Source of the DNA: Desulfobacterales bacterium
Lineage (GTDB): Bacteria > Desulfobacterota > Desulfobacteria > Desulfobacterales > Desulfosarcinaceae
Length of the DNA: 64,000 bases
Assembly: GCA_016218685.1 (NCBI GenBank)
Contig: JACRDD010000010.1
Location: forward strand, 1 to 64,000
Direction: 5' to 3'
The position numbers and the translations under genes were made by a program. Every line of letters begins with the position of its first letter. The stretch's first letter is position 1. The notes below the pieces were generated by a model. It was not told the origin of the DNA and made no database searches. It worked only from the letters and a program-made list of their open reading frames with translations. Below are positions 1 to 64,000 of the stretch, piece by piece.

Positions 1-83
1 CCAGCCTGGACAAGTTCAATGGCACGAATGCGAATTTCTTCAAGCGTCTTAGGGCTAAGTTTTCTACCATCATGCTTTTTCAT
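1..83 (-). CDS. IS630-family transposase, N-terminal fragment (runs off window)
   Basis: A minus-strand reading frame starts with ATG at 83 and runs off the left edge, giving 27 residues that begin MKKHDGRKLSPKTLEEIRIR. The D-G-R-K-L-S then T-L-E-E-IRIRA pattern is the start of the helix-turn-helix region of IS630/Tc1-mariner type transposases, which bind the element ends. Only the first helix is visible, so the family call rests on recognition of this short motif. The non-coding stretch 84-141 to its right would contain the element's terminal repeat. The broken gene that follows begins at a TA, the target these elements use. The region is AT-rich compared with the rest of the window. It could also be a stand-alone helix-turn-helix protein. 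Confidence 0.6.
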   Translation of the reverse strand, partial: MKKHDGRKLSPKTLEEIRIRAIELVQA

Positions 84-144
84 GTACGCTATATAGCAGC
101 ATTTCGTAGAAATGTCTAAATAATTATGCACTGATTAGTATAAT

Positions 145-405
145 GGCCTTAAAGAGAACAAAGACGCTGAAATTGACAATTTTGCACGAGCTCTTATTTG
201 TGGCGGTCCAGAAATATTTGCAGATGAAGATCCAGTTCATTTAAAGAAAGTGCAAAAGATTCTTAAACCACCGGCAGAGTTAGGGACTTGGGCAGGATAT
301 AAAGGGTGTTCTCGCGATTTACTAAATGGGGCAACGGGATATATTCGTGAGCTCCTTGCAAAGAAAATCGGTTCACCCCCTCCATACGAATATGGATCAA
401 AATAA
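145..405 (+). pseudogene. 5'-truncated gene of unknown function (probable cassette gene remnant)
   Basis: An open frame of 86 codons ends with TAA at 403-405, but it has no start codon and an in-frame TAG lies at 136-138. The protein remnant reads as normal globular sequence (for example ICGGPEIFADEDPVHLKKVQ, then a W-A-G-Y-K-G-C motif and an IRELLAKKIG helix). It is therefore probably the 3' end of a real gene whose front was removed. The IS630-like end immediately upstream is the likely cause (inference). It is followed after 2 bp by an integron attC site, which suggests it was the gene of an integron cassette. I do not recognise the family. GC content is low, as in the neighbouring cassette. 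Confidence 0.5.
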
Positions 406-407
406 TA

Positions 408-474
408 GCAGAACATTTTGCTCCACCAGATTCGGGCCAAAAAGCGGCCCTCTCTGGTGAGCAATGCGTTAAGT
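408..474 (+). other. Integron attC recombination site 1
   Basis: This 67-bp imperfect palindrome has the order expected of an attC site. The R'' box is GCAGAAC (408-414) and the R' box is GTTAAGT (468-474, fits GTTRRRY). The L'' arm is TTGCTCCACCAGA (418-430) and the L' arm is TCTGGTGAGCAA (453-464). The arms pair completely except for one extra C in L'', which is the extrahelical base typical of attC. Inside lie GGGCC and GGCCC. A second site of identical length and very similar sequence is at 1234-1300, with one gene between them, as in a cassette array. Confidence 0.82.
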
Positions 475-496
475 TCCATTGGGCGGGACTAAAAGT

Positions 497-1216
497 ATGA
501 AAGACCTAAATCTAAGCTTCGATAAAATTAAATGCCCCCGTCATAATACTGAATTACGTCTTTTTATTGATGAGGGAAATAGTCCAAATAGTATCATTGC
601 GTGGTATTGCGAGCGCTGTAAAGGATACTGGTATGAGGATTTTTTCTATTTTGAAAACAATAAAGGTAAGAAACCTAAAGCACTTGACTATAACTTTTTT
701 ATTAAATGCCCTAAATGCGGTTCATTTAAAGTTTTTCATCATTGCGAACCGATTTGTTGTTCGCAGCACGGATGTAGTGATTGTGGGGCTGGTTTTGAAA
801 TTGAAGCAGACATATTGCATAGAGGTGATTCTTCTTTGAAATTGCATAATCTGAGAGGATATCATTTAAACGAGGGAAAAGCCGTCGGAGTAGGCTATTT
901 CAAAATGTTTGAGGATTACCAAAAAATTGAGTTCGGAAGCAAACTGAGAAAGTGCGTTGTTCATCCGAACGCAAAAATAATTCTTTGTATCCAAAATAGT
1001 TGCAGTAATGATACACGTATAGGATGGTATTGCAAAGAATGTAATACAATTAATTTTGAATATGGCTTTATAAATAAGCCAAAATTTTTCTCATCAATTG
1101 GTAATCCAGGATATGCCTGTAACATATGTGGCAGTCTATCGATAGACAGTGTCGATGAAGGCACTGGTAAATGCATTAACTGTAACTCAACATTCAAATT
1201 CATATTTTATGAATGA
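497..1216 (+). CDS. Zinc-ribbon protein of unknown function, integron cassette gene
   Basis: This protein of 239 residues has repeated Cys pairs of the zinc-ribbon kind: CPRH then CERC near the N-terminus, CPKC followed by a C-C-S-Q-H-G-C-S-D-C cluster around residues 75-100, and a second half with CVVH, CKEC, CNIC and CINC. The N- and C-terminal halves look like internal repeats of one ribbon layout, each pairing C-x-x-H with W-Y-C-x-x-C. No catalytic motif is visible. Nucleic-acid or protein binding would be a guess. The ATG at 497 is preferred over an in-frame TTG at 479; a weak GGCGGG lies upstream. The gene sits exactly between two attC sites, in the usual cassette orientation. Its AT-rich composition contrasts with the chromosome and points to transfer. 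Function unknown. Confidence 0.75.
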   Translation: MKDLNLSFDKIKCPRHNTELRLFIDEGNSPNSIIAWYCERCKGYWYEDFFYFENNKGKKPKALDYNFFIKCPKCGSFKVFHHCEPICCSQHGCSDCGAGFEIEADILHRGDSSLKLHNLRGYHLNEGKAVGVGYFKMFEDYQKIEFGSKLRKCVVHPNAKIILCIQNSCSNDTRIGWYCKECNTINFEYGFINKPKFFSSIGNPGYACNICGSLSIDSVDEGTGKCINCNSTFKFIFYE

Positions 1217-1233
1217 ACTATTTCAATAGAAAA

Positions 1234-1300
1234 ACTTAACCTTTTGCTGCACCAGATTCGGGCAAGAAAGCGGCCCTCTCTGACGAGCAATTCGTTAAAT
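1234..1300 (+). other. Integron attC recombination site 2
   Basis: A second 67-bp attC-like palindrome. The R'' box is ACTTAAC (1234-1240, fits RYYYAAC) and the R' box is GTTAAAT (1294-1300, fits GTTRRRY). The L'' arm is TTGCTGCACCAGA (1244-1256) and the L' arm is TCTGACGAGCAA (1279-1290). The outer TTGCT/AGCAA and inner CAGA/TCTG blocks pair, with mismatches between them. The centre has GGGC and GGCCC. It begins 17 bp after the stop of the zinc-ribbon gene, and its R' box overlaps the ATG of the next gene (TTAAATG), a common cassette junction. Confidence 0.82.
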
Positions 1301-1694
1301 GTTGAGCGAAAATATGGTTCGAACCATCTTACTTCTGATAATTCTGCCATCCGTCTATTATTTTTTCTATTGGGTTATTTTTTCTTTAGTTCCTGTCGGT
1401 GAACAGTATTGGGTCAGAAATCTTCTATCTTTGCTTACAGCAGCCGGACTTGGATGGTTTTTCTGGAAAACGTTAGGTAGAGATCCTAAGAATGCGTTAA
1501 GCTATATGATATGCGGCGCGATATTAATCGGTTCTATTGGGTTCGGAGCCGGATTTTTTGGGCCAATGATTTTTACCCCAGGTGCAAATCAAGGGCCGTT
1601 GCTTGGTATCTTTTTTACAGGTCCTCTTGGTTTTATTATTGGTGGTATAGCTGGCCTTGTTTATTCAACTCGGTCAAAGAAAAAGACCATTTGA
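1299..1694 (+). CDS. Small glycine-rich integral membrane protein, cassette gene
   Basis: 131 residues with about four hydrophobic segments (roughly residues 8-30, 40-56, 68-92 and 98-122). The last two are rich in Gly, as in GSIGFGAGFFGPM. A basic tail (RSKKK) follows. I see no family signature, so membrane location is the only safe statement. The start ATG overlaps the R' box of the attC site, so the gene begins directly at the recombination point and lacks room for a normal ribosome-binding site of its own. This is typical of promoterless integron cassettes read from an upstream Pc promoter. No good attC site follows the stop, so this may be the last, decayed cassette of the array. Confidence 0.65.
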   Translation: MLSENMVRTILLLIILPSVYYFFYWVIFSLVPVGEQYWVRNLLSLLTAAGLGWFFWKTLGRDPKNALSYMICGAILIGSIGFGAGFFGPMIFTPGANQGPLLGIFFTGPLGFIIGGIAGLVYSTRSKKKTI

Positions 1695-1788
1695 CCAGCG
1701 CGTCTGCACCGCCGCCCGGGAGCCCGCCGCGCACCGGCAACGCTCACCGTTACCTTGCCTTAAAGATGTGAGATGCGAGCTTTGAACA

Positions 1789-2085
1789 ATGCTAATTGGC
1801 TTACTGATATTACTTCTCCCCATCATGATTTATGTGATCACCTTTCCATTGTCTCGAAGGCTAACTCCACCCTTGCGTAAAATATATAGAATTTTTGGAG
1901 GAATTTTGGTCTTTTTGGGCAGCGGCACTTCGTTATACCTCGCCAACTATGCAGGCGACCAAGGGGGTATTGCCGCCTATTTTTGCCAAATGGCCGTAAT
2001 CGTAATCTATGTCGCGTTCTCAACAGTAATGGTGGCATTGAATTTTGTGCTGCACATGAAGCGGTTCAATAAAAGTGAAAAGTAA
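1789..2085 (+). CDS. Small hypothetical membrane protein
   Basis: 98 residues with three predicted membrane segments (about 2-20, 35-53 and 62-88) and a basic C-terminus (MKRFNKSEK). No recognisable family. It lies between the cassette region and the zntB-like gene in the same direction, after a GC-rich spacer (1695-1788) in which I looked for an attC site and found no convincing one. Upstream sequence offers only a weak ribosome-binding site. It could be a further cassette gene or a native small gene. Coding status is supported by a clear hydrophobic pattern and by lack of a competing frame. Confidence 0.5.
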   Translation: MLIGLLILLLPIMIYVITFPLSRRLTPPLRKIYRIFGGILVFLGSGTSLYLANYAGDQGGIAAYFCQMAVIVIYVAFSTVMVALNFVLHMKRFNKSEK

Positions 2086-2153
2086 CCAGTCACAAGTCTG
2101 ATGCCGCGAAAAACGCGCCCCTCAAACAGGCCGTTCGGCAAAAGGAGCAATCT

Positions 2154-3128
2154 ATGGAAGACAAGAGCGGGCTGATCTTCGCCCTTGTGCTCGATGGGAA
2201 AGGCGGCGGCCGCAGGCTGGACTGGCAGGGGGTAAGGAACTGGCGCCGTGAAGAGGGCACCCTCTGGCTTCATTTGGACTACGTCGGGGGTGATGCGCGG
2301 CACTGGCTTGACCATGAAAGCGGGATCGACGCCATCATTTCGGAATCATTGATGACCGGAGAAACACGCCCGAGAAGCCTGGTTCACAAAGGCGGCATGC
2401 TGCTGATCTTGCGCGGAGTCAATCTCAATCCGGGCGAGGACCCGGAAGACATGATATCCATTCGATGCTGGATCGATAGCGATCGGATCGTGACCTTGCG
2501 GCATCGCCGCATCATGGCGATTGACGATCTGCGTAAGGCCGTTGAGTCAGGCGACGGCCCCACCGGGCCGGGGGCCTTCCTGGAAGCCTTTTCCGACCGA
2601 CTGGTCATGCGCATGGGCAATGTCATCTCCGACACCAACGATGCCGTCGATGCCCTCGAAGACGAAGTGCTTACCGAGCAAAGCTATGAGCTCCGCCAGA
2701 AAATCGCCGACATACGGCGGACAGCGATCTGCCTGCGCCGCTATCTCGCTCCGCAAAGGGACGTGATGGCGCATCTATACAACGAGAAGGTTGACTGGCT
2801 TGACGAAACCGAACGCATGCGCCTGAGGGAAATCGCCGACCGCACCACGCGCTATGTAGAAGACCTCGATGCTGTCCGCGACCGGGCCATCGTTACCCAG
2901 GAAGAGCTCAACAACCGCCTGACGGAGCAGATGAACAAGACGATGTACATCTTGTCGATTGTCGCCGGCATCTTTCTTCCCCTGGGCCTGCTGACCGGGC
3001 TGCTCGGCATTAACCTGGGAGGCATTCCCGGTACGCAAAGCAAATGGGGTTTTCCCATCTTTTGCATCCTGCTCGTTGCCATCGCCGGCCTCCAGGTATG
3101 GCTCTTCAAACGCAAGAAGTGGATGTAA
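2154..3128 (+). CDS. zntB: ZntB/CorA-family zinc (divalent cation) transporter
   Basis: 324 residues matching the usual length of the CorA/ZntB superfamily, inner-membrane pentameric channels for divalent cations. The N-terminal two thirds form the cytoplasmic domain, including a long helical stretch rich in charged residues (about 150-255). The C-terminus has two transmembrane helices. The first ends in G-L-L-G-I-N-L-G-G (about 283-291), where the G-x-N signature is GIN as in ZntB rather than the GMN of magnesium-transporting CorA. The protein ends in a basic KRKKW tail, also usual. A good ribosome-binding site (AAAAGGAG) precedes the ATG. ZntB in enterobacteria moves zinc; direction and metal here are by homology only. 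Confidence 0.85.
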   Translation: MEDKSGLIFALVLDGKGGGRRLDWQGVRNWRREEGTLWLHLDYVGGDARHWLDHESGIDAIISESLMTGETRPRSLVHKGGMLLILRGVNLNPGEDPEDMISIRCWIDSDRIVTLRHRRIMAIDDLRKAVESGDGPTGPGAFLEAFSDRLVMRMGNVISDTNDAVDALEDEVLTEQSYELRQKIADIRRTAICLRRYLAPQRDVMAHLYNEKVDWLDETERMRLREIADRTTRYVEDLDAVRDRAIVTQEELNNRLTEQMNKTMYILSIVAGIFLPLGLLTGLLGINLGGIPGTQSKWGFPIFCILLVAIAGLQVWLFKRKKWM

Positions 3129-3172
3129 AGGGCGATTGTCAGAAACCATAATGATAGAAAGCATCAAACCAA

Positions 3173-3670
3173 ATGAAAAAAATACTGACCGCCACGTTCA
3201 TGCTGATCGCCATCCATTTTGCTGCCGTACCGGCCATCGCCGACATGTACAAATGGGTGGATCAAAACGGCGTCATGCATTTCAGCGACACGCCGCCCAA
3301 ATCCGAACCGAATGTCGAAACCCTGGAAACCTCGACCTACAAAGAACCGCCGCCAAAGCCGGCTGCAACGGATGCGGAAGCCGTGCCTGCGCCGACGCCG
3401 GAAGAGAAGGTTAAAAAGGAGTCGGTCAATTCCGGCAATAAGGTGGAGATATTCACGACGAGCTGGTGCCGCTACTGCAAGGATGCCCTTGCGTTTTTAC
3501 GGGCCAACCGCATCGATTACCAACAGTACGATATCGAGAAAGATCGGCAGGCCGCGGAAAGGATGCGATCCCTGGGCGGGCGCGGCGGCGTGCCGTTTGC
3601 CGTCATCAACGGCAACAAGTTGTACGGCTTCTCCGAGCAATCCTACAAGCGCGCCCTCGGTTTGCGCTAG
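3173..3670 (+). CDS. Secreted DUF4124-glutaredoxin fusion protein
   Basis: 165 residues. An N-terminal signal peptide (about residues 1-23, ending A-V-P-A-I-A) directs it across the inner membrane. Next comes a DUF4124 module (DMYKWVDQNGVMHFSDTPP, about 24-43), a Pro/Glu/Lys-rich linker, and a C-terminal glutaredoxin-like domain with the redox motif C-R-Y-C (about residues 98-101) and G-G-V-P-F-A-V-I-N-G, the cis-Pro loop. Such fusions are taken to be periplasmic thiol-disulfide proteins. The CxxC is intact, so redox activity is plausible. It is convergent with the selenoprotein gene on the other strand, with 5 bp between stop codons. Substrate unknown. Confidence 0.85.
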   Translation: MKKILTATFMLIAIHFAAVPAIADMYKWVDQNGVMHFSDTPPKSEPNVETLETSTYKEPPPKPAATDAEAVPAPTPEEKVKKESVNSGNKVEIFTTSWCRYCKDALAFLRANRIDYQQYDIEKDRQAAERMRSLGGRGGVPFAVINGNKLYGFSEQSYKRALGLR

Positions 3671-3675
3671 CCCGG

Positions 3676-3969
3676 TCAACACGGCTCGGATAGCGGCGAG
3701 CAGAGCACGAATCCTTCGCCATACCAGGAATCCCGGTAGTCGATGACCGTTTGATGGAATAACGCTGCTTCCCCTCGGTCATAAACAAAAGCGATGCCCT
3801 GCAAATGCACGGTTTCATCTTCTTCCCGTGGTTCATCCAGAACCATTCCCAATCGGGGGCCGACTCAGCCGAAGCCTTGATTGATTAGCCGAATCGATTT
3901 GGCGGAAACATTTCCCAACACCTTGAGAAGTTCACTCTTCGCTGTTTCGGTCATCGTTATTTCGATCAT
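3676..3969 (-). CDS. HesB/IscA-like selenoprotein (in-frame UGA read as selenocysteine)
   Basis: Read from ATG 3969, codon 35 is TGA (3867-3865). Past it the same frame stays open for 62 codons to a TGA at 3678-3676. The joined 97-residue product matches the HesB-like selenoprotein family: ...IRLINQGFG-U-VGPRLGMVLDEP, with the selenocysteine where IscA/HesB proteins carry their first iron-binding Cys, followed by the conserved G-P-R-L-G-x-x-L-D-E-P and E-E-D-E. The C-terminus (FVLCSPLSEPC) has two Cys but no GCG motif. HesB proteins assemble or carry Fe-S clusters; the role of the Sec form is unknown. AAGGCGG precedes the ATG. A standard gene caller would stop at residue 34 and miss the conserved half. 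A hairpin 19 nt after the UGA fits a bacterial SECIS. Confidence 0.85.
3829..3845 (-). promoter_or_regulatory. Candidate bacterial SECIS hairpin
   Basis: In the mRNA, TGGTTC (3845-3840) and GAACCA (3834-3829) form a perfect 6-bp stem around the 5-nt loop TGGAT, which has G residues at its apex. The loop begins 25 nt after the UGA at 3867-3865, within the spacing usual for bacterial SECIS elements inside the coding region. A second, G-C-rich hairpin (CCC/GGG around GATT, 3857-3848) lies closer to the UGA and could stack below it. Fold judged by eye only. Confidence 0.5.
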
Positions 3970-4041
3970 CGTATCCGCCTTCGTATGGTTTAAGTGCAAT
4001 CGGCCTGTCATTCTTGTTGCCCGGATAATCTGAATACGAAA

Positions 4042-4068
4042 TGCAAATTTGCAAGGGGTGAGGTCACC
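4042..4068. promoter_or_regulatory. Two adjacent palindromes in a divergent intergenic region
   Basis: TGCAAATTTGCA (4042-4053) is a perfect 12-bp palindrome. GGTGA-GG-TCACC (4057-4068) follows after 3 bp. They lie in the 232-bp region between the divergently transcribed selenoprotein gene and the aldehyde dehydrogenase gene, a natural place for an operator acting on either. No regulator gene is adjacent. Confidence 0.35.
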
Positions 4069-4201
4069 ATGCCGGCCCAGTGACTGTTGGCTACCCTCGT
4101 CCAAACTTGCATTTTCCATTATCTGGTTAATTATTCCCCATAACACCCGGTCTGCGGCCAAGGTTTTTCCATAGAGGACAGCAAGTAAGCGGAGGTTTTC
4201 C

Positions 4202-5812
4202 ATGCAAGAAGCATTGACTCAGGTTGCACCGCCCGCCTCGATCTTTGAGCGCAAAAACACCACAGTAAGCACCAACCCGGCCACCGGTGCGGTGATCGGC
4301 GTCTTTGCCCTGAACACGCGCGAGGATGTCTTCGCGGCCGTCCAAAAGGCCCGGCTGGCACAGCCAGCCTGGGCCGCGCTGCCGGTCAAGGAGCGCGCGC
4401 GGGCCGTGCGCAAAATGAGCGACTTCATCCAGCAGCATGCCATGCGCATCGCCCAGACCATTTCACAGGACAACGGCAAGACCCTGGCGGACGCCATGGT
4501 GACCGAATGCGAACCGGCGGCCATGGCCGTTGACTATTACTGTAAAAAGGCCGCCGGTTTTCTGAAAGACCGGCGCATCCGGCCGGGCAACGTGTTCACC
4601 CTCAACTATTTGAGCAAGATCGTGCGGCAACCCTACGGCGTGGTCGGCATCATCTCGCCCTGGAACTATCCTTTTGCCATTCCCTTTTCGGAAGTGGTCA
4701 TGGCCCTGTTGGCCGGCAATGCCGTGGTACTCAAAACCGCCTCGGAGACCCAACTGGTGGGCAGCATTCTCAAGGAGTGCATCGAAACGGCGCAACTGCC
4801 GCCCGATCTCTTCGTGCATCTCAATCTGCCCGGCAAGATCGCCGGGGATGCCTTCCTGGAGGCCGGGGTGGACAAGCTCTTCTTTACCGGTTCGGTTTCG
4901 GTGGGAAAGTATTTGATGCAAAAGGCCGGCGAGCGCCTGACACCGGTGGTGCTGGAACTGGGCGGCAACGACCCCATGATCGTGTGCGCGGATGCCGACC
5001 TGCACCGGGCCGCCGGCGGCGCGGTGTGGGCCGGGATGCAAAACGCCGGGCAGTCGTGCGGCGGGGTCGAACGCATCTATGTCCAGCGCCGGGTCTATGC
5101 GCAGTTTCTGGATATTTTGAAGGCCAAGGTGGAAGCGTTGCGGGTGGGCAACGGCCTGTCCATGGATTCGGACATCGGCGCCATGACCACGCGCCGGCAG
5201 TTGGAAACCGTCCGGCAGCATGTGGCCGACGCCGTGCAAAAAGGCGCCGTGATCCATGCCCAATCGCCGGCGCCCGCCGACGGCAGCGGCTGCTTCCACC
5301 CCTGCATGGTGCTGACCGAAGTGAACCACGACATGTTGGTGATGAAAGAGGAGACCTTCGGCCCGCTGCTGGGGGTCATGCCCTATGACACCATCGAAGA
5401 GGCCATCGCCCTGGCCAACGATTCCCAACTGGGGCTTTCGGCCTCGGTCTGGTCCGGCGATCATGCCAAGGCCAAGCGCATCGCCCGCCGGATCAGGGCC
5501 GGCGCGGTTATGGTCAACGACCATCTGGTGGGCCACGGCCTGGCCGAAACCCCCTGGGGCGGCATCAAGGAGAGCGGCATCGGCCGCACCCACGGCGAGA
5601 TGGGCTTTGCCGAGATGACCTGGCCCCAGGTGGTGACCGATCAAGTGTTGCCCCTGGCCCGGCGCAATTTCTGGTGGCAGCCTTTCGAAGCCAAACAGCT
5701 TTACGGCATGCAGGGGGTCATCGATCTGCTCTATGCCAAGCGTCTGACCGCGCGCCTGGGCGGTGCCGTGCGGGCGACCCGGGCTTTCTTAACCACCTTC
5801 CTTAATAGATAA
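4202..5812 (+). CDS. NAD(P)-dependent aldehyde dehydrogenase
   Basis: A 536-residue member of the aldehyde dehydrogenase superfamily, which oxidises aldehydes to acids through a thioester on a catalytic Cys. Visible family marks are the cofactor region I-S-P-W-N-Y-P-F (about 157-164), F-F-T-G-S-V-S-V-G-K, the catalytic Glu in LELGGNDP (about 257-264) and the catalytic Cys in AGQSCGG (about 285-291), plus EETFGPLLG. Compared with typical 470-490 residue members there is a C-terminal extension of about 50 residues (FWWQPFEAKQLYG onward), a form seen in some anaerobe enzymes. The ribosome-binding site GGAGG lies 6 bp before the ATG. An iron-type alcohol dehydrogenase follows after 216 bp. The pair may oxidise an alcohol to its acid; substrate not determinable. 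Confidence 0.85.
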   Translation: MQEALTQVAPPASIFERKNTTVSTNPATGAVIGVFALNTREDVFAAVQKARLAQPAWAALPVKERARAVRKMSDFIQQHAMRIAQTISQDNGKTLADAMVTECEPAAMAVDYYCKKAAGFLKDRRIRPGNVFTLNYLSKIVRQPYGVVGIISPWNYPFAIPFSEVVMALLAGNAVVLKTASETQLVGSILKECIETAQLPPDLFVHLNLPGKIAGDAFLEAGVDKLFFTGSVSVGKYLMQKAGERLTPVVLELGGNDPMIVCADADLHRAAGGAVWAGMQNAGQSCGGVERIYVQRRVYAQFLDILKAKVEALRVGNGLSMDSDIGAMTTRRQLETVRQHVADAVQKGAVIHAQSPAPADGSGCFHPCMVLTEVNHDMLVMKEETFGPLLGVMPYDTIEEAIALANDSQLGLSASVWSGDHAKAKRIARRIRAGAVMVNDHLVGHGLAETPWGGIKESGIGRTHGEMGFAEMTWPQVVTDQVLPLARRNFWWQPFEAKQLYGMQGVIDLLYAKRLTARLGGAVRATRAFLTTFLNR

Positions 5813-6028
5813 GCGCAGCGCAGACAGCTTCTTCGTCATTGGGCGCCGGCAGGATCTACCTGAAAGTGGATCTTGTAGTGCCCCCGAATTTTTGATAGAG
5901 ACCCGAGGTTTTCTACTGAGCGTCAGATCCAACATCATTTTGATACAACTTGCGAGTTTTCAATTGTTGCACCGATGGCCATTGGCGTCATCGACAATTG
6001 TGCGGAGCGGGTTGGAAAGGAAGCCGAT

Positions 6029-7201
6029 ATGTCGAATTTCAGATTTCATTGCCCCGTCAAGATTGTCTCCGGCGAGCACGCCCTGGATAAGCTGCCCGGC
6101 GAATTCAAACAGTTGGGCGCCAAACGACCGTTGATCGTCACCGATGCCGGGGTGGCCAAGGCCGGCTTGCTCGATCTGGTCCAAGAAACCTTCGATGCCT
6201 CGGAATTGGGCATCTGCGGGATCTACGATCGCGTTCCGCCGGACTCGCCGATTTCAGCGATCCTTGAAATTGTGGCGCTTTATCAACAGAACAACTGCGA
6301 CTCCCTGCTGGCCATCGGTGGCGGTTCGGCCATCGACACGGCCAAGGCGGTCAAGATCAAACTGGCCGATCCAGCCATCGATCTGATGAATTTCAAGGCG
6401 GTGCTGCGAATGGTCAAGCCGACCTGTCCGCTCATCGTGATTCCCACCACCGCCGGCACCGGTTCGGAAGTAACCTCGGCGGCCGTGATCTCCGATCCCG
6501 AAAAGGGCATCAAGCTGTCGCTGATCACGCCGGCCATGCCGCCCAATACAGCCATCATCGACCCGCGCATGACCGCCACGCTGCCGCCGCGCCTGACGGC
6601 CAGCACCGGCATGGACGCCCTGACCCATGCCGTCGAAGCGTGCCTGGGCACCCAGAAGAACCCCATCAGCGACGCGGTGGCCGGCCAGGCCATCGCCCTG
6701 ATTGCCGAGAACCTTGTCGAGGCGGTGGCGCACGGCCTCAACCTGAAGGCGCGCCTGGGCATGGCCAACGCCGCCACCCTGGCGGGCATCGCCTTTTCCA
6801 ACTCCATGGTCACCATGGTGCACGCCTTGGGCCACTCCCTGGGCGCGGTGTGCCACGTGCCCCACGGCGATGCCATGGCCATCTGCCTGCCCGACGCCCT
6901 GGAGTTCAATATCGATACCGTCGGCGACTCGCTGGCCGAGCTGTTGCTGCCCATGGTCGGCCCGGGAATTTACCTGCAAACGCCTCCGCAAAAGCGCGCG
7001 GCCCGCTTCATCCAGGCCATCCGCGATTTGCGCGCCAAGCTCAACGAGTTAAGCGGCCTGCCGATCAGCCTGAAGGACGCCGGGGTGCGCGACGATCAAC
7101 TGCAAGCCGTGGCCGATCTTTCGCCTTCGGACGGCGCGGCCTATTACAATCGCAAGAAGTTCACGGCGGCCGAGGCGCTGTCGGTGCTGCGCAAGATGTA
7201 A
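6029..7201 (+). CDS. Iron-containing alcohol dehydrogenase
   Basis: 390 residues from the ATG at 6029, which follows GGAAAGGAAG (an in-frame ATG at 5975 has no such site). Family III alcohol dehydrogenase: an N-terminal Rossmann-like half with the nucleotide loop GGGSAIDTAKAV (about 95-106) and P-T-T-A-G-T-G-S-E, and an all-helical C-terminal half carrying the metal ligands. These are an Asp and a His in GMDALTHAVEA (about 194-204), and two His in MVHALGHSLGAVCHVPHGDA. The full ligand set D-H-H-H is present, so Fe or Zn binding is expected. Relatives include 4-hydroxybutyrate, 1,3-propanediol and long-chain alcohol dehydrogenases. A role upstream of the AbfD-type cluster at 30-38 kb is conceivable but unsupported by location. 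Confidence 0.85.
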   Translation: MSNFRFHCPVKIVSGEHALDKLPGEFKQLGAKRPLIVTDAGVAKAGLLDLVQETFDASELGICGIYDRVPPDSPISAILEIVALYQQNNCDSLLAIGGGSAIDTAKAVKIKLADPAIDLMNFKAVLRMVKPTCPLIVIPTTAGTGSEVTSAAVISDPEKGIKLSLITPAMPPNTAIIDPRMTATLPPRLTASTGMDALTHAVEACLGTQKNPISDAVAGQAIALIAENLVEAVAHGLNLKARLGMANAATLAGIAFSNSMVTMVHALGHSLGAVCHVPHGDAMAICLPDALEFNIDTVGDSLAELLLPMVGPGIYLQTPPQKRAARFIQAIRDLRAKLNELSGLPISLKDAGVRDDQLQAVADLSPSDGAAYYNRKKFTAAEALSVLRKM

Positions 7202-7216
7202 CAGACAATGTATCGG

Positions 7217-7256
7217 CGGCGGGATCGGCAGGCCAAGCGTGCTAACGATCCCGCCG
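7217..7256 (+). terminator. Strong hairpin after the alcohol dehydrogenase gene
   Basis: CGGCGGGATCG (7217-7227) and CGATCCCGCCG (7246-7256) form a perfect 11-bp stem 16 bp after the stop codon. There is no T-run after it, so intrinsic termination is uncertain. It may be an RNA-stabilising end. Confidence 0.4.
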
Positions 7257-7293
7257 GTACCCCCTCCGACGCCGCTGATGGAAAGGGGTTCGC

Positions 7294-8022
7294 ATGCAGT
7301 GGATTCGAACTGCCCGACAGGAGATGGCGCGCTTCGATGGCCGCTGGGTCGTGGTCGTCGCTTTTTCCTGCGCGCTGATCGTTACGCATCAATACTACTT
7401 CCATGCGCCCATCGATTTCTTCCTTTCCTTTCTTCAGGGTCTAAACCCCGAGGCGGTCACGCTCTATAAGTTTTTGTTCTCCCATGCGGCGACGTTTCTG
7501 TTGCTTTTTGTCGTGCCGCTGCTGTTTCTAACGCTCTTGAACCGATGGTCGGCCGACGACTTTTCGCCGCTGAAGTATACCTTCACCCTGGGCGAATTTC
7601 GGCTGGGGTGGAAGCTGGTGCTGCTTTTTGTGGCGGTCTGTTTTGCCTTCCACGTGGCGTTTGCCCCTGCCGGCATCTATCCCTTGTGCCGGAGCAGTTT
7701 GATCCGGCAATCTCTTTTTTACTTCCTGCTCTTCGAGTGCTTCCAGTGCTTGTATATGGTGGGGTTCGAGTACTTCTTCCGGGGCTACATTCTGATCGAG
7801 GCGTCGCGGATTTTCGGTCCTAATGCCTTGGTGATTACGCTGCTGCCCTATATCATCATGAAGTTCGGCAAGCCGCCGTTCGAGATCTACACCGCCATCC
7901 TGGTGGGCTTGGTTCTGGGGTACATGACGTTGCGGACCCGAAGCTTCTGGTATGCGGCCGGATCGCATGCGCTACTGGCGGCGGTGGTGGATGTGTGGGA
8001 GTATAGCCGCATCGCCGCTTAA
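7294..8022 (+). CDS. CPBP-family intramembrane protease-like protein
   Basis: 242 residues with about seven hydrophobic segments. The C-terminal half carries the CPBP (Abi/CAAX-protease) pattern. Motif 1 is F-E-Y-F-F-R-G-Y (about 169-176), in which the first Glu of the usual E-E-x-x-x-R is replaced by Phe but the second Glu and Arg are kept. Motif 2 contains MKFGKPPFE. Motif 3 has GSHALLAAVVDV, with the His expected at the active site. These proteins are glutamic intramembrane endopeptidases, and some act in prenyl-protein processing or self-immunity. The missing Glu makes full activity uncertain. GGAAAGGGG precedes the ATG. The cysteine desulfurase gene starts 31 bp downstream, so the two are probably co-transcribed. 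Confidence 0.7.
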   Translation: MQWIRTARQEMARFDGRWVVVVAFSCALIVTHQYYFHAPIDFFLSFLQGLNPEAVTLYKFLFSHAATFLLLFVVPLLFLTLLNRWSADDFSPLKYTFTLGEFRLGWKLVLLFVAVCFAFHVAFAPAGIYPLCRSSLIRQSLFYFLLFECFQCLYMVGFEYFFRGYILIEASRIFGPNALVITLLPYIIMKFGKPPFEIYTAILVGLVLGYMTLRTRSFWYAAGSHALLAAVVDVWEYSRIAA

Positions 8023-8053
8023 TCGTACGCGTACGAGATCAAGGAGGATAGCC

Positions 8054-9199
8054 ATGATTCAACCCATATACCTTGACTACAACGGCACCACCCCCCACGA
8101 TCCAGAAGTTGTGGCCGCCATGCGGCCGTTTCTGGAGACCGAATTCGGCAACCCTTCCAGCTCCCACTTGTACGGCATCAAGCCCAAGCAGGCCGTGGAG
8201 GCGGCCCGGCGCCAGGTGGCCGGGCTCCTCGGTTGCGCGCCCCAGGAGGTGCTCTTTACTTCGGGCGGCACGGAGTCCAACAACCATGCCATCAAGGGCA
8301 TGGCCCGGGCCTTGAAAGCCAAGGGGCGGCACATCGTCACCAGCGCCTTCGAGCATCCGGCCGTGCTGGAGGTGTGCCAGGCCCTGGAGAGCGAAGGCTT
8401 CGAGACCACCCGGGTAGCGGTGGACGGTGAGGGCATGCTGGACCCGGCCGCCGTGGCGCAGGCCATCCGGCCCGATACGATTCTGATCTCGATCATGCAC
8501 GCCAACAACGAGGTGGGCACGATCCAGCCGATCGCCGAAATCGCGGCTTTGGCCAAGGCCCGGGGGATCGCGATGCACACCGACGCGGCCCAATCCTTGG
8601 GCAAGATTCCGGTGGATGTAAACACCCTGGGCGTGGACCTGCTTTCGGTGGCCGGCCACAAGCTTTACGCCCCCAAGGGCATCGGCGCGCTCTATGTGCG
8701 CCAGGGGCTGCGGCCGGAGAAGTTCTGCCACGGCGCCGGCCAGGAAAAGGGCTGGCGGGCGGGCACCGAAAATGTGCTGGAGATCGTGGGGCTGGGCAAG
8801 GCCTGCGAGATCGCCGGCCGGGATCTGGCGGCCAATGCCGCTCATTTTCAGGCCATGCGCGACCGGCTGCACCAGGGCTTGGTCAGCCGGCTGGCCGATG
8901 TGCGCCTCAACGGCCACCCGGAGCGGCGCCTGCCCAATACCGTTAGCCTGGCCTTCAAGGATCTGGAGGCCAACCGCCTGCTCGAAGAGATCGGCCTTGC
9001 GATTGCCGCTTCGGCCGGCGCTGCTTGCCATGCCGATACCGTGACCCTTTCGCATGTGCTCCAGGCCATGGCCGTGCCGGTGGCCTGGGCCAAGGGGACG
9101 CTGCGCTTTTCCACCGGCCGCTACACCACCGCCCCGGAGATCGACCGGGCCGTGGCGGTGGTGGTGCAAGCCGCGGAGCATTTGCGCCAATCCGAATAA
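8054..9199 (+). CDS. Cysteine desulfurase (NifS/IscS family)
   Basis: 381 residues from the ATG at 8054, preceded by AAGGAGG. PLP-dependent enzyme that removes sulfur from L-cysteine for Fe-S cluster, thiouridine or selenium metabolism. Family marks are IYLDYNGTTP at the start, FGNPSSSHLYG, TSGGTESNN (about 71-79), HTDAAQSLGK, and the PLP-binding lysine in SVAGHKLYAPKG (about 199-210). The catalytic-loop Cys lies in SAGAACHAD (about 319-327), a short loop as in group II enzymes rather than the longer SGSACTS loop of IscS. No scaffold protein or rhodanese is adjacent. The nearby HesB-like selenoprotein makes a link to Fe-S assembly or selenium delivery thinkable, but distance (4 kb) and opposite strand give no direct support. 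Confidence 0.88.
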   Translation: MIQPIYLDYNGTTPHDPEVVAAMRPFLETEFGNPSSSHLYGIKPKQAVEAARRQVAGLLGCAPQEVLFTSGGTESNNHAIKGMARALKAKGRHIVTSAFEHPAVLEVCQALESEGFETTRVAVDGEGMLDPAAVAQAIRPDTILISIMHANNEVGTIQPIAEIAALAKARGIAMHTDAAQSLGKIPVDVNTLGVDLLSVAGHKLYAPKGIGALYVRQGLRPEKFCHGAGQEKGWRAGTENVLEIVGLGKACEIAGRDLAANAAHFQAMRDRLHQGLVSRLADVRLNGHPERRLPNTVSLAFKDLEANRLLEEIGLAIAASAGAACHADTVTLSHVLQAMAVPVAWAKGTLRFSTGRYTTAPEIDRAVAVVVQAAEHLRQSE

Positions 9200-9213
9200 C
9201 CCTGACAGCCTGT

Positions 9214-9241
9214 TAAAGATAAATCTCGAATTTGCCGATAT
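9214..9241 (+). promoter_or_regulatory. Candidate sigma-28 (FliA) type promoter
   Basis: TAAA (9214-9217), a 16-bp gap, then GCCGATAT (9234-9241) resembles the flagellar sigma-28 consensus TAAA-N15-GCCGATAA with one mismatch and one extra base of spacing. It lies 108 bp upstream of the solute-binding protein gene, the first gene of the long signalling operon. Confidence 0.35.
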
Positions 9242-9348
9242 ATTCCATTGAACTCGCCCTGGACGCGCCGCCCGTGCGGTGGGTCTTTGCTGGACGGCGG
9301 ACCGAAAAAGCGCCAAGATAAAATTTGGGCGGTCAAGGGAAGGTTTCC

Positions 9349-10365
9349 ATGGTACGGATCTGCACGGTTCTGGTGATTCTCTGGTTTGGTGGCGCATGGC
9401 CCGCCATGGCCCAGGAGCAACGGGTGGTCCTGCTGGAAAGCATGGATGTTCCGGCGGTGCGCGCCCATGGGCAATGGTTTGGCAAATCTTTGCAGGCGCT
9501 GGCCGCGGCCGATGGTCTGCCGTACCGTTTGGAGACGCTCCAGGCCCAGGGGGATTGGGCGCGGGCCGAACATTTGTTGCAAAGCGCCCTGGCCGCCGAT
9601 CGGCCAGCCGTGGTGGTGGCCAATGCCACCCTGGCGGCAAAGACCGCGGACCGCTTGTTGAAGGGGACCGGCATCCCCCTCGTGTTCATGACCGTATCTG
9701 ATCCGGTGGGCGCCGGATTGATCGATGCCATCGGCGTGGCCGGCGGCCGCAATGTCACCGGCATTGTGCACACGATCCATCGCGAAACGCGCATCAATCT
9801 GCTGCTGCGCCTGGTGGGCGAGGCCGTCCCGCACCGCCCGGTGCGCATCGGTTTCGTGCACTCCACCTATCCTTCGGCCGTGGGCGATCTGCGGGAGTTG
9901 CGCGCCGCGGCCCAGGGACGGGAGGATGTCGTGTTCGTGCCGTTTCAGGTGGAGTACCGCACCGTCTCAGAAGCATTGCCCGTGATGCTGGACGAGGTGC
10001 GCATGGGGGTGCGGCAACTGGAAGGTCAAGTGGACTTCTGGTGGGAACCCTCCGGCCCGTTAGGCGAGAGCAACGAGTACACCCGGCTGCTCTTGGACCA
10101 TTCCCAACATCCCATTGCCATGGGACTCAAGGCCAAGAGCGTGGCCATGGGCGCCTTGATGCATCTTTCGCCCAACGAGCAGTCCACCGGGCATGATGCG
10201 GCCATGTTGACGATCGCCATTCTCAAGGGGGCCGATGCCGGTCGGATTCCCGCGCAGCCGCCCGAAAAATTCGACCTGGGCATCAATTTGACGGCGGCCT
10301 TGAAGGCTGGATTGGTGGTGCCCCCCGATCTGCTCGCCCTGGCCGGCACCAATGTGTATCGTTAG
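9349..10365 (+). CDS. ABC-type solute-binding protein (PF04392-like), likely sensor partner
   Basis: 338 residues from the ATG at 9349, preceded by AAGGGAAGG. An N-terminal signal peptide (about residues 1-21, ending PAMAQ) indicates a periplasmic location. The body follows the ABC_sub_bind pattern: VANATLAAKTA, then IPLVFMTVSDPVGAG, then GRNVTGIVH, and a C-terminal part with ILKGADAGRIP and INLTAALKAGL. Proteins of this family bind small ligands such as amino acids for ABC importers. No permease or ATPase gene is adjacent. Instead a membrane histidine kinase starts 9 bp downstream, so I infer that it presents a ligand to that kinase's periplasmic domain. Ligand unknown. Confidence 0.75.
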   Translation: MVRICTVLVILWFGGAWPAMAQEQRVVLLESMDVPAVRAHGQWFGKSLQALAAADGLPYRLETLQAQGDWARAEHLLQSALAADRPAVVVANATLAAKTADRLLKGTGIPLVFMTVSDPVGAGLIDAIGVAGGRNVTGIVHTIHRETRINLLLRLVGEAVPHRPVRIGFVHSTYPSAVGDLRELRAAAQGREDVVFVPFQVEYRTVSEALPVMLDEVRMGVRQLEGQVDFWWEPSGPLGESNEYTRLLLDHSQHPIAMGLKAKSVAMGALMHLSPNEQSTGHDAAMLTIAILKGADAGRIPAQPPEKFDLGINLTAALKAGLVVPPDLLALAGTNVYR

Positions 10366-10374
10366 GAACATCGC

Positions 10375-12804
10375 GTGAAACTGCAAACCAAGATCAGTCT
10401 GGCAATTCTTCCCCTCGTGGCGGCGGTGATCGTCGCCCTGGGGGCCTGGTCGATCTTCATTGCCACGCGCGGCATCGAGGAGGTCACCTACCGCGCCGTG
10501 GTCAAGGAGTTGAGCGATTACTTCGATGGTCAAATCGTCAAGAACCACGAACTGCTGGTGACGCACGATCTGGCTAAAATTCCTTCCTATGCCCAGCGCT
10601 ACCAGCAGGAGGCGATCCAGGCGGCGGATCGGCTAACCCATTTCAAGACCGGCAACCTTACGATTGTGGATACGGCCACGCAGAAGATTCTGTACGGCCG
10701 GGCGCGGCTGGTCAAAGACCCGGCCGAATGGCGGTCGGTATTGGAAAAAGTGCGCCGCCTCGACGGCGCCTACGCCAAAGGCCGCTGGGTATCTTCCTCC
10801 GGACCGCAAATTTACGTGGGGCGCCACTTCGCACCCTGGCAGTGGACCCTGATCTACGCAGTATCCGCCCAGGAGTTGGAGGCGCCGGGGGCGCGCATCC
10901 GCAACGCCACCCTGGTGGCGGCCGGCATTTGCGGCCTGGCGTGCTTCGTGATGCTATTCTGGATTCTGCACCGTTCGGTAGTGCGCCCGGTTGTGCGGCT
11001 GAAAGAGGCGGCTGCAGCCATCGCCGCCATGCAGCCGGTGGAGGCGATCGGGGTGCGCTCCAATGACGAGTTAGGGGCGTTGGCCCGGGACATGGAGCAG
11101 ATGGCCCGCGCCATCCAGGGCTACCGCGATGACAAGGAGCATTGGCAGAAAGCGCTCGAAGCCCAGATCGAGGCGCGTACCAACGATCTGCGCCAGCTCA
11201 ACAACGCCCTGCAAAAGGAGATCCGCGATCGCCAAAGGGCCAATGCCGAGCTGCGGGCCAACGAACTGGCCCTCAACGTGGCCCTGGAATTGAAACAGGA
11301 TAGCGAGGAGCGGTTCCGGGCGATCTTCGAGTCCACCAAGGACAGCATCATGGTGTGGGGCGCCAACTTGCAATGCCTCTATGCCAACGAGGCCGCCATC
11401 CGCACGGTGGGCGGCACCCGCGACCAGGTGGTGGGCAGAGGCATGCACGAGGGGCTCTCCCATCGGCCCGACATGATGCGGACCTGGATCGAACGCGTGC
11501 GCCGCGTCTTCGACGCCGAAGCCCCCCTGGCCGTGGAGGATGTCACCCTTGTGGGCGACCGGACGATTTACAGCGAATCGGTGCTTTCGCCCATCCGCGA
11601 TCTGCATGGCCGCGTGTTCGCCGTGGGCGCGGTTTATCGGGATGTGACGGCCCGCAAGGAGATGGAACGGCAGATTGCCGAAACCCTGGCGCTCAACGAA
11701 GTCATCGTCTCGGCTTCCACCATGGGCATCGCGGCCTACGATGCTGATGGCAACTGCGTGCTGGCCAACGAAGCCATGGCGTCCATGCTGGGCGCCGTTC
11801 GGGAAAAATTGCTAGCGCAGAATTTCAACCGCATCGCCTCGTGGCAAGCCACCGGGTTGCTCGAGCAGGCGCGCCTGGTGCTGGCCGACGGGGGCGAACG
11901 ACACCAGGAGCTTTTCACCACCAGCAGCTTTGACAAGCAGGTGTGGCTGCAGTGCGTGCTGAGCCGCTTCCATCGTTCGGGCCGGCCCCACCTGCTGGTG
12001 GTGGCCGACGACATTGCCCAGCGTCGGCGCATGCAGGCCGAACTGGAGGCGCGCAACCTGGCCCTGGAAGAGAGCAACAAAGAGCTGGACGACTTTGCCT
12101 ACATCGCCTCCCACGATCTGCGCGAGCCGCTGCGCGGCATCGCCAACTACGCCGGCTTTTTAATGGAGGATTACGCCGACCGCCTGGATGACGACGGTCG
12201 CGAGAAATTGGAGACGCTGGTGCGTCTGTGCCGGCGGGAAGACAGCCTGATCGATGCCCTGCTGGAGTACTCCCGGGTCGGACGCACCGAACTGGTGCTC
12301 GAGGCGGTGGACCTGAACATGGTGCTGGGCCAGGTGCTCGACCGCATCGGGCATCTGATCGCAGATGCCGCCATCGAGGTGCGCATTCCCGAAGCCTTGC
12401 CCACCGTGCGCTGTGACCGGGTGCGGATCAGCGAAGTTTATTTCAATCTGATCACCAATGCGGTGAAGTATAACGACAAGGAACACAAATGGGTTGAGAT
12501 CGGCTACCAAATGACCGATAACAGAACAGATGGGAGCTCCGGCGCGGCCCATTCGGGCGGTCGTTCCGCAGGGCCGGTGCTGTATGTGCGCGACAACGGC
12601 GTCGGCATCCAGGAACGCCATTACGATCGGATCTTCTCCATATTCCAACGGCTGCACGCCAGGGACAAGTTCGGCGGCGGCATCGGCGCGGGCTTGACCA
12701 TCGTTAAGAAGATCGTCGAACGGCACAACGGAAAGATCTGGGTGGCATCCGAATACGGCCAGGGCACCACCTTTTTCTTCACCTTGGCGGAAAGCGGCCC
12801 GTAA
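10375..12804 (+). CDS. Membrane sensor histidine kinase (HAMP, two PAS, HisKA, HATPase)
   Basis: 809 residues with a GTG start shortly after AGGA. Transmembrane helix 1 is at about 8-30 and helix 2 at about 174-196, enclosing a periplasmic domain of about 140 residues. HAMP follows (about 196-250), then a coiled coil, a PAS domain (about 310-425, RAIFESTKDSIMVWG), and a second PAS (about 440-550). The dimerisation domain (about 570-640) has the phospho-acceptor His in IASHDLREPLRG, a form typical of phytochrome-like kinases. The ATPase domain (about 680-809) has NLITNAVKYND, DNGVGI and GGGIGAGLTIV. All catalytic boxes are intact. Its stop overlaps the start of an Rcp1-like receiver by one base, its expected phospho-partner. 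The solute-binding protein upstream is its probable input. Confidence 0.85.
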   Translation: MKLQTKISLAILPLVAAVIVALGAWSIFIATRGIEEVTYRAVVKELSDYFDGQIVKNHELLVTHDLAKIPSYAQRYQQEAIQAADRLTHFKTGNLTIVDTATQKILYGRARLVKDPAEWRSVLEKVRRLDGAYAKGRWVSSSGPQIYVGRHFAPWQWTLIYAVSAQELEAPGARIRNATLVAAGICGLACFVMLFWILHRSVVRPVVRLKEAAAAIAAMQPVEAIGVRSNDELGALARDMEQMARAIQGYRDDKEHWQKALEAQIEARTNDLRQLNNALQKEIRDRQRANAELRANELALNVALELKQDSEERFRAIFESTKDSIMVWGANLQCLYANEAAIRTVGGTRDQVVGRGMHEGLSHRPDMMRTWIERVRRVFDAEAPLAVEDVTLVGDRTIYSESVLSPIRDLHGRVFAVGAVYRDVTARKEMERQIAETLALNEVIVSASTMGIAAYDADGNCVLANEAMASMLGAVREKLLAQNFNRIASWQATGLLEQARLVLADGGERHQELFTTSSFDKQVWLQCVLSRFHRSGRPHLLVVADDIAQRRRMQAELEARNLALEESNKELDDFAYIASHDLREPLRGIANYAGFLMEDYADRLDDDGREKLETLVRLCRREDSLIDALLEYSRVGRTELVLEAVDLNMVLGQVLDRIGHLIADAAIEVRIPEALPTVRCDRVRISEVYFNLITNAVKYNDKEHKWVEIGYQMTDNRTDGSSGAAHSGGRSAGPVLYVRDNGVGIQERHYDRIFSIFQRLHARDKFGGGIGAGLTIVKKIVERHNGKIWVASEYGQGTTFFFTLAESGP

Positions 12805-13259
12805 TGAAAACCAAGACAGCACCCATTATGATCGTGGAAGACAGCCCGGAGGATTATACCATCGTGCTCAGGGCCTTGAAGAAAGCGCATGTCTCCCAGG
12901 CCATCGTTCGCTGCCAGGACGGCGACGAAGCCTTGGATTATCTTCTGCGCCGAGGCGCGTTCGCCGAAGCGGACGGCTGGCGCCGGCCCGCTTTGATCCT
13001 GCTGGATTTGAATCTGCCGGGAACCAGCGGTGTGGAAGTGCTGGCGGCCGTCAAGGCCGATGCGGGCCTGCGATCCATTCCGGTGGTGGTCTTGAGCAAC
13101 TCCCAGGCCGCCGAGGATGTCAATCGCTGCTACACTTTGGGCGCGGCCGGCTACATCCGCAAACAGATCCAGCTCAAGCAATTGGAAGAATCGATTCGCG
13201 GATTGTCGCGCTATTGGTTCGAGATCGTCCAACTGCCTAAAGGAGATCCCGCGCCATGA
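12804..13259 (+). CDS. Single-domain response regulator (Rcp1-like)
   Basis: 151 residues consisting of one receiver domain and no output domain. The acidic pair is in MIVEDSPEDY (about 10-19), the phospho-accepting Asp in LILLDLNLPGTSG (about 63-75), the Thr/Ser switch in VVVLSNSQ and the conserved Lys in GYIRKQ. The extra loop between helix and strand (RRGAFAEADGWRRP) is typical of the Rcp1 type that works with phytochrome-like kinases. The coding region overlaps the kinase by 1 bp and the next gene by 4 bp (ATGA), so translation is coupled through all three. It probably relays phosphate between the kinase and the large hybrid protein that follows (inference). Confidence 0.88.
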   Translation: MKTKTAPIMIVEDSPEDYTIVLRALKKAHVSQAIVRCQDGDEALDYLLRRGAFAEADGWRRPALILLDLNLPGTSGVEVLAAVKADAGLRSIPVVVLSNSQAAEDVNRCYTLGAAGYIRKQIQLKQLEESIRGLSRYWFEIVQLPKGDPAP

Positions 13260-16018
13260 AGGCCAAGCGACATGTGATCCTCGTGGTGGAGGATAGTCCG
13301 GAGGACCGCTATAGTTACCGGCGCATGATCGAGGCCGGCGGTGCCGAGGCCTACAGCGTGCTGGAAGCCGAGGATGCCGTCGCGGGACTGGCCTTGCTGC
13401 GCTCGGTGGCGGTGGATTGCGTGGTGCTCGATTACAACCTGCCGGACCTGGACGGGCTGGCGTTTCTGGCCGAGGTCGCCCAGGAGCCGGAAATCAAGGG
13501 GTTGCCGGTGATCTTCCTCACCGGCCAGGGCAACGAAACCGTGGCCGTGCAAGCCATGAAGAACGGTGCAGCCGACTACCTGGTCAAGGGAGCGCTCAGC
13601 GGCGATCTTCTGGCGCGCGCCATCCGCCATGCCCTGGAGACCCGGGAGGCGCGCCAGGCGCTGGTGGAGCAGAACACTTTCCTGAACGCCTTGCTGGAAA
13701 CCATTCCGCATCCGATTTTCTACCGCGACACCCAGGGCCGCTATACCGGCTGCAACAAAGCCTTCGAACAGTTCGCGGGCAAAGACCGGAGCGAGATCGT
13801 CGGCCGGACCCCCATGGACGTTCTGGTCGTCAACGACTCCGAACGCTATTTCGCGTCCGAGGCCCAATTGCTGCAACGCGCCGGCATGTTGAGCACGGAA
13901 ACCGCCATTGACACCCACGACGGCCGCCGGCGCGACGTGATCGTCTCCAAAGCCACCTTCACCGATCACAAGGGCAGGATCAAGGGGTTGGTCGGTTCGG
14001 TGATGGATATCACCGAGCGCAAGCAGATGGAGGCGGCGCTGCGGCAAACCACCATTCAGTTGCGGGAGAACCTGGAAAAATTGGAGGCGGCCAACAGTCG
14101 CATCCTGGAGCAGCAAAAGGCGGTCATCGAAGAGGAGCGTTTGAAGGTGCTCCTGCAGATGGCCGGCGCCACGGCCCATGAACTCAATCAGCCCCTGGTG
14201 GAACTGCTGGGCTATATCGACCTGTTCGACTTCGACAAGGACGATCCGCAGAAAGTCGGTTCCCATCTGTCCAAAATCAAGGCCGCCGGGCACCGTATCG
14301 CCGAGATCGTCAAGACCATCCAAAGCCTCCGGCCGGAACAGAACCATATGCCGCTTCCCGGCAGCGTGATCACCCTCGAGCAGGATGTCCGTCTGTTGGT
14401 CATCGACGATTCTGACGCGGATTTCAGGCGGTTGTGCAATGCCCTGCACGATCAGGCGCGCATCGACATCCTGCGGGCCCGGGACATTTCCGATGCCCTG
14501 GAGAAGCTGGCCGCACGACCCATCGACCTGATCATCCTGGACTACCTGCTGCCCTCGGGCAACGGCTTGGACTTTTTGCGCCAGCTCGAAGAAAAAGAGT
14601 GCCGCGTGCCGGTGATTTTCAGCACCGGGCACGGCGACGAGATGATCGCCGCCAAGGCGATCCAGGCCGGGGCATACGATTATCTGCCCAAGGCCAAGGT
14701 CGACCGCGACAACCTTTCGCGCACCATCGCCCACGTCCTGGACCGGCACCGCCTCAAAACCGAAGTCAATCAGGCCATGCGCAAGATGGCCGACATGTCG
14801 GTGCGCGACGAGCTGACCGGGCTCTACAACCGGCGCTACATGAACGAAGTGCTCGATCGGGAGTACTCCCGGGCCAAACGCTACGACAGTGACCTGTCCT
14901 GCCTGCTCATCGACATGGATTTCTTCAAGCAGATCAACGACTCTTACGGTCACATCTTCGGCGATCAGGTGCTCAGGAGCTTTGCGGGCATGCTGCGCGA
15001 GAACGTGCGCGAAAGCGATTTTTGCTTCCGCTTCGGCGGCGAGGAGTTTATGGTGCTGCTGCCCAACACCGACATCGAAGGGGCCAACAACACGGCCGAA
15101 AAGCTGCGCGTTATGGTGGAGGCCAAGTTGTTCGAGGACGGACCGAACAGCACCCACCTGACGATCAGTGTCGGCAGCGTGTCGCTCAAACGGCATCACC
15201 CGCCCGACATGCGCAGCATGCTGGCCTTTGCCGACAAGGCCCTGTACCGCGCCAAGTCCGACGGCCGCAACCGGCTCAAGATGTACCTGGAGGCCGGCGA
15301 GGGGGCCGGCCAGGAGCGCGAAGTCCCGTTGGACATGGTCTACTTCCGCGAACGGCTGGCCTCCATTCTGGACAAGACCCGCAATGCCTCCTTGAACTCC
15401 CTGGCACTGCTGCTCGATCAACTGGGGGCCGTGCGTTTTAAGGAGCACCATCAAAAAGCCCTGGTACAGATCGATGTCCTGGGCCAGAAGATGCGCCTGC
15501 CCACCAAGATCCTGGATACCATCAAGCGCGCCGCGGCGCTGCACGACCATCTGAAGGTGTTGATGCCCGCAGCCGTGATGGACAAGAAGGAACCGCTGGA
15601 CAGCTTCGATCGGGCCTACATCGAAAACCATTCGACCATGCTGGCCGAGGTGACCCGGCTCTTCGAATTCTTCCAGAACGAGCGCGAAATTCTCTTGTAC
15701 CACCAGGAGCGCTACGACGGCGAGGGCTATCCTTCGGGCTTGAAGGGCGAGCAGATTCCCCTGGGGGCGCGCCTTTATGCCATCGCCGATGCCGTGACGG
15801 CCATGCTTTCCGAAAGACCTTACCGGCCGGCGCTGACCGGCCGGCAGGTGGTGGAAGAGCTGCAACGCAACGCCGGCACCCAGTTCGATCCGAACCTGGT
15901 GCGGGTTTTCATCGCGGCCCTGGACGACAATCCCGCGCTGCAATTGCCGGCGGAGTATATCGAGGCCAAGCAACAGGAAGAGGTGCCGTCGCCCAAAGGG
16001 CCGGCATCGACCCATTGA
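13256..16018 (+). CDS. Multidomain signalling protein: REC-PAS-HisKA-REC-GGDEF-HD-GYP
   Basis: 920 residues. A receiver domain (about 5-125, Asp in VVLDYNLPDLDG) is followed by PAS (about 145-265). A kinase dimerisation segment with His in GATAHELNQPLVEL (about 303-316) has no ATPase domain after it. A second receiver spans about 380-500 (LIILDYLLPSGNG). A GGDEF domain (about 515-680) has the intact active-site motif GGEEF and an RESD inhibitory site five residues before it. An HD-GYP-like domain (about 690-895) has ALHDHLK, ENHSTM, YHQERYDGEGYPSGLKG and IADAVTAML. The GGDEF part should make cyclic di-GMP. The HD-GYP part retains most metal ligands, though HHE is replaced by YHQ, so hydrolysis is uncertain. 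The receivers suggest control by the upstream kinase. An HDOD protein gene follows after 9 bp. Confidence 0.85.
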   Translation: MKAKRHVILVVEDSPEDRYSYRRMIEAGGAEAYSVLEAEDAVAGLALLRSVAVDCVVLDYNLPDLDGLAFLAEVAQEPEIKGLPVIFLTGQGNETVAVQAMKNGAADYLVKGALSGDLLARAIRHALETREARQALVEQNTFLNALLETIPHPIFYRDTQGRYTGCNKAFEQFAGKDRSEIVGRTPMDVLVVNDSERYFASEAQLLQRAGMLSTETAIDTHDGRRRDVIVSKATFTDHKGRIKGLVGSVMDITERKQMEAALRQTTIQLRENLEKLEAANSRILEQQKAVIEEERLKVLLQMAGATAHELNQPLVELLGYIDLFDFDKDDPQKVGSHLSKIKAAGHRIAEIVKTIQSLRPEQNHMPLPGSVITLEQDVRLLVIDDSDADFRRLCNALHDQARIDILRARDISDALEKLAARPIDLIILDYLLPSGNGLDFLRQLEEKECRVPVIFSTGHGDEMIAAKAIQAGAYDYLPKAKVDRDNLSRTIAHVLDRHRLKTEVNQAMRKMADMSVRDELTGLYNRRYMNEVLDREYSRAKRYDSDLSCLLIDMDFFKQINDSYGHIFGDQVLRSFAGMLRENVRESDFCFRFGGEEFMVLLPNTDIEGANNTAEKLRVMVEAKLFEDGPNSTHLTISVGSVSLKRHHPPDMRSMLAFADKALYRAKSDGRNRLKMYLEAGEGAGQEREVPLDMVYFRERLASILDKTRNASLNSLALLLDQLGAVRFKEHHQKALVQIDVLGQKMRLPTKILDTIKRAAALHDHLKVLMPAAVMDKKEPLDSFDRAYIENHSTMLAEVTRLFEFFQNEREILLYHQERYDGEGYPSGLKGEQIPLGARLYAIADAVTAMLSERPYRPALTGRQVVEELQRNAGTQFDPNLVRVFIAALDDNPALQLPAEYIEAKQQEEVPSPKGPASTH

Positions 16019-16027
16019 GGAATATGG

Positions 16028-16912
16028 ATGCAATCTCATCTGCAAATTTTGATCAATGACTTGGTGGATGGTTTTCCCACCCTGCCGGCGGTCGTGACCC
16101 AGGTGATGGCCATAACGGCCGACGCCGACAGCTCCACCAAGGATCTTTATCGGGTCATCCAAGCCGACCAGGCCTTGACGGTCAATGTGCTCAAGATGGC
16201 CAATTCGGTTTTTTACGGCTTGCCCAAGCGCATCGGTTCGCTCCAGCACGCCCTGACGATCCTGGGATATGTGGAGGTGCGCAACCTGGTGATCATGCAG
16301 GCGGTCTTCAAAAGCTTCAAGGTCGTGGGTGGCAAAGGCCCCATGGACATTCGGCCATTCTGGGAGCACGCGTTAACCTGCGCCTTGGCCGCCGAGCTGA
16401 TCGGCCGGGCCGCCGGCCCCGGCGACCAGGATCTTTACGTGGCCGGCCTGGTCCACGATATCGGCAAGCTGGTGATCTACATGGCCTTGCCCGAAGCCTA
16501 CGCCGAACTGATCCTGGAGGTCGGCCCCTACGCCCCTACCATGTTCGCCATGGAGCAGCGCTTTTTCGGCATGACCCACGCAGAGACGGCCCAGCGGGTG
16601 CTGCGCCAATGGATGTTTCCGGAGTCGATCCTGGAGGCGGTGGGCTGCCACCATCATCCCGAGAATGCCACGTTTCATTCCGCCGTCGCCTGGGTGGTGC
16701 ACGCCGCCGACCTGCTGGTGCGCTGGGATTATGCCTTGGTACAGGGCGCCGAGCCGGAGGCCGCCACCCTGCGCCGGCAGTTGCTGGCGCCGGACCTGAC
16801 CAGTGCCCTGAGCGCTGCTGCCTGGGGCCCAGCCACCCTGGAATCATTGCGCAGCCAGTTGACGGCCAAAAAAGCCCAACAGGCCGACCTGTTGGCCATG
16901 TTTACCATCTGA
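16028..16912 (+). CDS. HDOD domain signalling protein
   Basis: 294 residues, nearly all one HDOD domain (about 10-215). This is a catalytically altered HD-domain relative used in bacterial signalling, often near cyclic di-GMP and chemotaxis genes. Typical features are LPTLPAVVTQVM-like opening (F-P-T-L-P-A-V-V), VLKMANSVFYG, ALTILGYVEVRNLV and GLVHDIGKLVIY. The His-Asp of VHDIGK is kept here. The C-terminal segment contains MTHAETAQRVLRQW and HHHPE. No output domain is attached. It is the last gene of the run that begins with the solute-binding protein. A similar gene at 40174-41061 on the other strand is a paralogue. Confidence 0.85.
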   Translation: MQSHLQILINDLVDGFPTLPAVVTQVMAITADADSSTKDLYRVIQADQALTVNVLKMANSVFYGLPKRIGSLQHALTILGYVEVRNLVIMQAVFKSFKVVGGKGPMDIRPFWEHALTCALAAELIGRAAGPGDQDLYVAGLVHDIGKLVIYMALPEAYAELILEVGPYAPTMFAMEQRFFGMTHAETAQRVLRQWMFPESILEAVGCHHHPENATFHSAVAWVVHAADLLVRWDYALVQGAEPEAATLRRQLLAPDLTSALSAAAWGPATLESLRSQLTAKKAQQADLLAMFTI

Positions 16913-16922
16913 CGAACGGTGG

Positions 16923-16952
16923 TTGACAGCATTCGCCGCCCGAACGTATAGT
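16923..16952 (+). promoter_or_regulatory. Sigma-70 type promoter for the PAS kinase/NtrC operon
   Basis: TTGACA (16923-16928), an 18-bp spacer and TATAGT (16947-16952) match the -35 and -10 consensus in 11 of 12 positions. It lies 118 bp before the ATG at 17071, so the second signalling operon can be transcribed on its own. Confidence 0.65.
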
Positions 16953-17070
16953 TTTTCCAAGGGGATCTTCCGCATCTGTCGCCATCGCCTTCGTTGAATG
17001 GGTTGCCGCGCCGGCGTCGTTCCGTCGTCTTCCGTCCGGTCCGATTTGAACCACTGCCTGGGAGGAATGC

Positions 17071-18609
17071 ATGGCCTCCGCAAAAGCGTTCGATCATTGC
17101 CTGCTGCTCCGGGTGGGCGTCGTGGCCAAGGGCAGCCGTTGCCTTTCCATCATGCGCATGCTCGATTCCTTCAAGCCCAGCGGGATGCGCTTGAGGCTGG
17201 CGGCCCTGGCGCCGGTCAGCAAATCGACCTCCTGCCTCAAGTTCGCCGGTGAGGTGGGGGTTCCGATCTGCGAGCACTATCGCAACTTGCTGACCATGCA
17301 GGGCCTGGATTTGATTCTCGAAATGACCGGTAATCCCGGCATCCTGTCCGACCTCCAGCGCCACAAATCCACTTCGGTGGTGATTTTAGACCGCCCGGCC
17401 TCCATGCTTTTCTTCGACCTGGCCCGCCAATACGAAATGGTGGCCGAACGGGAATCGGAGATCAGTCTGGCGACCTCGTTCGCTTCGGCCCTGCTGGAAA
17501 CCTCGCCGGACGGCGTCATGGTCATGGACCGCAACTACCGCATCATCAATTGCAACAATTCGCCGCTGATCACCGGTGGCCTGCGCCGGGAGGCGATCCT
17601 GGGCAAATACTGCTTCGAGGTGATGCACGGGTTGCTCCATCCGTGCAGCAGCCGCGACCGCTTCTGTCCCACCCAGGAGACCTTGCGCACCCGCCGCCCG
17701 GCCCGGGCCATGCACGAAGTGCCCACCACCAGCGGTGAGCCGCGTGTCCTGCAAATTATCGTTTTCCCGCTGTTCAACATGCTGGGCGAGATCGTCCAGT
17801 TTGTAGAGATCATCCGAGACATGACCTCGGATTTCAGCGCCCATGACGAACATCGTGCCCGGGCCATCAAGGACGATCTGGCGCGGGTGGCCCAGGAGGA
17901 CCGCTTGACCTCCATCGGGCGCCTGGTGGCTTCGGTGTGCCATGAGATCAACAATCCCATCTCCAGCATCGTCACCTTCAACAAGCTGATCCTCTCCCAT
18001 ATCCGCGACGGCACCATGCCGCCCCAGGGCATGGCGGCCTTCGAAAAATACCTGGACCTTTCGGTCAAGGAGGCCCTGCGCTGCGGCGAAATCGTCAAAA
18101 CGCTGCTGACCTTCGCCCGCCAGAAGAAGATCGAGGCCGATCACATCGACCTGCGCGAAATGATCAAGACCATTATCCTGCTCACCGGCTATCAGCTCCA
18201 GATGGCCGGCGTGACCGTTTCGATCCAACTTCCCGAGGTGGGTTTCACGGCCTGGGGCGACTATTCGCTCATGCAGCAGTGCCTGATGAATCTGTTCTTC
18301 AACGCCATCGAGGCCATGCCCACGGGCGGAACGCTGGCCATCACCGGCGGCAATGTCACGAGCGACAAGCGGGTGTGGCTCTCCATCACGGATACCGGCA
18401 ACGGCATCAAGCCCGACGACCTGCCGCGCATCTTCGAGCCGTTTTACTCCACCAAAGGCAACGCCAAAGGCGTGGGCCTGGGCCTTTCCATGGTCTACGG
18501 CATCATTCGGGAACATAACGGCACCATCGAGGTGCAAAGCGAGCCGGGCAAGGGGAGCACCTTCAAAATGGTGCTGCCCACCGAGCCGGTGGCGGCGGTG
18601 CCGTCATAA
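17071..18609 (+). CDS. Cytoplasmic PAS histidine kinase (NtrB-like) with Cys/His-rich PAS domain
   Basis: 512 residues with a GGGAGGAATGC ribosome-binding site. There are no transmembrane segments. An N-terminal domain of about 125 residues (GVVAKGSRCLSIMRMLDS onward) has a Rossmann-like look but no family I can name. A PAS domain follows (about 140-260), containing C-F-E-V-M-H, then PCSSRDRFCP. This C-H-C-C pattern could bind a metal or cofactor. The dimerisation domain has the phospho-acceptor His in VCHEINNPISS (about 290-300). The ATPase domain (about 390-505) has LFFNAIEAMP, DTGNGI and GVGLGLSMVYG. The NtrC-type regulator starts 11 bp downstream and is the obvious partner. The signal may be redox or metal, by inference from the Cys-rich PAS. 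Confidence 0.82.
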   Translation: MASAKAFDHCLLLRVGVVAKGSRCLSIMRMLDSFKPSGMRLRLAALAPVSKSTSCLKFAGEVGVPICEHYRNLLTMQGLDLILEMTGNPGILSDLQRHKSTSVVILDRPASMLFFDLARQYEMVAERESEISLATSFASALLETSPDGVMVMDRNYRIINCNNSPLITGGLRREAILGKYCFEVMHGLLHPCSSRDRFCPTQETLRTRRPARAMHEVPTTSGEPRVLQIIVFPLFNMLGEIVQFVEIIRDMTSDFSAHDEHRARAIKDDLARVAQEDRLTSIGRLVASVCHEINNPISSIVTFNKLILSHIRDGTMPPQGMAAFEKYLDLSVKEALRCGEIVKTLLTFARQKKIEADHIDLREMIKTIILLTGYQLQMAGVTVSIQLPEVGFTAWGDYSLMQQCLMNLFFNAIEAMPTGGTLAITGGNVTSDKRVWLSITDTGNGIKPDDLPRIFEPFYSTKGNAKGVGLGLSMVYGIIREHNGTIEVQSEPGKGSTFKMVLPTEPVAAVPS

Positions 18610-18620
18610 GGGGGGTGCGC

Positions 18621-19973
18621 ATGACGCGTATGATGAAGGTCCTGGTAGTGGATGACGAGGAGACCATCTGCGTGGCCCTGGAGGCCTGGTTGTCCAAGGA
18701 GGGCTACCACGTGGAGACCGCCGGCTCGGGCATGGATGCCCTGGAGCTGCTCTCCCAGAAGCTCTTCGACATGTATCTGGTGGACATCAAGATGCCGGGC
18801 ATGGATGGCCTGGACCTTTTGGCCAGAATTCGCGAGCTCCAGCCCGATGCCACCATCATTATGATCACGGCCCATGGTTCCATTCAGACCGCGGTGGAGG
18901 CCATGAAGCGCGGCGCCTCCGATTATCTGTGCAAACCCTTCGATCCGGAAGCGCTCTCGCTGCTCATGGAACGCGTGGCGGCCACCAAGGCGTTGCGCGA
19001 TGAAAATGTGGTCTTGCGCGGCCAGTTGCTGGAACAGCAGGAGGCGATCTTCGACGACTTTATCGCCCAATCCGAGGCCATGCACGCCATCTTGGCGCAA
19101 ATCGAAGAGGTGGCGCCCAGCAACGCGCCGGTTCTGATCACCGGCGAAACGGGTGTGGGCAAGGATCTGGTGGCCCGCTCCATTCACATGCGCAGCGAGC
19201 ACTCCTTCGGCCCCTTCGTGGCCATCAACTGCGGTGCCCAGACCGAGTCGCTGCTGGAGAGTGAACTCTTCGGCCACGAACGCGGCGCTTTTACCGGCGC
19301 GGTCAAAGCCCAGCGCGGCCGGTTGGAAATGGCCAATAAAGGAACGCTTTTCCTGGACGAGGTGGGTGAGATTTGTCCCCGCATGCAGGTAAGCCTGCTG
19401 CGCGCCCTGGAGGAAAAGCGCATCACGCGTATCGGCGGCAGCCAGCCAATAGAGGCGCACTTCCGCCTGATCAGCGCCACCCACCGGGACTTGCGCCAGT
19501 TGATGCGCGAAAACCGGTTCCGGGAAGACTTCTATTACCGCATCAATGTCTTTACCATCCACGTGCCGCCCCTGCGCGATCGCCGGGAAGACATCCCCGT
19601 GCTGGCCGATTTCTTTCTGGAGAAGTACGCCCGGGAGACCGGCAAACCCATCGAAGGCATCACCCAAAAGGGCATCGGGTTGCTGATGAGTTATCCCTGG
19701 CCAGGCAACGTGCGCGAGTTGCGCAATGTGATGGAACGAGCCGTGGTGCTGGCCCGCGGGCGCATGATCGGCGCCGAAGAGCTGTGCTTTGTGCAAACCG
19801 GAGCGGAGGTTTGCGATCTGGGGACGTTGACCTTGCAGGAGGCTGAAATACGGTACCTGAAAGCAGCTCTGGAAACCCATGGCTGGAACATCACCAGGGC
19901 CGCCAAGCAATTGGGCATCGACCGGGTGACGCTGGCCCGGAAGATGAAACGCCACCACATCGTAAAAGATTGA
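18621..19973 (+). CDS. Sigma-54 dependent NtrC-family response regulator
   Basis: 450 residues. A receiver domain (about 4-120) has the phospho-accepting Asp in YLVDIKMPGMDG. A central AAA+ domain (about 145-375) has Walker A GETGVGKD, the sigma-54 contact loop GAFTGA, Walker B TLFLDEVGE and the arginine-finger region FREDFYYRIN. A C-terminal Fis-type DNA-binding helix-turn-helix (about 405-448) contains ITRAAKQLGIDRVTLARKM. All elements needed to activate sigma-54 promoters are present. The ATG at 18621 is used; GGGGGTGCGC lies before it. It is paired with the kinase just upstream. Targets are unknown. Two sigma-54-like promoters seen in this window (29547-29562 and 41160-41175) are possible ones. 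Confidence 0.9.
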   Translation: MTRMMKVLVVDDEETICVALEAWLSKEGYHVETAGSGMDALELLSQKLFDMYLVDIKMPGMDGLDLLARIRELQPDATIIMITAHGSIQTAVEAMKRGASDYLCKPFDPEALSLLMERVAATKALRDENVVLRGQLLEQQEAIFDDFIAQSEAMHAILAQIEEVAPSNAPVLITGETGVGKDLVARSIHMRSEHSFGPFVAINCGAQTESLLESELFGHERGAFTGAVKAQRGRLEMANKGTLFLDEVGEICPRMQVSLLRALEEKRITRIGGSQPIEAHFRLISATHRDLRQLMRENRFREDFYYRINVFTIHVPPLRDRREDIPVLADFFLEKYARETGKPIEGITQKGIGLLMSYPWPGNVRELRNVMERAVVLARGRMIGAEELCFVQTGAEVCDLGTLTLQEAEIRYLKAALETHGWNITRAAKQLGIDRVTLARKMKRHHIVKD

Positions 19974-20527
19974 AGTTAACCGTGGAATGCAGCAACCCAC
20001 AGCTCCGGGCGCATCTGGATCTGATCCCGCTGGGCAATCTGGATCCGCTGGCGGTCTCCATCATCGGCGCGCATCTGCAGGCCGTGCTGGGGCTCCACAC
20101 CCAGATCCGGCCGGTGCGGGTCAAACCCGATTACGCCTACATGGCGGTGCGCAACCAGTTCGATGCTTCCAAAATCATCAAATCCCTGTCCGCCGAGAAC
20201 GACGGCGCACCGCTCAAGCTGGCGGTGCTGCAAAGCGATCTGAGTATTCCCATTCTGACTTATGTGTTCGGCGAGTCCCAAATGGGCGGCAAGGCGGCCG
20301 TGGTCTCCTTGCACCGGCTCTTCGATATCGACCGCCAAGTCATTTATCTGCGCGCCGCCAAAATCAGCGTCCACGAGGTGGGGCACCTGCTGGGCCTGGA
20401 GCATTGCTGGCAAGCCGGTTGTTTGATGCACTTCAGCAAGCAGTTGGAGCAGCTCGACCGGCTTGCCTTGGGCTTTTGCGACTCGTGCGCGTATGAAATC
20501 GCCCGTCGCCTCGCGCCCTTGCTCTGA
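19970..20527 (+). CDS. amzA: Archaemetzincin-family zinc metallopeptidase
   Basis: 185 residues. The metzincin zinc motif is complete: HEVGHLLGLEHC (about 131-142) supplies three His ligands and the following Cys, and the downstream C-L-M-H-F-S segment supplies the Met turn. The archaemetzincin-specific C-terminal Cys pair in GFCDSC is also present. These are soluble, presumably cytoplasmic peptidases of unknown substrate, common in archaea and patchy in bacteria. The start appears to be TTG at 19970, overlapping the TGA of the NtrC-type regulator; a GTG at 19982 is the alternative. Translational coupling to a sigma-54 regulator is unusual and suggests a link with that two-component system. 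Confidence 0.85.
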   Translation: MKLTVECSNPQLRAHLDLIPLGNLDPLAVSIIGAHLQAVLGLHTQIRPVRVKPDYAYMAVRNQFDASKIIKSLSAENDGAPLKLAVLQSDLSIPILTYVFGESQMGGKAAVVSLHRLFDIDRQVIYLRAAKISVHEVGHLLGLEHCWQAGCLMHFSKQLEQLDRLALGFCDSCAYEIARRLAPLL

Positions 20528-20534
20528 TCGCCAA

Positions 20535-21446
20535 TTAAGCCAGGAACGAGCTTACCAGCCGGTTCCAGTCCGCATGGGGCACCGTGCCGAAAATGTCGCG
20601 GACGATTTCTCCGCCGGTGGCGGCCAGCCGATAGCCCGATGTTTCGCTGAGCATGGTGGCCAGGCGGCTGGATTCATCATCCATCCAGGCCAGGCTCTCA
20701 TCACCGTAGAGCAGGTTCTTCAAATTCTTGCGCAGATTGGTGGGCTGGATCACCATCAACCATCCATCGCCGTACGGATCACGATTGGCCGCTGCGGGCA
20801 CGGCGCCGATCTTGGGGTTGACCGCCAGCACCTTGCCGTCGATGGGGCTCAAGGCTTCGGCGCGGTGGTTTCCGCGGCGCAGACCGGCTTGGGGCAGACT
20901 TTGCTGCACACTCTCGCCCAGCTTGGGCAGTTCGATGGCTTCCAGGGGACCGAGCATGCGCGCGGCAAAATCATCCAGACCGATGCGTACCCGGCCGCCG
21001 TATTCCACGCGCGCCCAGGCATGATGATGGTGGTAGTAGTAATCGCGCGCCACGTCGAAACCGGCGGCATGGTCACAGGCCGGCGCACTAAGCCGCGGCG
21101 TGAAGGCCGTATCCTCGATCATCTGGTCGTACGGACACTGCACGCAATTGTAGCCATGACCGCAGAGCTTGTAGGTGACCCGACCGCTGAGCATGTGGCG
21201 GCACTTGAGCTGGTTCATCAGCATGCGCAACCGCACCGGCCGCGGATCGGGAGCGGCACCGCGGGCTTGATGCTCACGGGCCTCGAAGTCGGCCTGGACT
21301 TTTTGATCGAAGGCGCAGCCCAGGCAATCGAAGGCGTTCATGCATTTGACGGGTTTGACGACGCCGGCCCGGCTCCACACGCATTGATCGTTGGCCAAGC
21401 CGAAGACATTAGGACGCACCGTTGTTTTGATTTCTCGCTCAGCCAT
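20535..21446 (-). CDS. Glycine cleavage H-like (lipoyl-fold) protein with Cys-rich N-terminus
   Basis: 303 residues with AAGGAG before the ATG. The N-terminal third is Cys-rich (CVWS, V-K-C-M-N-A-F-D-C-L-G-C, C-R-H-M, C-G-H-G-Y-N-C-V-Q-C-P-Y-D-Q), a set able to hold a metal or Fe-S cluster. From about residue 130 it resembles GcvH: Y-Y-Y-HHHH-AWARVEYGGRVRIGLDDFA, LGPLEAIELPKLGE, then LSPIDGKVLAVN and NRDPYGDGWLMVIQP. GcvH carries lipoate on a Lys in E-S-V-K-A-A. The equivalent stretch here is RGNHRAEALSPIDG with no Lys, so lipoylation is doubtful. It is convergent with the archaemetzincin (7 bp between genes). No other glycine cleavage genes are near, so glycine catabolism is unlikely to be its job. 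Confidence 0.7.
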   Translation of the reverse strand: MAEREIKTTVRPNVFGLANDQCVWSRAGVVKPVKCMNAFDCLGCAFDQKVQADFEAREHQARGAAPDPRPVRLRMLMNQLKCRHMLSGRVTYKLCGHGYNCVQCPYDQMIEDTAFTPRLSAPACDHAAGFDVARDYYYHHHHAWARVEYGGRVRIGLDDFAARMLGPLEAIELPKLGESVQQSLPQAGLRRGNHRAEALSPIDGKVLAVNPKIGAVPAAANRDPYGDGWLMVIQPTNLRKNLKNLLYGDESLAWMDDESSRLATMLSETSGYRLAATGGEIVRDIFGTVPHADWNRLVSSFLA

Positions 21447-21731
21447 GACGACTCCTTTCGGTTACGGGTTTTTTCATCGTTGGTTGCCATCTTAAAAAGC
21501 ATGAACCGGGCCAAGGTTCGGGTCTTTTCCCCATAATTTTTTATCCATTTGAAATAATGGATTTAAGTTTGCGAGATGAGATTGGGCGAGGCATTCGGCC
21601 ACAGCGCAGGCGAATGATGCAAACAGACGCGGCTCCGCCGGTCACACGATCTATAGTTATGATTTTCAAATAGTTGGATGGACGATGCGAATTGCCACGG
21701 CCCGATGCAAACCGCCTCTGCCCGGCCGGGG
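21447..21731. other. Non-coding region upstream of the GcvH-like gene
   Basis: No convincing gene is seen here. ATCCATT-N6-AATGGAT (21543-21562) is a perfect inverted repeat about 100 bp upstream of the GcvH-like ATG (minus strand) and may be an operator. The rest shows no strong promoter or repeat. The chemoreceptor terminator borders it on the right. Confidence 0.4.
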
Positions 21732-21777
21732 CTCAAAAAGAAAAGGCCGCGTCCTTGCATCACAGGGACGCGGCCTT
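21732..21777 (-). terminator. Intrinsic terminator after the chemoreceptor gene
   Basis: On the minus strand AAGGCCGCGTCC (21777-21766) pairs perfectly with GGACGCGGCCTT (21754-21743), followed by TTCTTTTT. This 12-bp GC-rich stem plus U-rich tail is a textbook rho-independent terminator 32 bp after the chemoreceptor stop. Confidence 0.85.
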
Positions 21778-21808
21778 ACCCCTCCAGCCTACACTTTTGA
21801 ATCTTTGC

Positions 21809-23497
21809 CTAAACTTTGAATCCGCCCATCATCCGGTTCAACTGATCGGCCAACTGCTTCAGTTCCAGGGCGCTGGCATTCACCTGGGAGCAGCGGTTGG
21901 ACATGTCGCCCATCCCCTGGTTGATGCCGGCGATGTCTTGGGCGATATCCTTGGATACCGACGAGCTCTGGGCCACGTTCTGATTGACCTCGTGGATGCC
22001 GGTCGAGGCCTGGGCCACGTTGGTGGCGATGTCCTTGGTGGCCGTGGATTGCTCTTCGGTGGCCGAGGAGATGGTGGAGACGATTTCATTGATGTCGTTG
22101 ATCACCTTGGAGATCTGACCGATCTGGCTCATGGTTTCCTGGGTGGAGCCCTGGATGCCGGCGATCTTGCCTTTGATCTCCTGGGTGGCGGCGGACGTCT
22201 GGCGGGCCAGCTCCTTGATCTCGTTGGCCACCACGGCGAAGCCCTTGCCGGCATCGCCGGCCCGGGCCGCCTCGATGGTGGCGTTCAAGGCCAGCAGGTT
22301 GGTCTGTTCCGAGATTTCGGTAATCACTTCGGTCACCTTGCTGATGGCTTTGGCCGCTTCGCCCAGTTGATCCATCTTGGTGGTGGTCTGTTTTGTCTGG
22401 GTAACCGCATCGCTGGTGATGGTACGCGCTTTTTCGGTGTGTACGGCGATCTCGGCGATGGTGCTGCCCATCTGTTCGGTGGCCGACGAGACCGACGACA
22501 TGTTGGTCGAGGCCTGCTCCAGGGCCGCGGCCACGGAGTTGATGTTGGTGCTCATCTCTTCGGCGGCGGTGGCCACGGCGTTGGAATTGCCGGTCATTTT
22601 GTCGGCCCCTTGGGCCATATCCTCGGAGATGGTGGTCAGGGTTTCGGCCGAATGGGCCAGGGTCTGAGCGCTGGTGGTGATGCGGCGCACCATATCTTGA
22701 AGTTTTTCAAGGAAGGTGTTGAGCCACTTGGAGAGTTCACCCACCTCGTCCCGGCTTTTGACCGTCAGCCGTTTGGTCAGGTCGCCTTGGCCTTCGGCAA
22801 TATCCTTGAGCCCGGCCACGGCGGCATTGAGCGGCCGGGTGATCGAGGCGCCGATGCCCATGGCCAGCAGCAGACCCACCACCAGGGCGACGACCACGGT
22901 GACGACGAACCCCATCGCGGTCCGGCCACTGAGCGCTTTGGACTCCTTGTCGGCCTCCTCGGCCGCCTTGAGCTCCAACTCAGTCAGTTGGTCCAGATAA
23001 TCGCGCATCTTCTCGAAACGCTCCCGGGCCACGCCCAGGGTGAGGTCCAGGGCCAGCCGCCGCCCATCCCGGGTATCCTCCTTGCGGCCGTTTACGACCT
23101 GTTGGGACACTTGCAGCCACTCGGTCCGGGCAGCCTCGTACTGCGCCATGATGGCCTTTTTTTGCTCCGTGGCGGGAAAAGCCCTGAATTTCTCCCAGCG
23201 CTCCTGGGATTGCTTCAGGTTGGTATCGTATTCGTTGAACAGTTGCTTGAAGGCCTCCGAATTTACGTCGGCAAAGACCATGGAGCGTTCGGCCACCAGC
23301 AGTTGCTGTAAATCCCGGTCGGTTTCGACCAGGTAATCGATGCTGGGCAGCCGCACGGAGAAGATATCGTGCAAGTAAGTATTGGTTTTGTAAACCCCTT
23401 TATATCCGGTCCAGCCGATGGCGCCGATGAATAGGAGCATCACCGCGAACCCAAGGGACAGCTTGCGGCCGATGGTCAAACGATTATACCAGCGCAT
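21809..23497 (-). CDS. Methyl-accepting chemotaxis protein
   Basis: 562 residues. Transmembrane helix 1 lies at about 10-32 and helix 2 at about 190-212, with a periplasmic four-helix-bundle sensor between them (about 35-185). HAMP follows (about 212-265), then the cytoplasmic signalling domain, whose hairpin tip has the conserved E-I-S-E-Q-T-N-L-L-A-L-N-A-T-I-E-A-A-R-A-G sequence and KGFAVVANEIKELA. This is the region that binds CheA and CheW. The C-terminus lacks a CheR-binding pentapeptide. A small secreted sensor-like protein is encoded 90 bp upstream on the same strand and may deliver the signal. A strong terminator follows. No che genes are in the window. Confidence 0.9.
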   Translation of the reverse strand: MRWYNRLTIGRKLSLGFAVMLLFIGAIGWTGYKGVYKTNTYLHDIFSVRLPSIDYLVETDRDLQQLLVAERSMVFADVNSEAFKQLFNEYDTNLKQSQERWEKFRAFPATEQKKAIMAQYEAARTEWLQVSQQVVNGRKEDTRDGRRLALDLTLGVARERFEKMRDYLDQLTELELKAAEEADKESKALSGRTAMGFVVTVVVALVVGLLLAMGIGASITRPLNAAVAGLKDIAEGQGDLTKRLTVKSRDEVGELSKWLNTFLEKLQDMVRRITTSAQTLAHSAETLTTISEDMAQGADKMTGNSNAVATAAEEMSTNINSVAAALEQASTNMSSVSSATEQMGSTIAEIAVHTEKARTITSDAVTQTKQTTTKMDQLGEAAKAISKVTEVITEISEQTNLLALNATIEAARAGDAGKGFAVVANEIKELARQTSAATQEIKGKIAGIQGSTQETMSQIGQISKVINDINEIVSTISSATEEQSTATKDIATNVAQASTGIHEVNQNVAQSSSVSKDIAQDIAGINQGMGDMSNRCSQVNASALELKQLADQLNRMMGGFKV

Positions 23498-23587
23498 GGG
23501 TCTTTTCCTTTTCCTTCTTCTGCTTACGCGCGGGTTGCTCCATTCACCGGGGAGGTCGCATGGATCTTGGCACAGGGGCGCGGTTGG

Positions 23588-24148
23588 TTATTTTACCCTG
23601 TCCACGTCGATGCCGAAGGTGATGGCGCCGATGGCCTTATCGCCGTCCATTACCGGTACCGAAACCTGCACCAGATAGGCCTGGGAGCTTTCGTCGAATT
23701 TGACCTCGTCCACAAACACCGCGCCGGAGCCGCCGTTGAACGATTTTTGGAACTTGGCTTCGTCGCCCTGCCAATAGTCAGAAGTTTTATCGGTCATGGC
23801 CACGTTGGCCCCCTGGTTGTCCATGACGAAGATCTCGAGGAAATAGGGGCTCGATTTCTGGAGGCTGCCGAGGAATTTGCCGCAGGCCGATTCCATCAAG
23901 GCTTTCATCTCGGGGCTGACGCCCGGGGTGGCCATCCATTTGGCGTCCATTTCCTTGATCTGCGCCGGGGTCTTGCCCTTGGCGTTTTCGGCCTTCACGG
24001 CCTCCACGATCACCGCCTCTTTGCCGACGGCCGCCAACTGGTTCTGGGCCAGATCCTTGATTTTCTGGGGCGCTTCCTCGGCCCAAACCGCCGAGATCGT
24101 GCCCATGAGCAGCAATGCACCTAATACGAGGGATAGAGATTTTTTCAT
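23588..24148 (-). CDS. Secreted Cache-like (PDC) sensor protein
   Basis: 186 residues from the ATG at 24148, which has AAGGAG upstream. A signal peptide (about residues 1-22, ending ISAVWA) is followed by a helical segment and a Cache-like fold: SSPYFLEIFVMDNQGANVAM, TSDYWQGDEAKFQKSF, VFVDEVKFDESSQAYLVQVSVPV, ending GAITFGIDVDRV. The D-x-x-G and D-Y-W-Q-G-D-E patterns are those of single PDC/Cache domains that bind small metabolites in the periplasm. It lacks any transmembrane or output domain. It precedes the chemoreceptor gene in the same direction, so I infer a stand-alone ligand-binding partner of the receptor. Confidence 0.75.
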   Translation of the reverse strand: MKKSLSLVLGALLLMGTISAVWAEEAPQKIKDLAQNQLAAVGKEAVIVEAVKAENAKGKTPAQIKEMDAKWMATPGVSPEMKALMESACGKFLGSLQKSSPYFLEIFVMDNQGANVAMTDKTSDYWQGDEAKFQKSFNGGSGAVFVDEVKFDESSQAYLVQVSVPVMDGDKAIGAITFGIDVDRVK

Positions 24149-24400
24149 GGTCGAGACTCCTTCTTCATCGGCCCGCAGCGCTTCTCGCTTGCGTGGCGAT
24201 AGCATTGAATTTGGTAAGTGGTGTGAGCAGGAGGATGGTTTTCGCCGAACCTGCGTCGCAACCGAAAGGTTGTGCGTTGGCAAGGCGGCCATGGGCGCGG
24301 GGAGATGCACCACTTCCGACGAGAATATCGGACGGCGGGTGGAAAACTTTAGCTGGAAATGCGTGCGGTTGGAGATGAAAGTCGAAAAAAGTAAACGCGG

Positions 24401-24583
24401 TTACGCCTTCTTATCGCCGTTGAGCTTTTCCGGGTCTTTGGTTTCCTGCTCCTTGGTGGCCCGGCGGAAATTGCTGATGGCCTTGCCCAGTCCGCCACCG
24501 ATTTCAGGCAATTTTCCGGCGCCGAAGATAATAAGGATAATGACCAGGATGATTATGAGTTCGGGAATACCGATACCAAACAT
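24401..24583 (-). CDS. tatA: Sec-independent protein translocase TatA/TatE
   Basis: 60 residues, the usual small size. An N-terminal membrane helix ([20 protein letters not shown]) leads directly into the signature [10 protein letters not shown], then an amphipathic helix ([16 protein letters not shown]) and a charged tail. TatA forms the pore-like part of the twin-arginine system that exports folded proteins, such as the RR-signal aldo/keto reductase encoded at 49-50 kb. No tatB or tatC is adjacent. The gene stands alone, as is often seen in deltaproteobacteria. Confidence 0.92.
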
Positions 24584-24612
24584 GTCATGCCTCCAGGTTT
24601 ACTTAAGTTAGA

Positions 24613-25020
24613 TCAATCACACGGTGGGGTGTCGGACCCCATTTCCTCCAGCAGGCGCCGGAACTCCTTGGAGCGCAAGTACTGATCCACGGCGCTCTGA
24701 TATTCGATCCAGGCATGCCATGCCCTGATCCAATGATGGTTGTGCCAATAGGCTTGAGGATCGCCTTCGCCTTGCAGGCGTTGGATATAGTCCACATACT
24801 CTTCGGCGCAACCGGCACAGAAGTGGTATGGTATCCTGTGATTTGCCGTTTGCTCCCCCTGGGCACCGATCAACGAAGCACCGCAACGCTCGCATTTGGA
24901 AGCGCAGTTGGCGCAGTGAAAAACCTTGAGCACCGAACGAATTTTGTGCCGCCGCTGGGCGGCGGCCTTTTGGGCCGTGGTGATTTTCAGCTTTTCATTC
25001 AGCGGGATGATTTTGCTCAT
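24613..25020 (-). CDS. Hypothetical zinc-binding protein
   Basis: 135 residues from the ATG at 25020 (MSKIIPLNEK). The middle has four to five Cys pairs with zinc-ribbon spacing: FHCANCASKCERCG (about 44-57) and FHCAGCAEEY (about 76-85), separated by a short loop. The C-terminal half is helical and rich in aromatic and charged residues (WHNHHWIRAWHAWIEY). No family name is recognised. It lies between tatA and a sugar-isomerase fold gene, all on the minus strand with modest gaps. It probably coordinates one or two zinc ions; function unknown. Confidence 0.7.
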   Translation of the reverse strand: MSKIIPLNEKLKITTAQKAAAQRRHKIRSVLKVFHCANCASKCERCGASLIGAQGEQTANHRIPYHFCAGCAEEYVDYIQRLQGEGDPQAYWHNHHWIRAWHAWIEYQSAVDQYLRSKEFRRLLEEMGSDTPPCD

Positions 25021-25105
25021 GGGTCTTTCTCGCGATGGCACTCAACCCTCAGTGTGTGACGCGAGTATAACATCCCGAGCCAAGGGTGTCAATGTGGGCG
25101 GCCGT

Positions 25106-25900
25106 TCATTTGCCCGCGAACAGGGCCGCCAGTTTCTCCCGGCTGATGCGAAGATAATCCCGATCCCTGGAAAAGACCTCCAGGGTGATGGTGTCGTCAT
25201 AGCCGGCTTGCCGGAGGGCCTGCACCACCCTCGGGAAATCGATGGCGCCCGCGCCGATGGGCAGATGGTCGTCCTCACGACCGAAGTTGTCGCTGGCGTG
25301 GATATGGCCAAGCCGCCCGGCAAAGCGTTCGATGAATGCCAGAATCCGCTGGGTGCCGCCGCCGATATGGGCATGGCCCGTATCCAGGGTCAGCTTGACT
25401 GCGGGCTGACTTGCGAAAAGCGCATCGAACTCCTCGGGCCGCACCAGGGAAAGGGAGCGCGGGAACATGTTCTCGACACACACCGTGAGCTTCAGGCGTT
25501 CGGCTTCGTTCAACAGGCGCTCCATGGCCACCCGGGCGTGCTGCTGGGCGATCTCCGGCATCATGGCCCCTAGGCCGTGAATGAAGCTTGGATGCAGCAC
25601 CACCTTTAAGGGATGCAGTTCGGCCGCGGCCCGCAGGGACAACCGCATCTCCTCTATCGATGCTTCCCGCAGGCGATCGGTCAGGTCCGCCGTGGAAACA
25701 AATGTCGGCAGGTGGCAGACCAGCGCTAAGTGGAAGCGTGCCAAGGCTTTTTCGATGGCCGCTTTCTGATCCAAGAGCACGGCATGGTGCGCATGGGGCG
25801 CGTCCATGGTGATTTCCAGGTAGTCAAACCCCAGAGGGCCGAGGGCTTCGATCTCCTGCAGCAGCGGGCGCATGGGCGCATTCATAACACCATAACGCAT
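25106..25900 (-). CDS. Sugar phosphate isomerase/epimerase-fold protein (xylose isomerase-like TIM barrel)
   Basis: 264 residues forming one AP-endonuclease-2/xylose-isomerase-like TIM barrel. Family features are an opening MRYGVMNAPMRPLLQEIEAL strand-helix unit, LVCHLPTF, KVVLHPSF, a metal-ligand Glu in VCVENMF, LTLDTGHAHIGG with Asp and His ligands, GHIHASDN and a final ITLEVFS Glu. The ligand set E-D-H-H-E is complete, so a divalent metal site is expected. Members isomerise or epimerise sugars or inositols, but substrate cannot be read from sequence. GGGAG precedes the ATG. Divergent from the MetE-like gene, with 269 bp between. Confidence 0.8.
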   Translation of the reverse strand: MRYGVMNAPMRPLLQEIEALGPLGFDYLEITMDAPHAHHAVLLDQKAAIEKALARFHLALVCHLPTFVSTADLTDRLREASIEEMRLSLRAAAELHPLKVVLHPSFIHGLGAMMPEIAQQHARVAMERLLNEAERLKLTVCVENMFPRSLSLVRPEEFDALFASQPAVKLTLDTGHAHIGGGTQRILAFIERFAGRLGHIHASDNFGREDDHLPIGAGAIDFPRVVQALRQAGYDDTITLEVFSRDRDYLRISREKLAALFAGK

Positions 25901-26169
25901 GCTCGTCTCCCTTGTTGCGTGTGTTCGATTGACCTAAACATGGTTCGGCTCCAGGCAAAGGTCAAGTGAATTTGAAGCACCGGCAAGTACCGGCACGGGT
26001 TTACGTGGTAGGGGCATATAATCATTCGCCCCTACCGGACTGACGCACCCTTGGGAAACATCGCAAGCATGGCAACTTGTGCCGGCAGACGGCCTGTGTT
26101 AAGGTCCGCGGCATGTTTGATTGACGTTTTTACGCGACCCAGGAAGGATCGATATCCGAGGAAATGATT

Positions 26170-27234
26170 ATGAGGCCTGTTCTACAACCCGATGGGCGCC
26201 CCATGCTCATCGGCAGTCAGCCGATCAAGGACCATGCCCGGGCTACGCAACTGGTGATGGCGCATGTGCCCGAAATTCCCAATTGGGTCCAACTGCCGTT
26301 TTACCCCCAGGAAGGGATGGTCTCTCAGTTTGCCGTCGGCCTGCCCGGTCTGATCCACGGAGAGGAGCGCACCTATGTAGACACCTCCGCCGATGGCTTC
26401 GATGATGAGATGGTGGCATTTTTCGAAGAGTTCCTGGCCGTGGTCGAGGAGCGCCGTCCCTGGGATGAGAGCCGCTTCGCTTTTGACCGCACGCAGGCCC
26501 CCGGGTTTTTCGAATTGCTGTCGGCCCTCAAGGCGCCCCCAAAGCCTTTTGCCGTCAAAGGCCAGATCACCGGGCCGATCACCTTTTGCACCAGCCTGAC
26601 CGACGAGCGGCGGCGGGCCATCTTTTATAATGAAGCCTTGCGTGACGCGGCCGTGAAGATGCTGGCGCTCAAGGCCGGCTGGCAGGTTCGGCAACTGAAG
26701 GCCGCCGGTGCGCCGGTGATCCTTTTTATCGACGAACCGGCCCTGGCCGGCTATGGGTCATCGGAATTCATCAGTATCTCCAGGGAAGATATCGCCGCCT
26801 GCCTGCAGGAGGTGGTCGATATGGTGCATAGCCTGGGCGCCTGGGCCGGGGTGCACGTCTGCGCCAATACGGATTGGTCTTTGCTGCTCTCGTCGGAACT
26901 GGATATCGTCAATTTCGATGCCTTCGGGTACTTTGACAAATTCGTGCTCTATGCCGAGCCGCTCAAAAGTTTTTTGCATGCCGGCGGGTGCCTGGCCTGG
27001 GGATTGGTGCCCACATCGCCAGCCGACGTAGTATCCGCCGCAACGTTGGAGCAGGTTTGGGCGCGCTGGCAGGCCGGTGTCCAGGCTCTGGCGGCCCTGG
27101 GCGTCGATCCCGTTGCCCTGCGCAGGCAATCCTTCATCACGCCCAGTTGTGGCACCGGTTCTTTGCCGCCGGAGCTGAGTCAAAAAGTGTTGGAAATGAC
27201 CCAGGCGTTATCGGCCCGGGTCAGAAATTCATAA
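26170..27234 (+). CDS. MetE C-terminal/UROD-like protein (methionine synthase II family)
   Basis: 354 residues. I prefer the ATG at 26170 over 26164 because GAGGAA sits at proper distance only from the former. It is a single TIM barrel of the cobalamin-independent methionine synthase C-terminal type: PNWVQLPFYPQEGM, KGQITGPITF (about 136-145), FIDEPALAG (about 193-201), GVHVCANTDW with the His-x-Cys zinc motif (about 236-245), and SCGTGSL near the end with the further Cys ligand. The zinc site H, C, E and C appears complete. The N-terminal half of full MetE is absent, as in archaeal and many anaerobe versions that use corrinoid or other methyl donors. It is followed 1 bp later by a 146-bp palindrome. 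Exact methyl donor unknown. Confidence 0.75.
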   Translation: MRPVLQPDGRPMLIGSQPIKDHARATQLVMAHVPEIPNWVQLPFYPQEGMVSQFAVGLPGLIHGEERTYVDTSADGFDDEMVAFFEEFLAVVEERRPWDESRFAFDRTQAPGFFELLSALKAPPKPFAVKGQITGPITFCTSLTDERRRAIFYNEALRDAAVKMLALKAGWQVRQLKAAGAPVILFIDEPALAGYGSSEFISISREDIAACLQEVVDMVHSLGAWAGVHVCANTDWSLLLSSELDIVNFDAFGYFDKFVLYAEPLKSFLHAGGCLAWGLVPTSPADVVSAATLEQVWARWQAGVQALAALGVDPVALRRQSFITPSCGTGSLPPELSQKVLEMTQALSARVRNS

Positions 27235-27235
27235 G

Positions 27236-27381
27236 GAGTGTCCATCCAAAAATGGCTATTTTCGCCGATTTCGGCGTTGGGCGAAAATTTTAATCCTCGA
27301 AATATGTCCATATATTCCTGCGGTTAAAATTTTCGTCCGCCTTGAACTCGACAAAAATATCTCATTTCTGGACGGACACTC
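27236..27381. repeat. 146-bp near-perfect palindrome (MITE-like element or large hairpin)
   Basis: The sequence reads almost the same on both strands about a centre at 27308/27309. The outer 8 bp GAGTGTCC (27236-27243) and GGACACTC (27374-27381) are perfect. The inner block GGGCGAAAATTTTAA (27279-27293) pairs with TTAAAATTTTCGTCC (27324-27338) at 14 of 15 positions. The tip pairs AATATG with CATATATT. By eye about two thirds of the roughly 70-bp arms match. The left arm also holds a private hairpin, CGCCGA-TT-TCGGCG (27263-27276). It is AT-rich, non-coding, and fills the gap between two genes. It fits a non-autonomous transposable element with long terminal inverted repeats; no clear target duplication is visible. 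Confidence 0.75.
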
Positions 27382-27398
27382 AGCAAAGGAATCTGAAC

Positions 27399-28238
27399 AT
27401 GAGCGGAGCTACTTTCAGCGGCGCCTCAAGATATGTGCTGGACGCCGAGCTGGCCCAGATCGTCAATGTCTCCATGGCCCTGGAGATGCCCCTGTTGCTC
27501 AAGGGCGAGCCGGGCACCGGTAAAACCATGCTGGCCCATGCCATCACCGAGAGCCTGGGCATGCCCTTGCTGGTGCTCAACGTCAAGTCGAGCATGAAGC
27601 TGGTCGAGGCCCTCTACCAGTACGATACCCTGACGCGCCTCAATGACAGCCGTTTCGGCGACTCCAAGCGCGACGTGAGCGACATCGAGGCCTATATCAA
27701 GATGGGCAAGATCGGTCAGTCCTTCACCGCCGAGCGGCGCACGGTGCTGCTGATCGACGAGATCGACAAGGCCGACACCGATTTCCAGGACGACATGCTC
27801 GACGTGCTGGACCAGATGGAGTTCGATATCATCGAGATCGATAAGACCATCCGGGCCAAGCACCGGCCGGTGATCATCATTACCTCCAACGCTAAGAAGG
27901 ATCTCTCCGACCCCTTCCTGGGCCGCTGCAATTTCCATCACATTGCCTTTCCCGATCCCAAGATGATGCGCAAGATCATCGATGTGCACTTCCCGGGGTT
28001 GAACGGGGCGCTGATCGACGGCGCCATCGAGGCCTTTTATAAGCTGCGCCAGTTGGAAGGCATCGAAAAGCGGCCGGCCACGCGCGAGCTGATCAACTGG
28101 CTGCGGGCCTTGCAGAGCGACCCTGATTTTAATCCCAAGCGGCTCAAGGAGGAGCTGCCTTTCCTGGGCGTGCTCTTCAAGAAGAGCCAGGATTTCGAAC
28201 AGGCCAGCCGGCTGGCGCAACGCCGGGGACGGTATTAA
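27399..28238 (+). CDS. MoxR-type AAA+ ATPase
   Basis: 279 residues from the ATG at 27399, which follows AAAGGA (an in-frame ATG at 27342 lies inside the palindrome). One AAA+ domain with Walker A GEPGTGKT (about 34-41), Walker B VLLIDEIDK (about 111-119), sensor 1 in IIITSNAKKDL and an arginine-finger segment DPFLGRC. The MoxR/CoxD family are ATP-driven chaperones that insert metal cofactors or remodel partner enzymes and almost always act with a VWA-domain protein. That partner follows 5 bp downstream. The client is not evident: no CO dehydrogenase or similar molybdenum enzyme lies nearby. Confidence 0.88.
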   Translation: MSGATFSGASRYVLDAELAQIVNVSMALEMPLLLKGEPGTGKTMLAHAITESLGMPLLVLNVKSSMKLVEALYQYDTLTRLNDSRFGDSKRDVSDIEAYIKMGKIGQSFTAERRTVLLIDEIDKADTDFQDDMLDVLDQMEFDIIEIDKTIRAKHRPVIIITSNAKKDLSDPFLGRCNFHHIAFPDPKMMRKIIDVHFPGLNGALIDGAIEAFYKLRQLEGIEKRPATRELINWLRALQSDPDFNPKRLKEELPFLGVLFKKSQDFEQASRLAQRRGRY

Positions 28239-28243
28239 TCTCC

Positions 28244-29434
28244 ATGTTCATCGACTTCTTCTATAAGCTCAGGGATCACGGTGTGCCGGTATCGCCCACG
28301 GCCTTTTTGACCCTGCACAAAGCCCTGGACCAGAAGCTGATCCAGAGTCTGGACGACTTCTATACGGTCTCCCGGGCGGTGCTGGTGAAGAGCGAGCGCT
28401 ACTTCGATCTCTACGATCAGGTCTTCGCCCACCATTTCGAAGGGGTCGAACTGCCTGCCAACGAAGGCTTAGCCATCGATGAAATGGCCCGGGCCATGCT
28501 CGAGCAGTGGCTGCAAAACCCCAAGGAGCTGGCCGCGGCCCTGGGCATGGACGAGGCCGAGTTGCAGAAGCTCACCCCCGAGCAGTTGATCGAATACTTC
28601 AAAGAGCGGCTCAAGGAGCAGACCGAGCGCCACGATGGCGGCAACCGCTGGATCGGCACGGGCGGCACCTCACCGGTGGGCCACTCGGGTCACCATCCCG
28701 GCGGCATGCGCGTGGGCGGCGAATCGCGCAACCACTCGGCCGTCAAGGTGGCTCTGGAGCGGCGCTACAAGGATTATTCCCTGGAAGGCCCCCTGACCAA
28801 CGCCATGATGGGCGAAGCCCTCAAGCGGCTGCGCCACCTGCGACCGGCCGGGCCCAAGGACCAGGTCAACATCGACAAGAGCATCTACCAGACCATGAAG
28901 AACGCCGGCGAGATCGAGATCGTCTTCGACAGCAGTCTCAAGGACCGGCTCAAGATCATTCTGGCCATCGACAACGGCGGCTGGTCCATGGACCCTTACA
29001 TTCCGCTGGTGCAGACCCTCTTCGACTACGCCAAGGCCCAGTTCAAAGAGGTCAAAACGCTTTTCTTTCACAACACCGTGTACGAAACCTTGTGGGGCGA
29101 CCCGGCACGCTACAAAAAACCGGTGACGCTCAACGAACTGGCCCGCCGCGATCCCGAAACGCGCCTGATCTTCGTGGGTGACGCCAGCATGGCGCCCTAC
29201 GAATTGATGGCCCAGGACGGTTCGATCTACATCACCGACCGCAGCGGCCGGCCCAGCATCGCCTGCCTGGAGTTTCTGGCCAAAACCTTCCGCCACTCGG
29301 TCTGGCTCAACCCCGTACGCAAGGGGCGCTGGAACTACACCCGCACCATCAACGTCATCAGCCAGATTTTCCCCATGTTCGAACTGAGCATCGACGGCTT
29401 GGAAAAGGCCGTGGCGCGGCTGACCGCGATGTAA
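28244..29434 (+). CDS. VWA-domain protein (CoxE-like), MoxR partner
   Basis: 396 residues. The N-terminal half is helical and charged ([20 protein letters not shown] opening, typical of the CoxE/DUF58-like group). The C-terminal half is a von Willebrand A-type domain (about 225-390) opening with [13 protein letters not shown]. The usual metal-adhesion motif DxSxS reads D-N-G-G-W-S, so metal binding may be altered. Later it has [14 protein letters not shown], which restores an Asp at the expected place. A Gly/His-rich segment ([17 protein letters not shown], about 142-158) is notable. It forms an operon with the MoxR ATPase and probably bridges it to a client protein. Confidence 0.83.
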
Positions 29435-29445
29435 AGAATTGAGCT

Positions 29446-29486
29446 CCTATTACCTATGCTTCCTAATGGGTAGAAGAGGTAATAGG
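29446..29486. repeat. Inverted repeat after the MoxR/VWA operon
   Basis: CCTATTACCT (29446-29455) and AGGTAATAGG (29477-29486) form a perfect 10-bp stem; CTTC and GAAG can extend it after a 3-nt bulge. It starts 11 bp after the VWA stop. Only a loose T-rich stretch (ATTTTATTTAT) follows about 13 bp later, so it is a weak terminator or an mRNA 3'-end structure. Confidence 0.5.
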
Positions 29487-29546
29487 TAGGCCAGTCCTCA
29501 TTTTATTTATATATTTGATATTAATGCTAATTATTTTAAAAAGAAA

Positions 29547-29562
29547 CGGCATGTTTCCTGCT
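29547..29562 (+). promoter_or_regulatory. Candidate sigma-54 promoter of the PEP-CTERM gene
   Basis: CGGCATGTTTCCTGCT has the -24 GG (29548-29549) and -12 GC (29560-29561) elements with exactly 10 bp between, as required by sigma-54. Context bases GGCAY and TGCW also fit. A transcript would start near 29573, about 75 bp before the ATG. PEP-CTERM genes are known to be placed under sigma-54/PrsR control in several genomes. Confidence 0.5.
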
Positions 29563-29647
29563 CTGTAGTGTCCAGAGCGAAGCTGAGCGCAAAAATGACT
29601 TTCAAATTGATAGCTTACAGTCTCGAAAATAGCCCATGGAGGCACAC

Positions 29648-30271
29648 ATGAAAAGAATCGCATTGCTACTGACTTTGATTTTAATCGGTTTTGCAGGAAA
29701 CGCCCATGCAGTCCTATACAGTTTCGACAACATCACTAATAACAGCGCCACCAATGCAGCCATCGGGGAGGCCCAGCTCTTTGTGGATGTGACCGATTCT
29801 GGTAGTGGACAAGTCCTATTTACTTTTTCTAATATCGGACCCGCTGCCTCATCGATCACGGATATTTATTTCGATGACGATGTGCCCTTGATGACCTATA
29901 ACTCTTTCGTAAATTCTGTGGGGGATGTGGCCTTCACGGTGGGTGCTCACCCGAGCGATCTTCCGGGTGGGAATGATCACCATTTCAGCTCTAACTACAG
30001 CTACGATTCCGACAACCCGGTCCAACCGAAAGGGATCAACCCGGAAGAAGCATTGGGTTTGCTTTTTGACGGTACGTTTAATGACATTATAGCCGCGTTG
30101 GATGGTGGCACTATGCGCATCGGTTTGCATGTGCAAGGTTTCGCGAACGGCGGCAGCGAAGCCTTTATCAATAATTCTACAGCCCCGGTTCCTGAGCCGG
30201 CGACCTTGCTACTGTTAGGTACCGGTTTGATCGGCTTGGCTGGAGCTTCCCGGAAAAAGCTAAAGAAGTAA
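29648..30271 (+). CDS. PEP-CTERM sorting domain protein
   Basis: 207 residues from the ATG at 29648, chosen because GGAGG lies 5 bp before it (an ATG at 29636 overlaps that site). A signal peptide (about residues 1-20, ending GNAHA) precedes an extracellular body with no known domain, rich in Asn, Asp and Gly. The C-terminus has the complete PEP-CTERM signal: V-P-E-P-A-T, a hydrophobic helix LLLLGTGLIGLAG, and a basic tail SRKKLKK. Exosortase (EpsH) cleaves at this signal, and such proteins usually accompany exopolysaccharide or biofilm formation. No exosortase gene lies in the window. It has its own sigma-54-like promoter and its own terminator, so it is monocistronic. Confidence 0.88.
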   Translation: MKRIALLLTLILIGFAGNAHAVLYSFDNITNNSATNAAIGEAQLFVDVTDSGSGQVLFTFSNIGPAASSITDIYFDDDVPLMTYNSFVNSVGDVAFTVGAHPSDLPGGNDHHFSSNYSYDSDNPVQPKGINPEEALGLLFDGTFNDIIAALDGGTMRIGLHVQGFANGGSEAFINNSTAPVPEPATLLLLGTGLIGLAGASRKKLKK

Positions 30272-30290
30272 AATCATACTTTCTCTTACG

Positions 30291-30335
30291 AAAAGGCAGG
30301 GGTTGCTAAGGCGAGCCCCTGCCTTTTTCTTTTTT
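30291..30335 (+). terminator. Intrinsic terminator of the PEP-CTERM gene
   Basis: AAAGGCAGGGG (30292-30302) pairs with CCCCTGCCTTT (30316-30326) and is followed by TTCTTTTTT. A strong rho-independent terminator, 20 bp after the stop codon. Confidence 0.88.
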
Positions 30336-30360
30336 GCAGCAACCGTCGATGAAAGCAAAG

Positions 30361-30391
30361 ACGCCTTGCCCCAGGGTTCGGGGCAAGGCGT
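30361..30391 (-). terminator. Terminator of the minus-strand acyl-CoA cluster
   Basis: ACGCCTTGCCCC (30361-30372) and GGGGCAAGGCGT (30380-30391) form a perfect 12-bp stem with a 7-nt loop. On the minus strand it is followed by CTTTGCTTTC. It lies 49 bp beyond the thiolase stop, closing the cluster. Confidence 0.75.
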
Positions 30392-30439
30392 TCGATCAAT
30401 TCAGTCGATTGCGCTTATGGCGCACTTCAGTCAGAAAAA

Positions 30440-31648
30440 TTAGCGCTGCAAATTCTCGATCACGGTGGCCACGCCCAGCCCGCCGCCGCAGCAGGAGCTG
30501 AAGAAGCCGTAGCGGCCGCCGCGGCGGATCAGTTCGCGCATGGTGAACATGCAGACGCGGGCGCCCGAGGCACCGTTGGGATGGCCGTAGGCGATGGCGC
30601 CGCCCAGGGGATTCCATTTGGCCATGTCGACCTTGTCGCCGGTCTGTTTTTCCAGCTCTTTGATGACCGCCAGGTTCTGCACGGCGAAGGCCTCGTTGCA
30701 CTCCATGACATCCATCTGGGAGAGTTTCAGGCCGGCCCGTTTCAAGGCCTGGGGCACGGCATAGGCCGGGCCGATGCCCATGATCTTGGGGTCCACGCCA
30801 TAGTCGCCGCCGGCCAGCCATTTGGCCATGGGCTTGTAACCCAACTCTTTGGCTTTTTCGGCGGACATCATCAACACCATGGCGCCACCATCGTTGCGGC
30901 CCGAGGCGTTGCCGGCGGTGACCGTACCGTCTTTGGTAAAGGCCGGGGGCAGTTTGGCCAAGCCGGCCAGGGTGGTATCGGCGCGGGGATGCTCATCGAC
31001 TTTGAAGACCATTTCCGGAGTCTTCTTGGTGGCCGGGAAAACCACCGGAACGATCTCATCGTTGAAATAGCCGGATTCCATGGCCATCTTGGCGCGCATC
31101 TGGCTGTTGTAGGCGAATTCATCCGATGCTTCCCGCGGGATGTTGTAGATCTTTTGCAGGTTCTCGGCGGTGATGCCCATGCCGATCTGCTCGTCCTTCA
31201 CTGGGGAAAGGCTGGTGTGCAGCGGCATGGGGGGAATCATCTTATAAGGCTCGATGGACATGGAGAACTTCACCGGAATCTGGCTGTAGGCTTCGCTGCC
31301 GCCGGCGATGATCACATCGGCCTGGCCGGCCAGGATCTTCCAGGCCGCATGGTTGATGGAGTCGATGGCCGAGCCGCACTGCATTTCGACATAGGAGGCC
31401 GAGGTCTCGTAGGGCAGACCGGCGTGCAGCATCGCCCAGCGCGCTGGATTGATGGCTTCCGAGCAATGGGCGGCGATGCCCATGATGACCGAGTCGACTT
31501 TGCCTTTTTCCAGAATTTTGGTTTTTTCCACCAAGCCCTTGATGGCGATACTGGCCAACCGGCTGGCCGAAAAGGTTCTCAAGCTGCCGCCCATGCGGCC
31601 GAATGCGGTGCGTACGCCATCCACGAATACAACTTCTCTTGCAGACAT
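30440..31648 (-). CDS. Acetyl-CoA acetyltransferase-type thiolase
   Basis: 402 residues, the normal thiolase length, with AAAGGAG before the ATG. Thiolases cleave 3-ketoacyl-CoA with CoA, or run in reverse. The nucleophilic Cys is in VEMQCGSAIDS (Cys at residue 91), where many thiolases have C-(A/S)-S-G. The catalytic His is in AYGHPNGASGARV and the second catalytic Cys in FSSCCGGGLGVA. GNASGRNDGGAM is also conserved. All catalytic residues are present. Last gene of the minus-strand cluster, after the acyl-CoA ligase, and ahead of a strong terminator. In context it probably cleaves acetoacetyl-CoA or a related ketoacyl-CoA to acetyl-CoA. Confidence 0.88.
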   Translation of the reverse strand: MSAREVVFVDGVRTAFGRMGGSLRTFSASRLASIAIKGLVEKTKILEKGKVDSVIMGIAAHCSEAINPARWAMLHAGLPYETSASYVEMQCGSAIDSINHAAWKILAGQADVIIAGGSEAYSQIPVKFSMSIEPYKMIPPMPLHTSLSPVKDEQIGMGITAENLQKIYNIPREASDEFAYNSQMRAKMAMESGYFNDEIVPVVFPATKKTPEMVFKVDEHPRADTTLAGLAKLPPAFTKDGTVTAGNASGRNDGGAMVLMMSAEKAKELGYKPMAKWLAGGDYGVDPKIMGIGPAYAVPQALKRAGLKLSQMDVMECNEAFAVQNLAVIKELEKQTGDKVDMAKWNPLGGAIAYGHPNGASGARVCMFTMRELIRRGGRYGFFSSCCGGGLGVATVIENLQR

Positions 31649-31732
31649 TTTTTTTCTCCTTTAACTAGTATATTTCAAACTCAATCCCACGATGCGAGCC
31701 GGGGATTACCATGGGTACTGCTTTATCGGATA

Positions 31733-33400
31733 TTACTTCTTCTGCGTTTTGGCCTCTTCTTCGGTGCGCAGCACCTTGCGCAGAACCTTGCCTACCGCGG
31801 ATTTGGGGATATTATCGCGGAACTCCACCATTTTTGGCCGCTTGTAGGGCGCCAGCTTGTCTTTGCAGAAATCGATGATCTCCTGTTCGGTGGCGGTCTG
31901 ACCCTGTTTGAGCGTGACGAAGACTTTGATGGTCTCGCCGCGGTATTCGTCAGAAACGCCGATGGATACTGCTTCGGCCACTTTAGGATGCCGATAGATG
32001 ACTTCGTCGATTTCGCGCGGGTAGATATTGTAGCCGCCGGCGATGATCATGTCCTTGGTGCGATCCACGATGAAGAGATAACCGTCTTCGTCCTGAATGG
32101 CCACATCACCGGTGTACAGCCAGCCGTCCTTGAGTTGATTGGCGGTTTCGGCCGGGTTGTTCCAGTAGTATTGCATGACCTGCGGCCCTTTGATGATCAG
32201 CTCTCCGCGTTCGCCGGGCTTGACCTGGGTGACGCCGTCGTTGGGATCCACGAGGCGGATATCGGTGTCCGGGAAGGGGATGCCGATGCTGCCCGGTTTT
32301 TTCAAGCCCATGTTGGGGTTGGCCGTGCCCACAGAGGTGGTTTCGCTCATGCCCCAGCCTTCGCTGATGGCGATGCCCAGATCCTTGGCCCGCTCGATAT
32401 GGCCCACCGGGCAGGGCGCGCCGCCGCTGTTGAGCAGGCCGAACTTTTTGCCCAGATCCATGGATTCGGCCTGGGGATGGTTGAGGATGGCGCCGATCAT
32501 GGTGGGTACGGCCGGGAAGAATTGGATGCGATCGATCTTGGCCAACAGGCCCATGACTTCATTGATATCGAAGCGTGGCACCAGGATCATCGTGGCGCAG
32601 TTGAACATGGCCCAGTTCAGGACGATGATGTCGCCATAGACGTGGAAAAAGGGCAGCATGGCCAGCACATTGCGCTTTTCAGGCGGTGTCTGGTTGTTGA
32701 GAAAAGAGCCCCACATGCTGGCCTGCACGGTGGCGGCGATGATGTTGGCATGGCTCAAGACCGCGCCTTTGGGAATGCCGGTGGTGCCGCCCGTAAACTG
32801 GATCAGGGCCGGGTCGTCCGGCGTGATGGGCACACGGGGGGCCTTGGTGCTGGCGCAGCCGTCGAGCAGGCGGGAGAAGTGGTGCCAGCCCTTGGCCAGT
32901 TCCAACTGCTCCGGCGTGCTCACGCCGAAGCCTTCGATGTAATCGGTAATGCGGGTCACGATGACTCTGGGGATCTCGACCTTGGCGCACAGCGCGCGGA
33001 TGTTGGGCAGCACCATGTCGAAGGTAAACAGGGTGGTGACGCCGGTGTTCTGGCAGATGGCGATGAGCTCTTCGGCCGTGTACATGGGGTTGAGGTTGAC
33101 CACGATGGCGCCCAGCGACATGGCCGCATAGTAGGCCACCACGTACTGGGGGCTGTTGGGCAGATGCACGGCCACGCGTTCCCCCTTCTGTATCCCCAGA
33201 CCGGCCAGGGCGTTGGACATGCGCATCACTTGCTGGCGCACCTGCCAGAAGGTCATCTGGCTGCCATAGAGATCCAGGGCCGGTTTATCCGGGAAGCTGT
33301 TGGCCGCGATGTTGACCAGATCGTGAACGGGGATGCGTGGGTAGCGGATGGTCGCGGGAACATTGAAGTCGTACTGACGGTGCCAGAACTTTTCTTCCAT
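31733..33400 (-). CDS. Acyl-CoA synthetase (AMP-forming long-chain fatty acid-CoA ligase type)
   Basis: 555 residues from the ATG at 33400, preceded by GGAGG (the frame is open 29 codons further upstream without such a site). ANL-superfamily enzyme activating a carboxylic acid through an acyl-AMP. Signatures are the P-loop-like FTGGTTGIPKGA (about 181-192), GWGMSETTSVG (about 332-342), YTGDVAIQDEDGYLFIVDR (about 426-444), and the C-terminal lysine in KSAVGKVLRK (about 532-541). All are intact. The sequence looks like the FadD/medium-chain group, but substrate range cannot be set. It lies between the Fe-S protein and thiolase genes and may activate the acid that feeds the AbfD-type dehydratase. 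Confidence 0.88.
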   Translation of the reverse strand: MEEKFWHRQYDFNVPATIRYPRIPVHDLVNIAANSFPDKPALDLYGSQMTFWQVRQQVMRMSNALAGLGIQKGERVAVHLPNSPQYVVAYYAAMSLGAIVVNLNPMYTAEELIAICQNTGVTTLFTFDMVLPNIRALCAKVEIPRVIVTRITDYIEGFGVSTPEQLELAKGWHHFSRLLDGCASTKAPRVPITPDDPALIQFTGGTTGIPKGAVLSHANIIAATVQASMWGSFLNNQTPPEKRNVLAMLPFFHVYGDIIVLNWAMFNCATMILVPRFDINEVMGLLAKIDRIQFFPAVPTMIGAILNHPQAESMDLGKKFGLLNSGGAPCPVGHIERAKDLGIAISEGWGMSETTSVGTANPNMGLKKPGSIGIPFPDTDIRLVDPNDGVTQVKPGERGELIIKGPQVMQYYWNNPAETANQLKDGWLYTGDVAIQDEDGYLFIVDRTKDMIIAGGYNIYPREIDEVIYRHPKVAEAVSIGVSDEYRGETIKVFVTLKQGQTATEQEIIDFCKDKLAPYKRPKMVEFRDNIPKSAVGKVLRKVLRTEEEAKTQKK

Positions 33401-33456
33401 TGCGTGCCTCCTCAAGTGCTGATGATTCAACCCCAATACAGCAATAGGCGTCCTCA

Positions 33457-33483
33457 GCTTTACAAGCTGTGCATCTGTAAAGC
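33457..33483. promoter_or_regulatory. Inverted repeat upstream of the acyl-CoA ligase gene
   Basis: GCTTTACA (33457-33464) and TGTAAAGC (33476-33483) are a perfect 8-bp inverted repeat separated by 11 bp, placed 57 bp before the ligase ATG (minus strand). It could be an operator or the stem of a leader hairpin. Confidence 0.4.
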
Positions 33484-33620
33484 ACAAATCAGAAGTGAAT
33501 GATTTTGTCGGGCTTTAACTTCTCCCCGGATACGCCAAATCGGTTATGAAAGCAACCCTTCGTCCATCCCAATTTAACCATCGCCCATATCACTGGCCGG
33601 AGCATTCTGGTTGGTGCGGC

Positions 33621-34709
33621 CTATTTGGCCGACATAGACAAGGGAATCACCGAGGTTCCCCGAGCTTCGGCGGTTTTGGTCATCAGATCCCGGCCGCTGC
33701 TCGGCGGCGCGGTGCGCTGCGCTTCGGATTTGAGTTGCAAGGCGATGGCCTCGGTGGGACAGGTGGTCACGCACAACCCGCAACCGATGCAGCGGTCGGG
33801 ATTCACCACGGCCGTCGCCTCGATGGTGATGGCCCCCATCTGGCAACGCTCCAGACACATTTCGCAGGAGGTGCACAATTCGGCGTCCACCTGGGCGAAG
33901 AAGTCGTTGAAGACCGCCTCGGCCGGGTTGGGCATTTTATTGAGGGCCCGCAGCACGCCGCAGCAGTCGCCGCAGCAGTTGCACATGCCGCCGGGGTTGA
34001 TCATGTTGGCCGGCTGGTTGACCAGGCCGGCGGCCTCGCTTCGGTCCAGCACGGCCAGGGCCTCCTCCTGGGTGATGTAGCGTCCCAGCTTGTTCTCCAC
34101 GTAGTAGTCGGCATGGGAACCGAAGGAGAGGCATACCTCCCGGGGCTTGTCGCAGCCTTTGTCCAGCAAGCCCTGCTGGACGCGGCAGATGCAGTCGGCC
34201 AAGGCGATTTTATCTTTGGTTTTGACGATCTCCCGGGCTTGGGCGTAAGGGGCCACGGGATGGGTCACCTGGATCGAGCGATGGACCGGTATGGTGCGCA
34301 GGGGCGGAATGTTTTTGCCCGGCGTGAAATCCATGAAGCCTTCCTCGAAATAGGCTTCGACCATTTCGGCCAATTCCCGATCCATGCTTTTAAGCTGAAA
34401 TTCGTAGGAGCCGATCACGAAGCCGACGGCCGCGTACTTGACGCGGTCTTGTTTGCGCTGCCGGAAGAGCAGCCCCTTTTGGGCCATGGTCTGGAGCATT
34501 TCCGCGGTCTGCCCGGGGTCTCGGCCGGTGCGGGCCGCCACTTCCTGGGGCCCCTCCAGCAGGAGGGACATTTCCAAGTACAACTGCGCTTCTTCTTCGG
34601 TAAAGAGCCGCTTGAGGATCTTGATTTCCACCCCCGAGGCGGTGGCCGGAAAGCCGATGGAGTACTGGTCGAGCTGTTCTCTTAATTTTTGGTATAAAGT
34701 TGCGTTCAT
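33621..34709 (-). CDS. 4Fe-4S ferredoxin-type protein of the acyl-CoA cluster
   Basis: 362 residues with AAGGAGGG before the ATG. The N-terminal part (about 1-110) looks like a winged-helix segment (LFTEEEAQLYLEMSLLL, TAEMLQTMAQKGLLF). The middle has scattered Cys (CICRVQQGLLDKGCDKPREVC, then MCNCCGDCCG, about 245-254). The C-terminus holds two bacterial ferredoxin motifs: C-T-S-C-E-M-C-L-E-R-C and C-I-G-C-G-L-C-V-T-T-C-P (about 285-330), enough for two [4Fe-4S] clusters. Proteins of this build are common in sulfate-reducer and syntroph genomes beside acyl-CoA genes, but I know no assigned function. It may deliver electrons to or from a reaction in the pathway. Located between the SDR and ligase genes, same strand. 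Confidence 0.75.
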   Translation of the reverse strand: MNATLYQKLREQLDQYSIGFPATASGVEIKILKRLFTEEEAQLYLEMSLLLEGPQEVAARTGRDPGQTAEMLQTMAQKGLLFRQRKQDRVKYAAVGFVIGSYEFQLKSMDRELAEMVEAYFEEGFMDFTPGKNIPPLRTIPVHRSIQVTHPVAPYAQAREIVKTKDKIALADCICRVQQGLLDKGCDKPREVCLSFGSHADYYVENKLGRYITQEEALAVLDRSEAAGLVNQPANMINPGGMCNCCGDCCGVLRALNKMPNPAEAVFNDFFAQVDAELCTSCEMCLERCQMGAITIEATAVVNPDRCIGCGLCVTTCPTEAIALQLKSEAQRTAPPSSGRDLMTKTAEARGTSVIPLSMSAK

Positions 34710-34743
34710 GGCACCCTCCTTGACTTTCTGCTTTCGGCTCGAT

Positions 34744-35547
34744 TTATACTTTCATCCCCGGCATATTGAGCGACGCCGTGTTGCCGCCATCCACCGGCAG
34801 CGCCTGTCCCGTAATGTAGCTGGCCTCGTCGCTGGCCAGAAAAAGAATGGCGCCGGCCACCTCTTCCGGCCGGCCGTAACGCCGCAGTTCGCAACGGCTG
34901 CCCAGCTTTTCTTCTTTACCTTTGGCCCGGGCATAGTCGAAGACCGGCTTGGTCATGCCGGTTTCGATCAAACCGGGGCAGACGGCATTGACGCGTACGT
35001 TGAAACCGCCCAGGTCGCAGGCAGACGTCATGGTGAAGTTGATCAAGGCGCCCTTGCTGGCGCTGTAGGCATTGCCGCCGGCACCCGAACGGATACCGGC
35101 CACCGAGGCGGTGTTGACGATGGCCCCGCGCTCGCTGGCAATAAGATGCTTGGCTGCATGCTTGGTCATGTAGACTGCGCCGAGCACGTTGACCGCATAG
35201 ACTCGCTGCCAGTCTTCGCCGTCCCACTCCTCGGGTCCACAGTACTGGCCGGTGATACCGGCGTTGTTGCAGACGATGTCAAGGCGGCCGTAGGTGCTCA
35301 CAGCCAGATCCACCAGAGCCCGGACCTCGGCCTCCACGGCCACGTTGGTTTTTTGAGCGACACCCGCGCCGCCCGCCTCCTTGACCATTGTAAGTGTCTC
35401 TTCCAGGGCTTTGTCCTGCATGTCGGCAATCACGACGGTTGCGCCCTCGCGGGCGAAGAGAACAGCTGCGGCTCTGCCGATGCCGCTGGCCGCGCCGGTA
35501 ATGATGGCCACTTTATCCTTCAGGCGGCCGGCTCTGGTTTGGCTCAT
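34744..35547 (-). CDS. Short-chain dehydrogenase/reductase (SDR)
   Basis: 267 residues, classical SDR size. The NAD(P)-binding motif is TGAASGIGRA (about 18-27), the structural motif is NNAG (about 95-98), and the catalytic triad is Ser in NTASVAG with Tyr-x-x-x-Lys in YSASKG (about 163-168). The acidic residue after the second strand (VVIADM) favours NAD over NADP. It ends with GQALPVDGGNTAS, the usual C-terminal pattern. In this cluster it is a good candidate for a 3-hydroxyacyl-CoA (acetoacetyl-CoA forming) dehydrogenase, by context only. AAAGGAT precedes the ATG. It lies between the dehydratase and Fe-S protein genes. Confidence 0.87.
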   Translation of the reverse strand: MSQTRAGRLKDKVAIITGAASGIGRAAAVLFAREGATVVIADMQDKALEETLTMVKEAGGAGVAQKTNVAVEAEVRALVDLAVSTYGRLDIVCNNAGITGQYCGPEEWDGEDWQRVYAVNVLGAVYMTKHAAKHLIASERGAIVNTASVAGIRSGAGGNAYSASKGALINFTMTSACDLGGFNVRVNAVCPGLIETGMTKPVFDYARAKGKEEKLGSRCELRRYGRPEEVAGAILFLASDEASYITGQALPVDGGNTASLNMPGMKV

Positions 35548-35634
35548 GGGAATTTATCCTTTCGGAAATCAACAACGGTACCCCTTTCCAGCAGCGGAAA
35601 GGGGTACCGTGGGTGCAAGCTACGCCATGGTAGG

Positions 35635-37131
35635 CTATTTACTCTTTTTCGCCAGGGCCTCACGATCGCCGCCGCTCATGCCGGCAATATACTTCACCAG
35701 CTTCTTGCGGGATTCGATGTCATACTGGGTGGTGATGGCAATCTGCTCCATAATGGGCGAACCGCCGCCGTGATAGTTGCCCACGTTGGTGATGCCGCCG
35801 GTGGCCGAGCAGAGCACATCGCCCAGATAGCGCCAGAACTGGGCCTGGTCTTCCACCGGCATGTTCGGATTGCGCTGGGTGTATTTGAGCAGCAGTTCGG
35901 CGGTCTCGGGATTGGCGAAATCCTTTTCGTGGGGGAAGGTGGCCACGACGCCGCCGGCGATGTCGCACAGCATCTCCGCCTCGCGATAGACCGCCTCGCC
36001 CGACAGGCAGCGGCCCACATTACAATAGATGGAGTGGGGAATGTAGGAGCCGGGACCATAGGGTTTGAAACCCACACCCGGAATGTACACTTCGGGTTTG
36101 CCCAGATCCGAGGCGGTGTAGCCGGCGGCATAGCCCAACTCGGTGGTCATGATGATCTCGGCCAGTTTTTCGCGCACGTGTTCGGCCTTGTGGACATTGT
36201 TGACCTCGGCCGCCAGGGCCGCAGTGCCCAGCATGATGTCGCCGATGGCCGGTTTGCAGCCCGAATAGGAGTGGCGGTGGAACAGGGCGAAGAGCAGGGC
36301 CAGGACGCCTCCGTGCTGATATTCGCCGGCCAGGAAGACCCGGTCCCAGGGCACGAAGCAGTTGTCGAAAATCATATAAGAGTCGGTGGAGCCCTGCACA
36401 AAACCGCGTTTGTAGTGCGAACGGGGGCGCAGGTTGTGGACGGTCACCACCTGTTTCAAGCCTTCCCAGTCGCCGGGAACGGCAAAGGCCACGGCATAAT
36501 CCTTATCCTCTTTGCGCAGGGCGCGGGTGGGAATCACCAGCACTTCGTCGGCCACCGAGGCTTCGGAAATGTGCACTTTGCACCCTTCGACCACGATGCC
36601 GTCCTTGCGCCGTTCCTTGATGCGCACATAGGCGCCCGGATTGGGCTGATCGGCCGGCCGCAGCATGCGGTCGCCCTTGACGTCGGTCTGGGCGGCGCAG
36701 CCCACCAGATCCTCGTTCTGGAAGCGGGTGAGCCATTTTTTGAAATTCTCGTGATATTGGGTGTCGCCCTTGTTCATCTTGTCGGCTTCATAGGAGACGT
36801 TGTAGACCGCGTTGGTGGCGTCGATGCCCATGCAGCGCTGAATGCAACCGCCCACCTTCTGGCACAGCATGCGGGTCATGTCCTGCTTTTTGTGCAGGTC
36901 ATCCTTGTTCTGATGGATGTGGTTGAAACGGTTGATGCGATTTCCGGTGAGGTGGGAAATGGCGGTACACAGCTCCTGGTTTTCAGGCTTTTCCGCCTCA
37001 TCGTAGGTGGTGCCGATGGTGTTAAGGCACGCCATCTGCAACTCATCGGTGCGGTCGATTAGTTCGCCATTGAAATAGATGTTGCGTTTCATCTTGGATA
37101 AACCCTGGATGTATTGCTGTTTTGTCCTCAT
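35635..37131 (-). CDS. abfD: 4-hydroxybutyryl-CoA dehydratase/vinylacetyl-CoA delta-isomerase homologue
   Basis: 498 residues from the ATG at 37131, preceded by GGAGGA. The protein belongs to the flavin-dependent 4-hydroxyphenylacetate hydroxylase superfamily, AbfD branch. AbfD from Clostridium binds a [4Fe-4S] cluster through three Cys and one His. The equivalents are all here: Cys96 and Cys100 in GGCIQRC, His285 and Cys292 in HRHSYSGCK. The neighbouring Tyr289 and Lys293 match residues important in AbfD catalysis. The oxygenase branch lacks these Cys, so the dehydratase role is well supported. The reaction is 4-hydroxybutyryl-CoA to crotonyl-CoA through a ketyl radical. First gene after the TetR regulator in the minus-strand cluster. 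Substrate could be a longer or branched analogue. Confidence 0.85.
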   Translation of the reverse strand: MRTKQQYIQGLSKMKRNIYFNGELIDRTDELQMACLNTIGTTYDEAEKPENQELCTAISHLTGNRINRFNHIHQNKDDLHKKQDMTRMLCQKVGGCIQRCMGIDATNAVYNVSYEADKMNKGDTQYHENFKKWLTRFQNEDLVGCAAQTDVKGDRMLRPADQPNPGAYVRIKERRKDGIVVEGCKVHISEASVADEVLVIPTRALRKEDKDYAVAFAVPGDWEGLKQVVTVHNLRPRSHYKRGFVQGSTDSYMIFDNCFVPWDRVFLAGEYQHGGVLALLFALFHRHSYSGCKPAIGDIMLGTAALAAEVNNVHKAEHVREKLAEIIMTTELGYAAGYTASDLGKPEVYIPGVGFKPYGPGSYIPHSIYCNVGRCLSGEAVYREAEMLCDIAGGVVATFPHEKDFANPETAELLLKYTQRNPNMPVEDQAQFWRYLGDVLCSATGGITNVGNYHGGGSPIMEQIAITTQYDIESRKKLVKYIAGMSGGDREALAKKSK

Positions 37132-37264
37132 TTTTCCTCCTCGTCCGGAAAGGCCGGAGACCAAATAATTGAAATAAATTGAACCGTCCTCATTGAGAGG
37201 CTCTAAACCGGCATCTGTTCTTGCTCAAAAGCGTAACAACAAAGAAACTGCCAGCTTGATAGAC

Positions 37265-37315
37265 TCTTAACAGTCGGACCCCGGTGGTGTCAATAAAAAA
37301 ACCGAACGCTCGCTC
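37265..37315 (-). promoter_or_regulatory. Promoter and candidate TetR-family operator upstream of abfD
   Basis: On the minus strand TTGACA (37293-37288), a 17-bp spacer and TTAAGA (37270-37265) form a promoter with a perfect -35. Just upstream of it, GAACGCTCGCTC (37304-37315, + strand) is a near-palindrome with GAACG/CG-TC half-sites of the kind bound by FadR/LiuR-like TetR regulators. A perfect GAACGTTC (37368-37375) is 53 bp further upstream. A TetR gene lies immediately upstream on the same strand. Confidence 0.45.
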
Positions 37316-37381
37316 TATTTTTTAGAATTATAGGGACGCTCCCCATCTCACCAGAACACAGTGCGGCGAACGTTCCGGCAG

Positions 37382-38095
37382 TTATTCCGGGGATAGAGAT
37401 TTTTTCATTAATTCCAGCACGAATTCGGCATATTGATCCACCGAGATGCCGCGCTTGGCGTATTTATATCGCTTGAGATACCAATCCTGGAGCATGGCTT
37501 GGATGACGCTGGCGGCCAGTTGGCCGTTGGGGGTACTGAAAACCCCTTCGGCCTGGCCCTGTTCGATGATGCTTTCGAAGACTTTTTCCAGGCTTAGGTC
37601 ACTGGCAACCGCTTTGTCCCGCTCGACTTTATTGAGATTTTTGGCCTCCATGAACGAGAAATAGTACCACGGTTGCATGGCTTCGCTTAAATACAGGTGG
37701 GTGAAAATGGCGGCTTTTAGCTTGGCCGGCACCGTGTGCTCCTCGTCTACCCGCTGTTTCAGGATGCGCTGGGAAATTGAGCGTTGCTGGTTTTGGAGCA
37801 TCTCCAACAGCTCGTCCTTGCTGGAAAAGTAGGTGTACAGGGCCCCCATGCTCAACCCGCTTTCGCGGCTCAGATCGCGCATGCTCATGGCCTTGAATCC
37901 TTTGCGATTGCTGATCTTCAGCACCGCGCCGAAGATTTTCTCCAGGTTCTTGACTACGGTTTTCTCTTTCTTAACCCGCATGGTTTCGCGGTTTTCGGCA
38001 ATGGTCTCCTGGTAGATATCCTTTTTGGAAATGGTGACGACGCGGTTGAACTCGGCATAGGTCATTGGCGGTTCCGTTTTTTTGGAAGCAACCAT
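37382..38095 (-). CDS. TetR/AcrR-family transcriptional regulator
   Basis: 237 residues. An unusual N-terminal lead of about 45 residues precedes the DNA-binding domain (about 50-110), which reads I-F-G-A-V-L-K-I-S-N-R-K-G-F, then MSMRDLSRESGLSMGALYTYFSSKDELL, the standard TetR helix-turn-helix. The C-terminal all-helical part (about 115-230) is the ligand and dimer domain, not conserved enough to name a ligand. In this position, next to acyl-CoA genes, TetR proteins commonly sense acyl-CoA and repress the cluster. GGGAGAG precedes the ATG. The gene is transcribed towards abfD with a 250-bp gap containing a promoter and GAACG-type palindromes. Confidence 0.87.
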   Translation of the reverse strand: MVASKKTEPPMTYAEFNRVVTISKKDIYQETIAENRETMRVKKEKTVVKNLEKIFGAVLKISNRKGFKAMSMRDLSRESGLSMGALYTYFSSKDELLEMLQNQQRSISQRILKQRVDEEHTVPAKLKAAIFTHLYLSEAMQPWYYFSFMEAKNLNKVERDKAVASDLSLEKVFESIIEQGQAEGVFSTPNGQLAASVIQAMLQDWYLKRYKYAKRGISVDQYAEFVLELMKKSLSPE

Positions 38096-38209
38096 GGGGC
38101 TCTCCCAAATCGTGGTCGCTAAGGTTTCTGGTAATCAGATGGCATCATTCAAGGACAGCGTTTCAATGCAGCGGAAAGGTATCACAATTTTTATTTTTTT
38201 GGAAATTTG

Positions 38210-38244
38210 TCAAAACGCCGCCCTCCTTTCAGCGCGACGGAGGG
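38210..38244 (-). terminator. Terminator-like hairpin after the TPR-like lipoprotein gene
   Basis: CCCTCC (38221-38226) and GGAGGG (38239-38244) pair on the minus strand, followed by CGGCG and TTTT (38217-38210 region). It lies about 60 bp beyond the lipoprotein stop. The stem is short and the T-run modest. Confidence 0.4.
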
Positions 38245-38305
38245 ACTGGGAATCAGACCATACAGGCCGGCTCGAACGACGGTGCGGATAATAAAAGGCG
38301 ACGAT

Positions 38306-39025
38306 CTACTTGGCTGCCTTGGATTGGTAAGCTGAAAGCATTTTGCGAAACGATTCTATTTGGGCAGGATGTTGGCGTTCTTGCTCCCCGGCATCAACGG
38401 CTTTCTCCATGTTGGCAACCGCAAGATCATACCGCCCTGCTTTGGCATAGGCCGCTGCCATGGCATCGAGAGATTTGGAACAAACATTGATTTCAAGCGC
38501 CTTTTGGGCAAGCGCCAATGCCTTTTGGACATCAATATATTTAGGGTCTGTCGCGGTTGAATGGAGGCGTGAAAGTTTGGAGTAGGCATTATCCAGGCTG
38601 GGGCACTTTTCGATGGCGGCATTGTAGTCCGCAACCGCCAAGTCCATGCGGCCGGCCTCTTGCCAAACTTCCGCTTTCATGGATATGAAAACAGCCTGGC
38701 CACAGCCGCCGGTGCTTTTCGCAACGAAGGGGAACTGTTGGTCGAAAAGCGTATTGACCTCATCGATTTTTCCGCGGCGCGCCAAAACCTCCGCCCTGTA
38801 GATAAGCGGCGTAATTCGAACAACACCGATGGTTTGCTTTGACGCCAGCAGCCGCTTGGATACCTCCATGATGGTGCCCTCGTCGCCACTCTCTTTGGCG
38901 GCATAGAGCCGGTTGAGATCTTCCCGGATGGCATCCCGTCCCGCATAGTCCTCAGGCGCACCGCCGCAAGCCAACAACGTTGTCAACAGGAGGGCCATAA
39001 GGCATCTGAAGAATGGTTTTTTCAT
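38306..39025 (-). CDS. TPR-like lipoprotein of unknown function
   Basis: 239 residues. The N-terminus is a lipoprotein signal peptide with lipobox L-L-A-C at about residues 17-20, so the mature protein is anchored in a membrane through Cys20. The remainder is helical with tetratricopeptide-like spacing: AEVLARRGKIDEVNTLFDQQ, AGRMDLAVADYNAAIEKCPS, ALAQKALEINVC and AGRYDLAVANMEKAVDAGEQ. Each has small residues at the positions typical of TPR units. Such proteins mediate protein contacts at the envelope. It lies 114 bp downstream of the SGNH gene on the same strand, with a strong terminator between, so it is probably transcribed separately. Confidence 0.75.
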   Translation of the reverse strand: MKKPFFRCLMALLLTTLLACGGAPEDYAGRDAIREDLNRLYAAKESGDEGTIMEVSKRLLASKQTIGVVRITPLIYRAEVLARRGKIDEVNTLFDQQFPFVAKSTGGCGQAVFISMKAEVWQEAGRMDLAVADYNAAIEKCPSLDNAYSKLSRLHSTATDPKYIDVQKALALAQKALEINVCSKSLDAMAAAYAKAGRYDLAVANMEKAVDAGEQERQHPAQIESFRKMLSAYQSKAAK

Positions 39026-39047
39026 CGAAGCTACCAGGGATCTATTG

Positions 39048-39077
39048 AAAAAAGCGCCACCGCGGATGCGGTGGCGC
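39048..39077 (-). terminator. Intrinsic terminator of the SGNH lipoprotein gene
   Basis: On the minus strand GCGCCACCGC (39077-39068) and GCGGTGGCGC (39063-39054) form a perfect 10-bp stem with a 4-nt loop, followed by six T (39053-39048). Textbook rho-independent terminator 62 bp after the stop. Confidence 0.9.
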
Positions 39078-39139
39078 CTGAAATCCGATCTTATATGTTG
39101 GTTGCATGCCGCGTCAACGTCGCGACGGACAAGCCTGGA

Positions 39140-39919
39140 TTAGTTGCAGCCGCCGCTGCTGGAGCTGGAAGAGGAGCCGGAGCAGGAGGTGGTTTGCTCG
39201 ATATTGTTGGCGACCATGGCGTTCCACATCAGATCGGCCAGTTTAGCGGAAGCCGCGTCGGTGGGATGAATGCCATCGGAGATGGTGTAGGTGGAAACAC
39301 GGCTCTTATCGAAGTAGGGATCGTCCTTGGGTTCGATGAACACCATTTTCACGCCGGGGTTTTTGGCGGCCATATTGGCAAACTCTTGTTTGGTGCGGTT
39401 CTGGAAAACATCGGAGACCACCCACAGGTTCCGGTCGGAAGAGTAGTAGTAACCCTGGTCGACGATGTTTTTAACGCCATCGTTGATCATGTCCTGCCAG
39501 AGGGAGTTATTAACGGCCTCAACCTTATTGATGATGTTGTAGCAGGCCTGCGAAAGCGTGCCGTTCGGGTAAGAGGCATCGCATGAGCCGTTGGCACCGA
39601 TGAGCACATCGTTGCCGCCGCCATTCATGAGGACGGTGCGGATATTGCGGTCGGCATTTTTGGCCTGGGTATACTGCGCGGGAATGGTCCTGACCAGGCC
39701 GCCTTCCATCTGGGCGCCGCTCACGTAATAGGTGCGATAGGATTGGTTGGACAGGTCTTCCAGCGCAACGGCCTCTTCGCCGGAGAGCGCGAAGATGGAA
39801 TCGCCGATCCACACGACGCAATTCTTTTGCGTCGCAGTAGGTGTACAGCTTACCGCAATCGCGAGTCCCGCCACAGCGAGTCCCAAAAGTGCCACCAGAG
39901 CCAATGATCTTCTTTTCAT
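39140..39919 (-). CDS. SGNH/GDSL-family lipoprotein
   Basis: 259 residues from the ATG at 39919, preceded by GGGAGGAAAG. A lipoprotein signal peptide ends at about Cys25 (AIAVSC). The body shows the SGNH esterase/lipase blocks: VVWIGDSIF (about 34-42, catalytic Ser), a Gly and Asn in NGGGNDVLIG (about 98-107), and the catalytic Asp-x-x-His in DGIHPTDAA (about 215-223). It ends in a short Ser-rich tail with a final G-G-C-N. Block order and spacing are normal, so hydrolysis of an ester (lipid, polysaccharide acetyl group) is likely. Substrate unknown. A strong terminator follows. Confidence 0.78.
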   Translation of the reverse strand: MKRRSLALVALLGLAVAGLAIAVSCTPTATQKNCVVWIGDSIFALSGEEAVALEDLSNQSYRTYYVSGAQMEGGLVRTIPAQYTQAKNADRNIRTVLMNGGGNDVLIGANGSCDASYPNGTLSQACYNIINKVEAVNNSLWQDMINDGVKNIVDQGYYYSSDRNLWVVSDVFQNRTKQEFANMAAKNPGVKMVFIEPKDDPYFDKSRVSTYTISDGIHPTDAASAKLADLMWNAMVANNIEQTTSCSGSSSSSSSGGCN

Positions 39920-40173
39920 TCTCTTTCCTCCCTTTGAAGTTAAACACCTCGGTAACTGTGTTTTCGATAGAAACCACACACTTTCCGCGAAGCAAAATTG
40001 CACATCTTTCACCGCCGATGAGGTAGATGTGAATCGCTTCTGAAGCCTTTATCTTTCTCGGGCCATGAATATCGAAATGAGGGCCGACGGACAATGGGGG
40101 ATTGCCTAAATATCGATCCTGAAACGCCTAATTTTCAAACCAAATCAGGATATAGTTACATGGAGCGGCTCGG

Positions 40174-41061
40174 TTATGCGAGGAAGATATCTAAAACGGA
40201 AGACTGCTTTGTTTTAAGATCATCCAAGTTGGCGACATGCTTTTTTACGGTTTCGGCATTCCACTCGATGCCGTGGGTGCGTGCCAGGGAAGCCGTTTCG
40301 GCGGCAAAACAGCCTTCGGGAAGCGAGTTCTCGTCTTGCGTGGCTTGGCTGCGGTCGCTGATATGCACCAAAAGATCGGCGAGATGGACGGCCAATGCAT
40401 GGGAGACCTGTACGCTGGCCATGGCAGGGTGGTGGTGGAATCCCACGGCCGATTGCAGATGTTGGGGAAATGCCCAGCGCTTGAGCAGTCGCAAGCCGAC
40501 CTCCTCGTGGGTTAAGCCTAAGAGTAATTTTTCGGCAGCCATGTGTTCCAGGCCGAAATTTCCGGTCATCTTCATCATTTTGACGAACTCCATGGGCAAC
40601 GCCACCACCATGACCAGCTTGCCGATGTCATGGATCAAGCCGGCCACAAAAAGCTCGCCGCCGGGCAACCGCATGGAACGGGCCAGCATTCGGCAGGCAA
40701 GGCCCGTGACGAAGGAGTGACGCCAGAAAAGGTGGGCGTCAAATCCGGGCACGCGACTGATCTTGCCGAAGTTGTTGAATACCGCAGAGGAGAGGAGCAG
40801 GTTGCGTACCTCATTAAATCCTATGACCACAATGGCTTGTTTTAATGTGGCGATTTCCCCGGATCGGCTGTAAAAAGCCGAATTGGCGAGTTTCAAGACT
40901 TTGGCGGTGAGCACGGGATCGACGGAGATCGCTTCCATGAGCTCCTGGGCGCCACTTTCAGGATCGGCGGTGATTTCCATGACCCGATTGACGACCATGG
41001 GCAGGGTCGGGATCGATTCGATGGCGGCGCTTATAATGGCGGCTCGGGCAGCGGTTGCCAT
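40174..41061 (-). CDS. HDOD domain signalling protein (second copy)
   Basis: 295 residues, one HDOD domain with the same architecture and many shared segments as the protein at 16028-16912: IPTLPMVVNRVMEITADPES opening, VLKLANSAFYSRSGE, VIGFNEVRNLLLSSAVF, FVAGLIHDIGKLVMV, LGLTHEEVGLRLLKRW and GFHHHP. It is therefore a paralogue. HDOD proteins act in signalling, often regulating motility or cyclic di-GMP responses, and have no proven enzyme activity. AAGGAA precedes the ATG. It is monocistronic and has a good sigma-54-type promoter upstream, unlike the operon-borne copy. Confidence 0.85.
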   Translation of the reverse strand: MATAARAAIISAAIESIPTLPMVVNRVMEITADPESGAQELMEAISVDPVLTAKVLKLANSAFYSRSGEIATLKQAIVVIGFNEVRNLLLSSAVFNNFGKISRVPGFDAHLFWRHSFVTGLACRMLARSMRLPGGELFVAGLIHDIGKLVMVVALPMEFVKMMKMTGNFGLEHMAAEKLLLGLTHEEVGLRLLKRWAFPQHLQSAVGFHHHPAMASVQVSHALAVHLADLLVHISDRSQATQDENSLPEGCFAAETASLARTHGIEWNAETVKKHVANLDDLKTKQSSVLDIFLA

Positions 41062-41159
41062 GGTTGGTTATTCCTTATCGAATTCAGCCAGTAAGATGCC
41101 TTTCAATGCGTTGAACCGAATCCGCTAAGGGATGTTTCGGTGCATGCAAAATGAATTGT

Positions 41160-41175
41160 AGCATTTTCGGTGCCA
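41160..41175 (-). promoter_or_regulatory. Candidate sigma-54 promoter of the HDOD gene
   Basis: On the minus strand TGGCACCGAAAATGCT (41175-41160) has TGGCAC at -24 and TGC at -12 with the required 10-bp GG-GC spacing. The predicted start near 41149 gives a leader of about 88 nt before the HDOD ATG at 41061. Confidence 0.55.
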
Positions 41176-41250
41176 TATGCAAGATGGGCCGATCGCTCGC
41201 GGAAAAAAATATTGGTTTCTAAAACCTTAGAAATGAAGGTTACGTAGGAA

Positions 41251-41279
41251 TTGAAAGTGCGCTTTATTTAGCGTATATG
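41251..41279 (+). promoter_or_regulatory. Promoter of the TolC/RND efflux operon
   Basis: TTGAAA (41251-41256), a 17-bp spacer and TATATG (41274-41279) give a fair sigma-70 promoter 44 bp before the GTG start of the tolC-like gene. Confidence 0.5.
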
Positions 41280-41322
41280 ATAGCCCTCTTATTTTTCTGA
41301 ACCCATTGAAGGAGAAACATCC

Positions 41323-42702
41323 GTGAAGCTGTTCAGAGCGAACTCTTCTTTCTTTCTTTGGGGTATTGCCCTGGGGGGCTTCATCCTTTTGGCCTTTCCA
41401 GGGACGGTCCCAGCCGAGGAGAGGCCGCCGTTGAGCCTTGCCGAAGCCATCGATACGGCGTTGCGTTTCAACCCCAATATCCACGCGGCGCGCCATCAGG
41501 TCGAAGCCGCCGTCGCCCAAACCACCCAGGCCCGTTCCGGATTGCTGCCCCAGGTGGATATATCCGAGACTTACAGCAAGACCAACAGCCCGCTGTGGGC
41601 CTTCGGCACCCGCCTCAATCAGGGGGTCATCACGACCGAAGATTTTTCACCGGATCGCCTCAACGATCCCGATGCCATCGATAACTTCAAAACCGCGCTG
41701 ACGCTGACCTGGCCGTTGTTCGATGGCGGCAAAACGTTGACCGGTTGGCGCCAGGCCGAGCGCAACCAGGAAGCCGGCCGCCTGGCCCTGCAGCGCAACG
41801 AGCAGATGGTAATTGCCCAGACCGCCTCGACCTACGCGGCCTGTCTGCTGGCCGTGGAGAACCGCAACGTGGTGACCCAAGCCCTGGAAACGGCGCGCGC
41901 CCACCTCAAGGTGGTCCAGGATCGGCAGCGCAGCGGCTTGGCCGTCAAGAGCGACGAGCTGCGGGCTCAGGTGCGTATTGCGGACCTGGAACAGCAGCAG
42001 CTCCAAGCTGAGAGCCAGATGCAGGTGGCCCTGGCCATGCTGGGGGCAACCATGGGACGGCCCGAAGCGGTTCCCGCGGCCAATGGACTGGAAACGGTCC
42101 TCGATGATACCGTAACCCCTCAAGGCGATCTGGACGGGTGGGTGGACCAGGCGCTGGCCCATCGGCCTGACCTCAAGCAGCTTAAAATCCAGGAAGAGAT
42201 TGCCCAGGCAGAGGTGTATCGCGCCCGCTCCGGCCACTACCCCTCCCTATCTTTGCAGGGCAACTACGAAATCAACACCGAACAATTCGAAGAGACCCAG
42301 GACAACTACTCCGTGGGCGCCGTGGTGCAACTGAATCTGTTCAGCGGCCAGCGCATTTCGGGGCAGTCCGCCGAAGCCAAAGCCTTGCTCTCCAGAATCC
42401 GCGCCATGCGCGAAGCTTTGGCCCTGGGCGTGCGGGTGGATGCCCAGCAGGCATACCACCGCACCCAAAGCGCCTGGCAGAGCATCGAGGTCGCCCGGCG
42501 TGCGGTAGCCCAGTCCGAAGAGGGATTGCGCATCGTGGCCGATCGGTACGAAAACGGCCTACTGGCCCTGGTCAGTCTGCTGGATGCCCAGGTGGCGCAT
42601 CAACAGGCCCAGACCCAGCATTTCAAGGCACTCCACGACTACACCGTGGCCCGCGTTGCCCTATCGCTGGCCAGCGGCGAGATCGATAAAAATTTCCACT
42701 GA
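41323..42702 (+). CDS. TolC-family outer-membrane efflux protein
   Basis: 459 residues with a GTG start and AAGGAG. A signal peptide (about residues 1-32) leads to a mature protein with two repeated TolC/OEP units: LSLAEAIDTALRFNPNIHAARHQVEAA at the start and the equivalent WVDQALAHRPDLKQLKIQEEIA near the middle. Each is followed by long coiled-coil helices that form the periplasmic tunnel. The family forms trimeric outer-membrane channels for type I secretion and RND efflux. First gene of an operon with an adaptor and an RND pump, so a complete tripartite system is encoded. Substrates unknown. Confidence 0.88.
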   Translation: MKLFRANSSFFLWGIALGGFILLAFPGTVPAEERPPLSLAEAIDTALRFNPNIHAARHQVEAAVAQTTQARSGLLPQVDISETYSKTNSPLWAFGTRLNQGVITTEDFSPDRLNDPDAIDNFKTALTLTWPLFDGGKTLTGWRQAERNQEAGRLALQRNEQMVIAQTASTYAACLLAVENRNVVTQALETARAHLKVVQDRQRSGLAVKSDELRAQVRIADLEQQQLQAESQMQVALAMLGATMGRPEAVPAANGLETVLDDTVTPQGDLDGWVDQALAHRPDLKQLKIQEEIAQAEVYRARSGHYPSLSLQGNYEINTEQFEETQDNYSVGAVVQLNLFSGQRISGQSAEAKALLSRIRAMREALALGVRVDAQQAYHRTQSAWQSIEVARRAVAQSEEGLRIVADRYENGLLALVSLLDAQVAHQQAQTQHFKALHDYTVARVALSLASGEIDKNFH

Positions 42703-42775
42703 TATGTGTGCCCGTGGTTGCGCCCACCGCGTCGATCGAATATGGGCCAATCCTAAAAAATGGATGGAGAGAGGC

Positions 42776-43941
42776 ATGACGTCTAAACCCGTTTCAATGG
42801 CCTTGATCTGGATGGCACTGCTCGCGCTGTTGTCGGCCTGTGGTCAGGAGATCGCTCCCGGCACCAGCGCTCCGGGAGCCGGACAAACGATAAAGGCACC
42901 GCTGGCCGAGGCGGTTATCAGCCAGGAGCCCGCCTATTACGAGGCCGTGGCAACGATCAACGCCCGCACGGCCAGCACCATCTCGTCCAAATTGATGGGC
43001 GCCGTCCTGGCGATTCATGTCAATGAGGGCGATCGGGTCAAAACCGGCGATCCGCTGATCACCATCGATGCCCGCACGGTCAAATCCCAGCGGGAACAGG
43101 CCGAGGCGGCCCTGCGGGAGGCGCGCCGAGCCGAGACTTCGGCGGTTTCGGCCCGCGATGCGGCCGCGGCGGCCTCCCAACTGGCCGTCTCCACGCTGGC
43201 GCGTTACCGTCCGCTGCTCCAAGAAAAGTCGGTCTCCCAGCAGGAGTTTGACGAGGTGGATTCCCGTGGCCGCCAGGCCAAAGCCGCACTTGCCCAGGCC
43301 GATGCCATGGTGGAGGCGGCCCGCTCGCGCATCCAGCAGGCCGAAGCCGCCGTCCGTCAGGCCAGCCTGGCCGAACGGGACGCCCAGGTGATCTCCCCCT
43401 ACGCCGGTCAGGTGGTGGCGCGCATGGTCGATGAGGGCGATCTGGCCTCACCCGGCACGCCGCTGCTCACCATCGAACAGGAGGGCCTCTTCTGCGCCGA
43501 TCTGCTGTTGCCCGAACGCTACATCCAGAGCGTCGCCGTGGGCGCGGCGGTCAAGGTGCGCGTGCCGGCCCTGGGCGACGTGGAAGCCAACGGCCAGGTG
43601 GGCCGCATCGTTCCGGCGGCCGATGCCCAGAGCCGCAGCTTCGAGGTCAAGGTGGCCATGCCCCAGGGCCTCGATCTGAAATCGGGCATGTTTGCCCGGG
43701 TCTTTATCCCCGTGGGCGGCACCGGCGGCTTGCTTGTGCCGGCCGCCGCCGTGGTCAGCGAAGGCCAGCTCACCGGCCTCTTTATCGTGGACGAACAGCA
43801 GATTGCCCATTTTCGGTTGGTGCGCATCGGCAAGAATTACGGCGACCGAGTGGAAATCCTCTCGGGTCTAAGTGCGGGGCAACGCTACATCCCGGCTATC
43901 CCGGCCGGCCTTAAGGACGGCATGCCGGTGGAGGCTATCCG

Positions 43942-43945
<4 letters not shown>
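42776..43945 (+). CDS. RND efflux periplasmic adaptor lipoprotein (membrane fusion protein)
   Basis: 389 residues from the ATG at 42776, preceded by GGAGAGAGG. A lipoprotein signal ends L-L-S-A-C at about residue 22, typical of RND adaptors anchored in the inner membrane. The biotinyl/lipoyl-like half-motifs flank a coiled-coil hairpin: [22 protein letters not shown] (about 78-99) and [23 protein letters not shown] (about 202-224), with an Ala/Arg/Glu-rich helical hairpin between. Beta-barrel and membrane-proximal domains follow, ending with [12 protein letters not shown]. It overlaps the RND pump gene by 4 bp (ATGA), so the two are translated together. Confidence 0.88.
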
Positions 43946-47199
<3,254 letters not shown>

Positions 47200-47221
47200 G
47201 CTGCCAACTAGAGATCGGCCT

Positions 47222-47884
47222 TCATTTTTTGGCCGGGCGTTTGGCTAGGGCAAGGTACTTGAGATACCCTTCCGCCGTGCGCTGGGGATCGATCTGGAGA
47301 ATTTGAGCCAGGGACTTGAGGAAGGATTTGAGGAACACCTCGGCCGGCAGGTCGTTCACCTGGTTGGCTTCGATCGACCTGATGGTGGAGGCCGAGATGC
47401 GGGTGATTTCGTAGATTTCGCCGATTTCGACCTCCAGGGCTTCGCGTAAGCGCTTCAGATCGCTGCCGGCTATGATGTCTTTGCCGAGAATTTCGGCCGT
47501 CAATTGTCTGATCTCTTCTTCCTTGGACTTTTGCTTGACCCAGGCCTGAAGGTCGCGGTGCTTGACCGGCGCCGGCCTCGCCGGGGCGGCAGCGGCGGGC
47601 TTTTCGGCTTTGCGCGCGAAGATCGACGGGTCGGCCAGTCCCGCATGCACCAGCATCTGGTTGTAAGCGGCGCGTTTGCTTTCATCCGCCAGGGTATGGT
47701 ACGCCTCGTCGATGGCTTGCAGCAGATCGCCGCGCTGCTCGTCCGAGAAGAGCTCATAGGTCACCAACGAGTTCTCGCCATAAATCTCCAACGCTTCCCG
47801 GTAGGCGCGCTGAATGGCGCTCGCATCGGCATCGAACGGCAATTTCAATATTTCGTAGTAGTTTTGATTTTCGAAGGTCTTCAT
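47222..47884 (-). CDS. DnaJ-like/helix-turn-helix fusion protein
   Basis: 220 residues. The N-terminus (about 1-75) resembles a J domain: NYYEILKLPFDADASAIQRAYREAL and AIDEAYHTLADESKRAAYNQML. The H-P-D tripeptide needed to stimulate Hsp70 is absent, so it is a degenerate J domain. After a Pro/Ala linker, the C-terminus (about 140-215) carries a RodZ-type helix-turn-helix: LKRLREALEVEIGEIYEITRI, then STIRSIEANQVNDLP and FLKSFLKSLAQIL. The start overlaps the stop of the MinD-like ATPase gene by 4 bp. The pairing suggests a regulator or localisation factor acting with that ATPase, for example in polar placement of surface structures (inference). Confidence 0.75.
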   Translation of the reverse strand: MKTFENQNYYEILKLPFDADASAIQRAYREALEIYGENSLVTYELFSDEQRGDLLQAIDEAYHTLADESKRAAYNQMLVHAGLADPSIFARKAEKPAAAAPARPAPVKHRDLQAWVKQKSKEEEIRQLTAEILGKDIIAGSDLKRLREALEVEIGEIYEITRISASTIRSIEANQVNDLPAEVFLKSFLKSLAQILQIDPQRTAEGYLKYLALAKRPAKK

Positions 47885-48924
47885 GGCACCTTGACCGTTG
47901 TATGGGAGGCGACCCGTTTGGGGGCCAACTGATCCACGATGGCCCTGAAATCCGTGGCAGTCTTGCTCTCTGGGAATTGCAGGGTGAACAGGTTCTTGCT
48001 CAAAATCGAGTCGGTGACCCGTTCATCGTAATCGATATGGCCCAAAAATTCAAAAGGCGAATAAAAATGCCGATTGCAGACAGTCTTGATTTTTTCGCCC
48101 AGGGCGCTGTCGGTGTTCTTGCGGAACTGATTGAGGATGAATTTGAACTGAAGGCGGCGAATGCTGTCGCGCAGAAACATCTCCATGCCCGGGTCGTATT
48201 TGAGCACGATATCGACAATGTCATTATAGCGCAAGGCCTGAGGGCCATTGTCCTGGGCGGCGTCTTTGACGATTTTGTGAAACGCGTTGTGGCTGATGAC
48301 CTGTTTGAGCTTGCGCAAATAGGCCGCCTTGATGAAGCGGAAAGCATTTTCGATGGCCGTGGGTTCCGGCGTGCAGACGAAAATGCCGCGGTCGGAGGCC
48401 AGGAAAAAATCGAGGGTGTTGAAATGGGTACCGGCGCCCAGGTCGAGCAGGACGCAGTCATAGGAGAGCCTCTGAATGGCGTTGATCAATTTGATCTTTT
48501 GGGCGTGATAGAGATTGGCGATCTCCATGGAACAATGCAGCGAGCTGATAAAACTGAGGTTGGAGATATGGGTAGGGACGGCAACCTGTTCAAGCCGGTT
48601 TTCGGTCTTGTCTAGAAAGCGGTCGAGGCCGCTGGCGGGACTTTTGATCCCCAGCAACGTGTGCAGGTTGGAGCCGCCCAGGTCCAGGTCGATTAGAATG
48701 ACGCGGTGGCCGCGTTTGGCCATCAGGGCGCCGAGATTGGCGGAGATGAAGCTTTTCCCGACGCCGCCTTTGCCACCACCGATAGGAAAGATAACCGGCA
48801 TAGGCTTTTCAACTACAGAGCGATCGCAATGAAGTTTGATGCACCGCAACTCTCCACTTACGCAGGTCTCCTGCGAACGGCATGCCGCGGAAGGTTGCGC
48901 GGCATTGTCCGAATGCGCCATCAT
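47881..48924 (-). CDS. MinD/ParA-family ATPase (FlhG-like)
   Basis: 347 residues if started at 48924; an internal ATG at 48801 (MPVIFPIGGG) would give 306. Neither has a clear ribosome-binding site. The deviant Walker A motif is GGGKGGVGKSF (about 49-59 in the long form), with the signature Lys of the MinD group. Switch I and II are present as LIDLDLGGSNLHTLLG (about 78-93) and DCVLLDLGAGTHFN. FLASDRGIFVCTPEPTAIENA is typical of the FlhG/YlxH branch, which sets flagellar number or position. The protein ends TTVKVP without an obvious membrane helix. No flagellar genes are in the window. Operon with the J-domain/HTH gene. Confidence 0.82.
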   Translation of the reverse strand: MMAHSDNAAQPSAACRSQETCVSGELRCIKLHCDRSVVEKPMPVIFPIGGGKGGVGKSFISANLGALMAKRGHRVILIDLDLGGSNLHTLLGIKSPASGLDRFLDKTENRLEQVAVPTHISNLSFISSLHCSMEIANLYHAQKIKLINAIQRLSYDCVLLDLGAGTHFNTLDFFLASDRGIFVCTPEPTAIENAFRFIKAAYLRKLKQVISHNAFHKIVKDAAQDNGPQALRYNDIVDIVLKYDPGMEMFLRDSIRRLQFKFILNQFRKNTDSALGEKIKTVCNRHFYSPFEFLGHIDYDERVTDSILSKNLFTLQFPESKTATDFRAIVDQLAPKRVASHTTVKVP

Positions 48925-49013
48925 AGTATCAACGGGGGCGGCTTGTAAACTGGCGGTTGAAAAAAGGGCCGGTAATTGTTAAAAATACGGTAACCCAAAA
49001 AAGGGAGAAGGCT

Positions 49014-49400
49014 TTGGCCGTCCAGACCACCATAGATGCTGCCGCCGGGATCATCACCCATAAGGTGACGGGCGACTTACTGATCGAGGATGTCCAGCAG
49101 GCGTTCGCCGTGAGAACGGGCCATCCGGATTACCGGCCCGGGATGAGTATCCTGTGGGATTTGAGCCAAGCCAACGCCTCCCGCATGACATCCTCCGACA
49201 TCCGCAGGATCGCCGGCCAAAACAAGGCGCGGCTGAAAAAAGCGGGGGTCCCTTACAAGGCCGCGTTTCTGGCACCCCGGGATATCGAATTCGGCCTCTC
49301 CCGAATGTACGAGATGTTCGCCGATGCGTCGCTGGTGGAAAACCGGGTCTTCCGGAGCCTGGAAGATGCCCGCCGCTGGCTATCCTCGACGGACGGTTGA
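49014..49400 (+). CDS. SpoIIAA/STAS-like small protein
   Basis: 128 residues with a TTG start at 49014 chosen because GGGAGAAGG lies directly upstream; the frame is open to an earlier TTG at 48957 without a good site. The fold pattern is that of SpoIIAA-like/STAS-like proteins: beta strands TTIDAAAGIITHKVTGDL, helix LIEDVQQAFAVRTGHP, strand GMSILWDLSQAN, helix SSDIRRIAGQNKARL, strand YKAAFLAPRD, then helices ending SLEDARRWL. Function is not known. Divergent from the MinD-like ATPase and convergent with the aldo/keto reductase gene. Confidence 0.65.
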   Translation: MAVQTTIDAAAGIITHKVTGDLLIEDVQQAFAVRTGHPDYRPGMSILWDLSQANASRMTSSDIRRIAGQNKARLKKAGVPYKAAFLAPRDIEFGLSRMYEMFADASLVENRVFRSLEDARRWLSSTDG

Positions 49401-49419
49401 AAGACTGCTCCTTCTCCTT

Positions 49420-50661
49420 TCAAACAAAATCTTCCAAGGCTTCACGCATCAGACGGCCGATGGGCATGCGCTGCGGACAGCGGTCTTCGGCCGCGCTGAA
49501 GTCCGCGCTGGCCAGCTCGCGGCGCATGGACCCAGGCAGGTTGGCGAAGTGCTCCCGGGCCCATTCGGAGCGGCCATAGCCACGACTGTACATGTGGTAG
49601 CGCATGATGTCGCTGATGGGCAGTCGGGAGGAAAGGGTCGCTTCGCAGATCCGGCCGCAGCCGGTGCAGTAGTTGGCGGCCGTGGCGCAGGCGTACTGCT
49701 CGAGCAGGCGCATTTCACCGGAGGAGAGCGCCGTGGGGTCCACGGCGGCGTCGGCATTGGCTTTGAGCAGGCGCATGCTGTCCATCTGGGAGCAGAGGCA
49801 GGCGATGAGCGGGTTTTGCCAAACCGATTTGAGCTTGGCTTGCTCTTCGCTCCAGCCTTTCTGACGGAATTGATTGGCCAGGGCCTCCTTGGCCACATCG
49901 CCCTTGCTCCAATCGTACCAGGAGCCCTTGGCCTGGGTCTTCATGGCGGTCAGGCCGATGCCGGCCTGGGCGCAGGCCTTTACAGCCGCAGCCATTTCGG
50001 GCGAGCTCATGTTGCGATAGTTGTAGGTGAGCATGATGCCGTCGATCCAGGGCAGCTTGGATGCACCCATCAGCAGTTCGGCCATGTTGGCATGGGTGCT
50101 GAAGCCGAAGAGGCGAATCTTGCCGTCCTTTTTGGCCTTTTCGGCCCATTGGCGCGCATCGTCGTTGAGCTCGGCCAGGCTCTTGACCCCGTGCAGGAAG
50201 TACAAATCGATGTAGTTGGTCTGCATACGTTCCAGGGAGCGGTCCAACAGCTTGCTGATGTCTTCGGGATTGCGGGCGCAGGATTTGGTCACCAGGAAGA
50301 TCTTCTCGCGTTCCTGGGGGTACTTGCTGAAATACTTGCCGATGCCCGCTTCGCTGCCGGCATGATAGCAGTCGGCCGTATCCCAGTAGGTGATGCCCCA
50401 GTTGACCGCCTGTTTGAGCATCAGTTGGTTGGCTTCCAGATCGAACATGCCGCCCAGTCCGAGAATCGAAACCTGCCTGCCGCTTTTGCCGAAGGGCCGG
50501 GTCGGCACCTTGAAGTCGCCGGCCTTGGGAACCGCCGGCACGGCCGGTTGCGCCCCGGAAGGCGCAGCCACGGCATAACCGGCCAATAGCGAGCCCGCCC
50601 CGGCCACGCCGGCGCTCTTTAGAAACTGACGTCGGGAAAAACCTTTTTTTTCTTCATTCAT
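49420..50661 (-). CDS. Tat-exported aldo/keto reductase with C-terminal Fe-S motif
   Basis: 413 residues from the ATG at 50661, preceded by GGGAGG. A twin-arginine signal (F-S-R-R-Q-F-L-K, about 8-15) means export in folded form, with cofactor already bound. The body is an aldo/keto reductase barrel: VSILGLGGMFDLEANQ, then the catalytic Asp and Tyr in YWDTADCYHAG, Lys in LVTKSCARN and His in DLYFLHGVK, so the tetrad is complete. Near the C-terminus Y-C-T-G-C-G-R-I-C-E with an earlier Cys (ACATAANYC) can hold a [4Fe-4S] cluster. A periplasmic aldo/keto reductase with an Fe-S site is unusual because NAD(P)H is not found there. First gene of an operon with Fe-S, DUF362 and DUF6599-like genes (transcribed last in order). 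Confidence 0.85.
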   Translation of the reverse strand: MNEEKKGFSRRQFLKSAGVAGAGSLLAGYAVAAPSGAQPAVPAVPKAGDFKVPTRPFGKSGRQVSILGLGGMFDLEANQLMLKQAVNWGITYWDTADCYHAGSEAGIGKYFSKYPQEREKIFLVTKSCARNPEDISKLLDRSLERMQTNYIDLYFLHGVKSLAELNDDARQWAEKAKKDGKIRLFGFSTHANMAELLMGASKLPWIDGIMLTYNYRNMSSPEMAAAVKACAQAGIGLTAMKTQAKGSWYDWSKGDVAKEALANQFRQKGWSEEQAKLKSVWQNPLIACLCSQMDSMRLLKANADAAVDPTALSSGEMRLLEQYACATAANYCTGCGRICEATLSSRLPISDIMRYHMYSRGYGRSEWAREHFANLPGSMRRELASADFSAAEDRCPQRMPIGRLMREALEDFV

Positions 50662-50675
50662 GGTCGCCTCCCTTC

Positions 50676-52460
50676 TCAAAAAAGAATCAACTTGTGGTTT
50701 CGCTGCCGGGACTCGTTTTCGGCCGTCACCCGGATCGCTCGCCGGCCCTGCACGGGGCACTCATGCTCGCACACACCGCAGCCGATGCAGCGGGCCGGAT
50801 CCACGTAGGGCTGCTGTAAACGGATCAGGATCTCCAGGGTACCGCCCACCGCCGGCATCTTTTCGGCCGCTCCCGAAGCTATGATCAGTGCGTCGGCATC
50901 GTTGGCGGCGATAGCCATGGGATCTCCATCTTCACCGCGGCAGAAGTAATCGCCCGTGCCGTATCGGCCGGGGATGAGCGTTGCCGCCACAACGACCCGG
51001 GATGCGGCCACCGCCCGCACGGTATGGCGGCCATCGCGCACTGGCTGCCACACCTCCCGGGTGAAGATCGCCTTGGGACTCACCGGGCAGTTCTCCTGGC
51101 AGACGATGCAGGGCGTATCCATGGCCCACGGCAGGCAGCGGCCGCGATCCACGAAGGCCATGCCCAGGCGCAGCGGCCCGGTTTGGGCGAAGGCGCCCCG
51201 GCCCAGGCGCTCGTCCACGCTCAGGGGCCGCAGGGCGGCCGTGGGGCAGACATGGCTGCACGCCACGCAGTTATGCTGGCAACCGCTGCTGCCCACGCGG
51301 AAATCGAGCATGGGGGTCCACAAGCCCTCGAACCCGCTTTGCAGACCGGCCGGCCGAATCACCTGGGTCGGGCAAACCCGCATGCACTGGCCGCATTTGA
51401 GGCAGCGGGCCAGAAAATCGGCTTCGGCCAGGGCCCCGGGCGGGCGGACAACCTCCGGATTCCAGCCGGCGGCCGCGGCCCCATCCAGGCGCAGCAGGGG
51501 CGCGGCCACCACTCCGGTCGCCAGGCAGGCCATCACCTGGCGCCGGGTCCAATCGGGGCTTGCGTGCTGGCCGGCAGCCGAGGGTTGTGTCCGATACCCT
51601 ATCAGATCATGACGGCACGGGTCCAGGCAGTTCATGCAGAGCACGCACTCGCTGACGCGGATGGTTCCGGCCGGCGCGCAGGCTCCCTCGCAATCCCTTT
51701 CGCACAAGCGGCAGTCGGCGCAGCGGTTTTCTTTTTTGCCGATGCGCCAGATGCTCCAGCGGCCGAGCAGCCCCAGCAGGGCACCCAGGGGGCAGACAAA
51801 CCGGCAGTAAAAGCGCGGCACCCACAGGCAGAGCAGGGTGAAGATCAGAAAGATCGCGCCGATGGACATGGCGCCGGGGTAGATCCGGCCTTCGGCCAGG
51901 GGAATCACGAATAGATTGAACGTGCGGTGCATCAAGGCGATGGGGTCCAGCAGGCCGGTTTGCAGGGCGGCCGCCAGCCAGCCGCTTGGGGGCGCGTCGG
52001 ATGGCCCCGGAACGCCGCTCAAGATCCACTGTATCAGGTCGCCGGCCGCCGCCGCCAGCAGGGCCGCCAGCAGCCAGTATTTGACGCGCTGGGCCGGGTG
52101 GGGGCGATTGCGGGCGATCTTGTCGGAAGCCGGCAGGCCGCGCTTGCCCAGGTAGCCCATGAACTGCTGCCAGGCGCCGAAGGGACAGAGCCAGCCACAG
52201 AACCAGCGACCCAGAAAGAGGGTCAGCCCCAGGGTGACGACGCCCCAGAGCAAGCCGGCATAGATGGTGTGGGTGGCGAGCAGCAGGCCGAGGCCGCTGA
52301 GGGGATCGAGTTGTAAAAACCAGTTGATGGGCCAGCCGCGCAGTTGAGAGAAGCGTTCGCCGACGGTGGCCACCACGCAGAACCAGACGAAAAGCGCGAA
52401 GAAAAAGATCTGGCTGATGCGGCGGGTGATCACAATAGGCATGGAATTTTCGAACCTCAT
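50676..52460 (-). CDS. Membrane-bound polyferredoxin (NapH/MauM-like 4Fe-4S protein)
   Basis: 594 residues. The N-terminal half has about five transmembrane helices and the NapH-type motif G-R-W-F-C-G-W-L-C-P-F-G (about 85-96), repeated as FYCRFVCPLGALLGL (about 218-232), each binding cluster on the cytoplasmic face. Several ferredoxin motifs follow: CRLCERDCEGACAPAG, CVLCMNCLDPC, CLKCGQCMRVCPTQV, CVACSHVCPTAAL, CIVCQENCPVSP and finally CIGCGVCEHECP, five to six clusters in all. A second Arg-rich segment with a hydrophobic stretch (TRRQVMACLATGVVAAP) lies mid-protein. It probably carries electrons between quinone and the exported partners. Start overlaps the DUF362 stop (ATGA). Confidence 0.85.
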   Translation of the reverse strand: MRFENSMPIVITRRISQIFFFALFVWFCVVATVGERFSQLRGWPINWFLQLDPLSGLGLLLATHTIYAGLLWGVVTLGLTLFLGRWFCGWLCPFGAWQQFMGYLGKRGLPASDKIARNRPHPAQRVKYWLLAALLAAAAGDLIQWILSGVPGPSDAPPSGWLAAALQTGLLDPIALMHRTFNLFVIPLAEGRIYPGAMSIGAIFLIFTLLCLWVPRFYCRFVCPLGALLGLLGRWSIWRIGKKENRCADCRLCERDCEGACAPAGTIRVSECVLCMNCLDPCRHDLIGYRTQPSAAGQHASPDWTRRQVMACLATGVVAAPLLRLDGAAAAGWNPEVVRPPGALAEADFLARCLKCGQCMRVCPTQVIRPAGLQSGFEGLWTPMLDFRVGSSGCQHNCVACSHVCPTAALRPLSVDERLGRGAFAQTGPLRLGMAFVDRGRCLPWAMDTPCIVCQENCPVSPKAIFTREVWQPVRDGRHTVRAVAASRVVVAATLIPGRYGTGDYFCRGEDGDPMAIAANDADALIIASGAAEKMPAVGGTLEILIRLQQPYVDPARCIGCGVCEHECPVQGRRAIRVTAENESRQRNHKLILF

Positions 52461-53437
52461 TTTACAAGCAGTGAGCGATAATCCACCGTTCCCGCGCCCA
52501 AACGTTCGGCCATGCGCAGGTGGGGCAGGTCGTCCACGGTTTTGTCCAGCAGGGCCGCGCCGGCGGCATCCACGGCCACCGGGTCGGTGCCGGCGATCAG
52601 GGTCTGGGTCGGCTTGAGATCGTCCAGGGACCCGCCGGTCGGTCCGTTGCGAATCATGCTCTGGGTGCCATCCAGGATCACCAGGGTGGGCCGGATCAGC
52701 AGGGCCAGTTCGGCGATGATGGTGTGAATCTCCTGGTGAAAGATGTTGCGCCGGCCGCCCAGCAGGCCGTACCAGTTCTTCAGGGCCATCGAGGCGCCGC
52801 TGCGGTGGTGGTCCTTGACCGGCGAAAGGCCGATGACTTTATCGACGCGGCGCAGCGGCTCGCGCAACAGGGGCCAATGCCGGATGAGACGGCCGTGGGG
52901 CAGGCTGTAGTTCTCGAAGCGGCGCGCTTCGGGCAGGATCACCTGGGCCCCGGCCGATTGGGCTGCCGCGGCGATGCCGCTGAGGGCAAAGCAACTGGCC
53001 GGATCGTTGATGGGGTTGTCGGTGACCAGCACCTGGCGCGCGCCGGCCTGGAAGCACAAGCGCGCCACGTGGGAGACGATGTCCGGGTGGGTGGTGGCCC
53101 CCAGCATGGGCGGCGCGGCAAAAGCGGCGTTGACCTTGAGCAGGACCCGGTCCCCGGCGCGGATGAAGCGCTGCATGCCGCCTAAGGCGGCCAGGGCCGC
53201 TGTTACATTGGCGCCGCGCTCGGCGCCGTGGACCACTGCCAGGCGCTTGGCCTGGTCGGGAATGGAATAATCGGGCAGCGGATCGCCCGCAGCGATCTCT
53301 TCTTCGGGCCGCGGCCCCCGGCGGTCCCAGAAGGCCCAGCCCAGGGCGCCGATGCCCAGGGTGCCCAGACCGGCCCGCAGCAGGCGATTCAGAAACCAGC
53401 GGCGATCGGCAGGGGGAGGCGGGGAAATGGCCTTCAT
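52457..53437 (-). CDS. DUF362 domain protein with Tat-like signal
   Basis: 326 residues. The N-terminus has D-R-R-W-F-L-N-R followed by a hydrophobic stretch (AGLGTLGIGALGWAF), a Tat-like signal or anchor. The body matches DUF362: VLLKVNAAFAAPPMLGATTHPDIV (about 95-118), VLVTDNPINDPASCF, LPEARRFENYSLP, VIGLSPVKDHHRSGASMALKNWYGLLGG and LVILDGTQSMIRNGPTGG. DUF362 proteins are of unknown function, often fused to or encoded beside ferredoxins in anaerobes. It overlaps both neighbours by 4 bp, so the set DUF6599-like, DUF362 and polyferredoxin is translationally coupled. Confidence 0.82.
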   Translation of the reverse strand: MKAISPPPPADRRWFLNRLLRAGLGTLGIGALGWAFWDRRGPRPEEEIAAGDPLPDYSIPDQAKRLAVVHGAERGANVTAALAALGGMQRFIRAGDRVLLKVNAAFAAPPMLGATTHPDIVSHVARLCFQAGARQVLVTDNPINDPASCFALSGIAAAAQSAGAQVILPEARRFENYSLPHGRLIRHWPLLREPLRRVDKVIGLSPVKDHHRSGASMALKNWYGLLGGRRNIFHQEIHTIIAELALLIRPTLVILDGTQSMIRNGPTGGSLDDLKPTQTLIAGTDPVAVDAAGAALLDKTVDDLPHLRMAERLGAGTVDYRSLLVK

Positions 53438-54456
53438 GGCGTCGCTCCCGGATTGGCGTATAATTTCGTAGCCAGGGCCAGCCCGTAAGCCAGATCGTTA
53501 GCCTCGTGCACCCCGGCCAGCAGGTCGCCCCGCTGAAAGACGATCTCGTACTGATCCAGGATGGCGATGACCGTCACGGGCGGGGCCCCTTCCGGCGCCT
53601 GAACTCTTTGACCGCCGTAGGTCAGCAGGTAATCGGCATAGGCGCCGGCCAGATCGGCGGCCTCCTGGGCCGAAGCCCGGCGGGAGAGGAAGGCCATGGC
53701 GCGATGTCCGTCAGCAGCATAATCGGCCGTAAAGATCCGGTCCAGGCGTTCGAAGCCGAAGGCATTGGCCGACGTCAGGGCGATGCTGTCGGCCGCCAAT
53801 CCCTCCTTGGGGAAAAGGGCGCGTTCGTCCGCGGCGGACTGGGCCACGGGATGCGCCTGGATGAAGGTGCGCGCCAGGTCGATCATGCGGGCCTGGAGCG
53901 TTTCGGAAGCTTCCGAACCGATGACCTCCAAGTAGTGCACGCCTTGCACCAGGAAGAGGCCGTTGGCCGCCTGGTAGGCGTCGGCGGCCAGCGTCAGCGG
54001 CTGGGCCTGGGGCCGGCGCTGCTGGCTGTAAACCGCAAAGGCGCCGGCAGGGGCGTTCATGGTGTAGACAAAACGTTCGAGCCAACTGGCGGGATTGTCG
54101 GCCAGGGCGAAGCGTTGGCACTCCAGCCGCTCGAAGCCCGCGGCCAGGTAGAGTTCAGCCTTGCCGTCGATTTTGTCCGAAAGGGTGGCCGCGTCGTAAG
54201 TCTCCGGCGGTCCCATGGGGCGCAAACCCGGCACTTCCGTCGGTGCTTCGGCGGTCGGAGCGTTGGCGGGAGGGGCGGATTCGTGGGATTGGGCCTGCCA
54301 TTGCCCCGGGTCGAAGCGCGACTGAGCCACGAATACGCCCCCGGCGATGATTGCCAGGGTCGCAAGAATCGCCCGGCTGACCCAGCGTTGGGTGACCGAT
54401 GGCGCCTTTTTGCGTGATAGGGCTCCCCTGGGAGGAGTTGACTGTATTCCTTCCAC
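53434..54456 (-). CDS. Membrane-anchored DUF6599-like protein
   Basis: 340 residues with a GTG start at 54456 behind GAAGG. A single transmembrane helix (about 28-45, ILATLAIIAGGVFVAQS) anchors an external domain. After a Pro/Ala-rich linker, the domain runs from YDAATLSDKIDGKAELYLAAGF (a strongly conserved-looking opening) through FVYTMNAPAGAFAVYSQQR to VTVIAILDQYEIVFQRGDLLAGVHEA. I associate this layout with the DUF6599 family, whose function is unknown. It overlaps the DUF362 gene by 4 bp and is the first gene of the four-gene redox operon. No catalytic motif is visible. Confidence 0.7.
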   Translation of the reverse strand: MEGIQSTPPRGALSRKKAPSVTQRWVSRAILATLAIIAGGVFVAQSRFDPGQWQAQSHESAPPANAPTAEAPTEVPGLRPMGPPETYDAATLSDKIDGKAELYLAAGFERLECQRFALADNPASWLERFVYTMNAPAGAFAVYSQQRRPQAQPLTLAADAYQAANGLFLVQGVHYLEVIGSEASETLQARMIDLARTFIQAHPVAQSAADERALFPKEGLAADSIALTSANAFGFERLDRIFTADYAADGHRAMAFLSRRASAQEAADLAGAYADYLLTYGGQRVQAPEGAPPVTVIAILDQYEIVFQRGDLLAGVHEANDLAYGLALATKLYANPGATP

Positions 54457-54484
54457 TTCAGCCTTCAGTCGATATTGCCTGATC

Positions 54485-55423
54485 TTAGGATTTGCTTGTG
54501 AACAAGCAGGATACCCGATTGCGGCCGGCCTGCTTGGATTGATACATGGCCTTATCGGCGCGCTGGACGAACAGGGCGATCTCTTCCTGCCAGGTGAACT
54601 CGGTCACCCCGATGCTGATGGTGATGGCCACCGGGTCGTCTTCTTTCTGGGGATAAAAGTGCTCGGTCTCCACCGCGGAGCGAATACGTTCGGCCACAGT
54701 GGCGGCTTCGTCCCCCTCGGTTTCGGGCAGAATCACGGTGAACTCTTCGCCGCCGTAGCGATAGGCCGAGTCCATTTTGCGCAAGCAGCTTTTGATCACC
54801 TGCCCCAGGCGGACGAGAATCTTGTCGCCTTCCAGATGGCCGTAGGTATCGTTGTACTCCTTGAAGTTGTCGATATCCAGGAGCAGCAGGCTCAACGGCC
54901 GCTGGTAACGCGTGGTGCGGTCGATCTCGATCTTGAGCTGGTTGTAGAAGTAGCGGGAGTTGTACAGCTTGGTCAGACCATCGGTGATCGAGAGCCGTTT
55001 GAGCTTCTCCAGCATCTGGATGCGTTCCTGGGTCAGGCGCCGTTCCTTGAGCACCCGGCGCAGCCGCAGCAAGAGTTCCTCGAAGCGCACCGGCTTGAAG
55101 ACGAAATCGCTGGCGCCTTTGCTGATGGCCTCTTCGTAGCTGTAATCGCCGCTGTAGCCGGTCATGACGATCACATCCACTTCGAAGTTCTTGCGGATGC
55201 GATCGGTCAGCTCCAGACCATCCATGCCGGGCAGCATAATGTCGGTGATGACCACATCCACCGGCTCGGTTTGAAGCATTTCCAGGGCATCTTCGGCGCA
55301 GGCGGCCGAGGCGGAGCTGAACCCGGACATCTGGACGAATTCCTGCATGGAATCGCGGATGGCGGCATCGTCATCCACGATGAGGATGTGGGCATCCAAC
55401 AGAGTTCTCGGTTCGTCGGCCAT
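54485..55423 (-). CDS. Response regulator with GGDEF diguanylate cyclase domain
   Basis: 312 residues from the ATG at 55423 (MADEPRTLLD); the frame is open to an ATG at 55507 and neither has a clear ribosome-binding site. A receiver domain (about 10-125) has D-D-D in HILIVDDDAAIRD and the phospho-accepting Asp in VVITDIMLPGMDG. A short helical linker leads to a GGDEF domain (about 150-310) with the intact motif GGEEF and an RKMD inhibitory site five residues before it. This WspR/PleD-like layout makes cyclic di-GMP on phosphorylation. No partner kinase is adjacent. Lies between the redox operon and lepA. Confidence 0.88.
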   Translation of the reverse strand: MADEPRTLLDAHILIVDDDAAIRDSMQEFVQMSGFSSASAACAEDALEMLQTEPVDVVITDIMLPGMDGLELTDRIRKNFEVDVIVMTGYSGDYSYEEAISKGASDFVFKPVRFEELLLRLRRVLKERRLTQERIQMLEKLKRLSITDGLTKLYNSRYFYNQLKIEIDRTTRYQRPLSLLLLDIDNFKEYNDTYGHLEGDKILVRLGQVIKSCLRKMDSAYRYGGEEFTVILPETEGDEAATVAERIRSAVETEHFYPQKEDDPVAITISIGVTEFTWQEEIALFVQRADKAMYQSKQAGRNRVSCLFTSKS

Positions 55424-55610
55424 CGCGTTCGCTTTATCGGTTGACACTCTCGAAAACAATCTGATACTAAAACAAATTTCTTCGCTCAGCGGAATATACC
55501 GGCTCATGGGGGGGAAGTCAACCGGGTTTTAAGTGGCGGGAAGAAAAGTCTCTTTCAGATCGGCAAGATAGCGCCGGAGGAGCCTGCCCGCGGCCGGCCA
55601 GAACGTACAG

Positions 55611-57407
<1,797 letters not shown>

Positions 57408-57445
57408 TACCACTCGAATCCGCCCGTTCGATTTTCGGAGGTACC

Positions 57446-58732
57446 ATGGGTAAAACCATCGCGGAGAAGATATTCGAAAGCCATCTGGTGGACCGGCCGA
57501 CCGCCGACACCTTCGTGTTGCGCCTGGACGCGGTCTTCTGCCATGAAATCACAACTCCCATCGCCATCAACGATCTCATCGCCCGGGGCAAGGACCGGGT
57601 GTTCGACCCGGCCCGCATCAAGGCCGTCATCGACCACGTCACGCCGGCCAAGGACGGCAAGACCGCCACCCAGGGCAAGATCCTGCGGGAGTGGGCCCGG
57701 CGCCACGGCATCCAGGATTTCTTCGACATCGGCGCCAACGGCGTGTGCCACGCCCTGTTCCCGGAAAAGGGGTTTGCGCGGCCCGGCTACACCATCATCA
57801 TGGGCGACTCCCACACCTGCACCCACGGCGCTTTTGGGGCCTTTGCCGCCGGCGTGGGCACCACCGATCTGGAAGTGGGCATTCTCAAGGGCGTGTGCGC
57901 CTTCCGCTCCCCGGCCACCATCAAGATTACCGTCAATGGCGCCATGCCGGCCGGCGTCTATGCCAAGGACGTGATTCTCTCCATCATCGGCCGCATCGGC
58001 GTCAACGGCGCCACCGACAAGGTGATCGAATTCCACGGCCCGGCGGTCGGCGCCATGAGCATGGACGAGCGCATGACCCTGTGCAACATGGCCGTGGAGG
58101 CCGGCGCCACCTGCGGCATCTGCCCGCCCGACATGACCACCGTGGATTACCTGTGGCCCTTCATCAAGGCAGAGTTCGTGTCGCCCCAGGCGGCCCTGGC
58201 AGCCTATGGCCGCTTCTTGCCCGATGCCGACGCGGGCTACGAACGGATCATCACCCACGACATTTCCGACCTCGCGCCGCAGGTGACCTTCGGCTTCAAG
58301 CCGGATCAGGTCAAGCCGGTGGCCGAAATGGCGGGCACGCCGCTCGATCAGGTCTATATCGGTTCGTGCACCAACGGCCGTCTGGAAGACTTGCGCGTGG
58401 CGGCCCAGGTATTGCGAGGTCGCCGTATTCATCCCAAAGTGCGTGGCATCGTATCGCCGGCCACACCGCTGATTTACTCTCAAGCGCTGGAAGAGGGTAT
58501 CATCGCCACCTTCATGCAGGCCGGTTTCTGTGTCACCAATCCCACCTGCGGCGCCTGCCTGGGTATGAGCAACGGCGTGCTGGCCGAAGGCGAAGTGTGC
58601 GCGGCCACCACCAACCGCAACTTCAACGGCCGCATGGGCAAGGGCGCAATGGTGCATCTGATGAGCCCGGCCACTGCGGCAGCCAGCGCCCTGGCGGGAA
58701 GTATTGCCAATTCGGAGTTGTATAAGGAGTAG
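57446..58732 (+). CDS. leuC: 3-isopropylmalate dehydratase large subunit
   Basis: 428 residues, the length of the archaeal/anaerobe-type LeuC (homoaconitase-like group) rather than the 465-residue enterobacterial form. Aconitase superfamily; with LeuD it interconverts 2- and 3-isopropylmalate in leucine synthesis. Cluster ligands are in YIGSCTNGRLEDL (about 304-316) and NPTCGACLG (about 363-371), giving three Cys for a [4Fe-4S] cluster. Substrate-site features GDSHTCTHGAFG (about 117-128) are intact. GGAGG lies before the ATG at 57446; the frame is open much further upstream inside lepA, which is only a shadow. leuD follows after 26 bp. Confidence 0.93.
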   Translation: MGKTIAEKIFESHLVDRPTADTFVLRLDAVFCHEITTPIAINDLIARGKDRVFDPARIKAVIDHVTPAKDGKTATQGKILREWARRHGIQDFFDIGANGVCHALFPEKGFARPGYTIIMGDSHTCTHGAFGAFAAGVGTTDLEVGILKGVCAFRSPATIKITVNGAMPAGVYAKDVILSIIGRIGVNGATDKVIEFHGPAVGAMSMDERMTLCNMAVEAGATCGICPPDMTTVDYLWPFIKAEFVSPQAALAAYGRFLPDADAGYERIITHDISDLAPQVTFGFKPDQVKPVAEMAGTPLDQVYIGSCTNGRLEDLRVAAQVLRGRRIHPKVRGIVSPATPLIYSQALEEGIIATFMQAGFCVTNPTCGACLGMSNGVLAEGEVCAATTNRNFNGRMGKGAMVHLMSPATAAASALAGSIANSELYKE

Positions 58733-58758
58733 GCCGAGTACGACTGGAGAAGAAGGAT

Positions 58759-59286
58759 ATGAAAGCATTCAATGGACCGGTGCTCTTTCTGGACCGCTCT
58801 GACATCAATACCGACGAGATCATTCCGGCCCGCTATCTGACCGAGATTTCCAAGGAGGCGCTCCGGCCCCACCTGCTGGAAGATCTCTCTTTGGAAGAGT
58901 TCGACCCGCGCGCCGACATCGCCGGCAAGCGCGTCATCGTCACCCGCAGCAATTTCGGCTGCGGCTCCTCAAGAGAACACGCGCCCTGGGCCCTGGAAGT
59001 CAACGGTATCACGGTAGTCATCGCCCGCAGTTTCGCCCGCATCTTCCGCCAGAACATGTTCAACTGCGGCATGCTGGCCATCGAACTGCCCGAGGAGAGC
59101 ATCGAGAAGCTCTTCAGCCGCTTTGCCGGCCGGCCGGCCGAGATTGCGATGGATTTCCAAAACAGCCGCTTGACGGTGCGGTCCGGAGAAGAAGAAGCCG
59201 TGGTACCCTTCGTTATCTCCGACTTCGACCGCAAACTGGTGGAGGCTGGCGGCTGGGTCGATTTCGCCGATACCCATTACGCCTGA
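58759..59286 (+). CDS. leuD: 3-isopropylmalate dehydratase small subunit
   Basis: 175 residues, matching the small-subunit size of the LeuC/HacA type that pairs with a 420-residue large subunit. Features are DINTDEIIPARYL (about 14-26), the substrate-binding loop NFGCGSSREHAPWAL (about 66-80) and a Ser/Arg motif in VIARSFARIFRQN. It supplies the swivelling domain that recognises the substrate side chain. AAGGAT precedes the ATG. Located directly after leuC, with which it forms the enzyme. The substrate could also be homoaconitate or citramalate-type acids, which this subfamily sometimes uses. Confidence 0.92.
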   Translation: MKAFNGPVLFLDRSDINTDEIIPARYLTEISKEALRPHLLEDLSLEEFDPRADIAGKRVIVTRSNFGCGSSREHAPWALEVNGITVVIARSFARIFRQNMFNCGMLAIELPEESIEKLFSRFAGRPAEIAMDFQNSRLTVRSGEEEAVVPFVISDFDRKLVEAGGWVDFADTHYA

Positions 59287-59309
59287 GATCGCCGGGCATT
59301 TCATCGGGC

Positions 59310-59338
59310 TTGACATTCCCGGGCGGCTCCACTAATCT
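59310..59338 (+). promoter_or_regulatory. Candidate promoter of the IclR-family gene
   Basis: TTGACA (59310-59315), a 17-bp spacer and TAATCT (59333-59338). The -35 is perfect and the -10 weak. It lies 45 bp before the ATG at 59383, after the leuD stop. Confidence 0.45.
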
Positions 59339-59382
59339 CCCCATATCGTATCCCATTCAGCATCATCGAACAGGTGGCCCCC

Positions 59383-60174
59383 ATGTCCATACAGTCCGTT
59401 GATCGCGCCCTTCAGATCCTGGCGCTGTTCTCCCATCGTTGCCCGACGCTGGGCGTGACCGAAATCAGCCAAGCCGTGGGGCTCTCCAAGGGCACTGTGC
59501 ACGGCTTGATCCGGACCCTGCTCCGGCAGGGATTCTTGCAGCAGGACGTTCCCTCCCGCAAGTACCGGCTGGGGCTTAAAATCTACGAGCTGGGCATCAT
59601 CCTGGCCGGCACGCTGGAGATCAACCAGAAAGCCGCCGGTCCGTTGACCCAACTGGCCAAAAGCGCTCAACTGACCGGCCGCGTGGCCATCTGGGACGGC
59701 GATTCGGTGATCATCACCTTCGATGTCCATCCGCGCATCCGCGCCGTGCTGCCTTTCCGCTTCGGTCCCCGGGTGCATGCCTACTGCTCGGCCATGGGCA
59801 AATCCATCCTGGCGTTTCTGGATGAAACGCAAGTCAACAGCTATCTCGATCGCACGCCGCTGGTGGCCTTTACGGCGACCACGGTGACTGAAAAAGACAA
59901 GCTTCTGGAGGAGTTGGCCGAGACGCGGCGGCGCGGCTATGCCCTCGACCGCGAAGAGGCGGTGCAAGGGATCGGCTGCATCGGCGCGCCGGTCTTCCAG
60001 CGCGACGGCCAAGTGGCCGGGTCCATCAGCATTTCGGGCTCCACCTCCCGGGTGCTGGGCGAAAAGATGACCGAGTATACGGAAGAACTTCTGCGCACGG
60101 CCGCGGAGATATCCCGCTACATGGGCCATTTTCCGGCCTTTGCCGATTCCCTGAGCGGCCCCCGGCCCAATTGA
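59383..60174 (+). CDS. IclR-family transcriptional regulator
   Basis: 263 residues from the ATG at 59383; a GTG at 59374 is the alternative. An N-terminal winged helix-turn-helix (about 1-65) reads SVDRALQILALFSHRCPTLGVTEISQAVGLSKGTVHGLIRTLLRQGFL (positions 4-51), and the C-terminal IclR effector domain (about 75-255) has AKSAQLTGRVAIWDGD, H-A-Y-C-S-A-M-G-K-S-I-L-A (about 130-142), DREEAVQGIGCIGAPVF and SISGSTSRV. Effector-domain blocks are complete, so it should bind a small carbon compound. It precedes the GlcD-type oxidase gene by 28 bp, a likely target, so the ligand may be a hydroxy acid. Confidence 0.88.
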   Translation: MSIQSVDRALQILALFSHRCPTLGVTEISQAVGLSKGTVHGLIRTLLRQGFLQQDVPSRKYRLGLKIYELGIILAGTLEINQKAAGPLTQLAKSAQLTGRVAIWDGDSVIITFDVHPRIRAVLPFRFGPRVHAYCSAMGKSILAFLDETQVNSYLDRTPLVAFTATTVTEKDKLLEELAETRRRGYALDREEAVQGIGCIGAPVFQRDGQVAGSISISGSTSRVLGEKMTEYTEELLRTAAEISRYMGHFPAFADSLSGPRPN

Positions 60175-60202
60175 TGGTCGTTCGGCCCGATAAGGGGAGC
60201 CC

Positions 60203-61591
60203 ATGCTGAACCACATGAATGAAGAAGATCACCGCCAACTGAGCGCCCTGGTCAGCCCGGAGCGCTGCTCCAGCGGCGAGTCCAATCTGCGTCTGCACGC
60301 CCGGGATCAATCCCGGCATCCCGCTATTAAACCGGAAGTCGTGATCTGGCCGGAAAGCAGCGCAGAAGTGGCCGCCGTTTTGCGCTATGCCCATCAGCGG
60401 CGGCTGCCGGTTACCGGCTGGGGCGCCGGCAGCAGTCTGGAAGGCAACCCTATTCCGGTGCGCGGCGGTATTGTCTTGAGCTTTGCCCGCATGAACCGCA
60501 TCCTGGAGGTGCGCGAAACCGATTTCCAGGTGGATGTGCAGCCGGGCGTCATCTACAAGGAGATGAACCATCAGTTGCGCCATACCGGCTTGTTCTTCCC
60601 GCCCGATCCGGGCGCCGGCGCCACCATCGGCGGCATGATCGCCAACAATGCCAGCGGCACGCGCACCGTGCGCTACGGCTCCACCAAGGATTACGTCCAG
60701 CGGCTGACCGTGGCTTTGGCCGGCGGCGAAGTCATCGAGATCGGCAACCGGGCCTCCAAAAGCTCGTCGGGCTTCGATCTGCTGCATCTCTTTGTGGGTT
60801 CCGAAGGCATGCTGGGGCTGGTGACCCAGGCTACCTTGCGTCTGGCCGCCATTCAGGAAGAGATCGCCTGGGCCGTGGCCGCCTTTCCCACGGTGCAGGC
60901 CGCCAGCCAGGCGGTACAGTATATCATCCGTTCGGGCATCGACCCGGCGGCCGTGGAGTTGATGGCGCCCGAGTGCGTGGAACTGATGAACCGTTTCAAA
61001 AATTTCGGGCTCGCGGTGTCGCCGACCCTTTTCATCGAAATGCACGGTCCCACCCGCCAGCAGCTCGCCGAAAGCATGGAGATCGTGCGCGAGATTTGCG
61101 AGCAGGAGCAGAGCCAGGAGTTCCGGCCCGGCCTTGATCGCGCCGAGAAGGACCGGCTGCTGGAAGCGCGCTACGCCATGGCTGAAATGATTCAACAGGC
61201 CCACCCCGAGCAGTCGCGCATCGTCATCGATGTGGCCGTGCCCATCTCAGCCTACACCGAGATGATCCAGTTTGCCCGGCAAGCGGCGCTGCGGGAAGCT
61301 GAAATCACGGCCTACACCTTCGGCCATGCCGGCGACGGCAACATTCACCTGGTGGTGGGCACCGAAAAGAAGAACGCCAAAGGGTGGCAGGCCATCGACG
61401 CCCTGAACCACCGGGTTGTGACCAAGGCCCTGGCATTGGGCGGCACGGCCACCGGCGAGCACGGCGTCGGCATCGGAAAGCGCAAATTCATGCCGGCCGA
61501 GCATGGCGCTTCCCTCGAGTGGATGAAAAAGATCAAGCAGCTCTTCGACCCCCACGGCATCCTCAATCCGGGCAAGATGTTTCCGGAATAA
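60203..61591 (+). CDS. FAD-linked oxidase of the glycolate oxidase GlcD/D-lactate dehydrogenase family
   Basis: 462 residues, full family length. The FAD-binding PCMH domain (about 35-215) has WPESSAEVAAVLRYAHQRRLPVTGWGAGSS (positions 45-74), the P-loop region GAGATIGGMIANNASGTRTVRYG (about 137-159) and the domain end FVGSEGMLGLVTQATL. The C-terminal half has AYTFGHAGDGNIHL (about 371-384) with the metal/substrate His, and GEHGVGIGKRKFM (about 420-432). These enzymes oxidise 2-hydroxy acids (glycolate, D-lactate and relatives). GGGGAG precedes the ATG. It is paired with an IclR regulator; no Fe-S GlcF-like subunit follows, so its electron acceptor is unclear. Confidence 0.88.
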   Translation: MLNHMNEEDHRQLSALVSPERCSSGESNLRLHARDQSRHPAIKPEVVIWPESSAEVAAVLRYAHQRRLPVTGWGAGSSLEGNPIPVRGGIVLSFARMNRILEVRETDFQVDVQPGVIYKEMNHQLRHTGLFFPPDPGAGATIGGMIANNASGTRTVRYGSTKDYVQRLTVALAGGEVIEIGNRASKSSSGFDLLHLFVGSEGMLGLVTQATLRLAAIQEEIAWAVAAFPTVQAASQAVQYIIRSGIDPAAVELMAPECVELMNRFKNFGLAVSPTLFIEMHGPTRQQLAESMEIVREICEQEQSQEFRPGLDRAEKDRLLEARYAMAEMIQQAHPEQSRIVIDVAVPISAYTEMIQFARQAALREAEITAYTFGHAGDGNIHLVVGTEKKNAKGWQAIDALNHRVVTKALALGGTATGEHGVGIGKRKFMPAEHGASLEWMKKIKQLFDPHGILNPGKMFPE

Positions 61592-61750
61592 CTCCGCTTC
61601 GAGCTTTTTGTTGACCGTTTGTGGAAACGGCTGTACTGACATGACAGTCACTTTTAGAGTGACATCTGCTTCGACACCTTCGTTCGCAACCAGATTACGC
61701 CGCTCCTAAATTGCGACCGAGCTCGCTGGGAATCCAGGGGGAGTGAATTC

Positions 61751-63052
61751 GTGGAATTTGCTGCCGGCGTTTTTTATCTAATCATCATTACGACAGGGAC
61801 ACTTGCCGTCGTGCTGCTCCTTCAATGGATCGGCCAGCTTCGCAACAAGGCTGTGGACTTGCAGATCGCTTTCCCACTGCGCAATAGCGTCCAAAAGCTT
61901 CTGCTCTGGCAGCGCAATTGGTCGGAAGTCCAAAAAGTGCTTGCCACTATTTGCTTGGCAGTTGTCGGTTCTCGCCTTTTTATCTATCTTCTGGGCAGTA
62001 TCTGGTCGCTCTATTTCACCGACGGCCATACCCTGGCGTTCCATTCGGTTTGGCAACAGTGGGACGCCGGCCATTACCTGTTTATCGCCGAAAATGGTTA
62101 TGTCGCCGCTCCCCATGAAAAAGCTGTCCTGATTGCTTTCTTCCCCTTGTATCCGTATTTGATCAAAGGTTTTGGGTTTATTTTTCGGGACTATTCGGTT
62201 GCCGGGTATTTTGTTTCTACTGTTTCGTTGATGGCGGCCTGCTACTTTCTCTATAAACTGGTTAAAGAACAGACTTCCCCTTCGGTAGCCGCTAAGGCGG
62301 TCTTGTTTTTGATCATTTCCCCATTTAGTGTCTTTTTGGGCCTGGTGTTCACCGAGAGTCTCTTTTTGGCTCTGGTGATTGCGTTTTTTTATGCGCTGAA
62401 GAAGCAGCGTTGGCTGATTGCGGGGACTATCGGCTTTTTTGCGGCGCTCACCAAAAACCAGGGCATTCTGCTGCTCATCCCCTATTTAATGGAAGCTTTG
62501 GTGGCCTTGGTTCATCAACCGCGGGGCCGGCAGGAGCGGCCGGTGATGTCGCTTGGCTTGAAAACGCTAACCCCCGTGCTCTTGATTCTGGCCGGATTGG
62601 CGGTCTATATCCTGATCAACTATCGGGTCACCGGTAATCCTTTCCAATTTCTCGCCTATCAGAAAAGCCACTGGCATAACTCCTTCGGTTTTTTTGCGGA
62701 AAATATCAGAAATATGCTGCTCCTGGCATCCTCTTTCACCGACTACGAATTCCGCTTTTCCTTAATGGTGCTTCAGCCCATCGTTTTCATGTTTGCCCTA
62801 TTTGCTCTGTGTGCCGCGGTCGTCAAGAAAATCCCGCCGTCCATCAATGCCTTCAGCCTGGCCTTTTTGCTGGTGTCATTTTCGCCCACCTGGTTGCTCT
62901 CCGGGGCAAGGTACTCTACCGCTCTATTCTATATCCCCATGCTGCTGGCGATAGTTTCCACAACCACCAGTCGTTTGATCGTTTTGAGCGGCCTTTCCAT
63001 GTCGTTGATGTGCTTTTTTGTGATTGTGTACGTGGAAGGGGCGATGTTTTGA
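61751..63052 (+). CDS. PIG-V/PMT-like integral membrane glycosyltransferase
   Basis: 433 residues with a GTG start preceded by GGGGGAG. About ten transmembrane helices. The first loop holds the conserved pattern W-Q-Q-W-D-A-G-H-Y-L-F-I-A-E-N-G-Y, followed by AFFPLYPYLIKGF, which together mark the PIG-V-like mannosyltransferase group (GT-C fold; the Asp in WDAG is the presumed catalytic or metal residue). These enzymes transfer a sugar from a lipid-linked donor. In bacteria they serve in cell-envelope glycan or protein glycosylation. No other glycan genes are near. Composition is slightly more AT-rich than its neighbours. A large hairpin follows the gene. Confidence 0.75.
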   Translation: MEFAAGVFYLIIITTGTLAVVLLLQWIGQLRNKAVDLQIAFPLRNSVQKLLLWQRNWSEVQKVLATICLAVVGSRLFIYLLGSIWSLYFTDGHTLAFHSVWQQWDAGHYLFIAENGYVAAPHEKAVLIAFFPLYPYLIKGFGFIFRDYSVAGYFVSTVSLMAACYFLYKLVKEQTSPSVAAKAVLFLIISPFSVFLGLVFTESLFLALVIAFFYALKKQRWLIAGTIGFFAALTKNQGILLLIPYLMEALVALVHQPRGRQERPVMSLGLKTLTPVLLILAGLAVYILINYRVTGNPFQFLAYQKSHWHNSFGFFAENIRNMLLLASSFTDYEFRFSLMVLQPIVFMFALFALCAAVVKKIPPSINAFSLAFLLVSFSPTWLLSGARYSTALFYIPMLLAIVSTTTSRLIVLSGLSMSLMCFFVIVYVEGAMF

Positions 63053-63118
63053 TGTTTCCGGAATACGTTGAAAGCAGCAAGCGGAAAGCGGGGGGGGCGC
63101 GCCTAAGGCTGACCCGAT

Positions 63119-63164
63119 TGAAGCCGACTTCAGAATAGTCTTGGCTATTCTGAAGTCGGCTTCA
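63119..63164. terminator. Long perfect hairpin between convergent genes (bidirectional terminator)
   Basis: TGAAGCCGACTTCAGAATAG (63119-63138) and its exact reverse complement (63145-63164) form a perfect 20-bp stem with a 6-nt loop. It lies between the convergent glycosyltransferase and TRAP permease genes, so it can serve both. T-runs on either side are weak. Confidence 0.65.
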
Positions 63165-63212
63165 CTTTAGTCGTACGTTCAATGCTTGGAAGGTATGCTC
63201 CAGGGCGATCGA

Positions 63213-64000
63213 CTATCCAAAAAACTTGTTCGGCAGCCAGGTGGCAATCTGGGGAAAGAGCATGACGAGCCCCATGCCGATACACTCCATGATGGTAAAG
63301 GGAATCACCGAGCGGTAGATGTCGCCCATGGTGATGCTCGGCGGTACGATGGCCTTGAGGTAAAAGAGATTGAAGCCGAAAGGCGGCGTCATGTAGCCGA
63401 TGTTCATGTTCATGATGAAGAGGATGCCGAACCAGAGCGGATCGAAGCCGTGGGCCTTGATGATCGGCATGAAGACCGGCACGGTGATCATCATGATGCC
63501 GGCCGGGTCCAGCACACAGCCCAGGATCAGGAGTAAAATCTGGATGAAGACGATGGTGCCCCAGCGCCCGCCGGGCAAGTACTGCATAATGCTCTCGATA
63601 AGATGGGTGGCCCCCATGCTGTGGTAGGCGGCCGTGAAGGCGTAGGCGCCGAAGAGGATCCACATCACCATGCCAGTGAGGCGGAAGGTGCGGATGCTGG
63701 CTTCCCAGACCAGACCCCAACTCAAGCGTCTGTAAACGGCCGCCGAAATCAGCGAGCCCAGCAGGCCCACCGCCGCGGCTTCGGTGGGGGTGGTCAAACC
63801 GTAAATGATCGAACCCAAGACGGCAAATACGATGGACACCGGCAGGATGATCGCCTTGAGGGCCTTGAACTTCCTGGGCCAGTCGCTGCGCTGATCGAGG
63901 GGTAGGGCCGGCCCTAGGTGGGGCTGGAAAAAGCAGCGGACCAACACGTAAAGCGAAACGATGCACAACAGCAGCAAGCCCGGCAGGACGCCGCCCGCGA
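63213..64000 (-). CDS. TRAP transporter large permease (DctM), C-terminal part
   Basis: 262 residues are visible; the frame continues past the right edge with A-G-G-V-L-P-G-L-L-L, so the gene is cut by the window. DctM/large TRAP subunits have about 12-14 helices and around 430 residues; this is the last 60%. Typical segments are PTEAAAVGLLGSLIS (about 72-86), GMVMWILFGAYAF, the conserved GCVLDPAGIMMITVPVFMPI (positions 161-180), and GYMTPPFGFNLFYLKAI. TRAP systems import dicarboxylates and other organic acids with an ion gradient and a periplasmic binding protein. The binding protein and small permease would be further to the right. Confidence 0.92.
   Translation of the reverse strand, partial: AGGVLPGLLLLCIVSLYVLVRCFFQPHLGPALPLDQRSDWPRKFKALKAIILPVSIVFAVLGSIIYGLTTPTEAAAVGLLGSLISAAVYRRLSWGLVWEASIRTFRLTGMVMWILFGAYAFTAAYHSMGATHLIESIMQYLPGGRWGTIVFIQILLLILGCVLDPAGIMMITVPVFMPIIKAHGFDPLWFGILFIMNMNIGYMTPPFGFNLFYLKAIVPPSITMGDIYRSVIPFTIMECIGMGLVMLFPQIATWLPNKFFG

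Follow-up and report, generated by a model that had tools for sequence, protein, structure and literature searches.

We found a gene on the minus strand of a 64,000-nucleotide stretch of Desulfobacterales DNA (contig JACRDD010000010.1; hereafter, the window) that almost certainly encodes a selenoprotein of the IscA/HesB fold, belonging to a tail-less branch of the HesB-like selenoproteins as judged from sequence comparison. In the overall explanation that we regard as likely, UGA codon 35 is decoded as selenocysteine (Sec), and the tail-less IscA/HesB-fold product has a metal-site role. The UGA would be translated through the ordinary bacterial SelA/SelB/SelD/tRNA-Sec route, a hairpin 19 nt downstream would be the SECIS element, and the predicted product would be a 97-residue IscA/HesB-fold protein of the tail-less branch.

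HesB-like selenoproteins are already known, and the less ordinary part is the tail-less branch, nearly all of whose members have one Cys among their three final residues. They were recorded in several deltaproteobacteria and other anaerobes (PMC1794560), and a 2026 review places them under TIGR01911 with the motif UxGP (PMC13188914). As far as these sources describe them, they have stood in catalogues for some twenty years with no known function (PMC1794560, PMC11097638, PMC13188914). In Methanococcus maripaludis, mutagenesis and 75Se labelling identified a HesB-like selenoprotein; the source calls its function not clear and cites an unpublished observation that the disruption mutant still fixed nitrogen (PMC11097638). 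This archaeal protein carries the same HesB-like label as the window protein, a likeness of description and not of alignment. The tail-less form is not mentioned in the titles and abstract openings of the HesB-like selenoprotein literature that we found, and full texts may differ; our search for literature on Desulfatitalea and selenocysteine returned none, and one for selenocysteine as a ligand of Fe–S clusters listed a single review. In the tail-less branch, a Sec and a C-terminal Cys are what is left of the site (joined by Cys90 in the window type), and this reduction makes it a clean system for testing the role of Sec.

The reading frame and its internal UGA codon

The coding region, assigned from the sequence, a PF01521 match, and the conserved TGA and selection, occupies positions 3676..3969 (minus strand, stop TGA included) and encodes 97 residues with Sec35. 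It opens with an ATG at 3969, and an AAGGCGG ahead of this ATG (3975..3981, minus strand) is a possible ribosome-binding site by eye. The initial annotation had reported a TGA at codon 35 of this frame, 62 open codons beyond it and the sequence TGGTTC-TGGAT-GAACCA 19 nt after the UGA. All three are present in the sequence: the TGA, an inferred Sec codon, lies at 3865..3867 (minus strand, read from 3867 to 3865), the 62 sense codons run to the stop TGA at 3678-3676, and the hairpin is at 3845-3829. A mechanical ORF list holds the upstream half only as the frame 3865-4203, which ends at the internal TGA.

The residues U-V-G-P of the window protein correspond to the UxGP motif of HesB-like selenoproteins with a UGA-encoded Sec. 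The protein lacks a GCG motif and ends in CSPxSEPC, with Cys90 (codon 3700..3702, minus strand) and the C-terminal residue Cys97 (codon 3679..3681, minus strand) each found in 8 of the 9 full-length window-type sequences; Cys97 aligns with the final Cys of the sister tail-less proteins. A second Sec at the terminal TGA (codon 98) was rejected, as TAA or TAG stands there in six of the nine full-length window-type genes.

Conservation of the UGA codon and selection on the gene

We found TGA at codon 35 in all nine full-length window-type sequences, the window included. The median pN/pS over the 36 pairs of these sequences is 0.32 before the TGA and 0.26 after it, and most variation falls on third codon positions on both sides. 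Among 60 related genomes, 22 have a match at E <= 1e-5 (the window's own genome included), and the full-length homologues in the same-genus genomes G003, G005, G006 and G007 are 65–74% identical with one internal TGA each. A scan of genome contigs gave ten window-type loci, eight full-length and two truncated, some of which, judged by equal length, are the same contigs as in the set of related genomes.

A wider search of the phylum gave matches at E <= 1e-7 in 126 of 395 genomes. Among the 143 matches listed, 117 have one stop inside, in every case TGA by hand count, and 26 have none; the position of the TGA was checked only in the loci that were fetched and translated. The stop inside the remnant L031, a match of the 60-genome search, is TAA. 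At the site of codon 35, no residue other than Sec or Cys occurs in the full-length homologues translated. The initial annotation had named another sense codon at this site as evidence against its reading, and none appeared among these homologues.

These data also bear on whether the TGA is a nonsense mutation in a pseudogene, or a sequencing error, so that only 34 residues are made. We consider this barely credible. Truncated 3' copies do occur elsewhere (L116, L117 and L031), but the TGA is found in 9/9 full-length sequences from several assemblies, one of them Desulfatitalea alkaliphila M08but (L115), selection persists after it and the hairpin covaries. We rejected this reading because of the conservation of the TGA and the selection after it. 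The earlier proposal of a functional selenoprotein gains support from the conserved TGA, the purifying selection beyond it, the covarying hairpin and the presence of selA, selB and selD.

A covarying SECIS-like hairpin

The bacterial SECIS rule calls for a hairpin just downstream of the UGA with a G in a small apical loop (PMC1088965). The SECIS-like hairpin UGGUUC-UGGAU-GAACCA (3829..3845, minus strand) agrees with this rule, its apical loop being UGGAU or UGGAC in 60 of 60 sequences. We numbered the pairs outward from the loop. In the 65 distinct Sec-type stretches of the fetched loci, pairs 1–5 are standard in all but one of 325 cells (324/325). At pair 3, 22 of these sequences have U-A, 42 have C-G and one (L138) has C.A, while pair 6 is not maintained (unpaired in 17/65). 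One more Sec-type locus, L123, stands outside this count and has the GCT/GAG form, matching the rest. Nine Cys-type sequences retain between zero and four of the five inner pairs, never all of them.

Because pair 3 sets the second base of a Val/Ala codon opposite the third base of a Glu codon, it can be compared with codon choice. Among the first 46 sequences, all 29 with GCT have GAG as the Glu codon of the stem, and all 17 with GTT have GAA. Elsewhere in these genes, Glu codons are mixed (GAG in 87 of 229 in the GCT genes, GAA in 90 of 117 in the GTT genes). Kinship inflates these covariation counts: the tree needs five changes of the Val/Ala base and six of the Glu base, and the independent pairs on well-supported branches number only three, too few for a significant sign test. 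Stability was rejected as evidence, as the hairpin has z = -0.23 and 75 of 200 shuffled sequences match or exceed its folding stability. The putative SECIS is thus supported by conservation and covariation, not by energy. The window has no Rfam match at gathering scores.

In L135, the Glu of LDE is replaced by Gly and hairpin pair 2 is C-G; its relative L139 likewise has Gly, with a U-G pair 2. By its pattern, the pair-2 change in these two sequences is a compensatory one, paid for by an amino-acid replacement. The Val/Ala and Glu codons changing together offer a neat example of a protein-coding sequence that carries an RNA constraint.

The selenocysteine decoding machinery

The window's own genome assembly consists of 45 contigs and is 64.6% complete. 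It encodes selB (367 bits), selA (611 bits) and selD (382 bits), all above cut-offs, and its selD has an in-frame TGA in a UxxK context. The initial annotation had asked whether selA, selB, selC and selD are present. Three of the four were found, and tRNA-Sec (selC) was not found in this incomplete assembly: all four hits are below the gathering score, and ARAGORN names the tRNAs at these places Ser (two), Leu and Phe. In eight of ten congeners, a tRNA-Sec exceeds the gathering score, and ARAGORN calls tRNA-SeC with anticodon TCA in all eight. Two congeners, G004 and G008, lack such a hit, and their assemblies (86 and 73% complete) rank lowest in completeness among the ten. The sequence adjoining the tRNA-Sec of G006 matches contig C22 of the window's own genome (G000), where ARAGORN calls a tRNA-Leu.

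Contig C22 of the congener G007 carries a second tRNA-Sec-like hit (173696-173781, 52 bits) beside a second SelB-like match (173824-174945, 286 bits, positions 3-358 of 581), and a selD (180507-181430) lies about 6 kb from the latter. This is possibly a second selenocysteine locus.

Fold and relation to the A-type carriers

With Cys written at codon 35, the protein scores 31.6 bits against PF01521 (gathering score 26.3), and its scores against the A-type equivalog families are far below cut-offs. The best of five AlphaFold2 models, from a nine-row alignment, has a mean pLDDT of 90.9 and a pTM of 0.81; three models are near pLDDT 90 and two are poor (57.6 and 46.5). At E <= 0.001, Foldseek gives nine matches, and every one is an A-type fold entry (HI1723, IscA, AQ_1857, SufA and DsrR). 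In the HMMER alignments, profile column 35 coincides with the CSG Cys of 2apn, 1nwb and 1s98, in agreement with the earlier claim that the TGA replaces the first cluster-binding Cys of the family.

A-type carriers have three conserved Cys residues, two of them in a C-terminal CGC/GCG motif, a set that the window protein does not have. It shares its fold with the A-type Fe–S carriers IscA, SufA and ErpA, and Sec35 stands in the column of their first conserved Cys. Unlike them, it has Sec for this Cys, has lost the GCG tail and keeps at most one tail-like Cys plus Cys90. In E. coli IscA, the first tail Cys follows the conserved Phe of the GEGF stretch by 11 residues; in the tail-less proteins, the C-terminal Cys is 9–10 residues past this Phe. 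These two Cys residues are probably equivalent. The absence of the GCG motif, noted in the initial annotation, holds and extends to the whole branch, whereas the chemistry unlike that of IscA, which had been derived from it, stays conjectural because a C-terminal Cys is still present, close to the site of the first tail Cys in IscA.

A tail-less branch of HesB-like selenoproteins

We placed the window protein in a tree of 52 rows, 46 Sec-type and 6 Cys-type. The nine window-type rows form one group (support 100/99), and a branch with support 88/99 has the window type together with L081, L082, L083, L088, L090, L092 and L097 on one side (16/52 rows). None of the 16 has the Cys-rich tail of the other rows, and all but L108 (15 of 16) carry a Cys among their final three residues. 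With L108 left out, the C-terminal Cys of the tail-less proteins occupies one alignment column in 9/9 rows. The comparison with HesB selenoproteins and Cys homologues, proposed earlier as a check, puts the window protein in a tail-less Sec-type branch. Judged by this comparison, the missing GCG tail is a mark of a whole branch of HesB-like selenoproteins and is not peculiar to the window protein.

The tailed HesB-like selenoproteins (NF038090 IscA_HesB_Se; TIGR01911 HesB_rel_seleno) have Sec at the same place, the UxGP motif and the same fold family, and their hairpin is the same as that of the window gene, equally placed in frame, eight codons after the UGA. The window protein differs from them in having no Cys-rich tail and in ending with CSPxSEPC. 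The seven sister tail-less proteins named above come from the same phylum and share the Sec, the hairpin, the missing Cys-rich tail and one Cys among the three final residues; the five that were aligned are 26–38% identical to the window protein, and these sister proteins have no CSPxSEPC ending.

Against the NCBIfam HesB-Sec models, the window protein reaches 50.2 bits for NF038090 (cut-off 85) and 44.0 bits for TIGR01911 (cut-off 66.35). Ten proteins were scored: seven tail-less ones are below both cut-offs, the three with a tail (L014, L015 and L103) exceed that of NF038090, and not one of the ten reaches that of TIGR01911. By score, the window protein is a divergent relative of the TIGR01911/NF038090 family and not a member of it. 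With the seven scored tail-less proteins below the cut-offs, mechanical annotation may give fragments or nothing for such proteins.

A further Cys-type HesB relative occurs in L032 (G007) and L120 (G001), with a Gly-Cys-Cys motif and a C-terminus that has no Cys-rich tail.

Possible role of selenocysteine

Sec35, which stands where IscA has the first of its cluster-binding Cys residues, may work with the single C-terminal Cys97. The two would form a two-ligand-per-monomer site, shared across a dimer, for iron, an Fe–S cluster or another soft metal, and the role would be a dispensable, accessory one. We favour a metal or cluster site because of the fold and the position of Sec, and tentatively propose the Sec35 and Cys97 mechanism as the likeliest use.

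The main rival, which we hold to be doubtful, is that the same selenoprotein is a redox protein, in which Sec35 and either Cys97 or Cys90 join in a reversible selenenylsulfide and no cluster is bound. The Cys that 15 of the 16 tail-less rows have near their C-terminus would suit such a pair, and most uncharacterised selenoproteins probably serve redox functions according to the 2026 review (PMC13188914). On the other hand, the protein has the fold of a cluster carrier rather than that of a thiol-redox enzyme, and L108 has Sec with neither Cys.

L108 (2537-2827) is a window-type copy with the TGA and the hairpin, in which Trp and Val replace Cys90 and Cys97. Its Sec with neither Cys also weakens the Sec/Cys metal site that we prefer. 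Either Cys is not strictly needed, or L108 is a decaying or misassembled copy.

A more specific idea is that the tail-less proteins act as a minimal A-type carrier, with an Fe–S cluster bound in the dimer by two selenolate and two thiolate ligands. We think this unlikely. If true, it would be a natural Sec-ligated Fe–S carrier, perhaps for one special anaerobic client.

Distribution and genetic loci

The window type is found in 5 of 11 same-genus genomes and also in G285 and G676, with a truncated form in G141. Three 3' copies are truncated: L116 starts from codon 39, L117 from codon 67 and L031 from about codon 69. L116 (5001-5177) keeps the hairpin stretch and has lost the TGA half, L117 (5001-5093) has Gly at the place of Cys90, and L031 (446-532) has a TAA inside. 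They look like remnants of a gene being lost.

We compared the surroundings of the window gene with those of ten further loci, using flanks that never exceeded 5 kb and were in some cases far shorter, and saw no conserved neighbours. The ORF clusters that recur among these loci are the gene itself or overlapping frames, save for one pair of loci sharing an ABC-type ATPase (named by eye) and another sharing an aldehyde dehydrogenase; they give no operon or neighbour clue to function. The gene is flanked in the window by genes for a DUF4124-glutaredoxin protein (convergent) and an aldehyde dehydrogenase (divergent). We take the window-type gene to be a stand-alone, dispensable accessory.

Sec might instead sequester or sense a soft metal or metalloid, with no part in Fe–S assembly. 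The patchy distribution (5/11 same-genus genomes) and the lack of conserved neighbours fit such an accessory trait, and selenoproteins for metal and metalloid resistance are described (PMC13188914). No metal-resistance gene, however, was seen among the eight annotated neighbour ORFs in the window, and we find this use improbable.

A mobile-element origin was rejected, as no relative was confirmed in viral contigs or phages. The ten plasmid matches are proteins of Priestia, Cytobacillus and Niallia, 31–33% identical, and none is of the window type.

Two other features of the window are recorded here. An open frame on the plus strand (479-1216) encodes a Cys-rich protein of 245 residues with no Pfam match at E <= 1e-5. 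A class-V aminotransferase (PF00266, 264 bits), NifS/IscS-like by eye, is encoded at 7952-9199 on the plus strand, 4 kb from the selenoprotein gene, on the opposite strand and so not in one operon with it.
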